A stretch of DNA of 53,266 nucleotides from Clostridia bacterium (lineage in GTDB: Bacteria; Bacillota; Clostridia; Oscillospirales; CAG-272), in NCBI GenBank assembly GCA_017505745.1, contig JAFVOP010000018.1:1-53266 (forward strand). Direction: 5' to 3'. Below the pieces are notes generated by a model. The model was not told the DNA's origin. It saw nothing but the letters and a program-made list of their open reading frames with translations, and did not search any database. Position numbers and translations under genes: made by a program. Shown here one piece after another: positions 1 to 53,266 of this stretch. Position 1 is the stretch's first letter. Every line of letters starts with the position of its first letter.

Positions 1-150
1 CGGAAAGTCTTCCTCTGAAGAGGTCGAAGTCGAAACCGGCGTTGAAGTTCGTGTTGGTCTCCCAGGTGATGTCAGGATTTCCGATCGAGCCCCTCTTGAT
101 ACCGATCTCACCGTCACTGTTTGTGATCGAGCGCGCTTTTGCGAATGCGG
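1..150 (-). CDS. Fragment of SusC/RagA-type TonB-dependent receptor (partial, both ends missing)
   Basis: Reading the minus strand in the frame whose codons end at position 2 gives a peptide containing GNPDITWET, then FNAGFDFDLF and RGRLS. This is the C-terminal barrel signature of SusC/RagA outer-membrane receptors (GNPxLxWExTxxFNxGxDFxLFxxRLS), which take up glycans in Bacteroidota. No Bacillota protein with an outer-membrane barrel is expected here. The frame runs off the left edge. Upstream, near 130-165, it loses coding character exactly where the neighbouring membrane-protein frame takes over. I infer a chimeric contig edge rather than a real fusion; a recent transfer is possible but less likely. 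Confidence 0.6.
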
Positions 151-1017
151 AAGCACCAGACCGATCACCAAGAACGGGATCGGGGCCAGGAATCCGAGGA
201 ACACCAGGCACACCCAGAATCCCGCAACCGACGAGTCTGATCCGTATACCGGATATTCGGGCTCTCCACTGCTTTGCTCGTGCGTGTATACCGTAGAACG
301 AACGGCATAATCGCGCACCGTATCCTCAATGGCTTCGGTCAAACCGTCATCCAACGGGGTAAGCTCCACGCTTCCCTTGCGGTAGGAGAAATTTCCGTCG
401 GCATCGAAATACTGATTGCCGAGCGTCCGATAATCGAGATAATAGAGCGTGTCGTCCAGCACATAGATCGCACCGCTCACATAGGCGATCGCGTCGGTGG
501 CCTCGTACGCCACCAGATCGTGCCGCTCCACGCGCTTCAATTCGGATACGTCCACTTGGCGCTTGGCGGAAGTCACCGCCGCTTGACTCATCCCCTCATA
601 CACGGAACGCTCCAGCACCGCACATTCCCGGCTATACGGATCCTTCAAGCGATAGGTGGCCACCTCTCCCTCCACAAAGGCATCCAGGGCTTGCGTGCCG
701 GCCTCGGTGGCGTAGATCATCGAATTGACTCCCCACACGATCTCGGTATCCACGTCTGCCGCGCTGATATTCCAATAATCTCCTTCCACACGGAAATACA
801 GTGTTTGATAAAATTCATATACCTTGGCAGAATCGGGATAGAGACGGAAAGGCGCCGTGTCGTACAGCCGATACACGCGATCCCCGCGGGTAAGCACGGT
901 ATCGTCCTCGGAAAGACTCCACTCTACAACCGCCGCCGATGCCGACACCGCAAGGAGCTGCGCCAACACCAACAGGCAAAGCAGAATTGGAGAAAATCTC
1001 TTTAAGATTCGTTTCAT
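150..1017 (-). CDS. Membrane-anchored exported protein of unknown function (3' end missing or replaced)
   Basis: Last gene of the GntR/ABC operon. It starts at ATG 1017, preceded by AAGGAGGTG, 12 bases after the permease stop. The N-terminus (basic MKRILKR, then a hydrophobic run ending SASA) is a signal peptide. About 235 extracytoplasmic residues follow, rich in Tyr, Asp, Val and Thr, and then a hydrophobic segment around residues 268-290 (FWVCLVFLGF...FLVIGLVLP). I recognise no family. This layout resembles other secreted, C-terminally anchored proteins near ABC exporters, but no function can be assigned. The frame stays open to the window edge, but below about position 150 its translation turns into Ser/Thr/Arg-rich nonsense while another frame reads as a TonB receptor. 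The true C-terminus is therefore probably missing. Confidence 0.6.
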
Positions 1018-1029
1018 ACAGGCACCTCC

Positions 1030-1899
1030 TTACGCGAGATTGAGCTTGCGTTCCAGCCGGCTCAGGGTCATACAGTAAAACGTACATGCCAGCGTTGCCA
1101 CAACGGCGCAGCAGGCCAACAGGACCACCCCAACGGCGCTTCGGGAAAGCCACAGAGAAGCATCCGCAAGCAACACCATCATGCCGTCCACGATCGAAAT
1201 ACCGCCAAACAGGAAGACAAATTCCAACACGAACGAAAGGATCATGTTCACCAGGTAATAGATTCCGATCGCGGCCAGTATTTTCATTTTTTTCGCGATT
1301 ATCGATCCTACGGTGATGCAAAAATGGATCAGACTGATCGAAAAGAGGCCAAGGGCAACCAGCAGGAGCAGCACCTCCAACGCATATACGATCACCCAAC
1401 CGCCGGCCGCGCTCCAAAGATGCAGGAAAAAGGAACCGATCTCCTGCAAGGCCACGAAATTGAAAAATCCTCCGTTGTATGCGGGCGGTGCAAACAGGCA
1501 GATCAGGAAGATACTCACTGCATACAGCGCCACGTGCAGTGCCATCCAGATCAGGGCGTTTACGGTCTTGGAAAGGAGCAACAGCTTCCGACTGGTGGGA
1601 AGCGTGAAGGTGAGATATCCTTCGTCGGTATAAAAATTCTTATAAAATCGGAAATACACCAAAACCAGGGTCACGAAGATCGAGGAATAGATCCCCAAGA
1701 ACAACAAAACCAACATCAGCATGGCAATTGAGGTGGCAAACGTCATGGTTACTCCAACATATCCAACGGATTCGAGATTGGAGATGACAAAGCGGAGCAA
1801 AAACGCCGCCACGGTGGAAGCCCCCAGAACGCTGACGGCAAGAATCCACCACACGTTCCAGATCGCCTTCATATCATATTTCAATAGCTTTTTGAACAT
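1030..1899 (-). CDS. ABC-2-type transporter permease
   Basis: A 289-residue polytopic membrane protein with about six hydrophobic segments. The first is just after the N-terminus (WNVWWILAVSVLGASTVAAFLL) and the last is close to the C-terminus (AVGVVLLACCAVVATLACTFYC). The topology and the N-terminal MFKKLLKYDMKA are typical of ABC-2 permeases that pair with YtrB/BcrA-type ATPases. It overlaps the end of the ATPase gene by 19 bases and has GGGAGG upstream of its ATG, so the two are probably translated together. The substrate is unknown; related systems export antimicrobial peptides or respond to cell-envelope stress. Family assignment is good, transport role is inferred. Confidence 0.8.
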   Translation of the reverse strand: MFKKLLKYDMKAIWNVWWILAVSVLGASTVAAFLLRFVISNLESVGYVGVTMTFATSIAMLMLVLLFLGIYSSIFVTLVLVYFRFYKNFYTDEGYLTFTLPTSRKLLLLSKTVNALIWMALHVALYAVSIFLICLFAPPAYNGGFFNFVALQEIGSFFLHLWSAAGGWVIVYALEVLLLLVALGLFSISLIHFCITVGSIIAKKMKILAAIGIYYLVNMILSFVLEFVFLFGGISIVDGMMVLLADASLWLSRSAVGVVLLACCAVVATLACTFYCMTLSRLERKLNLA

Positions 1900-2600
1900 C
1901 TGAACACCTCCCGGAACAGTTCGTCAAGTGATTGTCCCTTCTCGGCGCGCACCTCGTCGGCAACGCCCGAAAGCAGGATCTGTCCGCCGTATCCCATAAA
2001 CGCGAATTCGTCCAGGATCGGCTCAATGTCATGAATGAGGTGCGTAGTGATCACCACGGTAGCCTCGGGGTTATAGTTGCCGATGATGGTCTGCAAAATG
2101 TAATCGCGCGCGGCGGGATCCACGCCTGCAATCGGCTCGTCGAGCAAATAGAGCCTTGCGCGGCGTGCCATCACCATAATCAGCTGGACTTTTTCCTTAT
2201 TTCCCTTGGAAAGCGTTTTCAGCTTTGCCTTGGTATCAATGCCAAGATCCCCCAGCATCTTTTCTGCCGCCGCCACGTCGAAATCGGCATAGAACTCCGA
2301 AAAATAGGCAATCAGCTCCTCCACGCGCATCCAGGTATTGAAATAGGTACGCTCGGGCAAATACGAGATCCACGCGTTGGTCCTCTCGCTCCGCGGCTCG
2401 CCGCAAACGTAGATCTCCCCGCTATCGGGCACCAAAATGCCGCTGACCAGCTTCATAAGCGTGGATTTTCCGCACCCGTTGGGGCCTAAAAGCCCGACGA
2501 TCTTTCCGCTCGGGAGCGAGCAATTTAAATAATTCAATACCGGATATCCGTTTTTGTAGCTCTTGCACAGATTGGTGCAAGTGAGAACGGGAACACTCAT
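1881..2600 (-). CDS. ABC transporter ATP-binding protein
   Basis: A 239-residue cytoplasmic ATPase that would power the adjacent permease. Visible motifs: Walker A GPNGCGKST near residue 40, a signature-like LSKGNKEKVQ near residue 130 (degenerate relative to LSGGQ), Walker B LYLLDEP followed by the D-loop GVDP, and the switch His in TTHLIHD. Length and order fit the YtrB/YhcG/BcrA group. Its ATG overlaps the TGA of the GntR gene (ATGA), indicating translational coupling. Confidence 0.92.
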   Translation of the reverse strand: MSVPVLTCTNLCKSYKNGYPVLNYLNCSLPSGKIVGLLGPNGCGKSTLMKLVSGILVPDSGEIYVCGEPRSERTNAWISYLPERTYFNTWMRVEELIAYFSEFYADFDVAAAEKMLGDLGIDTKAKLKTLSKGNKEKVQLIMVMARRARLYLLDEPIAGVDPAARDYILQTIIGNYNPEATVVITTHLIHDIEPILDEFAFMGYGGQILLSGVADEVRAEKGQSLDELFREVFRCSKSY

Positions 2601-2959
2601 ACCGTCTCCTCCTTTTCCATGTAGTGTATCAATTCTTTCTTTGAGATCCCCAGCTCCTTGGCCTCGGAAAGAAAGCCTTTCACCAGCTCCCGCCGCATCT
2701 GCTCTCCCGCCTCGCGCAGGACCGCAACGTCGGAGGTGACAAAGCGCCCCACCGTGCCGCGGGCGTTCAAAAGCCCCTCCTGCTCCAACAAAGTCAGCGC
2801 CTTTTGCATCGTGTTCGGGTTTACCGCCGCTTCAAAGGCAAGCTGGCGTACCGACGGGATCTGCTCCTCCGGCCGATACTTTCCTTGCAGGATCTCCTTT
2901 CTCAAATGGCGCGCGATCTGTAAAAAGACCGGCTCCTTTTGATTGAATTTCCATCCCAC
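2597..2959 (-). CDS. GntR-family transcriptional regulator, YtrA subfamily
   Basis: A 120-residue DNA-binding protein. The N-terminal winged helix (residues 10-75) contains the GntR pattern PVFLQIARHLRKEILQGKY...IPSVRQLA...NPNTMQKALTLLEQEGLL, followed by only a short helical tail. That size is typical of the YtrA subfamily, which regulates the ABC operon it heads. The start is GTG at 2959, with GGAGGAG upstream. A perfect palindrome (ATTGTA-CTAA-TACAAT, 2986-3001) lies at the promoter and is the obvious autoregulatory site. Confidence 0.88.
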   Translation of the reverse strand: MGWKFNQKEPVFLQIARHLRKEILQGKYRPEEQIPSVRQLAFEAAVNPNTMQKALTLLEQEGLLNARGTVGRFVTSDVAVLREAGEQMRRELVKGFLSEAKELGISKKELIHYMEKEETV

Positions 2960-2985
2960 TCTGTCGATCTCCTCCTTTCTGTACC

Positions 2986-3029
2986 ATTGTACTAATACAA
3001 TAATACATCAAAAGAACGCGGTTGTCAAG
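2986..3029 (-). promoter_or_regulatory. Promoter and operator palindrome of the GntR/ABC operon
   Basis: Minus-strand -35 TTGACA (3024-3029) and -10 TATTAT (3000-3005, 18-base spacer). The perfect palindrome ATTGTA-CTAA-TACAAT (2986-3001) begins at the downstream edge of the -10. Binding there would block initiation, as expected for YtrA-type autorepression. Confidence 0.65.
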
Positions 3030-3143
3030 TCCTTTTTGGGGAAAACTTTCCAAAAAAGTTTTTTGAAAGTTTTTTTATAAAAAATATTGACAAAATCGCT
3101 TTTTTACGCTATAATAGACGCGTTATGTTCCAAATGTGAATAT

Positions 3144-3219
3144 GCTGGTGTAGCACAGTCGGTAGTGCAGCTGATTCGTAATCAGCAGGTCGTGTGTTCG
3201 AGTCACATCACCAGCTCCA
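3144..3219 (+). tRNA. tRNA-Thr (anticodon CGT)
   Basis: Complete cloverleaf: acceptor GCTGGTG pairs with CACCAGC; D-arm within GCACAGTCGGTAGTGC; anticodon stem GCTGA/TCAGC with loop TTCGTAA, so the anticodon is CGT reading ACG; T-arm GTGTG-TTCGAGT-CACAT. The discriminator is T3216 and CCA is encoded at 3217-3219. The gene is followed directly by its own terminator. Confidence 0.95.
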
Positions 3220-3251
3220 AAAAAAGCCTGTTTTCATGACAGGCTTTTTTT
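3220..3251 (+). terminator. Intrinsic terminator of tRNA-Thr
   Basis: A run of A, then AGCCTG...CAGGCT and seven T. It starts immediately after the encoded CCA. Confidence 0.9.
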
Positions 3252-3257
3252 GACAAA

Positions 3258-3371
3258 ACTTCCCCTTTGGGGAAGGATTCGTAATTTGCCCTACGGGCAA
3301 TGTTGCATCAGGTCACGTGTCGAGTCACATCACCGGCTCCAAGAAGCCTATCTTTCAAAGATAGGCTTTTT
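3258..3371 (+). repeat. tRNA-Thr-derived tandem unit 1
   Basis: About 114 bases. It has a CTTCCCC-TTT-GGGGAAG hairpin, the anticodon-loop sequence GATTCGTAAT, an inserted TTGCCC-TAC-GGGCAA hairpin, then the T-arm/acceptor 3' half of the upstream tRNA-Thr (one base lost in the T-loop; CACCGGCTCCA in place of CACCAGCTCCA). It ends in its own terminator, AGCCTATCTTTCAAAGATAGGCTTTTT. The 5' half of a tRNA is absent, so this is not a functional tRNA gene. Confidence 0.8.
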
Positions 3372-3485
3372 GCTTCCCCTTCGGGGAAGGATTCGTAATT
3401 TGCCCTGCGGGCAATGTTGCAGCAGGTCGTGTGTTCGAGTCACATCACCAGCTCCAAGAAGCCAAGGCAAAGTCCTTGGCTTTTT
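3372..3485 (+). repeat. tRNA-Thr-derived tandem unit 2
   Basis: Same architecture as unit 1 (CTTCCCC-TTC-GGGGAAG, GATTCGTAAT, TTGCCC-TGC-GGGCAA, tRNA 3' half ending CACCAGCTCCA). The terminator is different: AGCCAAGG...CCTTGGCT then five T. Both stem arms have changed together relative to units 1 and 3, so pairing is kept while the sequence changes. Confidence 0.8.
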
Positions 3486-3606
3486 GCTTCCCCTTCGGGG
3501 AAGGATTCGTAATTTGCCCTGCGGGCAATGTTGCATCAGGTCACGTGTTCGAGTCACATCACCAGCTCCAAAAGCCTATCTTCCAAAGATAGGCTTTTTT
3601 GCTTCC
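3486..3606 (+). repeat. tRNA-Thr-derived tandem unit 3 and truncated start of a fourth
   Basis: A third 115-base copy ends in the terminator AGCCTATCTTCCAAAGATAGGCT plus six T (to 3600). It is followed by GCTTCC (3601-3606), the first bases of another unit that breaks off. The tandem arrangement and constant period point to duplication of a whole tRNA-tail-plus-terminator unit. Confidence 0.75.
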
Positions 3607-3620
3607 AATTCAAAATATTC

Positions 3621-3649
3621 TTGCAAACCGTTGAACTTCGTGCTATAAT
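3621..3649 (+). promoter_or_regulatory. Promoter of the GH28-like gene
   Basis: -35 TTGCAA (3621-3626), 17-base spacer ending TGC, -10 TATAAT (3644-3649): an extended -10 promoter about 70 bases before the start codon. Confidence 0.8.
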
Positions 3650-3719
3650 AGGCTTGATAAGACCGATCGGCGCGGTGCGTGCCGTTGGACAAAGAATGAA
3701 CATGCAAGGAGATACGAGG

Positions 3720-5096
3720 ATGAAAAACGGAAGATGGTCCGTGGTCGATTTCGGCGCGGTCAAGAATGTGGAAGCTGCACAAACCGAGGCGTTTCAAAAA
3801 GCGCTGGACGCCTGTTTTTTGGCAGGAGGCGGTGAGGTGGTTGTTCCCGAGGGCAACTACGTCATCGGCGATATCCGCATCCGCAGTAATACCACGCTGC
3901 ATCTTTTGGAGCATGCGGTACTGTTGGGCAGCACCGACCCGAAGGATTACGTACACATCAATGAGGATCCTTTGGAGCCGCTCCCCGAGGAGCAGAACAC
4001 GCTCGCGCATTGGTATTCGCCCCGCCAATGGAAGGAGATGGGCGGCGGCTTTAAAAAGCATCTGTATACCGCGGGAAGCTACTGGAACTACGGGCTGATC
4101 CGCGCGGTTTACGCCGAAAATATTGCCGTGATCGGTGAAGAGGGCTCCCGCATTGACGGACGGAACGTCTATGATCCCGAGGGCGAGGAAAAATACCGCG
4201 GACCGCATGGAATCAACATGCATTTCTGCAAAAACGTCACTCTTCGCGGCTATACGGTGGTCAATGCAAGCAACTGGGCGCACGCGATTTTCCAATCCGA
4301 GAACATCACCTTTGATCACCTCACGGTGTTGGCGGGTCATGACGCCCTGCACACCCGCGCTTGCAGCAATGTAACGATGACCAACTGCAAGCTGATCACG
4401 GGCGACGATGGCGTGGCGGGATTTGATAATCTGAACGTGGTGGTGCGCAATTGCGAGATCAGCTCGGCATGCAGCGCCTTCCGCTACGGCGGAAACAACA
4501 TTCTGGTAGAGGATTGCCAAATTTACGGCCCCTGCCCTTATCAGTTCCGCGGCTCGTTCACGCGCGAAGAAAAGATCGCGGGCGCAACCGTCTCCGAGCG
4601 CGGGCGCAACAACATGCTCAGCTTTTGGACCAACTTTGTTACCGACGATCTCCCGGTACGCAAGCCCGCGGGCAAGGTCATGCTTCGCAACTGCACCGTC
4701 AAGAATGCCGACCGCCTGCTCCACCTCAATCTGTCGGGCAACGAATCCTGGCAGCGCGGCACACCGCCTACCGACATTACCTTTGAAAACATCACCGCCG
4801 AGGGCATCAAAATGGGGCTCACGGCCTACGGAATCGAAGGCTCTCCCATGAAGCTGACGCTGAGAAACGTCAACTACACCTATCATGAGGAGGCGGCAGA
4901 GTCTCCCCTGTTCCGCGTGGCGCATTGCGACGAAATTGAACTGGAAAACGTCACGGTAAACGGGTATACCGGAGCTTCCCTGATCCGTGCTTGGTCGGAC
5001 GGCACGAAGGTTACCGCCAAAGGCTTTTCCTGCAATCTCAACGGCGGAGAAATGCTCGTTCGAGCCGACGAGGAATTCGTTTGCCGTCCGATCTGA
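3720..5096 (+). CDS. Right-handed parallel beta-helix protein, glycoside hydrolase family 28-like
   Basis: A 458-residue protein from ATG 3720 (AAGGAG 7 bases upstream). The N-terminal VDFGAVKN...TEAFQKALDAC...GGGEVVVPEGNYVIG is the opening of polygalacturonase/GH28 and pectate-lyase-3 helices. Repeated short coil motifs (NVTLRGYTVVNASN, NITFDHLTV, NVTMTNCKLITGDDG) form the helix. GDD (residues 228-230) matches the catalytic Asp pair region of GH28. The other GH28 signatures (GHG, RIK) are not clear, so activity on galacturonan or a related glycan is inferred. There is no signal peptide, so it probably acts in the cytoplasm on imported oligosaccharides. It is monocistronic, with its own strong promoter. 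Confidence 0.78.
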   Translation: MKNGRWSVVDFGAVKNVEAAQTEAFQKALDACFLAGGGEVVVPEGNYVIGDIRIRSNTTLHLLEHAVLLGSTDPKDYVHINEDPLEPLPEEQNTLAHWYSPRQWKEMGGGFKKHLYTAGSYWNYGLIRAVYAENIAVIGEEGSRIDGRNVYDPEGEEKYRGPHGINMHFCKNVTLRGYTVVNASNWAHAIFQSENITFDHLTVLAGHDALHTRACSNVTMTNCKLITGDDGVAGFDNLNVVVRNCEISSACSAFRYGGNNILVEDCQIYGPCPYQFRGSFTREEKIAGATVSERGRNNMLSFWTNFVTDDLPVRKPAGKVMLRNCTVKNADRLLHLNLSGNESWQRGTPPTDITFENITAEGIKMGLTAYGIEGSPMKLTLRNVNYTYHEEAAESPLFRVAHCDEIELENVTVNGYTGASLIRAWSDGTKVTAKGFSCNLNGGEMLVRADEEFVCRPI

Positions 5097-5229
5097 ACCG
5101 CATTCAACGTTTGGTTGAGTGAAAAAACGCCGTTTGGTTGTACAAAAAACGGCAAAAACAACGTCTGTTCGCTTCCATTGCGGTGCCAAATATGCTATAC
5201 TGATGGCATCAACGGAAAGGAGTGATGAT

Positions 5230-5739
5230 ATGGACATCACGTTAGGAAAACGAATTGCGGCCTTGCGCCGTCAAAAAGGCATGCGACAGGAGGATCTCGC
5301 GCAACAGCTCGGGCTCACCTCACAGGCCGTGAGCAAATGGGAGAACGATCTCACCTCCCCCGACATCAGTATTCTGCCGCAGCTGGCTTCGCTCCTCGGA
5401 GTCAGCGTGGACGAGCTTCTCACGGGCACGGGCAAGCAGACCGAGCGCGAGCCCGAGGTCAAGCTGCTTCCCGCGGAAGAACGGAAGGATCTTAAGGACA
5501 TGATGCTTCGCATTGTGGTCGATTCCAAGGACGGTAACAACGTGCGCGTCAATCTTCCCATGCCCTTGGTGCAAGCGGCGATCGACATGGGAATGGAAAT
5601 GTCGCAGGTCTCGGGGAATCAATCGCTCAAAGGAATTGACCTCAAACAGATTTTGGATCTGGTACATCAGGGTGTGATTGGAAATCTGGTCGAGGTGGAA
5701 TCCTCGGACGGCGATACGGTCCGCATCTTTGTGGAGTAA
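5230..5739 (+). CDS. XRE-family regulator with C-terminal SHOCT-like (DUF2089/YvlB-type) domain
   Basis: 169 residues from ATG 5230, behind GGAAAGGAG. Residues 5-60 are a Cro/CI helix-turn-helix (RIAALRRQKGMRQEDLAQQLGLTSQAVSKWE split across the helices). After a linker, residues 95-169 contain VRVNLPMPLVQAAIDMG...LKGIDLKQILDLV...GNLVEVESSDGDTVRIFVE. This matches the SHOCT-like domain found at the C-terminus of DUF2089 proteins and in YvlB, a group linked in Bacillus to envelope-stress genes. A TGC-TATACT -10 lies near 5191-5199. It is followed 3 bases later by a small partner gene with a similar C-terminal end. Confidence 0.78.
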   Translation: MDITLGKRIAALRRQKGMRQEDLAQQLGLTSQAVSKWENDLTSPDISILPQLASLLGVSVDELLTGTGKQTEREPEVKLLPAEERKDLKDMMLRIVVDSKDGNNVRVNLPMPLVQAAIDMGMEMSQVSGNQSLKGIDLKQILDLVHQGVIGNLVEVESSDGDTVRIFVE

Positions 5740-5742
5740 GTC

Positions 5743-5988
5743 ATGAAGATCGTCATTCGGGAAGAAGAGCGGAAAACACGCACCTTTCAATTGCCCTCGG
5801 CACTACTCCTGAACCGCTTTTCGGCAATGCTGATTCGCCGCGCGCTCAAAAAGAAGGGAGTAACCGTCACGCGAAAGCAAACCGCGCGATTTTTGAAGGC
5901 TCTCAAGCACTACAAATGCGAGCACAGGGATTGGAAATTGCTTGAGATCTGCGACAAAAAGAATCAACACGTAGAAATCACGCTTTGA
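5743..5988 (+). CDS. Small conserved protein, partner of the SHOCT-like regulator
   Basis: An 81-residue basic protein starting 3 bases after the regulator stop; GGAG of its ribosome site lies inside the upstream gene's end. N-terminal MKIVIREEE...FQLPSALLLNRF, then a basic helix (LIRRALKKKG), ending DWKLLEICDKKNQHVEITL. The ending parallels the regulator's LVEVESSDGDTVRIFVE, so both may share a beta-strand module. Small proteins of this layout sit next to YvlB/DUF2089-type genes in other Bacillota. The function is unknown; a role in the same regulatory module is inferred from the tight spacing. Confidence 0.65.
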   Translation: MKIVIREEERKTRTFQLPSALLLNRFSAMLIRRALKKKGVTVTRKQTARFLKALKHYKCEHRDWKLLEICDKKNQHVEITL

Positions 5989-5993
5989 TATGC

Positions 5994-6024
5994 AAAAACG
6001 GCAGAAGAAATTCTGCCGTTTTTC
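5994..6024 (+). terminator. Intrinsic terminator
   Basis: AAAAACGGCAGAA-GAAA-TTCTGCCGTTTTT directly after the small partner gene. It ends this operon before rsmA. Confidence 0.88.
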
Positions 6025-6101
6025 TTGCATTTTCCATGCAAATATGGTAAAATGTTGGAAGAGAATGAAACATCCGAGACAGATCGGAGGAAAGAGCGAT
6101 C

Positions 6102-6968
6102 ATGAATTTATGTGACATCAAAACCGTAAAGCAGATCATGGCGATGTTCCACTTCACCTTTCGCAAGGAATTCGGCCAGAACTTTTTAACCGACCGCATG
6201 GTGGTGGAGGACATTGCCGACGCGTGCTGTATGGACGAGAACAGTACCGTTTTGGAGATTGGTCCCGGAATTGGCACGTTGACCTACGAGCTGGCACTCC
6301 GTCGCCGCCGGGTGGTCTCCTTGGAGATCGACCGCGGGCTGATCCCGGTTCTCGACTTCACGCTTGGTGAATTTGACAACGTGCGCGTGATCAACGAGGA
6401 CGTAATGCAAACCGATCTGGAAGCGCTCCTGGCTCCCTATTTTGCCGAGGGTCCGGTTTCGGTGTGCGCCAATCTTCCCTACTACATCACCACGCCGATT
6501 CTCATGAAGCTGCTCGAAAGTCGGCTCCCCTTCGACTATATCACGGTCATGATCCAAGCCGAAGTAGCCGACCGCCTCGCCGCCAAGGCCGGAAGCAAGG
6601 ATTACGGCGCGATCACTGCGGTGCTTGCCTACTACGGCGAGACCGAAAAGCTCTTTACCGTCCCTGCCGACCGCTTTGTGCCCGCGCCCAAGGTCAATTC
6701 CTCGGTCATCCGCATCAAGCTTTACAAGGAACGCCCCTATCATCCGCGGGACGAGGCCCTGCTCTTCCGCACCATCAAGGCGGCGTTCGGGCAGCGTCGG
6801 AAAACGCTGGTCAACGCCCTGGGCGCCGGCTTCCCGGAGCTTTCGCGCGAGCAGATCACGGATACCGTTACTGCCTGCGGCCACGATCTCAACGTCCGCG
6901 GCGAGCGCCTTGACATTGCGCAGTTTGTCGAACTGTCGGATCGGATTTATGAGATTTTAAAGAAATAA
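6102..6968 (+). CDS. rsmA: 16S rRNA (adenine(1518)-N(6)/adenine(1519)-N(6)) dimethyltransferase
   Basis: A 288-residue SAM-dependent methyltransferase that dimethylates two adjacent adenosines in helix 45 of 16S rRNA during small-subunit assembly. Motifs: N-terminal KEFGQNFLTD, SAM-binding VLEIGPGIGTLTYELA near residue 50, acidic VSLEID, catalytic NLPYYITTPI near residue 125, and the C-terminal FGQRRKTLVNAL helix typical of KsgA/RsmA. Length is normal. The start at 6102 follows GGAGGAAAGAG. A second copy of the last 207 bases lies at 8555-8761, beyond the SulP gene. Confidence 0.96.
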   Translation: MNLCDIKTVKQIMAMFHFTFRKEFGQNFLTDRMVVEDIADACCMDENSTVLEIGPGIGTLTYELALRRRRVVSLEIDRGLIPVLDFTLGEFDNVRVINEDVMQTDLEALLAPYFAEGPVSVCANLPYYITTPILMKLLESRLPFDYITVMIQAEVADRLAAKAGSKDYGAITAVLAYYGETEKLFTVPADRFVPAPKVNSSVIRIKLYKERPYHPRDEALLFRTIKAAFGQRRKTLVNALGAGFPELSREQITDTVTACGHDLNVRGERLDIAQFVELSDRIYEILKK

Positions 6969-6988
6969 TTTTTGGAGAGAATATTTTT

Positions 6989-7016
6989 GTGGGAGACCTT
7001 CTTGAAGAAGGTCCCC
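6989..7016. repeat. Palindromic repeat element downstream of rsmA
   Basis: GTGGGAGACCTTCTTGAAGAAGGT followed by a C run, 20 bases after the rsmA stop. It is a diverged relative of the GTGGGAA...TTCCCAC palindromes after ilvC (27587-27616) and after the M18 peptidase (52926-52953). All three read in the sense of the upstream gene and are followed by CCCTYCAA-like sequence. Confidence 0.6.
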
Positions 7017-7032
7017 CCTCCAATACCTCTTA

Positions 7033-7069
7033 TAAAAAGAGGGATGCTTCTGCGGGAAGCGTCCCTCTT
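7033..7069 (-). terminator. Intrinsic terminator of the SulP gene
   Basis: On the minus strand, AAGAGGGACGCTTC pairs with GAAGCATCCCTCTT (one mismatch) and is followed by TTTTATAAG. It starts 8 bases after the SulP stop and may also stop transcripts from rsmA. Confidence 0.75.
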
Positions 7070-7076
7070 CGTTTCG

Positions 7077-8336
7077 TTAAACCGATTTTTTTGCAAATTT
7101 TCGGATCAACACCACAAGGTAGTGCACCGCAAGTCCAACCGCGATGGCAACCACAAGGTCAAAAACAACGGTCAGAACAAAGGTAAGCACAAGCACCAGC
7201 GTGTCGGTGATCGGTGCCTTCTTGCAGATCGCCACAAAATGCCGCCACTCACTCATATTGTAAGCCACCATAAAGAGCACCGCGGCAATCACCGGCATGG
7301 GGATCCACGCGGCATACGGCATCAGCAAGACAAGCACAAACAGCAGCACCACGGCGTGTATCATCGCCGAAACGGGCGAGCGTCCGCCGTTTTTGACGTT
7401 TGCCGCCGTGCGCGCAATTGCCCCCGTTGCGGGGATTCCCCCAAAGAGTGCCGAGCAAATGTTACCTGTGCCCTGCGCAATCAGCTCGGTGTTGGAATCG
7501 TGCGTGTCATCGATCATGCGATCAGACACCACGCAGGAGAGCAACGACTCGATGGCCGCAAGGATCGCAATGGTAAACGCGTTGGGAATCAGTGTGATGA
7601 TTTTTTCTGCCTGAAAGGTTGGAAGCGAAAACGTAGGAAGCGACCGATCGATCGTATAAAGATCGCCAATGGTATTGACTCGAAGTTTGGCGAGAAGAAC
7701 CGCCGCCGTAAGAACGAACACCGCGATCAGCGAGCCGGGAATTTTTTTGCTGACGCGAGGCCAAACAATCAGAATGGCAAGCGCGACAAGACCGACAGCA
7801 AGTGCCAAGGGGTTGAGGGTGGTAATCGACGCGGCAATTGCTTCCAGCTTTTCCATGGACTCCACGGCGTGTGTACCGGGGGCAAAGGTCAGCCCGAGAA
7901 AATCCTTGATCTGACCGATGACAATGGTAACGGCGATCCCCGAGGTAAAGCCAACCGTTATGGTCTCGGGAATATATTTGATCAGCGAGCCAAGACGAAG
8001 TAATCCCATGATCGCCAAGATCGCGCCCGCCATCAGTGTTGCTATGGCAAGCCCGTCCACTCCGTGTTGGGCGACGATTCCGGCAACGATGGTGGCAAAG
8101 GCGGCGGTAGGCCCCGAAATATTCACGCGACTTCCGCCGAGAACCGCGATGACAAAGCCCGCAACGATCGCCGTGTACAGTCCTTTTTCGGGTGAGACTC
8201 CCGATGCGATTGCAAGCGCAATCGACAAAGGAAGCGCGATAATGGCTACAATCAGTCCCGCCACAAGATCGTTGACAAATTGTTTTTTCGAGTAGCTCTT
8301 ACATACCTCGAGCAACTTCGGTCTGAAAAATTTCAT
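7077..8336 (-). CDS. SulP-family anion transporter lacking a STAS domain
   Basis: A 419-residue inner-membrane protein with 10-12 hydrophobic spans. Family hallmarks: PLSIALAIASGVSPEKGLY in the first helices, then GGSRVNISGPTAAF, GFTSGIAVTI and NICSALFGGIPATGAIART. SulP proteins carry sulfate, bicarbonate, C4-dicarboxylates or other anions. Most are 550-600 residues with a cytoplasmic C-terminal STAS domain; this one ends at RKFAKKSV, right after the last membrane span, with a normal stop and terminator. The substrate cannot be told from sequence. It sits between rsmA and a duplicated rsmA tail, on the opposite strand, so it was probably inserted there. Its own promoter is at 8379-8407. Confidence 0.9.
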   Translation of the reverse strand: MKFFRPKLLEVCKSYSKKQFVNDLVAGLIVAIIALPLSIALAIASGVSPEKGLYTAIVAGFVIAVLGGSRVNISGPTAAFATIVAGIVAQHGVDGLAIATLMAGAILAIMGLLRLGSLIKYIPETITVGFTSGIAVTIVIGQIKDFLGLTFAPGTHAVESMEKLEAIAASITTLNPLALAVGLVALAILIVWPRVSKKIPGSLIAVFVLTAAVLLAKLRVNTIGDLYTIDRSLPTFSLPTFQAEKIITLIPNAFTIAILAAIESLLSCVVSDRMIDDTHDSNTELIAQGTGNICSALFGGIPATGAIARTAANVKNGGRSPVSAMIHAVVLLFVLVLLMPYAAWIPMPVIAAVLFMVAYNMSEWRHFVAICKKAPITDTLVLVLTFVLTVVFDLVVAIAVGLAVHYLVVLIRKFAKKSV

Positions 8337-8378
8337 AATACGTCCTTCTGTAAGTTGTCAAATTGGATGCCGACGTAT

Positions 8379-8407
8379 ATTATACACGCTTTTTCAAAAA
8401 AACTCAA
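8379..8407 (-). promoter_or_regulatory. Promoter of the SulP gene
   Basis: Minus-strand -35 TTGAGT (8402-8407), 17-base spacer, -10 TATAAT (8379-8384). The stretch from here to 8554 holds no gene that I can see. Confidence 0.72.
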
Positions 8408-8554
8408 GGACTTTTTTCGCTTTTTTCTATAATTTTTCGTACAAGCACACGGGTTGTCGACACGGCGTGCTTGCGAGCCTTTTCAGCGATGACTCGCGGT
8501 TCTTTTCAAAAATGACATCTATGTTCTTTTCCAAAAAAACCGAACACAATACTT

Positions 8555-8761
8555 CTCTTCCGCACGGTCAAGGCGGCGTTCGGGCAGCGTCGGAAAACGC
8601 TGGTCAACGCCCTGGGCGCCGGCTTCCCGGATCTTTCGCGCGAGCAGATCACATATACCGTTACCGCCTGCGGCCACGATCTCAACGTCCGCGGCGAGCG
8701 CCTCGACATTGCGCAGTTTGTGGAGCTTTCCAACCGAATTTGCAACACGTTGCAAGTATAA
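8555..8761 (+). pseudogene. Duplicated 3' end of rsmA
   Basis: 207 bases that align without a gap to 6762-6968, the last 69 codons of rsmA including the stop. I count 7 substitutions in about the first 165 bases, several of them synonymous; the last 13 codons differ more (VELSDRIYEILKK against VELSNRICNTLQV). The reading frame is intact to its TAA, but there is no start region, so it cannot make RsmA. The pattern looks like the tail of a diverged rsmA allele, not a decayed fresh copy. It is probably a recombination remnant left when the rsmA-SulP segment arrived. Confidence 0.85.
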
Positions 8762-8764
8762 AAA

Positions 8765-8815
8765 ATTCACGGATATACGCTCCATCGGGAGTCGCATATC
8801 CGTGATTTTTATTTT
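8765..8815. terminator. Bidirectional intrinsic terminator
   Basis: CACGGATAT and ATATCCGTG flank an inner partly paired loop. T-rich tracts lie on both sides (ATTTTTATTTTT on plus; AATTTTTTATAC on minus). It serves the unknown gene 8809-9318. Confidence 0.8.
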
Positions 8816-9318
8816 TGCAAGGCCTTTTCCGCTTCGATCTCTGCCATGAGCTCCTCATAGAGCCGATCAAGAGTCCCCCGTAGCGTTTGACCGTTGGATT
8901 CGTAGCAATAATCAAATGCGAGCACGCAGTCTCCCTCCACCTCCGAGGAAGGAAAAAACTCCATATCCGAGCTCAGGAAAAACGCGTTTATCAAATTGGC
9001 AAATTGTTTGGAACGAAATAAAAAGGAAGGCGCCGAAACCTCAAAGGAAAGTATTTGCAAAGGCTCGGACAACAATACGGTCAACCTTGCCCCGTAAGCC
9101 ATGGACATTGCAGCCAATACCCCTGCAAGCTGTAAAACGTCCCTTTTGTGTTTGGAAGAGAGCGTTTTCCAAAAAGCATGCTCCGAAAACGCCTTTAAAA
9201 GATTCGAATCCAAATACATTCTCTCATCGCGTAGCTTTCTATTCTCGGTTTCGGTGTATTCCGCATAATAGAGCGTGCAAATAGTCACATCCTGAAGTTC
9301 CCTGTCCGTTTTTTTCAT
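8809..9318 (-). CDS. Protein of unknown function behind a structured RNA leader
   Basis: A 169-residue protein starting at ATG 9318 with GGAGGGT (9321-9327) 2 bases upstream of the start. No signal peptide or membrane span. The middle has LQLAGVLAAMSMAYGARLTVLL then LQILSFEVSAPSFLF and DMEFFPSS, suggesting an alpha/beta fold; the C-terminus is a charged helix (LYEELMAEIEAEKALQK). I recognise no family. The ribosome site lies just after the T-tract of the hairpin at 9334-9365, so expression is likely set by the RNA element upstream. A possible His-kinase-like HATPase core was considered (the weak pattern around residues 55-110) but the N/G boxes are missing. Confidence 0.6.
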   Translation of the reverse strand: MKKTDRELQDVTICTLYYAEYTETENRKLRDERMYLDSNLLKAFSEHAFWKTLSSKHKRDVLQLAGVLAAMSMAYGARLTVLLSEPLQILSFEVSAPSFLFRSKQFANLINAFFLSSDMEFFPSSEVEGDCVLAFDYCYESNGQTLRGTLDRLYEELMAEIEAEKALQK

Positions 9319-9333
9319 TTACCCTCCAAATAC

Positions 9334-9365
9334 AAAAAAGTGCGCGCAACCGAAGTCACACGCAC
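9334..9365 (-). terminator. Terminator hairpin of RNA copy 1
   Basis: An 11-bp stem with a UUCG loop (three G-U pairs included) followed by six T on the minus strand, 6 bases before GGAGGGT. Confidence 0.85.
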
Positions 9366-9514
9366 CGAAAAATGCATAGCCCCGATTGCTGCGACACAAT
9401 TTAACTTTTTTACACCATATCAACGACAAGCGTACAAAAAGGGAGCATACATTTTTACCGAAGTAAAAAATGTACACCAGTCGAGAATATGGACTCATAT
9501 TAAATTGTGTCGCA
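9334..9514 (-). ncRNA. Structured RNA element, copy 1 (leader/attenuator-like)
   Basis: On the minus strand a 15-bp stem (9500-9514 with 9390-9404, TGCGACACAATTTAA) closes a long irregular hairpin with inner pairs CCATAT/ATATGG and GAC/GTC and an apical TTCG-capped stem (TTTTTTAC-TTCG-GTAAAAA). Then comes a linker shared with copy 2, CAATCGGGGCTATGCAT, and a terminator GTGCGTGTGAC-TTCG-GTTGCGCGCAC plus six T. TATGCA in the linker can pair with TGCGTG in the terminator's 5' arm, giving a mutually exclusive antiterminator. The ribosome site of gene 8809-9318 follows at once. It matches no RNA family that I know. Confidence 0.72.
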
Positions 9515-9519
9515 TCCTT

Positions 9520-9548
9520 ATTTTATCACAAAAAAAGAGATTTGTAAA
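9520..9548 (-). promoter_or_regulatory. Promoter of RNA copy 1
   Basis: -35 TTTACA (9543-9548), 17-base spacer with a T-run, -10 TAAAAT (9520-9525). Transcription should begin near 9513, at the foot of the closing stem. Copy 2 has the same promoter layout. Confidence 0.82.
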
Positions 9549-9582
9549 CACTTGATTGCAAAAAATTCGGCATTATTTTCTG

Positions 9583-9636
9583 AATCGAATATTCGTGCCT
9601 GAAACGAGAACATACATTCTATGCATCGCCCCTTTA
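9583..9636 (-). CDS. Possible 17-residue leader or remnant peptide
   Basis: Minus-strand ATG at 9623-9625 region reads MHRMYVLVSGTNIRFRK then TAA. AAGGGG lies just before the ATG, after the terminator of RNA copy 2. This mirrors the position of gene 8809-9318 behind copy 1. It may be a short peptide gene or the remains of a second downstream gene. Very short, low confidence. Confidence 0.25.
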
Positions 9637-9641
9637 AATGC

Positions 9642-9669
9642 AAAAAAGTGCGCAGCCGAAGCCACGCAC
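9642..9669 (-). terminator. Terminator hairpin of RNA copy 2
   Basis: A 9-bp stem with a UUCG loop and six T on the minus strand. It is 2 bp shorter than in copy 1, with both arms shortened together. Confidence 0.85.
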
Positions 9670-9796
9670 CGAAAAATGCATAGCCTCGATTGCTGCGACA
9701 CAACTTCGTCTTCCAAAAGGATAAGCGAATAAGAGGTTGCATTTTTACCGAAAGTAAAATTGCCACCTTTTGAAAGACATATTCGGTTGTGTCGCA
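9642..9796 (-). ncRNA. Structured RNA element, copy 2
   Basis: Same plan as copy 1: closing stem TGCGACACAAC (9786-9796 with 9694-9704), inner pairs TCTTTC/GGAAGA and AAAAGG/CCTTTT in place of the different pairs of copy 1, apical TTTTAC-TTTCG-GTAAAA flanked by GCA/TGC, linker CAATCGAGGCTATGCAT, terminator GTGCGTGGC-TTCG-GCTGCGCAC and six T. The inner stem sequences differ from copy 1 yet both arms pair, which supports a conserved fold. GGCTATGCA can pair with TGCGTGGCT to form an alternative to the terminator. Confidence 0.72.
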
Positions 9797-9801
9797 CCCT
9801 T

Positions 9802-9830
9802 ATTCTATCACAAAAAAAGGAATTTGTAAA
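9802..9830 (-). promoter_or_regulatory. Promoter of RNA copy 2
   Basis: -35 TTTACA (9825-9830), 17-base spacer, -10 TAGAAT (9802-9807). It is nearly identical to the copy 1 promoter. Confidence 0.82.
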
Positions 9831-9901
9831 CACTTAACCGAAGAAATTTTTTGTAAATCCCTTAAAAAGATGTTTTTTCGCGAGAAAATTGCCAAATTCT
9901 A

Positions 9902-9930
9902 TTGCATTTTCGCGCGATTTGTTTTATAAT
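9902..9930 (+). promoter_or_regulatory. Promoter of ackA
   Basis: -35 TTGCAT (9902-9907), 17-base spacer, -10 TATAAT (9925-9930), about 100 bases before the start codon. The 5' leader shows no obvious riboswitch. Confidence 0.78.
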
Positions 9931-10029
9931 ATAGGATGACTTAAACTGCCGCGGAAAAATCCGTTGGCAAATATCTTATATTTCGTCCCCGCCGAAAAGC
10001 GACGGGAGACCTCAGGAGGAAACAGCATT

Positions 10030-11244
10030 ATGAAAATTCTGGTTGTAAACGCCGGCAGCTCGTCGCTGAAATATCAGCTCTTTGACATGAGCAACGGCAG
10101 CGTAATGGCAAAGGGTATTTGCGAAAAGATCGGCATCAACGCCACCAGCGGAAGCATTACCCACAAGCGCCCCAACGCCGAGCCCTTTAGCGCAGACATC
10201 CCGATTCCCGATCACAACACTGCCATCAAGCTGGTGCTTGAAAAGCTCACCGATAAGGAGCTGGGCGTGATTTCCGACGTTTCCGAGATCGCGGCCGTTG
10301 GTCACCGCTTTGTGCACGGCGGCAAGCTGAAGGAATCCAACATCCTCAACGAGGAGATTCTGGCTTACATCGAATCGATCGTTCCGATCAACCCCCTGCA
10401 CGGCCCCGCATCTCTGAAGGGCGTATACGCTTGCATCAAGGCAATGCCCAACGTTCCGCAGGTCGGTGTATATGACAGTGCCTTCTTTGCGCAAATGCCA
10501 GAGGCAGCTTATACCTATGCAATTCCCTACGAGTGGACCGAAAAATACGGCATCCGCCGCTACGGCTTCCACGGAACCTCGCACCGCTACGTTTCCCAGG
10601 AGGCTGCCAAGTACATCGGCAAGCCGATTGAGGATCTGAAGATCATCACCTGCCACCTCGGCTCGGGCTCTTCGGTTTCGGCCATCAAAAACGGCATCGC
10701 CGTAGACACCTCCATGGGCTTTACTCCCCAGGACGGCCTGGCAATGGGCACCCGTTGCGGTCCTCTCGATCCCTCGATCGTCACCTTCCTGATCAACAAG
10801 GGCTTTACGGCAGACGAGCTTGACACGGCGCTTACCAAGAAGTCGGGTCTGATCGGTGTATCGGGCGTATCGAGCGACGCGCGCGACGTTTGGGCGGCTG
10901 TAGAGCAGGGCAACGAGCGTGCAAAGCTGGCTATGGATCTGGTTGTACATCACACCAAGAAGCTGGTGGGAAGCTACATCGCAGAGATGAACGGCGTTGA
11001 CGTGATCGTCATCACCGCAGGACTGGGTGAGAACGATTGCCGCGTACGCAACATGATCTTTACCAACATGGAATACCTTGGCATCAAGATCAACGAGGAG
11101 CTGAACATGAACGCACCTCGCGGAACCACTGTTGAGCTGACCGCAGAGGGCTCCAAGGTTCGCGTGCTCATCCTCCCCACCGACGAGGAGCTGATGATCG
11201 CAAAGGATACCCAGCGCCTGGCCAACGAGTTCTACGCAAAATAA
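10030..11244 (+). CDS. ackA: Acetate kinase
   Basis: 404 residues from ATG 10030 with AGGAGG upstream. It converts acetyl phosphate and ADP to acetate and ATP, the energy-yielding last step of acetate fermentation. Motifs: N-terminal VNAGSSSLKYQLFD (phosphate-binding), VGHRFVHGG, FHGTSHRYVS, TCHLGSGSS, the GFTPQDGLAMGTRCGPLD signature and ITAGLGENDCRVR. Length matches the family. No pta gene is next to it in this window; it is transcribed alone, between its own promoter and terminator. Confidence 0.97.
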   Translation: MKILVVNAGSSSLKYQLFDMSNGSVMAKGICEKIGINATSGSITHKRPNAEPFSADIPIPDHNTAIKLVLEKLTDKELGVISDVSEIAAVGHRFVHGGKLKESNILNEEILAYIESIVPINPLHGPASLKGVYACIKAMPNVPQVGVYDSAFFAQMPEAAYTYAIPYEWTEKYGIRRYGFHGTSHRYVSQEAAKYIGKPIEDLKIITCHLGSGSSVSAIKNGIAVDTSMGFTPQDGLAMGTRCGPLDPSIVTFLINKGFTADELDTALTKKSGLIGVSGVSSDARDVWAAVEQGNERAKLAMDLVVHHTKKLVGSYIAEMNGVDVIVITAGLGENDCRVRNMIFTNMEYLGIKINEELNMNAPRGTTVELTAEGSKVRVLILPTDEELMIAKDTQRLANEFYAK

Positions 11245-11251
11245 GAGCGAT

Positions 11252-11285
11252 AAAAAACCGCACCTCAACCGGAGGTGCGGTTTTT
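11252..11285 (+). terminator. Intrinsic terminator of ackA
   Basis: AAAAACCGCACCT-CAACCGG-AGGTGCGGTTTTT. It may also act on the AraC gene arriving from the other side. Confidence 0.9.
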
Positions 11286-11316
11286 GTATGCAAGGTCTCA
11301 CGCGGCGGTAGCGCAA

Positions 11317-12186
11317 TCAAATAACGCTACCGTAAGTGCTACTTGTCCCCCGCTTTTGTCCCTTTTTGTATTGCAGCGGAGTGATGCCAAATTGCTTTTT
11401 AAACAAAGATATAAAATATGAGCTATCCGAAATTCCCACGCTCATACAAGCCTCGGTAACCGTAGCCCCATCCAACAGCAGCTTTGCGGCCTGCGAAAGC
11501 TTTTGAAAAATCAAATATTGGTGAAAGGAAAGATGCAAATAGCGGCGAAACCAGCGATTCATCGTAGCGGTACTAACAAAATGCCGCTTTGAAAGATCTG
11601 CCTGACTGTTGATGGATGCAAAATTTTGGTTGATATCCTCCAGAATCTGCTGCAACGCAACGGGAATATCGGCTCTTGCAGAAGCATTGGAATCCACTTC
11701 CTCAAGCAACGCTAAAACCTGCAATACCTGAGAGGTTTGCCGAAGCGACGTTTTTCGTTCTTCGGTATCATATCTTAACCGAGTAAGCAACGAAACCAAA
11801 CGGGCTTGTTGATCGGAGTCCAGAGAAAGAACCGGATAAAAGTGCTCCTTATGCAAAAAAGCAAATAGCTCGCAATCCATGCGATCGTCCACCCAAAAAC
11901 AAAACCACTCTTGCACACGGGATTCGCGAAAAATACAAACGTGCGGAGTGCCGGCCTTGGAGATGACCGCTTCCCCGGGACGAACGTCGTAGACCTTGCC
12001 GTCAATAAGAAACGAGAGGTTACCGGAAACGTTGTAAAGAAGCTCCATATGCGGATGAATATGAAGCGGCTCCAGAGAAGGATCGTTTACATCAACAAAT
12101 TCGCATTGATGTCGAACTGCATACGGAATAATGGGAACAAAGGCAAGCCGTTGCTCCATTTTAGGGGGATAAATTGGCTCGTACAT
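11317..12186 (-). CDS. AraC-family transcriptional regulator with N-terminal cupin domain
   Basis: 289 residues from ATG 12186 (GGGAGG 5 bases upstream; an ATG at 12198 overlaps that ribosome site and is less likely). Residues 35-110 form a cupin (LHIHPHMELLYNVSGNLSF...DVRPGEAVISKAGTPH) that would bind a sugar. The last 100 residues hold two helix-turn-helix units, the second VTEACMSVGISDSSYFISLFKKQFGITPLQYKK. It is divergent from an alpha-galactosidase gene, which it probably activates in response to a galactoside. Confidence 0.88.
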   Translation of the reverse strand: MYEPIYPPKMEQRLAFVPIIPYAVRHQCEFVDVNDPSLEPLHIHPHMELLYNVSGNLSFLIDGKVYDVRPGEAVISKAGTPHVCIFRESRVQEWFCFWVDDRMDCELFAFLHKEHFYPVLSLDSDQQARLVSLLTRLRYDTEERKTSLRQTSQVLQVLALLEEVDSNASARADIPVALQQILEDINQNFASINSQADLSKRHFVSTATMNRWFRRYLHLSFHQYLIFQKLSQAAKLLLDGATVTEACMSVGISDSSYFISLFKKQFGITPLQYKKGQKRGTSSTYGSVI

Positions 12187-12252
12187 ATTCCCTCCCATTT
12201 GATCGAAATCTTTTATTTTTTGATTGAATAATTATAGAAATAGGAAAACTGA

Positions 12253-12287
12253 TATGATATTATATCATAGAAAGCAAGAAAAGTCAA
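12253..12287 (-). promoter_or_regulatory. AraC promoter with overlapping palindrome (intergenic 12187-12343)
   Basis: Minus-strand -35 TTGACT (12282-12287), 17-base spacer, -10 TATAAT (12259-12264). The -10 lies inside the palindrome TATGATA-TTA-TATCATA (12253-12269). A regulator bound there would block its own promoter. The opposing galactosidase promoter is not clear to me. Confidence 0.6.
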
Positions 12288-12343
12288 GCAATTGCCCATG
12301 CTTTATCAAATAAGACTGTCAGTAGAAAAAAGGAGTGTTTCCA

Positions 12344-14188
12344 ATGATCACTTTGTCAACAACGGCTCGCATCAACGGCATGCAATGGAATCTTTCCGAA
12401 AACCGTCTTCCCACACTTCTTGCCACGGCTCAGGACGAACACGGTACGGAAGGATACGTCTACCGAAAGCTCTCTTTGAAAAATCCGGGAAAGGAAAACA
12501 GCCCGCAGATCAGTGAGATTGTGACCCTTGGTGTAGAGCTTCCCTGTAAGGATACCGCTGTTTTTCATTCCTTGAACGGCGACAACCGCACGCAAAACAG
12601 CTTTTTGCCCTATAACAGGAGCCTGCAGGTGGGAGATTGCTTTACCTTTGAGCCTTTTGAAGGTCGCTCCTCCGACACCTCCGCATTTCCGATCTTTGAT
12701 TTGACGCTGGATGGGCATCCCTTCCTGTTTGCCGTTGGCTACACGGGACAGTGGAAGGCAGAGATCGCCCGTACCGAAACGGCGGTTACGGTGCAGATCG
12801 GTCACGGATATGCAGACTTCTACCTGTTGCCCGGAGAAGACGTGCAGCTGCCGTCGGCACTGGTGATGGAAGGACAGCCAAACGAAGATACCGCATCGCT
12901 TCGGCGTCGCTTCCGTCGGGTTCTGGCAACCGATTTCAATCCTTTGCCCGCACACATGGACTATCCGCCTCTCTCCATCCAGCAGTATGACCGTTATAAA
13001 CGGACTCCGCAATGGGATATGTGGGTTTCCTATGAGGGTCAGCTCCGCTCGGTAGAAAAGGCGGCCGCATGCAAATACATTGACACCTATTGGCTGGATG
13101 CCGCTTGGTTCCCCGGCCGCTTCCCCCACGGTGTGGGAAATTACTCCTATACCGAGGCACTTTCCAAGGGATTGAAGCCGATTGCGGATGCTGCGCACGA
13201 AAGAGACATGCATTTTATGGTATGGTTTGAGCCTGAGCGTGCACGCGCCGGCACCGAGACCTTTGAGCAGCACCCCGAATTCCTGCTCTCGGCAAAAAGC
13301 ATTGGCGAGGAGGACAGCTTCCTGTACAAGCTGGACGACCGTCTGGTGAATCTGGGGCGTGAGGATGCCTACCAATACGTCTATGAAAACGTGTCGCGCT
13401 TGCTCCGTGAGAATCACATTGACTATTACCGCCAGGACTTCAATATGCGTCCCATGCGCTATTGGGTAGAAAATGACGAGCCCGGTCGGCTGGGAATCAA
13501 TGAATTGAAGCACATCCGCAACCTGTACCGCTTGTGGGATTCCCTGAAAGAGGAATTCCCCGGACTCTTCATCGACAACTGCTCCAGCGGTGGCAGACGC
13601 CTGGACCTGGAGGCCCTGCGCCGCGCGGTTCCCATGTGGCGTAGTGACGTGACCTGTCGCCCGGTGTCCGAAACCGAGCACAGTGACGTATGGAACCAGA
13701 ATATCACACTTTCCCTGAGCGAATACCTCCCCTATCATTGCACGGGAGCATGGGTACCGATTGCAAACCAAATGCGTGCCGCTGCTACCATTGCGGTAGG
13801 TGTGGATTACGACGTGCTCAATGAAGAATTTGACTTTGCTCGCGCACAAACCGCACTCGCGGAGGTCGTTCGGCTCCGCAAGTATCACAAGGGAGATTTC
13901 TATCCCCTTTCCTCTCCAACGCTGAACGAGGACGTGTTCATTTCCTATCAGTTCGCATTGGATGGTGACGGTGTTGTTTACGTCTTCCGTCGCGTGGACT
14001 GCAAGGAAACGGTGCATACCGTCAAGCTGCAGAGCATTGACCGCGAGGCCACCTACCTTCTGCGCATCTCCGATGAAGACTATGCCGTGCGGGAGGAACA
14101 GGTACGCGGTGCGGATCTGCTTTGCGGATACTCGATAGAGCTTCCGCTTCCGCAATCCAGCGCCGTGATCGAATACCGCAAGCTTTGA
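12344..14188 (+). CDS. Alpha-galactosidase, glycoside hydrolase family 36
   Basis: 614 residues from ATG 12344 (AGGAG 8 bases upstream). It hydrolyses terminal alpha-galactosyl residues from sugars such as melibiose or raffinose. An N-terminal beta-sandwich (about 1-215) precedes the barrel, which has YWLDAAWFPG near residue 248, MVWFEPERA, YYRQDFN with the likely nucleophile D365, and the acid-base region DNCSSGGRRLD from residue 411. A C-terminal beta domain ends the protein. With no signal peptide it should be cytoplasmic, acting on imported galactosides; no sugar transporter gene lies nearby. Confidence 0.92.
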   Translation: MITLSTTARINGMQWNLSENRLPTLLATAQDEHGTEGYVYRKLSLKNPGKENSPQISEIVTLGVELPCKDTAVFHSLNGDNRTQNSFLPYNRSLQVGDCFTFEPFEGRSSDTSAFPIFDLTLDGHPFLFAVGYTGQWKAEIARTETAVTVQIGHGYADFYLLPGEDVQLPSALVMEGQPNEDTASLRRRFRRVLATDFNPLPAHMDYPPLSIQQYDRYKRTPQWDMWVSYEGQLRSVEKAAACKYIDTYWLDAAWFPGRFPHGVGNYSYTEALSKGLKPIADAAHERDMHFMVWFEPERARAGTETFEQHPEFLLSAKSIGEEDSFLYKLDDRLVNLGREDAYQYVYENVSRLLRENHIDYYRQDFNMRPMRYWVENDEPGRLGINELKHIRNLYRLWDSLKEEFPGLFIDNCSSGGRRLDLEALRRAVPMWRSDVTCRPVSETEHSDVWNQNITLSLSEYLPYHCTGAWVPIANQMRAAATIAVGVDYDVLNEEFDFARAQTALAEVVRLRKYHKGDFYPLSSPTLNEDVFISYQFALDGDGVVYVFRRVDCKETVHTVKLQSIDREATYLLRISDEDYAVREEQVRGADLLCGYSIELPLPQSSAVIEYRKL

Positions 14189-14201
14189 TCCTTGCATGCA
14201 C

Positions 14202-14240
14202 AAAAAACAGGCATCCGCTAAAACACGGTTGCCTGTTTTT
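14202..14240 (+). terminator. Intrinsic terminator of the alpha-galactosidase gene
   Basis: AAAAAACAGGCA...TGCCTGTTTTT; a partly paired loop separates the arms. Confidence 0.82.
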
Positions 14241-14262
14241 GAATGGTAACACTTTGCAAAGC

Positions 14263-15369
14263 TCAAAAATCCGGATTGTCTTTCATAATTACTTCCAAAT
14301 GGGCGGAAATAGATTCCGCCATTCCCCGATAGCCCAAGTCATTGGGATGCGTACCATCCAACATCGCCTCATCGTCTCCGTAAGGAAGCAAATATTCGCG
14401 TCCGTCGATAAAATAGACGTTTTCATCTCCGTTTTGCAGAGCCTCGGAATAGGTTTGATACACCACATCGCGCATCTGCTTGTTGAATTCATGCTCGGGG
14501 CGCATATTGGGACGTGTGAGCATGATTACAGGCAGATTGGGGTGGCTTTCTCGGATGCGCGCAAAGAACGGGCGGTGCGTCTGTTGCAAATGCTCCACGG
14601 TAAGCGCGTTGTGATCGTAATCCATCACAAACGCCGCCATTTCCAAGCCTGCAATATAATCCGCCATGGCGGGCTCCCCCTTGGCGTTGCCCGAAAAGCC
14701 CAAATTCAAGGTGTTCAGATTGAAGCGGTTGGAAAGAATATTGGAACAAACCAGTCCGGGACGCGATGCTCCCGTCCCATGTGTAATCGACGATCCGTAA
14801 AAAACGACGGGTTTTGGATTGCGATACGCTTTCCCCTTCCCCAATTTCGCATCCGGTCGGACACCAATCCACAAATTTTTCACACGAGCATGGGTGGGAA
14901 AGAAGATGGTAATATTCCGTGTTTCACGCGTCCGAAACGGGACGCGCATCAACTGCTCGTATCCGTCGGTCGTTCCGTACGGTGGGAGAAACGGCGCTTG
15001 GAAGTGACTTTCGTCGTTCCCGTCTACATACGCATCAAAGCCTGCCGAGGCAAGTAAGGTCAGATGCGGACTATAGGCAATCGCCGCCATTTCCGCACGG
15101 ACGGCAATCACGTCCGAATCCGTGGAAAAGCGAACACGGCACCCGGTAGGCTCCTTGGCAAGGCGCTCCACCCCTTCACTGACCGAAGCGGCAACCTCAT
15201 TCGGCATCCGAACAAACCACGGCTCCCTCAGAGAATCATACGCACCGTATACCTCAAACGGTTCTTGACGAACAGAAAACATTTGAACATTCACGTTGCG
15301 GATAGAGGACTCCACAATCATGTTGGGATCGACTTCAACGTAAGAAAAATCCTTTTCTTGATTGCTCAT
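14263..15369 (-). CDS. SGNH/GDSL-type hydrolase, two-domain esterase
   Basis: 368 residues from ATG 15369 (AAAGGAG upstream). Residues 20-180 form an N-terminal jelly-roll-like domain; from 188 comes the SGNH fold with VFYGSSITHGTG (block I, catalytic Ser about S194), LGFSGNAKGEP (block II), LTRPNMRPE (block III region) and MLDGTHPNDLGY (block V, Asp and His). Related proteins deacylate carbohydrates or small acyl esters. No signal peptide, so cytoplasmic. It stands between the alpha-galactosidase and an XRE gene and could remove acyl groups from imported glycans, which is inference. Confidence 0.82.
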   Translation of the reverse strand: MSNQEKDFSYVEVDPNMIVESSIRNVNVQMFSVRQEPFEVYGAYDSLREPWFVRMPNEVAASVSEGVERLAKEPTGCRVRFSTDSDVIAVRAEMAAIAYSPHLTLLASAGFDAYVDGNDESHFQAPFLPPYGTTDGYEQLMRVPFRTRETRNITIFFPTHARVKNLWIGVRPDAKLGKGKAYRNPKPVVFYGSSITHGTGASRPGLVCSNILSNRFNLNTLNLGFSGNAKGEPAMADYIAGLEMAAFVMDYDHNALTVEHLQQTHRPFFARIRESHPNLPVIMLTRPNMRPEHEFNKQMRDVVYQTYSEALQNGDENVYFIDGREYLLPYGDDEAMLDGTHPNDLGYRGMAESISAHLEVIMKDNPDF

Positions 15370-15441
15370 TTCTGTACTCCTTTGTTCCCCAAAATAGGCA
15401 TTTAAAGTATAGCATAGTGACTTGAATTTGTCCACAAAAAG

Positions 15442-15474
15442 AAAAAAGGCAGAAAAATTTTCTTTCTGCCTTTT
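15442..15474 (-). terminator. Intrinsic terminator of the XRE/zinc-ribbon gene
   Basis: On the minus strand GGCAGAAAGA...TCTGCC followed by TTTTTTC. It lies 60 bases after the stop at 15533. Confidence 0.7.
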
Positions 15475-15532
15475 CCGTTTGGGACCCCCGATTGGATCCG
15501 GGGACCTCCGGTTGTGTTTGCGATGCGGTCCT

Positions 15533-16144
15533 TCAATCCTTGCGGATCACCTTTTTCTGCCAGGATCTCTTTTGGCAGTTCGGGCATTTCATATAGCGCG
15601 TTCTGCCCATGTGCATCGCCATAAATACGCTTTGATAGGAAGGAACGTAGCGATGTCCGCAGTGCGCGCACTGATAGTAGCCGGCCGTCTGCTCGATCCT
15701 GAGCATAAAAGGCGTAGCAAACAGGATAGGAAAGAATCCGATCAGGATCAGCACCACGCGCAGCCACTCCTGCATTTGCACCAAGCCGGCGATCAACAAC
15801 AATGCCAGCAGCACAAGCAGGCAGACTCCCCCAATGAAGACCTCCATCATCAGCAGCCGTTTATCGGCCTCTTCCTTTTGTTTGACCATTTCCAGTAAAA
15901 TTTTTTCCGATTCTTTGTTGTAATTATCCATAGTAACTACCTCCCCACATAATAAATCGTTCACGCTGATGTTCAGAATCGCACACAGATCCAGCATGAT
16001 TGAGGAATCCGGCATGGCCTTGCCGGTCTCCCATTTCGAAACTGCCCGATCGGTGAGATTCAGTTTTTCTGCCAACTGCATTTGCGTGAGCTTTTGTTTT
16101 TTTCTGCAATCGGCAATGAACCGTCCGATCTTTACCTGATCCAT
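15533..16144 (-). CDS. Membrane-bound XRE regulator with C-terminal zinc ribbon
   Basis: 203 residues from ATG 16144 (AAAGGAGG upstream). Order: Cro/CI helix-turn-helix (residues 5-60, LTQMQLAEKLNLTDRAVSKWE), a helical linker (KESEKILLEMVKQKEEADKR), two membrane spans (GGVCLLVLLALLLIAGLV and VVLILIGFFPILFATPF), then CAHCGHRY...CPNCQKR, two Cys pairs that would bind one zinc. This HTH-membrane-zinc-ribbon layout is common in Clostridia and suggests a membrane-tethered regulator; its signal is unknown. Confidence 0.82.
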   Translation of the reverse strand: MDQVKIGRFIADCRKKQKLTQMQLAEKLNLTDRAVSKWETGKAMPDSSIMLDLCAILNISVNDLLCGEVVTMDNYNKESEKILLEMVKQKEEADKRLLMMEVFIGGVCLLVLLALLLIAGLVQMQEWLRVVLILIGFFPILFATPFMLRIEQTAGYYQCAHCGHRYVPSYQSVFMAMHMGRTRYMKCPNCQKRSWQKKVIRKD

Positions 16145-16198
16145 AAGGTACCTCCTTTCGCCTCCAGTATAGCCGAAGGCAGAGCAAAAATCTACACA

Positions 16199-16238
16199 CC
16201 GACGGTTGAGTGGGAAGGTATTAACCAACGGTAGAGTG
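16199..16238 (-). promoter_or_regulatory. Direct repeats upstream of the XRE/zinc-ribbon gene
   Basis: CCGACGGTTGAGTG (16199-16212) and CCAACGGTAGAGTG (16225-16238): 12 of 14 bases match, 26 bases apart, about two helical turns and a half. They lie 55-95 bases before the gene. A related GTTTGGTTG repeat pair occurs before the other XRE gene at 5105-5143. They may be operators. Confidence 0.4.
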
Positions 16239-16323
16239 TATGCTTTTATATTTTTTATTCTCGTACAAAAAACAAACGCCTGTCAATGAAAAAACGTTGA
16301 TTTTCGTATGAATGCGGATAAGG

Positions 16324-16354
16324 AAAAAGAGGATGCCCTTGCATCCTCTTTTTG
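16324..16354 (-). terminator. Intrinsic terminator of secG
   Basis: GAGGATGC-AAGG-GCATCCTC followed by TTTTTCC on the minus strand, 5 bases after the stop. Confidence 0.88.
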
Positions 16355-16356
16355 TT

Positions 16357-16596
16357 TCAGGCTACCAAAATGGTCAATACAACCGAAAGAGCCACGAACA
16401 GAATCGACAGAACAACCGTCAGTCTGAATAAAAGCTTATCCTTGGTAGAACCGCCTGACTTGCCGAAATAGGTATCCGAGCCGCCTGCGATAGTGCCGGA
16501 CAGTCCCTTTTCCTTGCCGGTCTGCTTCAGGATAATAGCGACCAAAACCACTGCAATCGCCAGAAGCAAGCCACCGATAATATACTGTGCTACCAT
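16357..16596 (-). CDS. secG: Preprotein translocase subunit SecG
   Basis: 79 residues from ATG 16596 (GGGAGG upstream). It is the small accessory subunit of SecYEG in the plasma membrane. Two hydrophobic spans (IIGGLLLAIAVVLVAIIL and LTVVLSILFVALSVVLTILV) flank the conserved cytoplasmic loop KQTGKEKGLSGTIAGGSDTYFGK. Size and loop are diagnostic. It is transcribed alone. Confidence 0.95.
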   Translation of the reverse strand: MVAQYIIGGLLLAIAVVLVAIILKQTGKEKGLSGTIAGGSDTYFGKSGGSTKDKLLFRLTVVLSILFVALSVVLTILVA

Positions 16597-16663
16597 ACGA
16601 AACCTCCCATTTTTTTGCATTTCATTCCGGAAAACCCGGACATACTTCACACGATACCTGTAC

Positions 16664-16692
16664 ATTATATCATATCCGTTTGCAAAATGCAA
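16664..16692 (-). promoter_or_regulatory. Promoter of secG
   Basis: -35 TTGCAT (16687-16692), 17-base spacer, -10 TATAAT (16664-16669). Confidence 0.8.
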
Positions 16693-16750
16693 TAGGATTT
16701 TCAAATTTTTCAAGGATATTTTTTCTCATGCTTTGAAAAGCGGCCGACAG

Positions 16751-16779
16751 TTGACAATTCGACCGTTTTTTGTTATAAT
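16751..16779 (+). promoter_or_regulatory. Consensus promoter of nth
   Basis: TTGACA (16751-16756), 17 bases, TATAAT (16774-16779): a perfect sigma-A consensus match at both boxes. Confidence 0.9.
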
Positions 16780-16813
16780 GAGATGTAACGTTAGCTAAGA
16801 AAGGATCGCCGTG

Positions 16814-17455
16814 ATGACCAAGCAGCAAAAGCGGGCGCGAATGTCCGAAATCGTGAATAAATTAAAAGAGGTGTATCCGGAGGCAGTTTGCGCATTGGAA
16901 TGGAACGGCGAGCCCTGGAAGCTTTTGATCATGGGACGGCTCTCTGCGCAGTGTACCGACGCGCGTGTGAATACGGTATGCCGTGAGCTGTTCGCCGCTT
17001 ACCCTACCCCACAGGCGCTTGCCAACGCCGAGATCTCGGATATCGAGCGCTACATCCGCTCCTGCGGCCTTTATCACGTCAAAGCGCAAAATACCAAGGA
17101 CGCCTGTGCCATGCTGGTCAACGACTATCACGGGGTTCTCCCCAACACAATGGAGGAGCTGCTCAAATTTCCCGGCGTGGGGCGCAAGGTGGCCAATCTT
17201 TTGCTGGGCGACCTCTACCGTACCGGTGGGATCGTGGCAGATACGCACTGCATCCGCATCTGCGGACGCTTTGGCATGTATCCCGAATCGCTCAAGGATC
17301 CGGTCAAGGTGGAAAAAATTATGAACGAATTGGTAGCCCCCGAGGAGATCTCGGATTTCTGCCACCGCATCGTCCAGTTCGGCCGCGACACCTGCTCCGC
17401 ACGTGCACCCAAATGCAACGAGTGCCCTCTGCGCGAATTATGCGAGCATACATAA
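16814..17455 (+). CDS. nth: Endonuclease III (DNA glycosylase/AP lyase)
   Basis: 213 residues from ATG 16814 (a GTG three bases earlier is less likely). It removes oxidised pyrimidines from DNA and cuts the abasic site. It has SAQCTD in the first helices, the helix-hairpin-helix LLKFPGVGRKVAN with catalytic K125, the catalytic Asp D143 in VADTHC (18 residues later, as in the E. coli K120/D138 pair), and the 4Fe-4S ligands in CSARAPKCNECPLRELC (C-x6-C-x2-C-x5-C). Complete and normal length. Confidence 0.96.
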   Translation: MTKQQKRARMSEIVNKLKEVYPEAVCALEWNGEPWKLLIMGRLSAQCTDARVNTVCRELFAAYPTPQALANAEISDIERYIRSCGLYHVKAQNTKDACAMLVNDYHGVLPNTMEELLKFPGVGRKVANLLLGDLYRTGGIVADTHCIRICGRFGMYPESLKDPVKVEKIMNELVAPEEISDFCHRIVQFGRDTCSARAPKCNECPLRELCEHT

Positions 17456-17459
17456 CGAA

Positions 17460-17500
17460 CTCCGCTCCCCGGCGATACGGCAAGGGAGCGGAGTATTTTT
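17460..17500 (+). terminator. Intrinsic terminator of nth
   Basis: CTCCGCTCCC...GGGAGCGGAG then TATTTTTG. Confidence 0.85.
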
Positions 17501-17508
17501 GATACGTA

Positions 17509-18606
17509 TTACGGATGTTCCTTCATGTAGTCGCGCACGGCGCTTGCAAAGCATTGCCCAAAGACGTACATCGTATCGCGATTGACCACTCTACCATCGG
17601 GTAACCCGAAGTAAGGAGTCTCCAGCACCACCGCGAGCTTATTTTCGGGCTTTACCGCCATATACCGCGCAAAATTGGCATTGGTACTTTGGTTCCAGCC
17701 GTTATCCGCCGGCCAGTTATCCGCAGGATCGTACGGGATTGCATCAGGCGTGATCTTCGAGGCAAATATTTCTGAGAAACGATCGTAGCGCGGAGCCTCC
17801 TCCACGTAATTGTAAGGAATGTGCACCCGATCGTTGATATCGCCGCAATGCTTGGGAGAATGGAAATCAAAGGCAAGCACAATTTGGTTGGTGTCGGCAA
17901 TATGCCGGATCGCCGCACAGGTGTGATAAATACTGGGGGTCTTGTCAAGCTTATAATCGCGACAATGATCCCATGGCAAGCGGTGCTTTCCCTGGTCACC
18001 GTCCACTACGCCATCGTAATCGGCAAACGGAATGGCGATGATCTCATATCCCTCGAGGGGGTTATTGATGAAGGACTGGAACACCGATTCCAAAACGTAG
18101 CTTCCCGTGCTCTCGCAGGCGTGATGACGCGAGGTGATCAGCATTTTTTTGTCTCCCGCCCCAAAGCGGGCGTAAGGAACGCTTCGCCCCTTATTGGAAA
18201 GACAAAGCTCCTCGATCTTTAAGCCGTTGCGGCGACAGAATGCCTCAAAACGGGCAGGTGTATACAGCATATTGTAGCAAAAATAGACCTCGTTCTCGTC
18301 CGCGCCAAACGTATAGACGAAGGCTTCATAATCGGTGCCGTCGGCCTCTTGCCAGATCTTACGGTTTCCCGTCCATTGCCACGAATCCAAATCGGTGGAA
18401 ACGGCAGCCCCCCAATATCCAACGCGGTTGACGTGAGGAAACTGAAAGGTGACGGTTTTTCCGGCAGCCCCGGTTACACGAAACGCCCAATAAAACCAAT
18501 CGCGATCGGCTCGGGTATCGCGTAGCTCATTTGCCAAAGTAACGGTGTCCTCCCGAATATCCAGAACTTCAATATTTCCACTCACAAAATCACGGTCAAT
18601 CTTCAT
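17509..18606 (-). CDS. M14-family zinc carboxypeptidase-like protein (cytosolic type)
   Basis: 365 residues from ATG 18606 (AAGGAAGG upstream). A beta-sandwich-like N-terminal domain (1-135, with WFYWAFRV and ENEVYFCYNMLYTP) is typical of the M14 subfamily that includes cytosolic carboxypeptidases. The catalytic part has HACE (zinc ligands H162 and E165), FDFHSP (third ligand H249) and a late VVLETPYF (candidate catalytic E329). It should release C-terminal residues from peptides, or cleave amide bonds in small conjugates, in the cytoplasm. The substrate is unknown. Confidence 0.82.
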   Translation of the reverse strand: MKIDRDFVSGNIEVLDIREDTVTLANELRDTRADRDWFYWAFRVTGAAGKTVTFQFPHVNRVGYWGAAVSTDLDSWQWTGNRKIWQEADGTDYEAFVYTFGADENEVYFCYNMLYTPARFEAFCRRNGLKIEELCLSNKGRSVPYARFGAGDKKMLITSRHHACESTGSYVLESVFQSFINNPLEGYEIIAIPFADYDGVVDGDQGKHRLPWDHCRDYKLDKTPSIYHTCAAIRHIADTNQIVLAFDFHSPKHCGDINDRVHIPYNYVEEAPRYDRFSEIFASKITPDAIPYDPADNWPADNGWNQSTNANFARYMAVKPENKLAVVLETPYFGLPDGRVVNRDTMYVFGQCFASAVRDYMKEHP

Positions 18607-18976
18607 GAAAGCACCCTTCCTTCATCATTCATAATGTATTTTTCAGGTCTCGGACAGGATCATTCGAGAATACTACAATTGTACCACCTACACATCACAG
18701 ATACAATATACTTTTTTACGAATATCATATATTATTTTAAAAATCGGATTTACATTCAATCAAAAATCGATCATTTTCGAAATCATTCAATCAAAAACCG
18801 CGATCGCGCAATCAAATCGTCTGCTGCATACAAAAGCAAGCCCCTTCGATGCAAAAGGATGTGGAACCGGTTTCAAAAAAGTCCGAGGTCCCCTCGCTCA
18901 GGAAGGGGTCCCCGGAAAATTCTGTATCAGGAAAGGCCCCCTATCAACAAAGTGGCCTTCCCCCTGGTATAACTCC
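18607..18976. other. Intergenic stretch with M14 promoter and possible ilvE terminator
   Basis: Minus-strand promoter for the M14 gene: -35 TTGTAT (18701-18706), 17-base spacer, -10 TACAAT (18678-18683). The middle (18710-18840) is AT-rich with nothing recognised. Two GC-rich inverted repeats near 18874-18902 (GGTCCCCT/AGGGG) and 18928-18953 (AAGGCC/GGCCTT) lie after the ilvE stop; they lack strong T-tracts, so termination there is only possible. Confidence 0.5.
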
Positions 18977-20005
18977 TTATTCAATCTCCATGATCCATCC
19001 TTCGGGAGCCGGAACGGTTCCCATCTGGATGCCGCGAAGCGTATCGTAAAGCTTTTTGGTCACGGGGCCCATATCCTCCATGCCCGAGGGGAGACAGATC
19101 TCCTTGCCGTGGTCCACAATCTTGCCAACGGGCGAGATCACGGCGGCGGTGCCGCACAGGCCGCACTCGGCAAAGGATTCAAGCTCGGAAAGAGACACAG
19201 GGCGTTCCTCCACGGTCAGTCCCAGATAGTCGGCAGCCACCTGTACCAGAGAGCGGCGCGTGATAGAGGGCAGGATCGACGAAGATTTCGGTGTGACGAC
19301 CTTGCCGTCCTTGGTAACAAACAGAATGTTGGCGCCACCGGTTTCTTCGATATAGGTACGCGTTCCGGGGTCCAGATAAACGTTCTCATCAAAACCCTTT
19401 TCATGTGCGTCCACGATCGCATGAAGGCTCATCGCGTAGTTGAGCCCCGCCTTGATGTGTCCGGTGCCGCGCGGTGCGGCACGGTCAAAATCGCTGATGC
19501 GAACCGTAAGAGGACGGACACCGCCCTTGAAATAAGGTCCCACAGGCGTTGCAAACACGCGGAATTGATACTCCGAAGCGGGCTTAACGCCGATGACAGG
19601 ATTACTTCCAAACATATAGGGACGCAGATACAGTGAGGCGCCCGAGCCATAAGGCGGAACCCATTCGCGGTTTGCCGCAACCGTCTTTTTTACGGCCTCC
19701 AGAAACCGCTCCTTCGGAAAGGCAGGCATTTCCATCCGCTCGCAGGAGTCGATCATTCGCTCGGCGTTGAGATCGGGGCGGAAGCACACGATCCGTCCGT
19801 CGGAGGTGGTATAGGCCTTGAGGCCCTCAAAGCAGGTCTGCGCGTATTGCAGTACCCCTGCGCACTCGTTCATCACAATGGTCTCGTTTCCCGTGAGGGT
19901 ACCGTCATCCCATTGCCCATCCTTGTAATTGGAAACGTAACGCCAATCGGTCTTTACGTATCCAAAGCCCAAATTGCTCCAATCGATATTCTTAGCGCAC
20001 ATCAT
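18977..20005 (-). CDS. ilvE: Branched-chain amino acid aminotransferase
   Basis: 342 residues from ATG 20005 (GAAAGGATG upstream); the longer upstream frame overlaps ridA and is not coding. A fold-type IV PLP enzyme that transfers amino groups between glutamate and the 2-oxo acids of leucine, isoleucine and valine. Seen: GFGYVKTDWRYV, FEGLKAY, SLYLRPYMFGSN, the PLP lysine K185 in GTGHIKAGLNYA, YIEETGGANILFV and ECGLCGTAAVISPV. The sequence is of the larger, eukaryote-like BCAT type. Last gene of the BCAA operon. Confidence 0.96.
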   Translation of the reverse strand: MMCAKNIDWSNLGFGYVKTDWRYVSNYKDGQWDDGTLTGNETIVMNECAGVLQYAQTCFEGLKAYTTSDGRIVCFRPDLNAERMIDSCERMEMPAFPKERFLEAVKKTVAANREWVPPYGSGASLYLRPYMFGSNPVIGVKPASEYQFRVFATPVGPYFKGGVRPLTVRISDFDRAAPRGTGHIKAGLNYAMSLHAIVDAHEKGFDENVYLDPGTRTYIEETGGANILFVTKDGKVVTPKSSSILPSITRRSLVQVAADYLGLTVEERPVSLSELESFAECGLCGTAAVISPVGKIVDHGKEICLPSGMEDMGPVTKKLYDTLRGIQMGTVPAPEGWIMEIE

Positions 20006-20021
20006 TTTGCATCCTTTCATT

Positions 20022-20393
20022 TTATACTTCGGCAATGACTTCCACTTCCACCAAAGCGCCCTTGGGAAGCGCGGCAACCGCCACGCAGCTGCGCGCGGGC
20101 TTTTCGGTGAAGTACTTGCCGTACACCTCATTGAACACCGCAAAATCCGCAATGTCCCGGAGGAAACAGGTGGTCTTTACAGCCTTGGCATAGGAGCTGC
20201 CAGCCGCTTCAAGAACGGCGCCCAGATTTTTCATGACCTGTTCGGTCTGGGCGCGCACGTCGCCTTGGATGAGGTCTCCTACGGCAGGGTCGATGGCGAT
20301 CTGCCCCGAGGTGTATACCAGATTTCCCACGATCATGGCCTGCGAATAAGGGCCGATCGCCGCGGGGGCTTTTTCGGTTGCTACTTTTTTCAT
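20022..20393 (-). CDS. ridA: RidA family 2-iminobutanoate/2-iminopropanoate deaminase
   Basis: 123 residues. RidA hydrolyses reactive imines released by PLP enzymes such as threonine ammonia-lyase. The sequence has [37 protein letters not shown] and the C-terminal [20 protein letters not shown], with the conserved Arg of the active site. Its place 17 bases after ilvA and just before ilvE matches this role: it protects IlvE from 2-iminobutanoate-derived damage. Confidence 0.95.
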
Positions 20394-20410
20394 GATTATC
20401 TCCTTTTTTA

Positions 20411-21604
20411 TCAGATCAGACGGAATCCGGCACCGGTGAGGGCCTCGCGGATCTGCTTGATGTGTTCAAAATTACGGGTTTCGAGAATGATGCGCAGATA
20501 ACAGCCGTTGACGTCCGAGCCCTCGTTGGCGCGCTCATGATGTACCGAGGTCACGTTTCCGCCCAGATCGGCAATGATCGCGGAAACGTCCTTGAGCTGA
20601 CCGGGCTTGTCAACCAGCTCGATCATCAGCTGACAGGTACGTCCCGACATGAGCAATCCGCGACGGATCACGCGGGAAAGAATGGTAACGTCGATGTTTC
20701 CGCCCGAAAGCAGACACACCACCTTTTTGCCCATGACTTCAACCTTCCCAAACATAGCCGCCGCTACTGCAGCAGCGCCCGCGCCCTCGGTAACCAACTT
20801 TTGCTGTTCCATCAGCGCAAGGATCGCTGCCGAGATCTCGTCATCACTCACGGTAACGATCCCGTCCACGTATTCCTTGCAAATTTCATACGTCAGGCTT
20901 CCCGGCTTTTTCACCGCAATACCGTCGGCAATCGTAGAAACGCTTGCCAGCTCTTCGATCTCGCCGTCGCGCACCGAATTTGCCATCGAGGGAGCCCCCT
21001 GCGCCTGTGCGCCATAGACCTTGATGTCTGGCTTGATCATTTTGAGCGTGTACGCAATGCCGGAAATCAGTCCGCCGCCGCCAATGGGTACGATCACCGC
21101 ATCCATATCGGCGATCTGCTCCATCAGCTCCAGCGCAATGGTTCCCTGCCCCGCGATCACATCCTCATCGTCAAAGGGGTGAATAAAGGTATAGCCCTTT
21201 TCGTCACGGAGCTCCAATGCCTTTTTATAGGCGTCGTCGTAAACACCCTTGACCAGGCACACCTCGGCGCCGTAGCTCTTGGTTGCCTCCACCTTGGAGA
21301 TCGGCGCGCCGTCGGGCAAGCAGATCACCGCCTTGATGCCGTTTCGCTGCGCGGAAAGAGCCACGCCCTGCGCGTGATTTCCCGCCGAGCAGGCAATGAC
21401 ACCGCGTGACTTTTCGGCATCGGACAGGCGCGACATTTTATAGTAGGAGCCGCGCACCTTGAAGGAGCCCGTGATCTGCAGATTTTCGGTTTTTAAGTAG
21501 ATCTGCGCCCCGGGACAAAGCTTGGGCGCATAGATGACATCGGTTTTGCGAACCACGTCACGAAGCGCGTAGCTTGCGCGATATACGTTATCTAAGGTCA
21601 GCAT
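20411..21604 (-). CDS. ilvA: Threonine ammonia-lyase with ACT domain
   Basis: 397 residues from ATG 21604 (AGAGAGG upstream; an ATG overlapping the DUF815 stop is an alternative). It deaminates threonine to 2-oxobutanoate, the first committed step to isoleucine. PLP lysine K49 lies in ITGSFKVRG; the glycine loop is [16 protein letters not shown] binds the phosphate. Residues 325-397 form a single ACT domain ([25 protein letters not shown] is split around it). The length fits the short TdcB-like class with ACT, which could give feedback control. Operon position points to a biosynthetic role. Confidence 0.94.
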
Positions 21605-21624
21605 TTTTTTACCTCTCTTATCCA

Positions 21625-22800
21625 TTACAGTAAACTGTCGATAAATTGCTCCGCGCAACGGGCGGAACGGTGACCGCGCCGCAGAGCAAACGCCTCGGCA
21701 TCGATCTCAAGCTTTTCGGTATCCACCGTAATATTCTTTTGTTTCGCCAACTCACGCACGATCTCCAGATAAAGCTTCTTATCAGGCTTTCCAAATTGAA
21801 TGGAAAGTCCGAAACGCGCGGAAAGCGACAGCAGCTCCTGCATCGTATCGTTGCGATGCACGTCCGAGCCCTCACGGTCGTCAAAGCACTCGCGCACGAT
21901 GTGCCGGCGGTTGCTGGTGGCGTAAATGACGGCATTTTTTGCCTTTGCCAACGCCGACCCCTCCAGGGCTGCCTTGAGCATGCTGAAGGTATCGTCGTTG
22001 CGGTTGAACGACAGGTCGTCGATAAAAATGATGAATTTCAGCGGATTGCCGCTGATCTGCTCCATCACGAACGGAAGCTGCTTCATCTGATCCTTGCGGA
22101 TCTCGATGAGGCGGATTCCTTCCTCAAACAGGTGATTGGCCACGGCCTTGACGGTGGAGGATTTGCCGGTTCCGGCATCTCCGTAAAGCAACACGTTGGC
22201 CGCGGGCCTTCCTTCCACAAAGGCGCGAGTGTTGGAAAGCACCCGTTCGCGCTCCTCGTGATATCCGATGAAGGAATCAAGCGTAACGGGATCGTAGGAA
22301 ACGATCGGCTCGATCTTGCGCTCCTCCACGTCGGACAGGCGGAACATCCCGCTTGTGGCAAAGATGCCGTATCCGTGCTTGTGGATCTCTGCCACGCGCG
22401 CGGCGTATGCGGTTCTGAGATCCACCGATTCAGAGGAGAACCCGGCCACCGGAGTCTCTCCAAGCAACGCGGCGAAATCGGACGGTTTGAGCGCCGCAAA
22501 TTCCGACAGCGTTTCCAGCTCGCGATCCACCGATGCCATAACGTTAGGATCGATGGAGGCATCCTTTGCAAGCGCCGTGACGTACACGTTTTCATTTTCA
22601 AAAACCAGCTTGCGCACGCATGCCGTTAAATTGCCGCCGCCTTGATAAATTGCATAGACGAAGCGACTGTACGCATCGATGCGCTCGGTGGTTTTCGCAA
22701 ACTCGAGGAATGCCCGAAGCATGGGAGTATCGAGCAACTCACGAAACACGCAAAGTGCCTGCAAGCGCCGGCAAAGCGTGGTTACGGTGTGATTTGACAT
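21625..22800 (-). CDS. DUF815 AAA+ ATPase
   Basis: 391 residues. An N-terminal helical region (1-165) precedes a P-loop module: Walker A YGDAGTGKSS (207-215), Walker B FIIFIDDLSF (256-265), and an arginine-rich sensor region (TSNRRHIVRE). This is the DUF815 family (YjgR/KAP-unlike, AAA+ with preceding GYHEERERVLSN helix), found across Bacillota with no settled biochemical role. It lies between leuB (9-base gap) and ilvA (20-base gap), so it should be co-transcribed with BCAA synthesis genes. A chaperone-like or remodelling role is only a guess. Confidence 0.88.
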   Translation of the reverse strand: MSNHTVTTLCRRLQALCVFRELLDTPMLRAFLEFAKTTERIDAYSRFVYAIYQGGGNLTACVRKLVFENENVYVTALAKDASIDPNVMASVDRELETLSEFAALKPSDFAALLGETPVAGFSSESVDLRTAYAARVAEIHKHGYGIFATSGMFRLSDVEERKIEPIVSYDPVTLDSFIGYHEERERVLSNTRAFVEGRPAANVLLYGDAGTGKSSTVKAVANHLFEEGIRLIEIRKDQMKQLPFVMEQISGNPLKFIIFIDDLSFNRNDDTFSMLKAALEGSALAKAKNAVIYATSNRRHIVRECFDDREGSDVHRNDTMQELLSLSARFGLSIQFGKPDKKLYLEIVRELAKQKNITVDTEKLEIDAEAFALRRGHRSARCAEQFIDSLL

Positions 22801-22809
22801 ATTTGCCTC

Positions 22810-23877
22810 TTAAATTTGTTCCAAAATTTTTGCGGTGATCTCCTCGGTGGAGAGATACGCTGCCCCGTGGGAAAGATCGGCCGTGCGATAGCCTGCGTTG
22901 AGGACGGCGTCTACCGCGCTTACGATCGCATCGGATTCTTTGGCAAGGCCAAAGGAATGCAGCAGCATCATAGCCGCCGAAAGGATGGTTGCGATCGGGT
23001 TTGCCTTGTGCTGGCCCGCAATGTCGGGAGCAGAACCGTGGATCGGCTCGTAAAGTCCTCTCGTTGTTTCTCCAAGAGATGCCGAGGGAAGCATTCCGAT
23101 CGAGCCCGTGATCTGCGAGGCCTCGTCAGAAAGGATGTCGCCAAACATATTTGAAGTGACTACCACGTCAAACTGCGCGGGGTTGCGTACCAATTGCATC
23201 GCGGCGTTGTCCACCAGCATGTCGCTGTATTCCACATCGGGATAGCGCTCGGCAGTTTCGTGCATGATCTTTCTCCAAAGTCTGGAGGACTCCAGTACGT
23301 TTGCTTTGTCGATGCTGGTAACCTTCTTCCCTCTCTTGCGCGCCGTTTCAAAGGCCACCTTGGCAATGCGTTCGATCTCCATGCGGCTATAGCACTCGGT
23401 ATCATAGGCCTCCTCGCCCCACTTCCCTTCGCGCATGCCGCGCTCACCGAAGTAGATGCCTCCCGTCAGCTCGCGGACGATCATAATATCAAATCCGTTC
23501 TCTACGATGTCGGCCCGCAGAGGACATTCGCCCTTGAGTGCCGGGTAGAGCTTTGCGGGGCGGAGATTGGTGAAGAGCCCCATTGCCGCGCGGATCCCGA
23601 GAAGTGCTTTTTCGGGGCGGATATTTCCGGGGAGCGTATCCCATTTGGGTCCGCCCACAGCACCCAAAAGCACACTGTCGGAAGCGAGGCAGCCCTCCAC
23701 GGTTTCCTTGGGCAGCGGTTCTCCGCAGGTATCGATCGCAATTCCGCCGATGAGATAAGGTGTGAACACGAACTCATGTCCAAACTTGTTTCCGATCGCC
23801 TCCAGCACCTTTACCGCGCTGTCCACGATCTCGGGACCGATGCCGTCCCCTTTGAGTAATGCAATGTTGTATCTCAT
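22810..23877 (-). CDS. leuB: 3-isopropylmalate dehydrogenase
   Basis: 355 residues from ATG 23877, which overlaps the leuD stop as ATGA and has AAAGGAG upstream. It oxidises and decarboxylates (2R,3S)-3-isopropylmalate with NAD. Motifs: [44 protein letters not shown], the Lys/Asp active-site stretch [15 protein letters not shown], and the signature [19 protein letters not shown], with GSAPDIAG near the NAD site. Normal length. Confidence 0.97.
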
Positions 23878-24368
23878 TTGATGGCTCCTTTGCGGATCGA
23901 TTCCACGAGTCCGCCGTTCTGAATGATCGTTTGAATAAATGCCGGGAAGGGCTGGGTTTGGAATTGCTCGCCCGTGGTGCGGTTGTAGATCACACCCGCA
24001 TCCAGATCGGCCTCTATGCGGTCTCCTTCTCGGATCGCGTCCACCGCCTCGGGGCACTCAAGGATCGCAAGCCCGATGTTGATCGAGTTGCGGTAGAAGA
24101 TACGCGCAAAGCTCTTGGCGATGACCAGCGAAATACCGCTCTCCTTGATGGCGATCGGCGCGTGCTCACGCGAGGAGCCGCACCCGAAGTTGTAGCCCGC
24201 CACCATGATGTCGCCCGCCTCTACCTTGTCGGTAAAGGTTTTGTCGATGTCCTCCATGCAGTGGGAGGCCAGTTCTTTTTTATCGATGGTGTTGAGATAT
24301 CTTGCAGGGATGATGACGTCGGTATCGACGTTATCTCCGTATTTGATTGCTTTTCCGTTAAATTTCAT
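23874..24368 (-). CDS. leuD: 3-isopropylmalate dehydratase small subunit
   Basis: 164 residues from ATG 24368 (GGAAAGGAGC upstream). It is the swivel domain that pairs with LeuC to isomerise 2- to 3-isopropylmalate. Seen: [15 protein letters not shown], the substrate loop [15 protein letters not shown], and [17 protein letters not shown]. The length is that of the separate small subunit in Bacteria and Archaea. Confidence 0.97.
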
Positions 24369-24388
24369 AGCCGATTGCTCCTTTCCGA

Positions 24389-25663
24389 TCACTCTGCTGC
24401 AATCACGCGGGGATCCGCGATCTTGCCCGCGATTGCGCTGGCCGCCGCCACGGCGGGGCTTGCAAGGTAGACCTCGGACTTGACGTCACCCATACGTCCC
24501 ACAAAGTTGCGGTTGGTGGTGGCCACGGCACGCTCGCCCGCGGCGAGAATACCCATGTGGCCTCCCAGGCAGGGACCGCAGGTGGGGGTGGAGACCACAC
24601 AGCCCGCCTCAATAAAGATCTTGAGCAATCCGTTTTCCATTGCCTTGAGGTAAATATCCTGCGTAGCGGGAATGATAATGGCGCGCACGTGGTCGGCAAT
24701 CCGTTTTCCCTTCAGAATCTCTGCCGCCTCGGCAAGGTCCTTGTAGTGACCGTTGGTGCAGGAGCCGATGACGATCTGATCGATGCGCACATCGCCCACG
24801 TTGTCGACGGTACGGGTGTTCTCGGGCAGATGCGGGAAGGCAACGGTGGGTTGGATTTCCGATAGATTGATCTCGTATGTTTCGTCATAAACGGCGTCGG
24901 GATCGGCGGTGTATACCGTGTAAGGCGTCTTGGCGCGTTCCTTGACGTATGCCAAGGTCTGCTCGTCAACCTCAAAAATGCCGTTCTTGGCGCCCGCCTC
25001 GATGGCCATGTTGGAAATGGTGAGTCGGTCATAGACCGTCAGAGACGAAACGCCTTCCCCCACAAATTCCATCGACTTATAAAGCGCGCCGTCCACACCG
25101 ATCTTGCCGATGATGTGCAAAATCACGTCCTTACCCGAGACGTAGCGGTTCAATGTTCCCTTCAGCACGAATCTGATCGCGGAGGGCACCTTGAACCACG
25201 CCTTTCCGGTAGCCATCCCGCACGCCATATCGGTAGAGCCTACGCCCGTGGAAAAGGCACCGAGGGCGCCGTAGGTACAGGTGTGCGAATCGGCTCCGAT
25301 GACTACGTCACCCGGCACCACCAAGCCTTTTTCGGGGAGCAGAGCATGCTCGATGCCCATGCGGCCCACGTCGTAAAAGTTCGTTACCTCGTATTGGTTG
25401 CAGAATTCACGGCACATCTTGCACTGTACTGCTGCCTTGATATCCTTGTTGGGGGCGAAGTGGTCCATGACCATCGTCACCTTTTCTTTATCGTAGACCT
25501 CCTTGGCGCCGATGCGCTCAAATTCGCGAATCGCCACGGGGGAGGTAATATCGTTGCCGAGGACGCGGTCGACGTTGACCAGGATCAACTGCCCCGCTTC
25601 CACAGATGCGAGTCCCGCGTGTGCCGCAAGGATCTTTTGCGTCATTGTCATTTTCGTAGACAT
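24389..25663 (-). CDS. leuC: 3-isopropylmalate dehydratase large subunit
   Basis: 424 residues. The aconitase-like subunit carries a 4Fe-4S cluster and acts with LeuD. Seen: [15 protein letters not shown], the cluster ligands in [10 protein letters not shown] and [13 protein letters not shown], and NRNFVGRMG near the end. It belongs to the shorter (about 420-residue) homoaconitase/IPMI class often present in Clostridia and Archaea. It starts 24 bases after ilvD. Confidence 0.97.
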
Positions 25664-25687
25664 CTCTGTAAGCCCTCTCTGTATCGG

Positions 25688-27349
25688 TTATTTGTTGATG
25701 ATCGCGCCCTGATCGGCCGAGCTGACCATCATGGCGTAGCGTTTGAGATAACCCGTGATGTTGTCTTTTTTCTTGATCGGCATTTCGGCACGGCGCTTTG
25801 CCAGCTCCTCGTCGGATACCTTAAGCTCGATGCGGTATTCGGGGATGTTGATTGAAATGAGATCGCCGTCCTTGACGTAAGCGATCGTACCGCCGCTGAC
25901 TGCCTCGGGAGATACGTGCCCGATCGACGCGCCGCGCGTTGCACCCGAGAAGCGTCCGTCGGTGATCAGCGCCACGTCCTTATCCAGTCCCATGCCCGCA
26001 ATCGCAGAGGTGGGAGAAAGCATCTCACGCATTCCGGGGCCGCCCGCGGGACCCTCGTAGCGGATCACCACCACGTCGCCCTTCACGATCTTGCCACCGT
26101 AAATGGCCGCAATGCATTCCTCTTCGCTTTCAAATACCTTTGCAGGGCCCTCGTGCACCAGCATTTCGGGCGCGACCGCGCTTCTCTTGACCACGCATCC
26201 GTCGGGAGCGAGATTGCCGCGCAGAACTGCAATACCGCCGGTCTTGCTATAAGGATTTTCCACGGTACGGATCACGGTGTCGTCGAGGTTCTGTGCCGCC
26301 TCAATATTTTCTCCCAGCGTTTTGCCGGTGCAGGTCATCACCGAGGTATCGAGCAGTCCGAGCTTGGTCAGCTCCTTGAGCACCGCGTACACACCGCCCG
26401 CCTCGTTGAGGTCCTCCATGTAGGTGGGACCCGCAGGAGCCAGATGGCAGAGATTCGGCGTTTTTTCACTGATGCGGTTTACCTCGTCCAGACTGAACAG
26501 AACGCCGCACTCGTTGGCAATTGCCGGAAGATGGAGCATACTGTTGGTGGAGCATCCCAGCGCCATATCGGCAGTCACGGCGTTGCGGATCGCCGCTTCG
26601 GTCATGATGTCGCGCGGACGGATATTCTTTTTCACCAGCTCCATCACCTGCATGCCCGCGTGCTTGGCAAGCTCGATGCGCGCCGAGTAGACGGCAGGGA
26701 TCGTTCCGTTTCCGCGCAACCCCATACCCAGCACCTCCGTGAGGCAGTTCATAGAGTTTGCGGTGTACATGCCAGAGCAGGAGCCGCAGGTAGGACAGAC
26801 CTTGCGCTCGTATTCGCAAAGCTGCTCCTCGTTGATCTTCCCTGCCGTATAAGCGCCAACCGCCTCAAACATGCTCGAAAGGCTGCGCTTCTTGCCGCCC
26901 ACGCGTCCGGCCAGCATGGGGCCGCCACTGACGAATACCGTGGGGATGTTCAGTCTTGCCGCCGCCATGAGAAGGCCGGGGACGTTCTTGTCACAGTTGG
27001 GGATCATAACCAGCCCATCAAAGCCGTGCGCCATGACCATCGCCTCGGTGCTGTCGGCGATCAGGTCACGCGTAACGAGCGAATATTTCATTCCCACGTG
27101 TCCCATGGCAATGCCGTCGCACACCGTGATTGCGGGGAACATGATGGGGGTTCCTCCCGCCATGGCTACGCCGCGCTTGACGGCGTCGGTGATCTTATCA
27201 AGGTTCATATGCCCCGGCACGATCTCGTTATACGAGCTGACAATGCCGATCAGAGGGCGCGAAAGCTCCTCGTCGGTCAGTCCCAGCGCGTGGTAAAGCG
27301 AGCGATGGGGGGCGTTTTGAAATCCGTCAACAATCGTATCTTTTATCAT
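25688..27349 (-). CDS. ilvD: Dihydroxy-acid dehydratase
   Basis: 553 residues from ATG 27349 (AAGGAGC upstream); the open frame extends further upstream but is non-coding. It dehydrates the 2,3-dihydroxy acids to the 2-oxo precursors of valine and isoleucine using an Fe-S cluster. Seen: [40 protein letters not shown] with cluster Cys, and [22 protein letters not shown]. It starts a second block of the BCAA cluster, 291 bases after ilvC. Confidence 0.97.
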
Positions 27350-27477
27350 ATTCGTTTGCTCCTTATGTTCGGTTTGCACTGTAAGAAATAAAGTTTTCAG
27401 AAGAAAACCGCATTTCTTACAAGACAAACGGGATATTTTTGAAGAGGACAACAGCCATGGCAAACTAATCTTATGGA

Positions 27478-27504
27478 GCGTTTTGGGTGGCGGTACCAAA
27501 ACGC
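27478..27504 (-). repeat. 27-base inverted-repeat element, copy A
   Basis: Starts GCGTTTTGG and ends CCAAAACGC on the minus strand, with loop TACCGCCAC between. It is identical base for base to 53033-53059 on the plus strand. Each copy lies downstream of a gene in the same orientation and behind a GTGGGAA...TTCCCAC palindrome. Confidence 0.85.
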
Positions 27505-27586
27505 CGGAGGTAGCTATTGTTTATCTGAAGCGATCTACCTTGCCCAATTTAGCACATAACTTTTTAGGATCAAGTTTTTGGAGGGC

Positions 27587-27616
27587 GTGGGAACCTTTTT
27601 TCAAAAAGGTTCCCAC
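27587..27616. repeat. GTGGGAAcc/ggTTCCCAC palindrome after ilvC
   Basis: A 30-base palindrome, 25 bases past the ilvC stop. There is no T-tract in the ilvC sense (GCCCTCC follows), so it is not a classical terminator; it could protect mRNA 3' ends. Confidence 0.75.
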
Positions 27617-27640
27617 AAAAACCGCGTCCTCTCGTGCCAA

Positions 27641-28672
<1,032 letters not shown>

Positions 28673-28711
28673 TTATTTCACGAAAAATAGATTTTATTTT
28701 TGATTTCCTGA

Positions 28712-29218
28712 TTATTTGTTTAGCAACGTATTGCTTCCGCGTTCCAGCGCCACAATACCCGTACGGCACATCTCAATGATGATCCCGTAAAAGTTCATCA
28801 GCTTGATAAAGGCATCAATCTTGGAGGGGTCGCCCGTGATCTCGATGCACATCCCGTCCACCGTATAGTCGATGACCTTCGCGCGGTAAACATCCACCGC
28901 GGAAAGCACCTCGGCGCGATACTCGGCGGTATTTTTGACCTTGATCAGCATCAGCTCCCGCTGGATGCAATCCTCCTCCAGAACCTCCACCTTTTTGACG
29001 TTGTAAAGCTTGCGAAGCTGGTTGATCAGCTGTTCCCTTGCATAGCCGTCCCCGCTGAGCGAGATGGTAATACGGGAATAGGCGGGAGACTCGGTCTCAC
29101 CAACGGTCAAGGCGTCGATGTTAAAGCCGCGACGGGTAAACATACTGGTCACGCGTGTCAGAACACCGAATTGGTTGTCAACGTACACGGCAATTACGAA
29201 TTGATTTTTCTTATCCAT
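28712..29218 (-). CDS. ilvN: Acetolactate synthase small (regulatory) subunit
   Basis: 168 residues. An N-terminal ACT domain (VIAVYVDNQFGVLTRVTSMF, then RRGFNIDALTVGETE) binds valine for feedback inhibition; the C-terminal half (ELMLIKV...YTVDGMCIEITGDPSKIDAF) activates IlvB. It follows ilvB by 9 bases. Confidence 0.96.
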   Translation of the reverse strand: MDKKNQFVIAVYVDNQFGVLTRVTSMFTRRGFNIDALTVGETESPAYSRITISLSGDGYAREQLINQLRKLYNVKKVEVLEEDCIQRELMLIKVKNTAEYRAEVLSAVDVYRAKVIDYTVDGMCIEITGDPSKIDAFIKLMNFYGIIIEMCRTGIVALERGSNTLLNK

Positions 29219-29227
29219 GCTCTCGCC

Positions 29228-30904
29228 TCACTTTCTTACGATGATATCGTCGATCGAGCCTCCGGGAGGCAGCATGGGAAGCACAAATGCGTCCTTGTCG
29301 ATCAGCGTGTCGATCAATACGGGGCCGTTTGCCTCCTTTGCCTTTCGGAATGCCTCGCGGAACTCCTCGGGAGTGGACACACGGTAACCCGTGGCACCAA
29401 ATGCCTCGGCAAGCTTAACAAAATCGGTCTGTCTGCCGAGCACGGTGTTGGAATACCGCTTTCCAAAGAAGAGAGTTTGCCATTGCCGCACCATTCCAAG
29501 CACGCCGTTATTCATCAGCACGATGATTACGGGAAGATTGTAGCTGACAGTGGTGGCAAGCTCGTTGAGATTCATACCAAAGCTTCCGTCGCCCGTGATC
29601 AGCACGGTGCAATCTCCGGTTGCTACCTGCGCACCGATCGCCGCACCCAGACCAAAGCCCATCGTGCCAAGTCCACCGCTCGAAACAAATCGGCGCGGGC
29701 CGTCAAATTTCACATACTGCGCCGTCCACATCTGATGCTGCCCCACGTCGGTGGCGATCACGGTTCGAGGCGGCTTTTCCTCATTGAGAACGTCAAATAC
29801 CTGCTTGGGAGTGAGGGGGGCTTGGCTTGCCTGCTCCGCCTCGGCGGTAAATCTTTGCTCGTCGGCGCGAAGAGCCTCCACCGTTTCTCTCCACGGGGCG
29901 CGGTCTCGCGCCTCCGCTCCCTCTGCAATGCGAGCAAAGGAATCGGCCACGTCACCGATGATGCCTACGTCGACGTTGATATTTTTGTTGATCTCCGAAA
30001 AATCGGGGTCAAGCTGAATGATCTTACTGTTCACGGCAAACTTTTTGGTGTCTCCTGTCGCGCGATCGCTGAAGCGCACGCCAACAGCCAAAATGAGGTC
30101 GGCCTCTTTTTGCGCCATAGACGACGCGTAATGTCCGTGCATACCCTGCATACCGAGGAAACGGTCGCAGTCCTCGTTGACCGCCGAAAGTCCCATAAAC
30201 GTACACCCGATATACGCGCCAATTCGCGCGGCAAGCGCCTCGATCTGCTTGCCCATACCAAGTCCTGCGGCACCGCCGCCGATGTAAATATAGGGACGCT
30301 CGGAAGCATTGATCAACCCAATCGCCTCGTCGATCTTATTCTGAGAGGCAACGGGAAGCGGGAATTTCTCGGCAATCGGTTTGGGTTCAAACTCACAGGC
30401 AGCCACCTGCACGTCCTTGGGAATATCGATCAGAACCGGTCCCGGTCGGCCAGATTTGGCAATCCGGAAGGCCTCGCGGATGCTATCGGCCAGATCCTCC
30501 ACACGGTGCACGAAATAATTGTGCTTTGTGATCGGAAGCGTAATACCCGTGATGTCGATCTCCTGGAAGCTATCCTTACCGATCAGCGAGGACGGCACGT
30601 TGCCTGTAATGGCAACCATTGGAATCGAGTCGAGCATGGCGGTGGCGATTCCCGTAACCAGATTGGTAGCGCCGGGGCCCGAGGTGGCGATGCAAACGCC
30701 CACCTTGCCCGTAACGCGGGAATATCCGTCGGCGGCGTGGGAAGCTCCCTGCTCGTGCGCCGTCAGAATATGATTGATCTTGTCGCTTTCTTTATAAAGC
30801 GCGTCATAGATGTTCAACACCTGACCGCCGGGGTACCCGAACACATCGGTCACGCCCTGCTCGATCAGCGTTTGAATGACAATTTCTGCTCCGGTTAATT
30901 TCAT
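29228..30904 (-). CDS. ilvB: Acetolactate synthase large (catalytic) subunit
   Basis: 558 residues. A thiamine diphosphate- and FAD-dependent enzyme that condenses pyruvate with pyruvate or 2-oxobutanoate. Seen: FGYPGGQVLNIYDAL, the catalytic Glu in TAHEQGASHAADGYSR, ATSGPGATNLVTGIATA, and the ThDP motif GDGSFGMNLNELAT...VIIVLMNNGVLGMVRQWQ. The length is typical of biosynthetic AHAS. It is 35 bases after leuA. Confidence 0.97.
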   Translation of the reverse strand: MKLTGAEIVIQTLIEQGVTDVFGYPGGQVLNIYDALYKESDKINHILTAHEQGASHAADGYSRVTGKVGVCIATSGPGATNLVTGIATAMLDSIPMVAITGNVPSSLIGKDSFQEIDITGITLPITKHNYFVHRVEDLADSIREAFRIAKSGRPGPVLIDIPKDVQVAACEFEPKPIAEKFPLPVASQNKIDEAIGLINASERPYIYIGGGAAGLGMGKQIEALAARIGAYIGCTFMGLSAVNEDCDRFLGMQGMHGHYASSMAQKEADLILAVGVRFSDRATGDTKKFAVNSKIIQLDPDFSEINKNINVDVGIIGDVADSFARIAEGAEARDRAPWRETVEALRADEQRFTAEAEQASQAPLTPKQVFDVLNEEKPPRTVIATDVGQHQMWTAQYVKFDGPRRFVSSGGLGTMGFGLGAAIGAQVATGDCTVLITGDGSFGMNLNELATTVSYNLPVIIVLMNNGVLGMVRQWQTLFFGKRYSNTVLGRQTDFVKLAEAFGATGYRVSTPEEFREAFRKAKEANGPVLIDTLIDKDAFVLPMLPPGGSIDDIIVRK

Positions 30905-30939
30905 AAGTTCTGTATCCTTTTTGCTTGTTCAGGGTTTGT

Positions 30940-32601
30940 TTATTCTTCCGCCAGCATTTCGTTGACCGCGCTGACCAAGGCTCTTACCGACGCCATCACG
31001 ATGTCGCTGTCAATTCCCACGCCCCAATAGGTGCGCGCTCCCATCTCAATGCTGACGTAGGAGGCCGCCTTTGAGCTGGATTTGCCCTCAAGCGCGTGCT
31101 GGGTGTAGCTTTGAAGGGTGTAATCCTTTCCCGTTACCTCTTTGAGCGCATTGCTCACGGCGTCCAGACTTCCGTTTCCGATGGCCGACAGCGTCTGCTC
31201 ACCGTTGCCAAAGCGAATGGTCACCTTTGCCTTGACATTCTCGTTCTCTTCGGTATAGGAGACCTTTCCCACCTCGATTCGATCCGTCAGGTTGACGAAA
31301 TCACGCGTAAAGATCTCGTAGACCTCCTGCGGCTTGAGCTCGCGATGCTCATGGTCGGAAATGCTTTTGACGTGGTAGCCAAACATCTCGCGCATTTTGG
31401 GAGGCAGAACGTGGTTGTACTGTGTTTCCAGGATGTACCCGATTCCGCCCTTGCCCGACTGCGAGTTGATGCGGATGACATCGGCCTCGTACACCCGCCC
31501 CACGTCGGAAGGGTCGATGGGAAGATACGGCACGTTCCACACGCCGCCCTTTTCCTCTCTCCATTTCATGCCCTTGGCGATCGCATCCTGGTGAGAGCCG
31601 CTGAACGCCGCGAAAACAAGCTTGCCACTGTATGGCTGACGTTCGTAGACGTGCATACCCGTCACGCGCTCATACACCTCGGTAATGGCCGGCAGATCGG
31701 AAAAGTCCAGTCCGGGATCCACCCCCTGCGAATACATGTTGAGCGCCAAGGTAATAATATCCACGTTACCCGTACGTTCCCCGTTGCCAAAGAGCGTGCC
31801 CTCAATGCGGTCTCCGCCTGCTAGAAGACCCATTTCACTGTCGGCCACGGCGCAGCCTCTGTCGTTGTGCGGATGAAGCGAGATAATGAGATTCTCCCGG
31901 TTTTTCAGATTCTTGCACATATACTCGACCTGTGACGCGTACACGTGCGGCATGGAATGGGAGACCGTAACGGGCAGGTTGATGATCACCTTGTCCTCGG
32001 GCGTAGGATTCCAGATCGAGATCACCTCGTTGCAGATCTCGGCGGCGAACTCGGGCTCGGTTCCCGTAAAGCTTTCGGGGGAATACTCAAAGCGGATGTC
32101 GCCCTCCTCCTTTTCGCGGTAGGCCTTGCAAAGCTCGGCTCCAAAGGTTGCGATCTTTACGATCTCTTCCTTATTCTTTTTGAAGACCTGCTCTCTCTGC
32201 GCCACCGAGGTGGAATTATACAGATGCACGATCGCGTGCTTGGCACCGCGGATCGCTTCAAAGGTTTTTTGAATAATATGCTCACGCGATTGGGTGAGAA
32301 CCTGGATCGTAACGTCATCGGGGATCAGATCCCGCTCGATGATCTCCCGACAAAACCGATATTCGGTCTCGGACGCGGCGGGAAAGCCCACCTCAATCTC
32401 CTTAAAGCCCAGCTTGCACAGGTGCACAAAGAAATCCAGCTTTTCCTCCAGGCTCATAGGGATCACCAGCGCCTGGTTGCCGTCGCGCAGATCCACGCTA
32501 CACCAGATCGGGGCTTGTTCGATGCGATCCTTGGCAATCCAATCGGTGTAATTTCCTTGCGGCAAAAAATACTGCCTTGCATACTTGTTACAGTTGTTCA
32601 T
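30940..32601 (-). CDS. leuA: 2-isopropylmalate synthase, long (LeuA type 2) form
   Basis: 553 residues from ATG 32601 (GAAAGGAAAG upstream); upstream codons of the frame lie in the T-box. It condenses acetyl-CoA with 2-oxoisovalerate, the first step to leucine. DRE-TIM barrel with SVDLRDGNQAL, EVGFPAASETEY, the metal-binding HPHNDRG and GERTGNVDIITLALN. The C-terminal LeuA dimer/regulatory domain (ANVKAKVTIRFGNGEQ-like region from 430) should bind leucine. This form resembles the actinobacterial and fungal enzyme more than the usual short bacterial LeuA. First gene after the T-box. Confidence 0.95.
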   Translation of the reverse strand: MNNCNKYARQYFLPQGNYTDWIAKDRIEQAPIWCSVDLRDGNQALVIPMSLEEKLDFFVHLCKLGFKEIEVGFPAASETEYRFCREIIERDLIPDDVTIQVLTQSREHIIQKTFEAIRGAKHAIVHLYNSTSVAQREQVFKKNKEEIVKIATFGAELCKAYREKEEGDIRFEYSPESFTGTEPEFAAEICNEVISIWNPTPEDKVIINLPVTVSHSMPHVYASQVEYMCKNLKNRENLIISLHPHNDRGCAVADSEMGLLAGGDRIEGTLFGNGERTGNVDIITLALNMYSQGVDPGLDFSDLPAITEVYERVTGMHVYERQPYSGKLVFAAFSGSHQDAIAKGMKWREEKGGVWNVPYLPIDPSDVGRVYEADVIRINSQSGKGGIGYILETQYNHVLPPKMREMFGYHVKSISDHEHRELKPQEVYEIFTRDFVNLTDRIEVGKVSYTEENENVKAKVTIRFGNGEQTLSAIGNGSLDAVSNALKEVTGKDYTLQSYTQHALEGKSSSKAASYVSIEMGARTYWGVGIDSDIVMASVRALVSAVNEMLAEE

Positions 32602-32621
32602 GTAGCATCTTTCCTTTCGGG

Positions 32622-32928
32622 TTACGTAAAAAAACAAAAAGCCTCTTTTACGCAACAGTATCATACTTTGCATAAAAGAGACGAAGACTTCATTCTCCGC
32701 GGTACCACTCTGCTTGGTGTTTCCACCCACTTACCGTTGCATCCATCAATGCAACCTCTCGATAACGGGAGTTCCGTCCAATTCTACTCAAAGGATCCCT
32801 CCCTTTTTGGATTGGAAGCTCAAGGATGAGTTATATTCCGTCACGCAAATTGTCTCACACCAACCGACAACTCTCTGAAATGCAGAGCAGAACTTGTTTC
32901 CTGTCACAGCTTTTCAATAAATTATAAT
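32622..32928 (-). promoter_or_regulatory. T-box leader of the leuA-ilv operon, specifier CTC (Leu)
   Basis: The minus strand carries the T-box core AGAGTGGTACCGCGG (32697-32711). Upstream, the stem I signature GTTGGTGTGAGACAA appears, and near it GGAATATAACTCATCC, in which CTC sits where the specifier codon is expected: leucine. Downstream, CTCTTTTATGCA...TGCGTAAAAGAG plus a T-tract (about 32622-32682) forms the terminator competing with the antiterminator. Uncharged tRNA-Leu should allow readthrough into leuA. Specifier reading is by pattern, not by a folded model. Confidence 0.85.
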
Positions 32929-32934
32929 ACAGAT

Positions 32935-32963
32935 ATTATAATACAAAACTTCCGTTTCGTCAA
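32935..32963 (-). promoter_or_regulatory. Promoter of the T-box/leuA operon
   Basis: -35 TTGACG (32958-32963), 17-base spacer, -10 TATAAT (32935-32940). The following 240 bases up to 33205 hold no gene that I can support. Confidence 0.85.
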
Positions 32964-33204
32964 GAACTTTTTTTGAAAAAAACAATTTTTATAAAAAACA
33001 CAAAATATCACATCAAAACGGCATCTAAAAATGTCTGTTTGCACCAAAAAAAAGTGATTTTCTCTGTGCCAACAGTATTTGGCCCCCTGATTCGCATCAG
33101 AAAGACAAAAGCGGTAAGCACAAGGGCAACGAAATCAACGGATTTCTCAAAGATTACATTCGCTACGAAAAAGAAAACGAATTGCAAAAAAACCGTAAAC
33201 AGGA

Positions 33205-33233
33205 TTGACAAACCGTGTCGGATTCTGTATAAT
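33205..33233 (+). promoter_or_regulatory. Promoter of the cardiolipin synthase gene
   Basis: TTGACA (33205-33210), 17 bases, TATAAT (33228-33233). A GC-rich GCTCGG/CCGAGC hairpin follows in the 5' leader near 33262-33276. Confidence 0.85.
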
Positions 33234-33326
33234 TTTAGCAGTAGCAACTCCAAAAGCACGCTCGGAGGCCGAGCCGCTTTTGCGCCGCTTGCATAGCATA
33301 AAAATGGAGGAAAGGAGGAGATATGC

Positions 33327-34877
33327 ATGAAGAAACATTCTGCTCGCAGGTTTCGAACTCTGCTAAACCGCCGTTTTTTTATCGCGCTTCTGATTATTTT
33401 ACAGTTGATCTTCATCACGGGAATGCTCTTTCACTATTCGCGCTTGAAATGGACGCAGACCGTTCTGACCCTGTTCAGCGTGGCAACCGCTCTGCATCTG
33501 CTCATTCGCAGAGACAAGACCGCCTATAAGCTCTCCCTCGTATTCCTCATTCTGCTCTTTCCCGTATTTGGCGGCGTGTTTTATTGGATCTTCCATTTTC
33601 AAACCACGTCGGTTGGCTTCCGTCGCCGCCTGGATCGGGTGGCACAAAGCTCCGCGCAGTTCTACCGCATGCCGGGAAAGATCTCCGACGAAACGCTCCG
33701 CGAGGCGGAGAAAACGCTATCCGAAAGTCGCAAGCTCCTGCGCTATATGGATCACAGCACCCCCTTCCCCATCTATAACAGTACCGAATCAAAATACTAT
33801 CCGAATGGGCAGGAAATGCTCACCGACCTGTTGCGCGATCTTGAGAGCGCCGAGCACTATATCTTCCTGGAATACTTCATTATTGAAGAGGGCGAGATGT
33901 GGGGTTCGATCCTGGAGGTCCTGCGCGAGCGTGTGAAGGCAGGCGTAGACGTGCGTATTATTTACGATGACCTCGGATGCTTTCTGACACTTCCCGCAAA
34001 CTATGCCCGCGTCCTCCGCTCCTGGGGGATTCAATGCCTCCGATTCAATTCCTTTCATCCCTTTCTCACCAGTAGCCAAAATAATCGCGACCACCGGAAG
34101 ATCGCCGTGGTAGACGGGAAAGTTGCCTACACCGGCGGCATCAATCTTGCCGACGAATACATTGGCAAGAAAATCAAGCACGGGACCTGGAAGGACAGTG
34201 CGGTGCGCCTGTACGGAGACGGTGCGTGGAGTTTTACCGTCATGTTCCTGCAATTTTGGGAATTTCTTTCGAAAAAAAACGAGCATTACGAGCAATACCG
34301 CCCCCGTTTTGTCACCCCTTTGCCGGTTGGAAACGGATGGGTCCAGCCGTATACTGACAGTCCGATGGATAAAGAAAACGTGGGTGAGCACGTCTATCAC
34401 CAGATCACCGAGCAGGCAACGAGCTATCTGTATATCACCACTCCGTATCTGACCGTAAATGACGGCATGCTTACGGCGCTGGAGCGCAGCGCCAAAAGCG
34501 GCGTAGACGTGCGCATCATCATGCCCGAAATTCCCGACAAGCGGCTGGTGCATTTCACCTCGCGCTCCTACTATCAGTCCCTGATCCAAGCCGGCGTGCG
34601 GATCTACGAATATACCGGCGGCTTTATGCACGCCAAGCTGTTCGTTTCGGACGATACCGTGGCCACCGTGGGAACCACCAATCTCGATTTTCGCAGTCTG
34701 TATCTCCATTTTGAGTGCTGCACCTGCCTGTATCGCACCGATTCGATCGCCGCCATCAAACAGGATTATCTCAACACCCTCAAGGACTGCCGCGAGATCA
34801 CCGAGGCCGATTGCAAGGCGGGGATCGTTAAGCAGTTCTTCCAAAGCATCTGCCGCATTTTTGCGCCGTTGATGTAA
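33327..34877 (+). CDS. cls: Cardiolipin synthase, phospholipase D superfamily
   Basis: 516 residues from ATG 33327 (GGAGG upstream; ATG 33323 is out of frame). It joins two phosphatidylglycerol molecules into cardiolipin at the membrane. Two or three N-terminal spans (FIALLIILQLIFITGMLF, LTLFSVATALHLLI, LSLVFLILLFPVFGGVFYWIF) precede two HKD motifs: HRKIAVVDGKVAYTGG (H256, K258) and HAKLFVSDDTVATVGTTN (H435, K437). Typical Bacillus ClsA-like length. Monocistronic. Confidence 0.95.
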   Translation: MKKHSARRFRTLLNRRFFIALLIILQLIFITGMLFHYSRLKWTQTVLTLFSVATALHLLIRRDKTAYKLSLVFLILLFPVFGGVFYWIFHFQTTSVGFRRRLDRVAQSSAQFYRMPGKISDETLREAEKTLSESRKLLRYMDHSTPFPIYNSTESKYYPNGQEMLTDLLRDLESAEHYIFLEYFIIEEGEMWGSILEVLRERVKAGVDVRIIYDDLGCFLTLPANYARVLRSWGIQCLRFNSFHPFLTSSQNNRDHRKIAVVDGKVAYTGGINLADEYIGKKIKHGTWKDSAVRLYGDGAWSFTVMFLQFWEFLSKKNEHYEQYRPRFVTPLPVGNGWVQPYTDSPMDKENVGEHVYHQITEQATSYLYITTPYLTVNDGMLTALERSAKSGVDVRIIMPEIPDKRLVHFTSRSYYQSLIQAGVRIYEYTGGFMHAKLFVSDDTVATVGTTNLDFRSLYLHFECCTCLYRTDSIAAIKQDYLNTLKDCREITEADCKAGIVKQFFQSICRIFAPLM

Positions 34878-34902
34878 GCGCGCGATCATACTCTTCCTAT
34901 CC

Positions 34903-34956
34903 CGGGAGGAGCTTGTGTGTACCCCGAGAGGTGCACACAAGCTCCTCCCGTTTTTT
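34903..34956 (+). terminator. Long intrinsic terminator of cls
   Basis: A 17-bp perfect stem (CGGGAGGAGCTTGTGTG with its complement) and six T. Confidence 0.92.
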
Positions 34957-34978
34957 GTCGAAAGATGCGCAAAATCGC

Positions 34979-35007
34979 TTGACAAAAATTTCTTCGCCCT
35001 GTATAAT
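34979..35007 (+). promoter_or_regulatory. Promoter of the polysaccharide deacetylase gene
   Basis: TTGACA (34979-34984), 17 bases, TATAAT (35002-35007): perfect boxes. Confidence 0.88.
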
Positions 35008-35058
35008 AAGCGTAGAAGCATTCCACCCGTGAACCGCGTGCCAACAGAAAGGAGTCTC

Positions 35059-35880
35059 ATGCGTCATTTTCAAAATTATCCGATCCTGATCCGTATTTGT
35101 GCCCTGCTCCTGCTCCTTTCGGGACTGGTTGGATGCGCCACACACGTCTCCCGCCCTGACCATCTGCGAGACACTCAGGGGATCGACGTATTCGACTCGA
35201 TGGAGGAAACCGATTCCCAAACCGAATCCGCGCCCAAAAAGCGAATTGCCCTGACCTTTGACGACGGTCCGCAGCATTACAGCGAGCGTACCAAGCAGAT
35301 CGTGGACGAACTTGCCAAATACGGCTATCACGCCACCTTTTTTGTGGTTGGCAACCGCATTCCGGGCGGTAATGCACTCTCCTACGCCGTGGAAAAAGGG
35401 AATGAGATCGGGATCCACGGATATACACACGATCAGGGAGTCTATTACGATACCTGCTCCGACGAACGCTATCACAAGGAGATCAATCAAACGGCACAGG
35501 CGATCCGCGCACAGATCCCCGGATACGAGATCCGTTTGATGCGCCCCATCGGCGGCTCGATCTCCCCCGACCGTATCCGCACCTCTCCCTACGCGATCAT
35601 CCATTGGAGCGTGGATTCCGATGACTGGAACAACAAATATTATGCCGGCATTTCCGACGAGGAGGCCAACGCACGGATTCAAACCATCGTGGAAAACGTG
35701 ATGGGCTCGGTGACGGACGGCGACATCGTCCTGCTGCACGACATCTACGAAAGCACGTACGACGCCACCAAAATCCTATTACAGCGCCTCTACGAGGAGG
35801 GCTACGAGGTGGTCACCGTATCCGAGCTGTTGGGCGACCAACTCGAGGCCGGACGCCTCTACCATTCTACATACGAATAA
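35059..35880 (+). CDS. Polysaccharide deacetylase lipoprotein (NodB/CE4 fold)
   Basis: 273 residues from ATG 35059 (AAAGGAG upstream). A lipoprotein signal with lipobox LVGC is followed by a short acidic linker and the NodB domain: LTFDDGP (motif 1, about residue 66), ATFFVVGNRI, GIHGYTHD (metal-binding motif 2), MRPIGGS (motif 3, in place of RxPxG), HWSVDSDDW (motif 4) and IVLLHDI (motif 5). It probably N-deacetylates peptidoglycan or another amino-sugar polymer on the outer face of the membrane, which can give lysozyme resistance. Confidence 0.92.
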   Translation: MRHFQNYPILIRICALLLLLSGLVGCATHVSRPDHLRDTQGIDVFDSMEETDSQTESAPKKRIALTFDDGPQHYSERTKQIVDELAKYGYHATFFVVGNRIPGGNALSYAVEKGNEIGIHGYTHDQGVYYDTCSDERYHKEINQTAQAIRAQIPGYEIRLMRPIGGSISPDRIRTSPYAIIHWSVDSDDWNNKYYAGISDEEANARIQTIVENVMGSVTDGDIVLLHDIYESTYDATKILLQRLYEEGYEVVTVSELLGDQLEAGRLYHSTYE

Positions 35881-35901
35881 TTTCTTGCTCCCCTTGTAAG
35901 T

Positions 35902-35934
35902 CTCCCCGCAAGCCCTTGTGGCATTTGTGGGGAG
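35902..35934 (+). terminator. Probable terminator of the deacetylase gene
   Basis: CTCCCCGCA pairs with TGTGGGGAG (G-T pair included) but only GCTTTGTT follows, so termination may be leaky. Confidence 0.5.
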
Positions 35935-36002
35935 GCTTTGTTCATATTCGGCTTCGGTTCCTCATATAAATGGAGAGACAAACCTTTGCTACGGAGGTAA
36001 AA

Positions 36003-38681
36003 ATGAACGGAATCAGGCAAACACATCACATCCAAAGGGGACTGACCCAACAAGAGGTTGAACTCGCCCGACAAACGCACGGAAGCAATACTCTCTCGCG
36101 CGCAAAGGGCATTGGATTTTGGAAGCGCTTTTTCTCCAATCTGAATGACCCTGTGATCCGTATCCTTCTCTGTGCGCTGGCCGTAAACCTGCTCCTGATC
36201 CTTCGGGGGAGCGATTGGGTGGAAACGGTGGGAATTGCCGTGGCGGTCTTTCTCGCCGCGCTGATCTCTACCCTTTCCGAGCATGGCTCGGCACGTGCCT
36301 TCGCAAGACTCTCTGAGGAGGCCATGCGCGGAGCCTGTCGGGTGCGACGGGACGGCACGGTCCATGAGATTCCCCTATGCGACGTGGTGGTGGGTGACGT
36401 GGTCCTGCTGGCTTCGGGCGACGGGATCCCTGCAGACGGACTGTTGATCACGGGCGAGCTTTCCGTTGATCAATCCGCCATGACGGGAGAGAGCCGCGAG
36501 ATCCGCAAGCTTCCCTCCAAAGATCCTACCCTCTCGCCCGCCGCTCCGTCTGCGCTCTTTCGCGGCTCCACGGTAACCGCGGGCGGTGGGGAGATGCTGG
36601 TGCGCGCCGTAGGTGACGCCTCTTTTTTGGGACAGATCTCGCACGAGATCCAGCTAGAGCAACGCGAAAGCCCGCTCAAATTACGCCTCGCCAAGTTAGC
36701 CAAGCAGATCAGCCGACTGGGGTATCTGGCGGCGGTACTGGTGGCTCTCGCTTATCTCTGCAACTCGTTTTTTCTGGATAGCGGCATGCAACGCGAGGTC
36801 ATTTGGCTCAAGCTCTCCAATCCAAGCTATCTTTTTGGCGAGCTTTTTCACGCCTTTACGTTGGGACTCACCGTGGTGGTGGTCGCCGTTCCCGAGGGGC
36901 TTCCCATGATGATCGCCGTGGTGCTTTCCTCCAATATCCGCAAAATGATCCGCGATCAGGTGCTGGTCCGCAAGCCGGTGGGGATCGAGGCGGCGGGAAG
37001 CATGAATCTGCTCTTTACCGATAAGACCGGCACGCTCACCGAGGGTAAAATGAAGGTCTCACACAGCCTTCTTCCGAACGGAACGCGTGTGAAGCTGCGC
37101 GAGATCATCCGCCGTGGCGGAGACTTAGCAGAGCTTTTGCTCCTCTCCCTCCGTTTTTGCAACGGTGCAACGGTTGGACGTGCGCAGGACGGATCGCTTC
37201 ATGCGCTGGGCGGGAACGCCACCGAGCGTGCGCTTTTGGAGGCGGTGCTCTCTTATCCTGCGCCCGTCGGCTATCAAATCGCCTCCCGTCTCCCCTTTGA
37301 CAGTGCGCGAAAATATGCGGCGGTAACCGTAAGCGGCAAACGGCGCCTGACCTTTGTGATCGGCGCTCCCGAGCGAATCCTTCCGCACGTCAACGACACG
37401 CTCTCTCCAAGCGGACGAACCGAGCCCTTTTCGCGCAAGGAAACCGAAGCACAGATCCAAAAATACACGGCCACGGGCGAACGGGTGCTGGCGGTCGCTC
37501 TTGCGCCGGATGCAGTTGCGGCCGATTCGTTTGCGGGCGGACTCGTTGGCCCCTTGACGCTTCTTTCCATGCTCTGCCTCTCCGATCCGCTTCGACGCGA
37601 GGCCGCGCGGTCGGTGGCAGAGCTTCGGGATGCGGGGATCCAGGTGGTGATGATCACGGGAGACAACCGCGAAACCGCCGGATATTTGGCGTCGCAGTGC
37701 GGCATTTTGAATACCGAAACCGATCTACTCCTCACGGGGGAGGAGCTTGCCGCGCTCTCGGACGTTCAGGTAAGCAACTTGCTTCCCCGCTTGGCCGTGG
37801 TAGCGCGTGCCCTTCCCACCGACAAAAGCCGCTTGGTACGGTTGGCTCAGGAGCAAGGACTGGTAACGGGCATGACAGGAGACGGCATCAACGATGCGCC
37901 GGCTCTGCGCCGCGCAGATATCGGATTTGCCATGGGAAGCGGCACACAGGTTGCCAAGGATGCGGGCGACATTCTGATCCTCGACAACAATCTTGCTTCG
38001 ATCGTACGTGCAGTCCTCTACGGCAGAAACGTCTTTAAAAGCATCCGAAAATTCATCACGCTCCAGCTCACCATGAACTTCTGCGCCGTTGGAGTGACGG
38101 TGATCTGTCCCTTTCTTGGGATCGATTCGCCCGTCACGGTGGTACAAATGCTTTGGATCAATCTGATCATGGATACCTTGGGGGGTCTTGCTTTTGCGGG
38201 AGAGGCCGCACTTCCCCACTGCATGAGAGAGCGTCCCAAGCGACGAAACGAGCCGATCCTTAATCGCTATATGGTCAATGAGATCCTCTTTCACGGCGGC
38301 TTTACCGTGGCGCTTTACCTCTTCTTTCTCAAGTCTCCCACCGTCACATCGCTGTTCCGTCCCTCTGCCGACCACCTCTATCTGCTCACCGCCTTTTTCG
38401 CACTTTTCATTTTTACATCGGTGTTCAATTGCTTTAATGCGCGCACCGACCGCATGAACCTTGTTTCAGGACTGCGAAAAAATCCGATCTTTCTGCTGAT
38501 CATGTCCGCGATCCTGCTCATCCAGATCGCATTCGTTTATCTTGGCGGAAGCGTACTGCGCACCGCACCTCTCACCGCGCGTGAGCTGCTCCTTACGATG
38601 CTCCTCTCGCTTGCCGTCTTCCCCGCCGAGCTGATCCGCAAGGCAGTCTGGAGACTGCGAGGAAAACGGATGGGGTATTGA
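36003..38681 (+). CDS. Calcium-transporting P-type ATPase, PMCA-type (P2B-like)
   Basis: 892 residues from ATG 36003 (GGAGG upstream). It pumps Ca2+ out of the cell. Order: cation ATPase N-terminal region (LTQQEVELARQTHGSN), actuator domain with MTGES, M4 with AVPEGLPM (ion-binding), phosphorylation motif DKTGTLT with D340, nucleotide-binding domain, hinge TGDGINDAPALR, M6 with NLIMDTLGGLA (Asn and Asp ligands), and the C-terminal spans. M6 and M4 fit Ca2+ pumps with one binding site, as in PMCA. No calmodulin-type tail. Confidence 0.93.
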   Translation: MNGIRQTHHIQRGLTQQEVELARQTHGSNTLSRAKGIGFWKRFFSNLNDPVIRILLCALAVNLLLILRGSDWVETVGIAVAVFLAALISTLSEHGSARAFARLSEEAMRGACRVRRDGTVHEIPLCDVVVGDVVLLASGDGIPADGLLITGELSVDQSAMTGESREIRKLPSKDPTLSPAAPSALFRGSTVTAGGGEMLVRAVGDASFLGQISHEIQLEQRESPLKLRLAKLAKQISRLGYLAAVLVALAYLCNSFFLDSGMQREVIWLKLSNPSYLFGELFHAFTLGLTVVVVAVPEGLPMMIAVVLSSNIRKMIRDQVLVRKPVGIEAAGSMNLLFTDKTGTLTEGKMKVSHSLLPNGTRVKLREIIRRGGDLAELLLLSLRFCNGATVGRAQDGSLHALGGNATERALLEAVLSYPAPVGYQIASRLPFDSARKYAAVTVSGKRRLTFVIGAPERILPHVNDTLSPSGRTEPFSRKETEAQIQKYTATGERVLAVALAPDAVAADSFAGGLVGPLTLLSMLCLSDPLRREAARSVAELRDAGIQVVMITGDNRETAGYLASQCGILNTETDLLLTGEELAALSDVQVSNLLPRLAVVARALPTDKSRLVRLAQEQGLVTGMTGDGINDAPALRRADIGFAMGSGTQVAKDAGDILILDNNLASIVRAVLYGRNVFKSIRKFITLQLTMNFCAVGVTVICPFLGIDSPVTVVQMLWINLIMDTLGGLAFAGEAALPHCMRERPKRRNEPILNRYMVNEILFHGGFTVALYLFFLKSPTVTSLFRPSADHLYLLTAFFALFIFTSVFNCFNARTDRMNLVSGLRKNPIFLLIMSAILLIQIAFVYLGGSVLRTAPLTARELLLTMLLSLAVFPAELIRKAVWRLRGKRMGY

Positions 38682-38691
38682 AAGATATTCC

Positions 38692-38741
38692 AAAAAAAGA
38701 AGGCGCCTACACGGATTTTACATGTAGGCGCCTTCTTCTTT
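38692..38741. terminator. Bidirectional intrinsic terminator
   Basis: GAAGGCGCCTACA...TGTAGGCGCCTTC with T-rich tails in both directions. It separates the calcium ATPase from the converging gene at 38749. Confidence 0.9.
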
Positions 38742-38748
38742 CAAAATA

Positions 38749-40116
38749 TTACCACGTTCTGATGTTGTTCGCAATGTCCTTCAGTTGATAGAGCTTTTCT
38801 CTTTCCGCCGCAATCAGCCTTTCCATATTTTTGTCAGCTTGATATCTTGCCTCCACAAGTTCGTGTTGCAACTCCGAAAGTTGTTTGTTCATTGCCTCGG
38901 TTGCCTTTTCCGATTCCGCTACCATCGTGTTTTGCAGTTCCTTCATTTGTCTTTCATACGCTGCTCTTTGCACTTCCATTTCCTCAATATGTTTCCTCTG
39001 CATTTCCGAAAGTTGCGACTTCAGCTGTGCCATTTCCTGATCATGGCGTTGCTCATTCAAAGCTTCTTTGATGGTATCCGCACGATTGTACTCGAAATAA
39101 TAGAGAATCGAATTTAACGTTTTTACATTTTTATACGAGGAGTGAAGGAACGTAGACTGATTGATGATAGAGTTACAATTGTTTACAATGGCTTGGAATT
39201 TTTTCAAACCATCCTGCAAAATCTGCTTTTCTCTATGAAATTTCTGCAGTTCCAGATTATATTCTGCTTCATAGCGGGCGCGCTCGATTACTGTTTCAGA
39301 ACGGTCTTTTTCCAAAGCAATTTTATATTCCTTGGAGCTATAAAGAGACGTATAATCAAGGTTCAGAGGCGCAAGTGATACATCAACGTTTGCGCAAAAA
39401 TAAATAGAAAACCCAACGCCGGTTCCGGTTGCTGCTAAGGCAAGAAGCGGTACCAACGGATAGATCATCCGAATAAACGTCAACGGAATTGTCAAAAAAG
39501 AAGAAAACCAGGTAATCACCTTCCAAAATCCCCCGGAAACGGAAGAAGCATAACCGGAAAAGCCGACACAATATGTAATCACGCATAGAATTCCCGCTAC
39601 AATGGTAACGATCATACAGGTTTTTCCCAATATATCGTCCCAATCATTTGCCATACCAATAAATCCGCTTACCACTGTAAGAATCAAAAGGAGAAACGAT
39701 ACCGAAAACCAATAGATACCGGTTGCCTCTCGATAAGTAAAAGTATCTCCCAAGTAAGAATTAGACATGGTTGCGGAGATAGAAGCACCCATTTGCCATT
39801 TGAAAGAAATCACCGTCAACCAAATACCAACAACAGCTACCGCAATAGCAAGCAAAATCCACATCGCCCGTTTGATTTTTTCTACCCGATCGGCTTCCCG
39901 ACGGGCCTTGTCCCGAAACGGCGCTTCAAATTGGAATTTCAAATCCTGCGCGTTTCTCTCTACTTTTATTTCGCTCGGCGGATCCATTTCAAAAGACATC
40001 TTATTGATCTTTTCCTTTGTTTCGTCCACCTTCTTCTGCGCTTCCGCTTTTCCGATGATGGCTTGTCGCAATCGCAAAAGATTTTGATACTCTGCATTGT
40101 TCGCTAAATTTGCCAT
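38749..40116 (-). CDS. Membrane/coiled-coil protein of unknown function
   Basis: 455 residues from ATG 40116 (AAGGAGAG upstream). The N-terminus (1-80) is charged and helical, cytoplasmic. Hydrophobic spans lie at about 84-105, 133-155, 166-188 and 203-240 (the last could be two). After a linker rich in Leu and Tyr (248-265), long heptad-like helices run from 260-310 and 345-450, ending YQLKDIANNIRTW. Family not recognised. The gene is divergent from a 79-residue XRE regulator, and three matching palindromes fill the space between them, one inside this gene's promoter spacer. It is thus probably repressed until a signal inactivates the regulator. A stress or defence role is possible but not shown. 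Confidence 0.7.
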   Translation of the reverse strand: MANLANNAEYQNLLRLRQAIIGKAEAQKKVDETKEKINKMSFEMDPPSEIKVERNAQDLKFQFEAPFRDKARREADRVEKIKRAMWILLAIAVAVVGIWLTVISFKWQMGASISATMSNSYLGDTFTYREATGIYWFSVSFLLLILTVVSGFIGMANDWDDILGKTCMIVTIVAGILCVITYCVGFSGYASSVSGGFWKVITWFSSFLTIPLTFIRMIYPLVPLLALAATGTGVGFSIYFCANVDVSLAPLNLDYTSLYSSKEYKIALEKDRSETVIERARYEAEYNLELQKFHREKQILQDGLKKFQAIVNNCNSIINQSTFLHSSYKNVKTLNSILYYFEYNRADTIKEALNEQRHDQEMAQLKSQLSEMQRKHIEEMEVQRAAYERQMKELQNTMVAESEKATEAMNKQLSELQHELVEARYQADKNMERLIAAEREKLYQLKDIANNIRTW

Positions 40117-40177
40117 AGTCTGTCTCTCCTTGTTTCCTTACAATGTTTTCTCGAATCCTGTCGAAGGATTCTCTTCT

Positions 40178-40206
40178 ATTATAGTACAAATATTTACTAA
40201 AGTCAA
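40178..40206 (-). promoter_or_regulatory. Promoter of the membrane/coiled-coil gene
   Basis: -35 TTGACT (40201-40206), 17-base spacer, -10 TATAAT (40178-40183) on the minus strand. The spacer is nearly filled by operator 1. Confidence 0.88.
40183..40198. promoter_or_regulatory. Operator palindrome 1
   Basis: AGTACA-AATA-TTTACT: one mismatch from the AGTAAA-N4-TTTACT pattern of the two sites downstream. It lies between -10 and -35 of the minus-strand promoter. Confidence 0.7.
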
Positions 40207-40213
40207 TAGGTCG

Positions 40214-40229
40214 AGTAAAGATTTTTACT
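40214..40229. promoter_or_regulatory. Operator palindrome 2
   Basis: AGTAAA-GATT-TTTACT, perfect 6-base arms with a 4-base centre. Confidence 0.8.
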
Positions 40230-40238
40230 AAAACGAAG

Positions 40239-40254
40239 AGTAAATAAATTTACT
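40239..40254. promoter_or_regulatory. Operator palindrome 3
   Basis: AGTAAA-TAAA-TTTACT, perfect arms, same 4-base centre, 25 bases from operator 2. It ends one base before the TGA-TATAAT extended -10 (40255-40263) of the XRE gene, so it covers that gene's -35 region. Confidence 0.8.
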
Positions 40255-40291
40255 TGATATAATAACACCATAGTACTTTATGGAGGTTCTT

Positions 40292-40531
40292 ATGGCAAGC
40301 TTTTCCTATATAAAAAAGCTGAGAGATCTGCGGGAGGACCATGATAAAACACAACAGGAGATTGCAGATATTCTTGGAACGTCACAAACCATGTATGCGA
40401 GATACGAGCGAGGCGCAAACGAACTGCCGATCCACCATTTGATCACATTATGTCAATACTACGAAGTCAGCGCGGACTATATTTTAGATCTGCAAAAAAA
40501 CAGAAAAGAAAAGCCGTCGCGTAGAGTATAA
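40292..40531 (+). CDS. XRE-family repressor
   Basis: 79 residues from ATG 40292 (GGAGG 6 bases upstream; the ATG at 40280 overlaps that ribosome site). One Cro/CI helix-turn-helix covers residues 8-66 (LRDLREDHDKTQQEIADILG, then TSQTMYARYERG and LPIHHLITLCQYYEVSADYIL) and a short basic tail follows. The single-domain form suits a dimer binding the three 16-base palindromes next to it. It likely controls both itself and the divergent membrane/coiled-coil gene. Confidence 0.85.
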   Translation: MASFSYIKKLRDLREDHDKTQQEIADILGTSQTMYARYERGANELPIHHLITLCQYYEVSADYILDLQKNRKEKPSRRV

Positions 40532-40534
40532 ATA

Positions 40535-40563
40535 TTGACTTTTCTCTATTTTTATGTTAAAAT
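40535..40563 (+). promoter_or_regulatory. Promoter of the SGNH lipoprotein gene
   Basis: -35 TTGACT (40535-40540), 17-base spacer ending TGT, -10 TAAAAT (40558-40563). Confidence 0.75.
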
Positions 40564-40597
40564 AGGATCACTTTGAAAATGAAAAGGAGAGTTTCTT

Positions 40598-41968
40598 ATG
40601 AAGCACTGCATCCGTTGGCTGTCTTTTTTACTGACCTTTGTGTTGTTGCTGGGTGCCGTTTCTTGTACGCCTGCCGAAAATGACCCGAAGGAAACCGAAT
40701 CCAAATCCGAGACAGAAACCGAAACTGAGACTGAAACCGAAACGGAGACCGAAACCGATACGGAAACCGAAACCGAAGAGGAACCGCTGAAAGAGATTGA
40801 GGCTACCGAAAGCTCGATCACGGTGGAATTGAAGTGGCATCGGGGATATATCGGATCCCGCGAGCACGCAACCTCCCCCCTTGCCATTGCCGATGGCGAG
40901 GAGATGTATTCCTACTCCGATGTGTTCTGCATCAAAAAAGCAGGAACCACCGTTCAGTTTTTGGATGATAACCGATTTGCCGGTGAAAACAAAGGAAATG
41001 CCGAGGATGATATCTTGGTGCTTTCTCCCTGGGTGGAACAGGACGGCGAATGGGTGTACGACCGCTTCGGACCCTCCTATGCAGGCTCCTCCGCAAAGAA
41101 TTCCGACATTGTAACCTATCAGAACGGCAACATCCTGTATTCCTACACCACAACCTACGATAACGAATGCTTCCGCATTTGCTATCATTCGGGAGAGACC
41201 GAGAGCTTTCAACCCGCCGAGCACATCAAGGTAACCGCTACGCTGACCGGAAGCGCGGGCACGGCACGGTCCTTCTTTTCCGAGATCCAATGGGCAAAGG
41301 AAAGCGCCGCAACCTCCTACTATCCGATTTTGGAGGACCTTACCGTAAACGCCATCGGAGACAGCTACATTGCCCCCAGCACTACCGAAATCAAATGGCC
41401 CGAGCTCATGCGCCAGAAGTATTTCCTCGATCTGACCAATAAAGGCATTGGCGGTTGTACCGTTTCCAACTATATCACCAACAAAAATCCGATGTGCGAC
41501 CGCTACTCCGCAATGCCCAATAATACCCCCGACATCGTGATTATTGAGGGTGGCAGAAACGATTTTAACTATAAGGTACCGATCGGCTCAGTGGACAGCC
41601 GCGATACCAAGACCTATATCGGCGCGCTCAACGTGATTACGGACGGGCTGAAAGCAAAATACCCCAACGCTATGTTTGTGTTTGTGAGCGTATGGAACTT
41701 CCCCGACAAGGATGGCTTTCCCCTCACCCACAAGGACTACGTCAACGCGATGAAGGCCGTTGCCGAGGCGCACGGAGCCTATTTCTTTGATTCCTCCGAC
41801 GTTTCCCTGACCAGTGTGGACATGAGCAACCCCGTATTCCGAAAGCTTTATTGCCGCAATCCCGACGACCCCAGCCATCTCAACGACGCCGGCTCCAAGC
41901 TCTTCTTCCCCAACATCGAAAAGGCGCTGGCCGAGTTCTATACCGATTTTCTCAGCAAGCAATCCTGA
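40598..41968 (+). CDS. SGNH/GDSL hydrolase lipoprotein with Thr/Glu-repeat linker
   Basis: 456 residues from ATG 40598 (AAAAGGAGAG upstream). The signal peptide ends in lipobox LGAVSC, so the protein is lipid-anchored outside the membrane. Residues 34-62 are almost pure Thr-Glu repeats, a flexible wall-crossing linker. A beta-rich domain (70-240) precedes an SGNH esterase: NAIGDSYIAPS (catalytic Ser), GGRNDF (the Asn of block III) and DPSHLNDAGS (Asp and His). It may deacylate extracellular carbohydrate. Its linker DNA (40700-40782) is a hexamer-like repeat that could slip. Confidence 0.85.
   Translation: MKHCIRWLSFLLTFVLLLGAVSCTPAENDPKETESKSETETETETETETETETDTETETEEEPLKEIEATESSITVELKWHRGYIGSREHATSPLAIADGEEMYSYSDVFCIKKAGTTVQFLDDNRFAGENKGNAEDDILVLSPWVEQDGEWVYDRFGPSYAGSSAKNSDIVTYQNGNILYSYTTTYDNECFRICYHSGETESFQPAEHIKVTATLTGSAGTARSFFSEIQWAKESAATSYYPILEDLTVNAIGDSYIAPSTTEIKWPELMRQKYFLDLTNKGIGGCTVSNYITNKNPMCDRYSAMPNNTPDIVIIEGGRNDFNYKVPIGSVDSRDTKTYIGALNVITDGLKAKYPNAMFVFVSVWNFPDKDGFPLTHKDYVNAMKAVAEAHGAYFFDSSDVSLTSVDMSNPVFRKLYCRNPDDPSHLNDAGSKLFFPNIEKALAEFYTDFLSKQS
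40700..40782 (+). repeat. Degenerate ACCGAA/ACTGAG hexanucleotide repeat inside the lipoprotein gene
   Basis: Imperfect six-base units (GAAACC-like) encode the Thr-Glu linker. Unit count changes would alter linker length in steps of two residues without shifting the frame. Confidence 0.75.
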
Positions 41969-41984
41969 AATAATAGTGAAAAAA

Positions 41985-42028
41985 GCAACAAGGCCGAAGA
42001 ACGGATTTCGTTCTTCGGCCTTGTTTTT
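41985..42028. terminator. Bidirectional intrinsic terminator
   Basis: CAAGGCCGAAGAAC...GTTCTTCGGCCTTG, a 14-bp stem, with TTTTT on the plus strand and TTGCTTTTTTC on the minus. It serves the lipoprotein and the converging aldolase genes. Confidence 0.92.
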
Positions 42029-42035
42029 GATGGAA

Positions 42036-42884
42036 TTACGCCTTGCCGTTGGAGCCAAACAGAATCATTTTCTCCATAACGGCCTTCTTCATGCTCTCCA
42101 CCTTTTGATTACGGGTTTCGAGATAGCCGTACATGCCGCGAGAACCGTCTCCCGCGCTTGCCTGCATCGCCAACTCCCCTGCCACGCAGAGATCGGTAAA
42201 GATGTTGACCTTGGTAATGCCGTGGCGGATGGTATTTTTGAAATCGTCATCCGAGAGACCCGAGCCGCCGTGCAATACGAGCGGCGTGTCGATTGTGTCG
42301 CGGATCTGCTGCAACCGGCCAATGTCAAGTTTTGGCTTGCTCTTATATGCGCCGTGCGCCGTGCCGATCGCAACGGCCAGTGCATCCATGCCGGTGGCCT
42401 CTACAAAGGCCTTCGCTTCCTCGGGAGTGGTATACATATCCTCCACCTCGTTGTCCGCGGTGTCCGCCTGTCCCACATGCCCGATCTCGCCCTCTACCGT
42501 AGCGCCCCAGGCATGCGCGATCATTACCATCTCGGCGGTTGCCCGGATGTTTTCCTCCACGCCGCCCGCAGAGCCGTCAAACATCAGGCTGGAAAATCCA
42601 AGCTGCAGAGCTTCCATACAGCGTTCATAGGTCAGGCCGTGATCGTAATGCACCACCACCGGCACCGACGCTTTTTTTGCCGCATGTACGATTGAAGGAG
42701 CAATTAAGGACAGTTCCCCGTAAGGAAGCAACACCTCCGCCGTACCCAGAATCACGGGGGAGCGAAGCTCTTCGGCGGCCGAAATCACCGCTTCCAGCAT
42801 ATCGGTATCGGTAGTGTTGAACAGACCAACGCCATAATGATTCTTTTGCGCATCGCGCAACACTTCATTCAGGTTTACAAGCAT
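42036..42884 (-). CDS. Class II fructose-/tagatose-bisphosphate-type aldolase
   Basis: 282 residues, zinc-dependent aldolase that cleaves a ketose 1,6-bisphosphate into dihydroxyacetone phosphate and an aldehyde. Seen: HYDHG (catalytic Asp and first zinc His), EGEIGHVGQ, GTAHGAYK (second zinc His), LHGGSGLSD (third zinc His) and KVNIFTDL. Length and motifs fit FbaA/GatY. Fructose versus tagatose specificity is not visible. It starts from RAGGAAT-like AGAGGAATC and stands after a HAD gene, 76 bases away. Confidence 0.92.
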   Translation of the reverse strand: MLVNLNEVLRDAQKNHYGVGLFNTTDTDMLEAVISAAEELRSPVILGTAEVLLPYGELSLIAPSIVHAAKKASVPVVVHYDHGLTYERCMEALQLGFSSLMFDGSAGGVEENIRATAEMVMIAHAWGATVEGEIGHVGQADTADNEVEDMYTTPEEAKAFVEATGMDALAVAIGTAHGAYKSKPKLDIGRLQQIRDTIDTPLVLHGGSGLSDDDFKNTIRHGITKVNIFTDLCVAGELAMQASAGDGSRGMYGYLETRNQKVESMKKAVMEKMILFGSNGKA

Positions 42885-42960
42885 GATTTGATTCCTCTTT
42901 TCATTGATTTATCATTTTTATTGAACATTAAACAAACTGAAACAGCGCCAGCCGCTCTGC

Positions 42961-43647
42961 TCATAGCCTCTCGAGCAGGGGAGCGAACTCCTCCAGCGCG
43001 CGGATCTCAAAGTCGGGAACAATATCCTCTCTTCCTGCCAATCCCCTTGGGTTGAACCAACAGGTGCGGATCCCTGCCTGAATACCGCCAAGAATATCCG
43101 ACGTAAGGCTATCCCCAAAAATAATGGCCTTTTCGGGATCAAATCCTGGGATCTCGGCAAAGCAGGCGTCAAAAAACTCCCTTTGCGGCTTGACGTACCC
43201 GATCGCCTCGGAGAAAAAGATCTTTTGAAAGAGCGGCGTGATCCCCGCGCTTTTTACACGCCCGTTCTGCACTGCGGTGGTGCCGTTGGAGACCAGATAA
43301 AGCTCGTATTGTGCGGCGAGATCGGCCAGCATCTGCTCGGCACCGGGTAGAAAATAATGTCCGATCGCCAAGCGGGTTTCATAGTAAACTCTTGCCTCCT
43401 CGGCCGAGCAATCCACACCAAGCTCTTCCAAAAAGAGTTGGAAGCGGCGAAGCTTGACCTGCTCACGCGTCAGCTCCCCCTTCTCCAAAAGCTTCCACTG
43501 CGCGTCGTTGATCACACTGTAACGGGCCACCCGCCCGTCACTCGGCGCAATTCCAAAATGGCGCAGCGTATCCTTGAGCGCCTCAGCCTCGGCCTTGTGA
43601 AAATCCAGGATCGTATCATCCAGATCCAGTAATACATACCGTATCAT
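42961..43647 (-). CDS. HAD-superfamily hydrolase, YjjG-type (pyrimidine nucleotidase-like)
   Basis: 228 residues. HAD motifs in order: DLDDTILDF (nucleophile D8 region), VSNGTTAVQ, the Lys in GYVKPQREFF and GDSLTSDILGG. A helical cap (20-90) follows motif I, as in subfamily IA. The FxxACFAEI and NGT motif II resemble YjjG-type nucleotidases that remove non-canonical pyrimidine nucleotides. It starts 15 bases after dnaE in the same direction. Confidence 0.88.
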   Translation of the reverse strand: MIRYVLLDLDDTILDFHKAEAEALKDTLRHFGIAPSDGRVARYSVINDAQWKLLEKGELTREQVKLRRFQLFLEELGVDCSAEEARVYYETRLAIGHYFLPGAEQMLADLAAQYELYLVSNGTTAVQNGRVKSAGITPLFQKIFFSEAIGYVKPQREFFDACFAEIPGFDPEKAIIFGDSLTSDILGGIQAGIRTCWFNPRGLAGREDIVPDFEIRALEEFAPLLERL

Positions 43648-43662
43648 ATCATTTGAGTTCCT

Positions 43663-46600
43663 TTACTTCAAAATCACGTTTTCTTCGCCCAAAAGCGCGC
43701 GAAGGTCCCGAAGAACGTAGTCGCTGACCGCAACTCCGTGTGGCGTTACCTCATAGCGCTTTTCATCCGCGAAGAAGAAATAGGTGGGAAATGTTCCGTC
43801 AAAAAGCTCAACCAGATTCAATGCCTTATGATACACCTCGCCCCGCATGTCGGGAACGCGCAGGAAAAGACGGCGCGGCGCGGCTTGCGGCGCGGCAGGC
43901 ACCTCTTCCCGCTTGGGAGAGACCGACTCCTCGCCCCGTGCGATCCTTGGAGCATGCTGCTCCTTGCGGAAGCGACTGTTTTCCACCAAGGGCTCGAGGC
44001 GGTTGATCAGAATCTTCGGTGGCTCGTCCTCGCGCAGAGAGACCGTTCCTTCGATCAGAAGCGCACTGTCGAGACGGATCAGATGCGCGTTTTCGGCGTA
44101 TTGCCGCGCAAACGCGATGCATTCGATCTCCGCCATGCGGTCCTCCACGGTGAAAAACGCCATACGGTCGCCGTTTTTGGTGTTTTTTGTGGTCACGGCA
44201 GTTACAATTCCGGCTACGCAGATTCGCGAACGCTCCACCGGATCGGCCTCATCACTGACGTATTCGGAAATCGGCGTGGGATCCAGCAGCTCCAGGTGCT
44301 TGGAATACTCGTCGAGCATCTGCCCCGAGAAATACATCCCCGTTGCTTCCTTTTCCATCAGAAGCTTTTCGCGTACCCCCAGCTCGGGAATATCGGGATA
44401 CTTGCATGCAGGCGCCTGCTCGGCGGCTCCAAAGGAAGAAAACATATCAAGCTGACCGTCCAGGTTGTTCCGCTTTTTTTCCACCGCGCGCTCGATGCGA
44501 TCCTCATAGACCGCGAGCAAGCGACTGCGATACACACCAAGCCGATCAAAGGTTCCGGCCTTGAGCAATGCCTCGACCATGCGCTTGTTGAGCTCTCCCG
44601 CCGGCATGCGGTTGATGAAATCCTCAAAGGAGGAAAAGGGGCCGTGCTGACGCTCGTCGAGGATCTGCTGCAAAAACTTCTTTCCCACGTTTTTGAGCGC
44701 CAAGAGTCCAAACCGGATGTCTTTGCCACTGATTGAAAAATGCATGCGGCTCTCATTGATATCGGGGGGCAGCACGCGGATACCGCGAGCAGCGCATTCG
44801 GCAATATATTCGGCCACCTTGGTCTGATTTCCAAGCACACTGGTCAGGAGTGCCGAAAGAAAGGCGTGCGGATAGTGGCATTTGAGATAGGCCGTGCGAT
44901 AGGAGATCATGGCGTAGGCCGCCGCGTGGGATTTGTTGAAGGCGTAGTTCGCAAAGCTCTCCATATCGGAAAAGAGCGCGGCCGCCGCTCCCTCGTCGAT
45001 TCCACGCTCCCGCGCGCCGGTAACAAAGGCCTCCCGCTCGGAAAGCAACACGTCGGCCTTCTTTTTGGACATTGCGCGACGCACCACGTCGGCGTGCCCA
45101 AAGCTATATCCCGCAATCTCGCGGAAAATGCTCATGACCTGCTCCTGGTAGACCACACATCCGTAGGTTGATTTCAGGATCGGTTCCAGCTGTGGAATGG
45201 CATAGGTCACTTTTTCGGGGTGATGGCGACACTCGATAAAACGCGGGATCGAATCCATCGGACCGGGACGGTAGAGCGCGATCGCGGCAATGACATCGTC
45301 GATCCGCTCGGGTGCAAGATTGATCAGCGTCTGCTTCATTCCTCCCGATTCGAGCTGAAAGATACCTCCCGTGCGCCCCGAGGAAATGAGGCGGTAGGTG
45401 GCAGCGTCGTCGATTGGGATCTTTTCAATATCAAAGTTGGGATCGCTCTCGCGGATCTGCTTTTGCGCATCGTGCAAAATAGTCAGATAACGAAGAGCCA
45501 AAAAATCAAATTTCAGAAGTCCGAGCTTGGCCACGGTGTCCATATCAAACTGGGTCACCACCGTCCCGTTGCTCACCGAAAGCGGAACGTAATCCGAGAT
45601 CGGCAGGTCGGTGATCACCACACCCGCGGCATGCACCGAAATATTTCGCGGCATACCCTCCAGCGCCATGGCAGTATCCACCAGGCGGCGCACCTCGGCA
45701 TCGTTTTCGTATTGGTTTTTGAGATCGGGAAGCTTGAGCGCCATCGAAATGGTGATATTGAGCTCCTGCGGAACGGCACGCGCCACCGCGTCCACCGCCT
45801 GATAGGACATTCCCAACGCCCGCCCTACGTCGCGGATCGCCGCGCGTGCGGCAAGCGTACCGAAGGTGATGATCTGCGAGACATGGTCACTTCCGTACTT
45901 CTCGCCCACGTAATCGATCACCTCATCGCGGCGGTTGTAGCAAAAATCGATATCGATATCGGGCATGCTCACACGCTCGGGATTCAGAAAGCGCTCAAAC
46001 AGAAGCTCGTACGCGATCGAATCGACGTCGGTGATCCCCAATGCAAAGGCCACAAGGCTTCCCGCGCCCGAGCCACGCCCGGGGCCTACGGGAATATCCT
46101 TGGATTTGGCGTACGTCACGTAATCCTGCACGATCAGAAAATAATCGTCGTATCCCATCTGATGGATGACCGAAAGCTCGTATTCCATGCGGGAGACGTA
46201 CTCCTCGCGCGTGTGCGCGCCAAACGTCACATGCCCCTTGGCAATGCGGTTTTCCAATCCCGCAAAAGCAAGCCGACGAAGCGTATCGCAGGCTGTTTCG
46301 CCCGCAGGAGTGGGATATTTGGGCAGATAGGTGGTGGAAAAATCGAACTCCACGTTGCACCGCTCGGCAATGCGACGGGTGTTCGCGATCGATTCGGGAT
46401 AAGCGTGAAAGATCATCTCCATCTCATTCGTATCCTTGAGATAGAGCTCGTCGGTAGCAAAGGCCGCAGGACGTCCTGCGCTCACGGGCGTGTCGGTCTG
46501 AATACACATCAGAACCGCTTGCGTTTCGGCATCCCGGCGCCGCAGATAGTGGCAATCGTTGGTAGCCACGAGCGGGAGCCCGCATTCCTCGGCCAGACGC

Positions 46601-47172
46601 ACCAAGGAAGGCAGCACCGCCTTTTGCTCGGCCATGCCGTGATTTTGCAGTTCAATATAGAAGTGATCCTTGCCAAACAGCGCCGCATAGCGGTTGGCCA
46701 CCTCCCGCGCCCCCTCAAAGTCCCCCTTGGAGAGCAGCTTGGGGATCCGTCCACCAAGGCAGGCGGACAGCGCGATAAGACCTTCGCTATGCTTACGCAA
46801 AAGCTCCTCGTCCACGCGCGGCTTGTTGTAAAATCCCTCGGTAAATCCCAGGGATACCATGCGGATCAGATTGCGGTATCCCGTCATATTCTCACATAAC
46901 AGCACCAGGTGATCGGCGTATCCGTCGGAGCCCATCGCGCGGTCAAAACGAGAGCCCGGCGCCACGTAGACCTCGCAGCCGATGATAGGCTTGATTCCCT
47001 CTCGGCGGCAGGCCTCCCAAAACGCCACCACGCCGTACATTGCGCCGTGGTCGGTAATGGCAACGGCCTCCTGGCCGCATTCCTTCACGCGCGCAGGGAT
47101 CTCGGAGATACGGCAGGCTCCGTCCAAAAGACTGTATTCACTGTGCAAATGCAGGTGTACGAATCCGTTCAT
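43663..47172 (-). CDS. dnaE: DNA polymerase III subunit alpha (DnaE type)
   Basis: 1169 residues. N-terminal PHP domain (HLHLHSEYSLLDG, AITDHGAMYG), then the palm with catalytic Asp residues in MPDIDIDF (about 403-405) and a further acidic stretch, fingers, a tandem helix-hairpin-helix (ALKNVGKKF...), and an OB fold near residues 985-1065 (GIVTAVTTKNTKNGDRMAFFTVEDRM). There is no exonuclease insert, so this is DnaE and not PolC. In Bacillota DnaE often works at priming with PolC at the main fork. Its ATG overlaps the whiA stop (ATGA). Confidence 0.97.
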   Translation of the reverse strand: MNGFVHLHLHSEYSLLDGACRISEIPARVKECGQEAVAITDHGAMYGVVAFWEACRREGIKPIIGCEVYVAPGSRFDRAMGSDGYADHLVLLCENMTGYRNLIRMVSLGFTEGFYNKPRVDEELLRKHSEGLIALSACLGGRIPKLLSKGDFEGAREVANRYAALFGKDHFYIELQNHGMAEQKAVLPSLVRLAEECGLPLVATNDCHYLRRRDAETQAVLMCIQTDTPVSAGRPAAFATDELYLKDTNEMEMIFHAYPESIANTRRIAERCNVEFDFSTTYLPKYPTPAGETACDTLRRLAFAGLENRIAKGHVTFGAHTREEYVSRMEYELSVIHQMGYDDYFLIVQDYVTYAKSKDIPVGPGRGSGAGSLVAFALGITDVDSIAYELLFERFLNPERVSMPDIDIDFCYNRRDEVIDYVGEKYGSDHVSQIITFGTLAARAAIRDVGRALGMSYQAVDAVARAVPQELNITISMALKLPDLKNQYENDAEVRRLVDTAMALEGMPRNISVHAAGVVITDLPISDYVPLSVSNGTVVTQFDMDTVAKLGLLKFDFLALRYLTILHDAQKQIRESDPNFDIEKIPIDDAATYRLISSGRTGGIFQLESGGMKQTLINLAPERIDDVIAAIALYRPGPMDSIPRFIECRHHPEKVTYAIPQLEPILKSTYGCVVYQEQVMSIFREIAGYSFGHADVVRRAMSKKKADVLLSEREAFVTGARERGIDEGAAAALFSDMESFANYAFNKSHAAAYAMISYRTAYLKCHYPHAFLSALLTSVLGNQTKVAEYIAECAARGIRVLPPDINESRMHFSISGKDIRFGLLALKNVGKKFLQQILDERQHGPFSSFEDFINRMPAGELNKRMVEALLKAGTFDRLGVYRSRLLAVYEDRIERAVEKKRNNLDGQLDMFSSFGAAEQAPACKYPDIPELGVREKLLMEKEATGMYFSGQMLDEYSKHLELLDPTPISEYVSDEADPVERSRICVAGIVTAVTTKNTKNGDRMAFFTVEDRMAEIECIAFARQYAENAHLIRLDSALLIEGTVSLREDEPPKILINRLEPLVENSRFRKEQHAPRIARGEESVSPKREEVPAAPQAAPRRLFLRVPDMRGEVYHKALNLVELFDGTFPTYFFFADEKRYEVTPHGVAVSDYVLRDLRALLGEENVILK

Positions 47173-48077
47173 TCCAAAGCCCCCTTTCCGAGAATTCCCT
47201 CGGCCTCCTCCGCCAACTTGCGCAAGCGATGCGTCAGCCCCGATTTAGAGATCGGTGGCTCGTGAAGTGCCACCAGCTCGTCCAACGTCGCGTCGGGATT
47301 GCGATAGCGCACCAAGGCCGTCACGCGCAGTCCCTCGGGAAGCCCCTCAAATTTCCCTGCCTCCATAAGGCAGTTGATGATCTCGATCTGCCGCGTGGCG
47401 GCGGCAATCGATTTTTCAATATTTTTTGCCACACAGTTGGTGGCGCGGTTTTCGTTGTTTCGGATCTCGCGTTCAATGCGACTGTTGATGATCTCAAAGA
47501 TCACGTGCTGGGCGCCCATCAGAGTCACCAGCTCCTCCACGTAGGCGCTCCCCTTGTAATAGATACCCACACTGTCTCCGCGCACGATACGGCGCGGCTC
47601 GTAGCCGCAGGTGCTCAAAAAGCGCGCTAACATCTCCACAGCGCCCTTTTGGGGAAGCGAAAACTCCAAATGAAAGGACTTATGCGGATCACTGACGGTT
47701 CCGCACGCCAAAAACGCACCGCGTAAAAACGCCGAGCGGCACCCCTCGCAGGAAAACGAGAGGATCTTTTCAATGTCCGCCGTCGGCTCGAGAAAGCGGA
47801 ACAGGAGCTTACGGCAGGCAGGTGAGGTAAAGAAGAGATCATAGTAGCGATGCCCGCAACGCCCCGACATCCGGGAATCGGGCACTTTCCCATACTGCTG
47901 ACGGATCATGGACGAGGCAAAGGTGGCAACCACCTCCTGGCGGTAGCGCACGGCAATTTGCTTCTCCTCATTTTCAAAGGCGCACAAAAGGAGCCCCGCC
48001 ATCAGCGCGTGGCGGCAGCACGGATGCTTGATGGGAAGCTCACACAGCTCCTCTCTTACCCGATCGGCAAACGACAC
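47169..48077 (-). CDS. whiA: DNA-binding protein WhiA
   Basis: 302 residues. An N-terminal domain related to LAGLIDADG homing endonucleases (LRGAFLACGTVSDPHKSFHLEF) precedes a C-terminal helix-turn-helix (PDATLDELVALHEPPISKSGLTHRL). WhiA affects cell division and chromosome segregation in Bacillota. Conserved NNENRATNCVAKNIEKS is present. It is placed between murB (39 bases upstream) and dnaE (4-base overlap). Confidence 0.96.
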   Translation of the reverse strand: MSFADRVREELCELPIKHPCCRHALMAGLLLCAFENEEKQIAVRYRQEVVATFASSMIRQQYGKVPDSRMSGRCGHRYYDLFFTSPACRKLLFRFLEPTADIEKILSFSCEGCRSAFLRGAFLACGTVSDPHKSFHLEFSLPQKGAVEMLARFLSTCGYEPRRIVRGDSVGIYYKGSAYVEELVTLMGAQHVIFEIINSRIEREIRNNENRATNCVAKNIEKSIAAATRQIEIINCLMEAGKFEGLPEGLRVTALVRYRNPDATLDELVALHEPPISKSGLTHRLRKLAEEAEGILGKGALE

Positions 48078-48116
48078 CGCTCTCCCTCCTTTCCTGTCCT
48101 CTTGTTCATTACGTAC

Positions 48117-49022
48117 TCAAAAATCCCCGATGAATCGGATTTCACATTCCAAGCAAACGCCGGTCTCCTGTAGCACGCGCGCACGGACCCGCTCCACCAG
48201 CTCCTGTACGTCCTTTGCCGTTGCTCCGCCGCGGTTGACAATAAATCCCGCATGCTTTTGCGAGACCTCTGCGCCGCCCACACGCGTCCCCTTCAGCCCG
48301 CAGTCCTCGATCAGCTTTCCCGCAAAATAACCCTCGGGACGCTTGAACACACTCCCCGCGCTTGGATATTCGAGCGGTTGCGAGGCCTTGCGCCGCTCCA
48401 TCAGGGCATCCATGACTTGGGCGATCGTACCGCGCTCTCCGGGAGTCAGACAAAGCTCAGCCCCCAGCACGGTATAGCGCGGATCTTTTTCGTAGATACT
48501 GCTTCTGTACGCAAATTCCTGCGCCGCACCTTCCAGCCAGCCGCTCTCTCCGCTTACGCAGTCATAATACTCCGACCGCAAGCAAATATCGGCCATTGAG
48601 CCGCCGTATGCACCGGCGTTCATAAAGATCGCTCCCCCCAGCGTTCCCGGGATTCCGTACAGAAATTCCGCCCCCGTGAGCGCCGCCTCGCGCGCCGCTA
48701 CGGAAACGCGATAGAGCGACGTCCCCGCGCTTGCCAGAATGCGGTTGCCGCTGATCGAAAGCTCCTTCCAGTCGCCCGTGAAGATCACAAGGCCGTCAAA
48801 GCCCCGATCGGAATACACCACGTTACTTCCGTTTCCGGCGAGGAAGAACGGAACGCCAAGCTGCGTGACCTTGTTAAGTACCGCAAGCATCTGCTCTCTC
48901 GTTTTGGGAAAGCACGCGAGCGTTGCATGGCCACCGATATGAAAGCTGCTGTGCGAGGAAAGCAGGCAGTTGGTCTCATATCTCACGCCCGCCGACCCCA
49001 AAAACCGATGCAACTCCTTCAT
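48117..49022 (-). CDS. murB: UDP-N-acetylenolpyruvoylglucosamine reductase
   Basis: 301 residues from ATG 49022 (GGAGG upstream). It reduces UDP-GlcNAc-enolpyruvate to UDP-MurNAc with NADPH and FAD in peptidoglycan synthesis. Seen: HSSFHIGGHA, GNGSNVVYSDRGFDG, the FAD-binding GIPGTLGGAIFMNAGAYGG, YRSS, SAGSVFKRPEG with the catalytic Ser, and ECEIRFIG near the end. Type IIb-like length. First gene of the murB-whiA-dnaE cluster. Confidence 0.97.
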   Translation of the reverse strand: MKELHRFLGSAGVRYETNCLLSSHSSFHIGGHATLACFPKTREQMLAVLNKVTQLGVPFFLAGNGSNVVYSDRGFDGLVIFTGDWKELSISGNRILASAGTSLYRVSVAAREAALTGAEFLYGIPGTLGGAIFMNAGAYGGSMADICLRSEYYDCVSGESGWLEGAAQEFAYRSSIYEKDPRYTVLGAELCLTPGERGTIAQVMDALMERRKASQPLEYPSAGSVFKRPEGYFAGKLIEDCGLKGTRVGGAEVSQKHAGFIVNRGGATAKDVQELVERVRARVLQETGVCLECEIRFIGDF

Positions 49023-49052
49023 GCCGTTCCTCCTTGCTTGGTAGTTATTACT

Positions 49053-49081
49053 ATTATACTCTTTTTTTCTGCAAAATGCAA
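49053..49081 (-). promoter_or_regulatory. Promoter of murB-whiA-dnaE
   Basis: -35 TTGCAT (49076-49081), 17-base spacer, -10 TATAAT (49053-49058). Confidence 0.8.
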
Positions 49082-49112
49082 TATGAAAATCTCGAAAAAC
49101 CAACAATACCAC

Positions 49113-49141
49113 TTGCAAAAAATATTTTTTTAGTGTATAAT
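49113..49141 (+). promoter_or_regulatory. Promoter of the Gfo/Idh/MocA gene
   Basis: -35 TTGCAA (49113-49118), 17-base spacer, -10 TATAAT (49136-49141). Transcription should start near 49148, which argues against the upstream ATG 49145. Confidence 0.8.
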
Positions 49142-49195
49142 AAGATGAATAAGAATGAAAGCCCCTACAATTGCGGCGGAAAGGTTTTGAGCACG

Positions 49196-50350
49196 ATGGA
49201 AACTACGCAAAAAAAACAATTGCATATCGGACTTTTAGGCTTTGGCTCCATGGGAAGAACCCACACCTGGGCGGTCCGTAATCTCCCTTTTTTCTACGGA
49301 GAGCTTCCCTTCTCGGCAACCACCGTTGGCGTTTGCACCACCTCCGAGGAAAAATCGGCACGTGTGGCGAGTGAATTTGGTATCGCTCACGCTACGGCAA
49401 ACGAGGATGACCTGATCTACGATCCCAACATCGACGTCATTGATATCTGCACCCCGAATATCTACCACTACGAAACGCTGAAAAAAGCCATTGCGGCGGG
49501 AAAGCATATCCTTTGCGAAAAACCGCTTTGCATCAGCCAACAGCAGGCCTGTGAGATCCTGGCACTCCAAGCAAAACCCGATCAGGTGCTCGGCATGGTC
49601 TTTAACAACCGTTACCTCTCGCCCGTGATGCGCGCCAAGCAACTCATCGAAGAAGGCAAGCTCGGCAGAATTTTAAGCTTCCGCGCATCCTATCTCCACA
49701 ACAGTGCCACCGACCAAGACCGGCCCGCGGGCTGGAAGCAGGACCGCGACGTTTGCGGCGGAGGCGTTCTGTTTGACCTTGGCTCGCACGTCATTGACCT
49801 GATGTGTCATCTGTGCGGCCCAATCGTGGCGGTGAGCGGGCTCTCGCAGATCGCGTACCCCATCCGGCTTGGACGGGACGGAGCCGAATGGCGCACCAAT
49901 GCCGACGAATCCTTTTCCCTGCTGGCCGTCACCGAGGGCGGTGCGCACGGAACGGTCACGGTAGGAAAGCTGCAGGTGGGCACCAACGACGATCTCGCCT
50001 TTGAGATCTACGGAGAGCGTGGCGCATTGCGCTTTTCGCTCATGGAGCCCAACTGGTTGTATTTTTACGACGGAACGGCACCGAACGAGCCGATTGGCGG
50101 AGAGCGCGGCTTTACCAAAATTGAGTGTGTCGGGCGTTACCCCGATCTGATCTTCCCCTCCCCCAAGGCTCCTGCAGGATGGCTGTACGGACACCTGGCA
50201 AGCATGCACGCCTATCTCTCGGCAGTGGCTTCCCACACCCCGTTCGCGCCCTCGTTTGCCGACGGCGCTTACGTACAGGCCGTGATGGATGCGGCATACC
50301 GCTCCGCGGAGAACCACAGCGTGCTCACGGAGGTATTGCCATGCTTGTAA
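49196..50350 (+). CDS. Gfo/Idh/MocA-family NAD(P)-dependent oxidoreductase
   Basis: 384 residues from ATG 49196; a TTG at 49187 is closer to GGAAAGG and is an alternative. The N-terminal Rossmann fold has GLLGFGSMGRTHTWA, DVIDICTPNIYHYE and the hallmark CEKPLC (catalytic Lys). The C-terminal alpha/beta domain has GGGVLFDLGSHVIDL with the active-site Asp and His. Family members act on sugars, inositols or amino-sugars; the substrate here is unknown. Its end overlaps coaE by 10 bases. Confidence 0.9.
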   Translation: METTQKKQLHIGLLGFGSMGRTHTWAVRNLPFFYGELPFSATTVGVCTTSEEKSARVASEFGIAHATANEDDLIYDPNIDVIDICTPNIYHYETLKKAIAAGKHILCEKPLCISQQQACEILALQAKPDQVLGMVFNNRYLSPVMRAKQLIEEGKLGRILSFRASYLHNSATDQDRPAGWKQDRDVCGGGVLFDLGSHVIDLMCHLCGPIVAVSGLSQIAYPIRLGRDGAEWRTNADESFSLLAVTEGGAHGTVTVGKLQVGTNDDLAFEIYGERGALRFSLMEPNWLYFYDGTAPNEPIGGERGFTKIECVGRYPDLIFPSPKAPAGWLYGHLASMHAYLSAVASHTPFAPSFADGAYVQAVMDAAYRSAENHSVLTEVLPCL

Positions 50351-50943
50351 TTGGACTCACCGGCCCCAGCGGCGCGGGAAAAAGCACCGTGGCAGAGCGG
50401 CTGGCCGCCTACGGACTCCCGATCATCAATGCAGACGAAGTCTACCATCAGCTTTTGATCCCCCCCTCCAAGTGTCTCAACGAATTGGTTGATTCCTTCG
50501 GAACCTCCATTCTGTCTCCAAACGGCACCCTCAACCGCCGCGCGCTCGGAGAGATCGTCTTTTCGCATCCCGCCGCGCTTGACCGCCTCAATGCCATTGC
50601 CCACAAGCACGTGATGGAAGAGATCCGCAATCAGCTGGAGCTGCTGCGGCGCAAAAACACCCGCGCAGCCGTTTTGGACGCGCCCCAACTGTTTGAGGCA
50701 GGAGCCAACCGCGATTGCAGCGTGATCATTTCGGTATTGGCAGATACCAAGCTTCGTCTGGAGCGCATCGTAGAGCGCGACGGCCTGGATGCCGACACCG
50801 CCTACCGTCGCATTGCGGCGCAGAAAAAGGATGAGTTTTTCCGCTCGCACTCGGATTATATCATTGAAAACAACGGAAGCGCCGAGGCACTGTATCCGCA
50901 GATCCATCGGATCCTTTTGGAAACGGGGGTACTCACCCCATGA
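50341..50943 (+). CDS. coaE: Dephospho-CoA kinase
   Basis: 200 residues from ATG 50341, overlapping the previous stop. It phosphorylates dephospho-CoA at the 3' hydroxyl, the last step of CoA synthesis. Seen: LTGPSGAGKSTVAE (P-loop), INADEVYHQLL (substrate Asp), and the lid DAPQLFEAG followed by a basic helix LRLERIVERDGLD. Normal length. Confidence 0.94.
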   Translation: MLVIGLTGPSGAGKSTVAERLAAYGLPIINADEVYHQLLIPPSKCLNELVDSFGTSILSPNGTLNRRALGEIVFSHPAALDRLNAIAHKHVMEEIRNQLELLRRKNTRAAVLDAPQLFEAGANRDCSVIISVLADTKLRLERIVERDGLDADTAYRRIAAQKKDEFFRSHSDYIIENNGSAEALYPQIHRILLETGVLTP

Positions 50944-51521
50944 GATGGAACGTCCAACGCGTGGTCGCGCTTCTGCTTCTTCTCGCGTGTTCGGTCGGGT
51001 TCGGCTTTGCATTCGACGCCGTTGCCACCTTCGTGGAGCAACGGCAGCATCCGCGCCCCACGGAATGGAGCGTCCTGATTGAAGAAAACGCCGCACGCTA
51101 CGGCATTCCCGAGATGGTGCTTTGGGCAATCGTCAACGAGGGAAGCGGGTTTTCCAGCAATGCAACCTCCAAAAGCGGCAAGATCGGGCTGATGCAGCTC
51201 TCGCCCGCCGAGTTTGAGCAGATCGCGCTGGAGCTGTTTGCGATCGATTCCCCCGACCCCAGACTTCTTTACGATCCCGCAACCAACCTGCAATACGGAA
51301 CGGCGTGGCTTTCGCACCTCTATGAGACCTACGGGATCTGGGAGCTTGCCTATGCGGCCTATTTCGCAGGCGCGGATACGGTGGACGGATGGCTTTTCGA
51401 TCCCTCCCTGCTCGATGAGCAAGGGATCCTGAAGCAGATTCCCGACCCGGAAACCGAGGCCTACGTCAATCGAATCCAAAACGCGGTAGAGCTTTACCGC
51501 AAACTATATTACACCCCCTAA
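50940..51521 (+). CDS. Soluble-lytic-transglycosylase-like (SLT) protein
   Basis: 193 residues, ATG overlapping the coaE stop (ATGA). One N-terminal span (VVALLLLLACSVGFGFAF) exports or anchors it. The lysozyme-like domain has PEMVLWAIVNEGSGF with the catalytic Glu (the usual ES is EG here), KIGLMQLSP, LYDPATNLQYGTAWLSHL and AYAAYFAG. It should cleave glycan strands of peptidoglycan to 1,6-anhydro ends. Its coupling to coaE is known from other Clostridia. Confidence 0.88.
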   Translation: MRWNVQRVVALLLLLACSVGFGFAFDAVATFVEQRQHPRPTEWSVLIEENAARYGIPEMVLWAIVNEGSGFSSNATSKSGKIGLMQLSPAEFEQIALELFAIDSPDPRLLYDPATNLQYGTAWLSHLYETYGIWELAYAAYFAGADTVDGWLFDPSLLDEQGILKQIPDPETEAYVNRIQNAVELYRKLYYTP

Positions 51522-51535
51522 AGGAGAACACAATC

Positions 51536-52918
51536 ATGGCAGAAACCAAATCCAACGGGCTGGTCTATGAGAAAAAGACCGTCTACGAAAAAGCAGGCGC
51601 CGAGGTCGTTTCCGCGGCTTACGAATATGCGAAGGGCTACGCCGCCTTTCTGGATGCCTCCAAGACCGAGCGCGAGGCAGTTGTCGAAGGCGTGAAAATG
51701 GCGGAAGCGGCAGGCTACCGCCCCTATACCTTTGGCGCGCCGATGAAGGCAGGCGACAAATTCTACTACAACAACCGCGGCAAGAACATCTATCTCTTCC
51801 GCATTGGTTCCGAGGATATCAACAACGGAATCCGCATCACCGCCGCACACATCGACTCTCCCCGTCTGGACCTCAAGCAGGTTCCCGTATACGAGGACCA
51901 CGGCATGTGTTTCCTCAAAACCCACTACTACGGCGGCATCCGCAAGTACCAGTGGCTGGCCACTCCCCTCGCCCTGCACGGCGTGGTGGTCAAGCAGAGC
52001 GGCGAGGTGGTAGACGTGGTGATCGGCGAAAAGGATGACGATCCCGTGATGTATATCACCGATCTGCTCCCCCACCTGGCAGCAGCAGAGAACGAAAAGC
52101 CCCTCTACAAGGCCTTCTCGGGCGAAAAGCTCAACATTCTGGTTGGCTCCAAGCCTCTCGACGGCGAGGAGAAGGACAAGGTAAAGATGGGCGTGCTCCA
52201 ATACCTCCACGACACCTACGGCATCGTGGAAGAGGACTTCCTCTCGGCCGAGCTTTCGCTGGTTCCCGCCGCAAAGGCGCGTGACATTGGTTTTGACCGC
52301 TCACTCGTGGGCGGCTACGGACATGACGACCGCGTGTGCGCCTACCCCTCGATCACCGCAATGATCGATGCCGACGAGAGCATCCACACCACCATGTGCA
52401 TTCTGGTGGACAAGGAAGAGACCGGAAGCGACGGCGTAACGGGTATGCAGAGCAGCCTGATCACCGATATCATCACCGAGATCGCGAAAGCAATGGGCGG
52501 CAATGAGGCGGCCGTGCGCGCCAACTCCAAGTGCCTGTCCAGCGACGTGACCGCAACCTTTGACCCCAACTTTGCCGATGTTTACGAATACCGCAACTCC
52601 TCGCTCCTTGGCTGTGGCGTTGCGATGTGCAAATTCACGGGATCCCGCGGAAAGGGCGGCACCTCCGATGCCAGCGCCGAGCTGGTTGCATGGGTGCGCA
52701 AGTGCCTTAACGAGGCGGGCGTGGTATGGCAGACCTGCGAGCTTGGCAGAGTGGACGCGGGCGGCGGCGGAACGGTTGCCAAATACATGGCCAACCACAA
52801 CATCGATACCGTGGACCTCGGCGTTGGCGTCCTCTCGATGCACGCGCCTTACGAGGCCATCGCGAAGGTCGACCTCTACGAGGCTTACCGCGCGTTCAAG
52901 GCGTTTTATCAGTTCTGA
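51536..52918 (+). CDS. M18-family aminopeptidase
   Basis: 460 residues from ATG 51536 (AAAGGAG upstream). A cytoplasmic zinc aminopeptidase that removes N-terminal residues from peptides. Seen: AAHIDSPRLDLK (metal-binding His and catalytic Asp region), YGHDDRVCAY, DKEETGSDG (catalytic Glu pair), SSDVTATFDPN, GKGGTSDASAE and the late VLSMHAPYE with the last metal His. The length is that of the bacterial M18 ApeA type. It lies 14 bases after the SLT gene and may be in its operon. Confidence 0.94.
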   Translation: MAETKSNGLVYEKKTVYEKAGAEVVSAAYEYAKGYAAFLDASKTEREAVVEGVKMAEAAGYRPYTFGAPMKAGDKFYYNNRGKNIYLFRIGSEDINNGIRITAAHIDSPRLDLKQVPVYEDHGMCFLKTHYYGGIRKYQWLATPLALHGVVVKQSGEVVDVVIGEKDDDPVMYITDLLPHLAAAENEKPLYKAFSGEKLNILVGSKPLDGEEKDKVKMGVLQYLHDTYGIVEEDFLSAELSLVPAAKARDIGFDRSLVGGYGHDDRVCAYPSITAMIDADESIHTTMCILVDKEETGSDGVTGMQSSLITDIITEIAKAMGGNEAAVRANSKCLSSDVTATFDPNFADVYEYRNSSLLGCGVAMCKFTGSRGKGGTSDASAELVAWVRKCLNEAGVVWQTCELGRVDAGGGGTVAKYMANHNIDTVDLGVGVLSMHAPYEAIAKVDLYEAYRAFKAFYQF

Positions 52919-52925
52919 TTTTTTC

Positions 52926-52953
52926 GTGGGAAACTTTTGAAAAAGTTTCCCAC
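52926..52953. repeat. GTGGGAAac/gtTTCCCAC palindrome after the M18 gene
   Basis: A 28-base palindrome, 8 bases past the stop. No T-tract follows in the gene's sense (ACCCTTCAAAAC), as after ilvC. Confidence 0.75.
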
Positions 52954-53032
52954 ACCCTTCAAAACTTTTTCAAAAAAGTGATTGACCGAAGCAGGAAACT
53001 CTGTGCGCGATCTCGCTCGCAGGCTCCCGCAT

Positions 53033-53059
53033 GCGTTTTGGTACCGCCACCCAAAACGC
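53033..53059 (+). repeat. 27-base inverted-repeat element, copy B
   Basis: Identical to copy A at 27478-27504 (opposite strand). Arms GCGTTTTGG and CCAAAACGC with an 9-base centre. About 80 bases after the palindrome at 52926. The rest of 52919-53151 shows nothing else recognised. Confidence 0.85.
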
Positions 53060-53151
53060 TCACGAAGTAGCTTCACCATGGGCAAGTCTACCCGTTGAAC
53101 AACTTCGTTACCTTAGGCAATACTCCAATCGCGTCGAAAGGAACTTTCCTC

Positions 53152-53266
53152 ATGCTCACCAAATTGCGGGAAACCGAAGAAACATTCCATCATTTGGAGG
53201 CCATGCTCTCCGATCCCGCCGTAACGTCGGATCCGAACCGTTACGTACAGGTGATGAAGGAGTATC
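53152..53266 (+). CDS. prfA: Peptide chain release factor 1 (5' end only, runs off the window)
   Basis: 38 codons from ATG 53152 (GAAAGGAAC upstream). MLTKLRETEETFHHLEAML, then SDPAVTSDPNRYVQVMKEY, matches the N-terminal helix of RF1 (LExLEAxxxRxxELExxLSDPxVxxDxxRxxxLxKEY). RF1 releases chains at UAA and UAG. The domains with the PxT and GGQ motifs lie outside the window. Confidence 0.82.
   Translation, partial: MLTKLRETEETFHHLEAMLSDPAVTSDPNRYVQVMKEY

Follow-up and report, generated by a model that had tools for sequence, protein, structure and literature searches.

A Clostridia bacterium carries, between the divergent acetate kinase gene (10030-11244, plus strand) and a minus-strand gene for a 169-residue protein, two tandem copies of one structured RNA element, also on the minus strand (copy 1, 9795-9642; copy 2, 9513-9334). 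Positions are those of the window, by which we mean the whole stretch of 53,266 nucleotides that was analysed. Are these RNAs independent transcripts, as an earlier note on the same DNA held when it called them autonomous, or do they belong to the gene behind them? Our results indicate that they are members of a larger family that probably consists of cis-acting 5' leaders, in which a cassette of about 220 bp, made up of promoter and attenuator, would be placed before unrelated accessory genes. In the window, two such cassettes stand in tandem before one orphan gene.

Both RNAs were found where the earlier note had placed them, and their folds are clearly non-random (copy 1: -65.8 kcal/mol, z -7.4; copy 2: -67.4 kcal/mol, z -7.1; 0 of 200 shuffles as good for either). 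The proposed TTTACA-17-TAxAAT promoter is present in both copies, with 17 nt between its elements and TGTG before each -10. The ends given at 9513, 9642 and 9334 were kept, whereas the start of copy 1 moves from 9796 to a putative +1 at 9795; this base and 9513 in copy 2, the likely +1 positions, are the first bases of the stem P1. The compensatory blocks are also there, TCTTTC/GGAAGA with AAAAGG/CCTTTT in copy 1 and CCATAT/ATATGG with CGAC/GTCG in copy 2, as are the common linker and the UUCG-capped terminators. The pairing between the apical strand and the linker, the RBS and ATG after the copy 2 terminator and five more copies in the same genome had gone unnoticed, and the leader family with its covarying strand-exchange switch is larger than that note stated. 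The features are collected in Table 1.

Table 1. Features of the tandem leader copies and of the gene behind them (window coordinates).
Feature	Position	Strand	Basis
Copy 1, -35 element TTTACA	9825..9830	-	sequence
Copy 1, -10 element TAGAAT (extended, preceded by TGTGA)	9802..9807	-	sequence; positional profile over 121 copies
Copy 1, hairpin domain: P1, ATA internal loop, upper stem, apical hairpin	9694..9795	-	fold and family covariation
Copy 1, apical strand AAAAATGCAACCTC, pseudoknot partner of the linker, 13 bp	9733..9746	-	pairing and covariation
Copy 1, linker GCAATCGAGGCTATGCATTTTTC; partner is the apical strand or the terminator 5' arm	9671..9693	-	pairing, covariation, fold
Copy 1, terminator hairpin with UUCG-type loop	9648..9669	-	sequence, pairing
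Copy 1, U-tract; RNA 3' end if terminated	9642..9647	-	sequence
Copy 2, -35 element TTTACA	9543..9548	-	sequence
Copy 2, -10 element TAAAAT	9520..9525	-	sequence
Copy 2, hairpin domain	9390..9513	-	fold and family covariation
Copy 2, apical strand AAAAATGTATGCTCC, 15 bp with the linker	9442..9456	-	pairing
Copy 2, linker GCAATCGGGGCTATGCATTTTTC	9367..9389	-	pairing, covariation, fold
Copy 2, terminator hairpin, UUCG-capped	9340..9365	-	sequence, pairing
Copy 2, U-tract	9334..9339	-	sequence
RBS GGAGGG immediately 3' of the copy 2 terminator	9322..9327	-	sequence
Gene behind the leader, 169-aa protein, ATG at 9318 (15 nt past the copy 2 U-tract)	8809..9318	-	sequence

A DNA search followed by the covariance models R1 and R2 identified seven leader copies in the genome itself. 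Because the element is palindromic, match counts may include reverse-strand shadows, and such shadows are contained in the counts for close relatives (leader in 40 of 60; covariance search, E 0.1) and for the genomes drawn from the order (48 of 147) and from the class (41 of 148; both at E 0.001). The draw across the phylum recovered only the genome itself (1 of 398), which says little because only 8 candidates per genome were scored. One genome, G620, has 16 matches at no fewer than 13 distinct places among the matches listed, where shadows are again possible; from one set of 100 matches, 11 shadows were removed. A pattern scan of named genomes, with a pattern that included the linker and left out the apical strand, gave at least 119 stretches. 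Among the 80 listed, 78 are titled as Clostridia, Clostridiales, Clostridiaceae, Oscillospiraceae, Ruminococcaceae, Ruminococcus, Monoglobus or Ruminiclostridium bins and two come from one Flexilinea bin; by record title most are from herbivore guts, and 77 of the 80 loci searched matched R2. The 247 places collected were reduced to 242 distinct copies, excluding the 5'-truncated matches L166 and L180. The first alignment was made without the own-genome copies on contigs C107 and C16.

The family does not appear to be a known one, as the earlier note had suspected. Rfam 15 gave no match at gathering score at the window copies, and a permissive search of them returned nothing below E 0.39; the five weak hits (E 0.39 to 7), to eukaryotic snoRNA and microRNA models, were taken as chance. 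A search of 20 further loci likewise gave no Rfam 15 match at the leader copies; its only matches, two tRNAs and a Gut-1 RNA, lie elsewhere in these loci, and the Gut-1 RNA (RF01706) is in a relative's contig at L075:306-375 on the plus strand. In a full-text literature search, which included passages of PMC2965389, PMC8040213, PMC11109978 and PMC8632094, no published description of the leader family was found, the thousands of supplementary candidates of PMC8040213 aside.

All copies can be described by one order of parts, namely an extended -10 promoter, a stem at the 5' end, an ATA internal loop, a long stem, a U5/A5 apical hairpin, the linker and the terminator, usually followed by an RBS and start codon. 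The position of the promoter is constant in 232 of 241 copies. P1 starts at +1; the pair before +1 fails most often (10 of 71 aligned copies) and the next pair never. Covariation, by which we mean pair changes counted in the 71-copy alignment and not R-scape output, supports P1 (98.5% of cells paired, both-side changes at 10 of 10 pairs) and P2 (91.6%, 7 of 7), although these counts lean towards the model because the alignment was fitted to P1 and P2. The stem covariation predicted for a wider alignment thus holds for P1 and P2, whereas the apical hairpin P3 is weaker (84.9%, both-side change at 1 of 5 pairs) because its U-A pairs show little variation. Three other proposed single pairs do worse or show no covariation. 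The ATA motif behind P1 is present in 222 of 242 copies, against 26% by chance in shuffled neighbouring sequence. The upper stem varies in sequence and length (median 24 bp), and the own-genome copies on C16 and C107 are longer, with a side hairpin. Above the stem sits the U5/A5 hairpin, and behind it the pyrimidine stretch CUCC with additional U.

In every one of the 242 copies the apical strand A5...CUCC can pair with the linker GGRG...U5 over 12 to 19 bp, and the resulting pseudoknot is weaker than -12 kcal/mol in just three. On C107 it pairs AAAAATGCAAATTCC with GGGGTTTGCATTTTT, and on C16 AAAAGCGCAAGCTCC with GGGGTTTGCGTTTTT. In the 71 aligned copies 89.6% of its cells pair, with both-side changes at 11 of 15 pairs, and these pairs were absent from the model that built the alignment. 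None of 500 shuffles reached any of five measures, and slid controls pair in 46-67% of cells. Cognate strands pair at -16.9 kcal/mol, compared with -13.4 for swapped and -9.6 for shuffled ones, and z lies below -2 in 227 of 242 copies; on average a linker pairs just as well with about 20% of the non-cognate apical strands as with its own. A median 36-bp stem separates the two pseudoknot strands, and of 193 linkers measured 190 are 22-25 nt long; the pairing must therefore involve a sharp bend if it occurs in cis, or it may be intermolecular. Either the ATA loop acts as a sharp hinge or two RNAs pair mutually. We may speculate that the U5, A5 and U5 strands meet in a U-A-U triple helix.

The linker has a second possible partner. 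A terminator hairpin of at least 6 bp is present in all 239 copies folded, with a U-tract in 239 of 242. Folding of the linker and terminator segment by itself gives the antiterminator as the minimum free energy (MFE) structure in 162 of 239 copies, among them the two window copies; the number drops to 3-12 with dinucleotide-shuffled linkers and to 79-88 when copies exchange their linkers (ten rounds each). Once linker pairing is prohibited, an effect expected of the pseudoknot, 238 of 239 copies form the terminator; 77 of 239 are predicted to do so even in the absence of the pseudoknot. In a narrower comparison, with the linker limited to the 5' arm and loop, the antiterminator wins in 37 of 239 copies and is a median 3.2 kcal/mol weaker, and the duplex of linker and 5' arm is again best for cognate strands (-13.95, against -11.4 swapped and -8.4 shuffled). 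The mutual exclusion of linker pairing and terminator described in the earlier note was borne out, with a longer pairing than it claimed: the MFE fold of the window copies, which cannot contain a pseudoknot, has the linker-terminator hairpin in place of the terminator. The U-run of the linker is exactly 5 long in 204 of 239 copies; a single nucleotide separates its end from the terminator stem in 202 and none in 33 (an earlier measure of the 1-nt gap, blind to earlier pairs, gave 214), as if pseudoknot and terminator were stacked on each other.

Among the 228 copies with enough flanking sequence, 124 have an SD sequence and a start codon no more than 20 nt behind the terminator and 159 no more than 40 nt behind it, compared with 240 of 3000 control U-runs (40-nt limit) in the same loci. 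These RNAs are therefore best regarded as 5' leaders that become a short RNA when terminated, and the description as autonomous was not upheld. To be set against this are 23 of the 228 copies with no SD-ORF in the next 260 nt and 22 in which it is more than 100 nt away. A search that started from a protein gave the same picture as the positions of the majority. A small cysteine-rich downstream protein has 19 homologues in 60 genomes, the query included, and in 18 of them the leader immediately precedes the gene in the same orientation; five of these 18 leaders are rows of the alignment behind R2. The 19th homologue lies 91 nt from a contig end, and the P1 3' strand, linker and terminator can be read there by eye.

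From the pseudoknot, the linker-terminator pairing and the predicted antitermination without the pseudoknot, we suggest that the leaders are most likely three-way attenuators and not stand-alone small RNAs. RNA polymerase would start at the base of P1 and make the long hairpin, after which the linker would have two mutually exclusive partners, the apical strand or the 5' arm of the terminator. In the OFF state the linker would pair with the apical A5...CUCC strand, displacing the U5 strand of the apical hairpin and using up the linker; the terminator, one base later, could then fold, so that transcription stops and a short RNA is released. In the ON state the apical hairpin would stay closed, the linker would pair with the terminator 5' arm and polymerase would read into the gene. 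A signal, be it a metabolite, a protein or a partner RNA, would act on the hairpin to choose the state. Computation shows the alternative pairings, with their covariation or cognate preference and their mutual exclusion, as well as the promoter, the terminator and the gene position; which state is ON, and that the choice is regulated, we infer. Summed energies favour OFF as the probable default, with about -17 kcal/mol for the pseudoknot and -16 for the terminator against about -14 for the antiterminator plus a short apical hairpin.

Readings that do not involve control of the following gene fit the observations less well. Small RNAs acting in trans, the view of the earlier note, would explain why the element has its own promoter and strong terminator, a terminated form with a median of 170 nt, and a 5' end closed in a stem, because of which the RNA is probably stable; in 23 of 228 copies there is moreover no SD-ORF close behind. 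But an intact antiterminator would be useless in such an RNA, and the place directly before an RBS, kept for 18 of 19 members of one gene family, also argues against this view, which we consider improbable. Could the element instead be a palindromic mobile repeat, a MITE or REP that carries promoter and terminator by chance? It is multi-copy and dispersed, it forms a long inverted repeat, and two copies have a 3' half in common (L023/L051). However, its arms change by compensation, promoter and terminator stay at constant positions although the intervening sequence varies, and orientation and distance relative to the gene are largely constant; the viral, phage and plasmid collections yielded 1, 1 and 0 pattern matches. 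A mobile repeat is thus very unlikely. Type III toxin-antitoxin systems, in which the RNAs would be antitoxins ahead of a toxin gene, have the same order of parts, since ToxI is also arranged as promoter, structured RNA, terminator, RBS and gene, and several proteins behind the Clostridia leader are small. Unlike ToxI, the leader has no apparent repeat array in the RNAs read by eye, and the genes behind it belong to many unrelated families; no ToxN-like family is among the 25 most frequent Pfam families of each scan, with 18 and 33 rarer families beyond these. Of all the explanations we consider this one the least probable.

If the elements are cis-acting attenuators, the question is what they respond to. 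They might be small-molecule riboswitches, with the hairpin domain as aptamer and the apical/linker exchange as expression platform. The complete OFF/ON platform, the occurrence of one element before many genes, the tandem copies (same-strand cassette pairs at most 170 nt apart in 8 collected loci) and the conserved ATA loop would all suit this. preQ1 and SAM-II riboswitches combine terminating expression platforms with pseudoknots, and the leader resembles riboswitches of this type in its 5' position, its pseudoknot between hairpin loop and 3' tail, its exclusive antiterminator and terminator and its tandem arrangement. It differs from them in its mixed downstream genes, in having no match to a riboswitch class in Rfam 15 at the window copies or at those in the 20 further loci, and in the small size of its conserved unpaired core (ATA, U/A tracts and CUCC), whereas the upper stem differs between copies in both length and sequence. 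The downstream Pfam families, BspA-type LRR, zinc ribbon, HTH, S-layer, SLOG and others, lack a common pathway, and a riboswitch seems rather unlikely to us. We are similarly doubtful about a protein-dependent attenuator, in which an RNA-binding protein would bind and hold either the apical hairpin or the pseudoknot; little sequence is conserved besides the structure, and the unrelated gene set would fit a global protein. LoaP-dependent leaders likewise have an RNA hairpin that lets polymerase pass terminators. But LoaP, the sole candidate tested, exceeds the cut-off in 1 of the 147 order genomes whereas the RNA is found in 48, and dependence on LoaP was rejected. Attenuation by a leader peptide was rejected, because short frames with an SD sequence occur in only 32 of 242 copies and at scattered positions.

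The genes behind the leader are diverse. The 169-residue protein of the window has no Pfam, PADLOC or PHROGs match at E 0.001, and its single other match in 98 genomes is a paralogue on own-genome contig C16; both genes are preceded by a leader copy. In the same genome, three of six downstream proteins match nothing at E 0.001. We scanned 171 of 174 non-redundant downstream proteins against Pfam and found BspA-type leucine-rich repeats in 22, besides zinc ribbons, helix-turn-helix, S-layer homology, copper amine oxidase N-terminal and SLOG-type domains, with no common pathway among them. Three of ten proteins picked for a closer look pass the Pfam cut-off, and 54 of 208 downstream ORFs begin with a lipobox-like sequence by a loose pattern. 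A role in defence was considered and dropped, as PADLOC models match one to three members each among 81 downstream proteins, mostly RmrA and HTH-type. A SLOG-like protein argues against a fixed association of gene and leader: it has 69 matches, of which 30 were examined as loci, and five of these 30 have a leader, in one case about 350 nt upstream with another gene between; at least seven of the other 39 lie directly behind listed leader matches. The SLOG label of these GHA/GHR-type proteins is based on weak Pfam matches and on sight.

Comparison with other attenuators helps to place the family. T-box leaders also choose between antiterminator and terminator; the T-box covariance model RF00230 has no match at 9334-9830, though it finds a T-box leader elsewhere in the window (32674-32916, minus strand, 109.6 bits). 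Naville and Gautheret (2010; PMC2965389) gave results on attenuator regulons for Enterobacteria and Bacillus. As in those regulons, one terminator-bearing leader stands before several non-homologous genes; unlike them, ours is a Clostridia element, and none of those in section 12 of the paper corresponds to it.

A regulatory RNA present in a third of the sampled order genomes (48 of 147) has no match in Rfam 15, and the leader family offers both a testable switch mechanism and a handle on unannotated genes. The genes behind the leader would be expected to answer one signal, and this signal can be searched for with the covariance model, the 242 copies and the linker rule. More tentatively, and with somewhat more doubt than confidence, we suggest a Clostridia-wide global regulatory RNA class, in which up to a dozen or more cassettes per genome would read one signal through two U5 strands competing for one A5, possibly in a U-A-U triple helix, and switch on surface, SLOG and orphan genes.

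Several further observations were made at individual loci. A phage or plasmid origin was considered and rejected, with one viral contig carrying a 70.9-bit copy, one 'phage' record and no plasmid. That record, MT835845.1 (L347), is labelled Bacteriophage sp. from human faeces and has a 103.6-bit copy before a lipoprotein-like gene; it looks chromosomal, with a YicC-like gene named by eye. In one genome three cassettes stand in a row with a spacing of about 200 nt (G565:C48). On another contig (G018:C6), L023 and L051 have near-identical 3' halves and different 5' halves, which hints at gene conversion between cassettes. The small cysteine-rich protein (..CLGNGEQGFECCCDECDY..; L080, L089 and others, L297-L315) has no Pfam match and is present three and four times in two genomes. 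On own-genome contig C107 (L005, L326) the leader precedes two genes on the same strand, the first for an Arc-like DNA-binding protein and the second SLOG-like, which possibly form an operon. The own-genome copy on C24 (L004) lies back to back with an apparent RNase P RNA gene, recognised by eye, downstream of 1061. In the window, the rRNA adenine dimethylase gene (6102-6968, plus strand) has a partial duplicate of its 3' end at about 8563-8760 on the same strand, which adjoins the putatively leader-controlled gene and whose translated frame, read by eye, has long stretches in common with the original.
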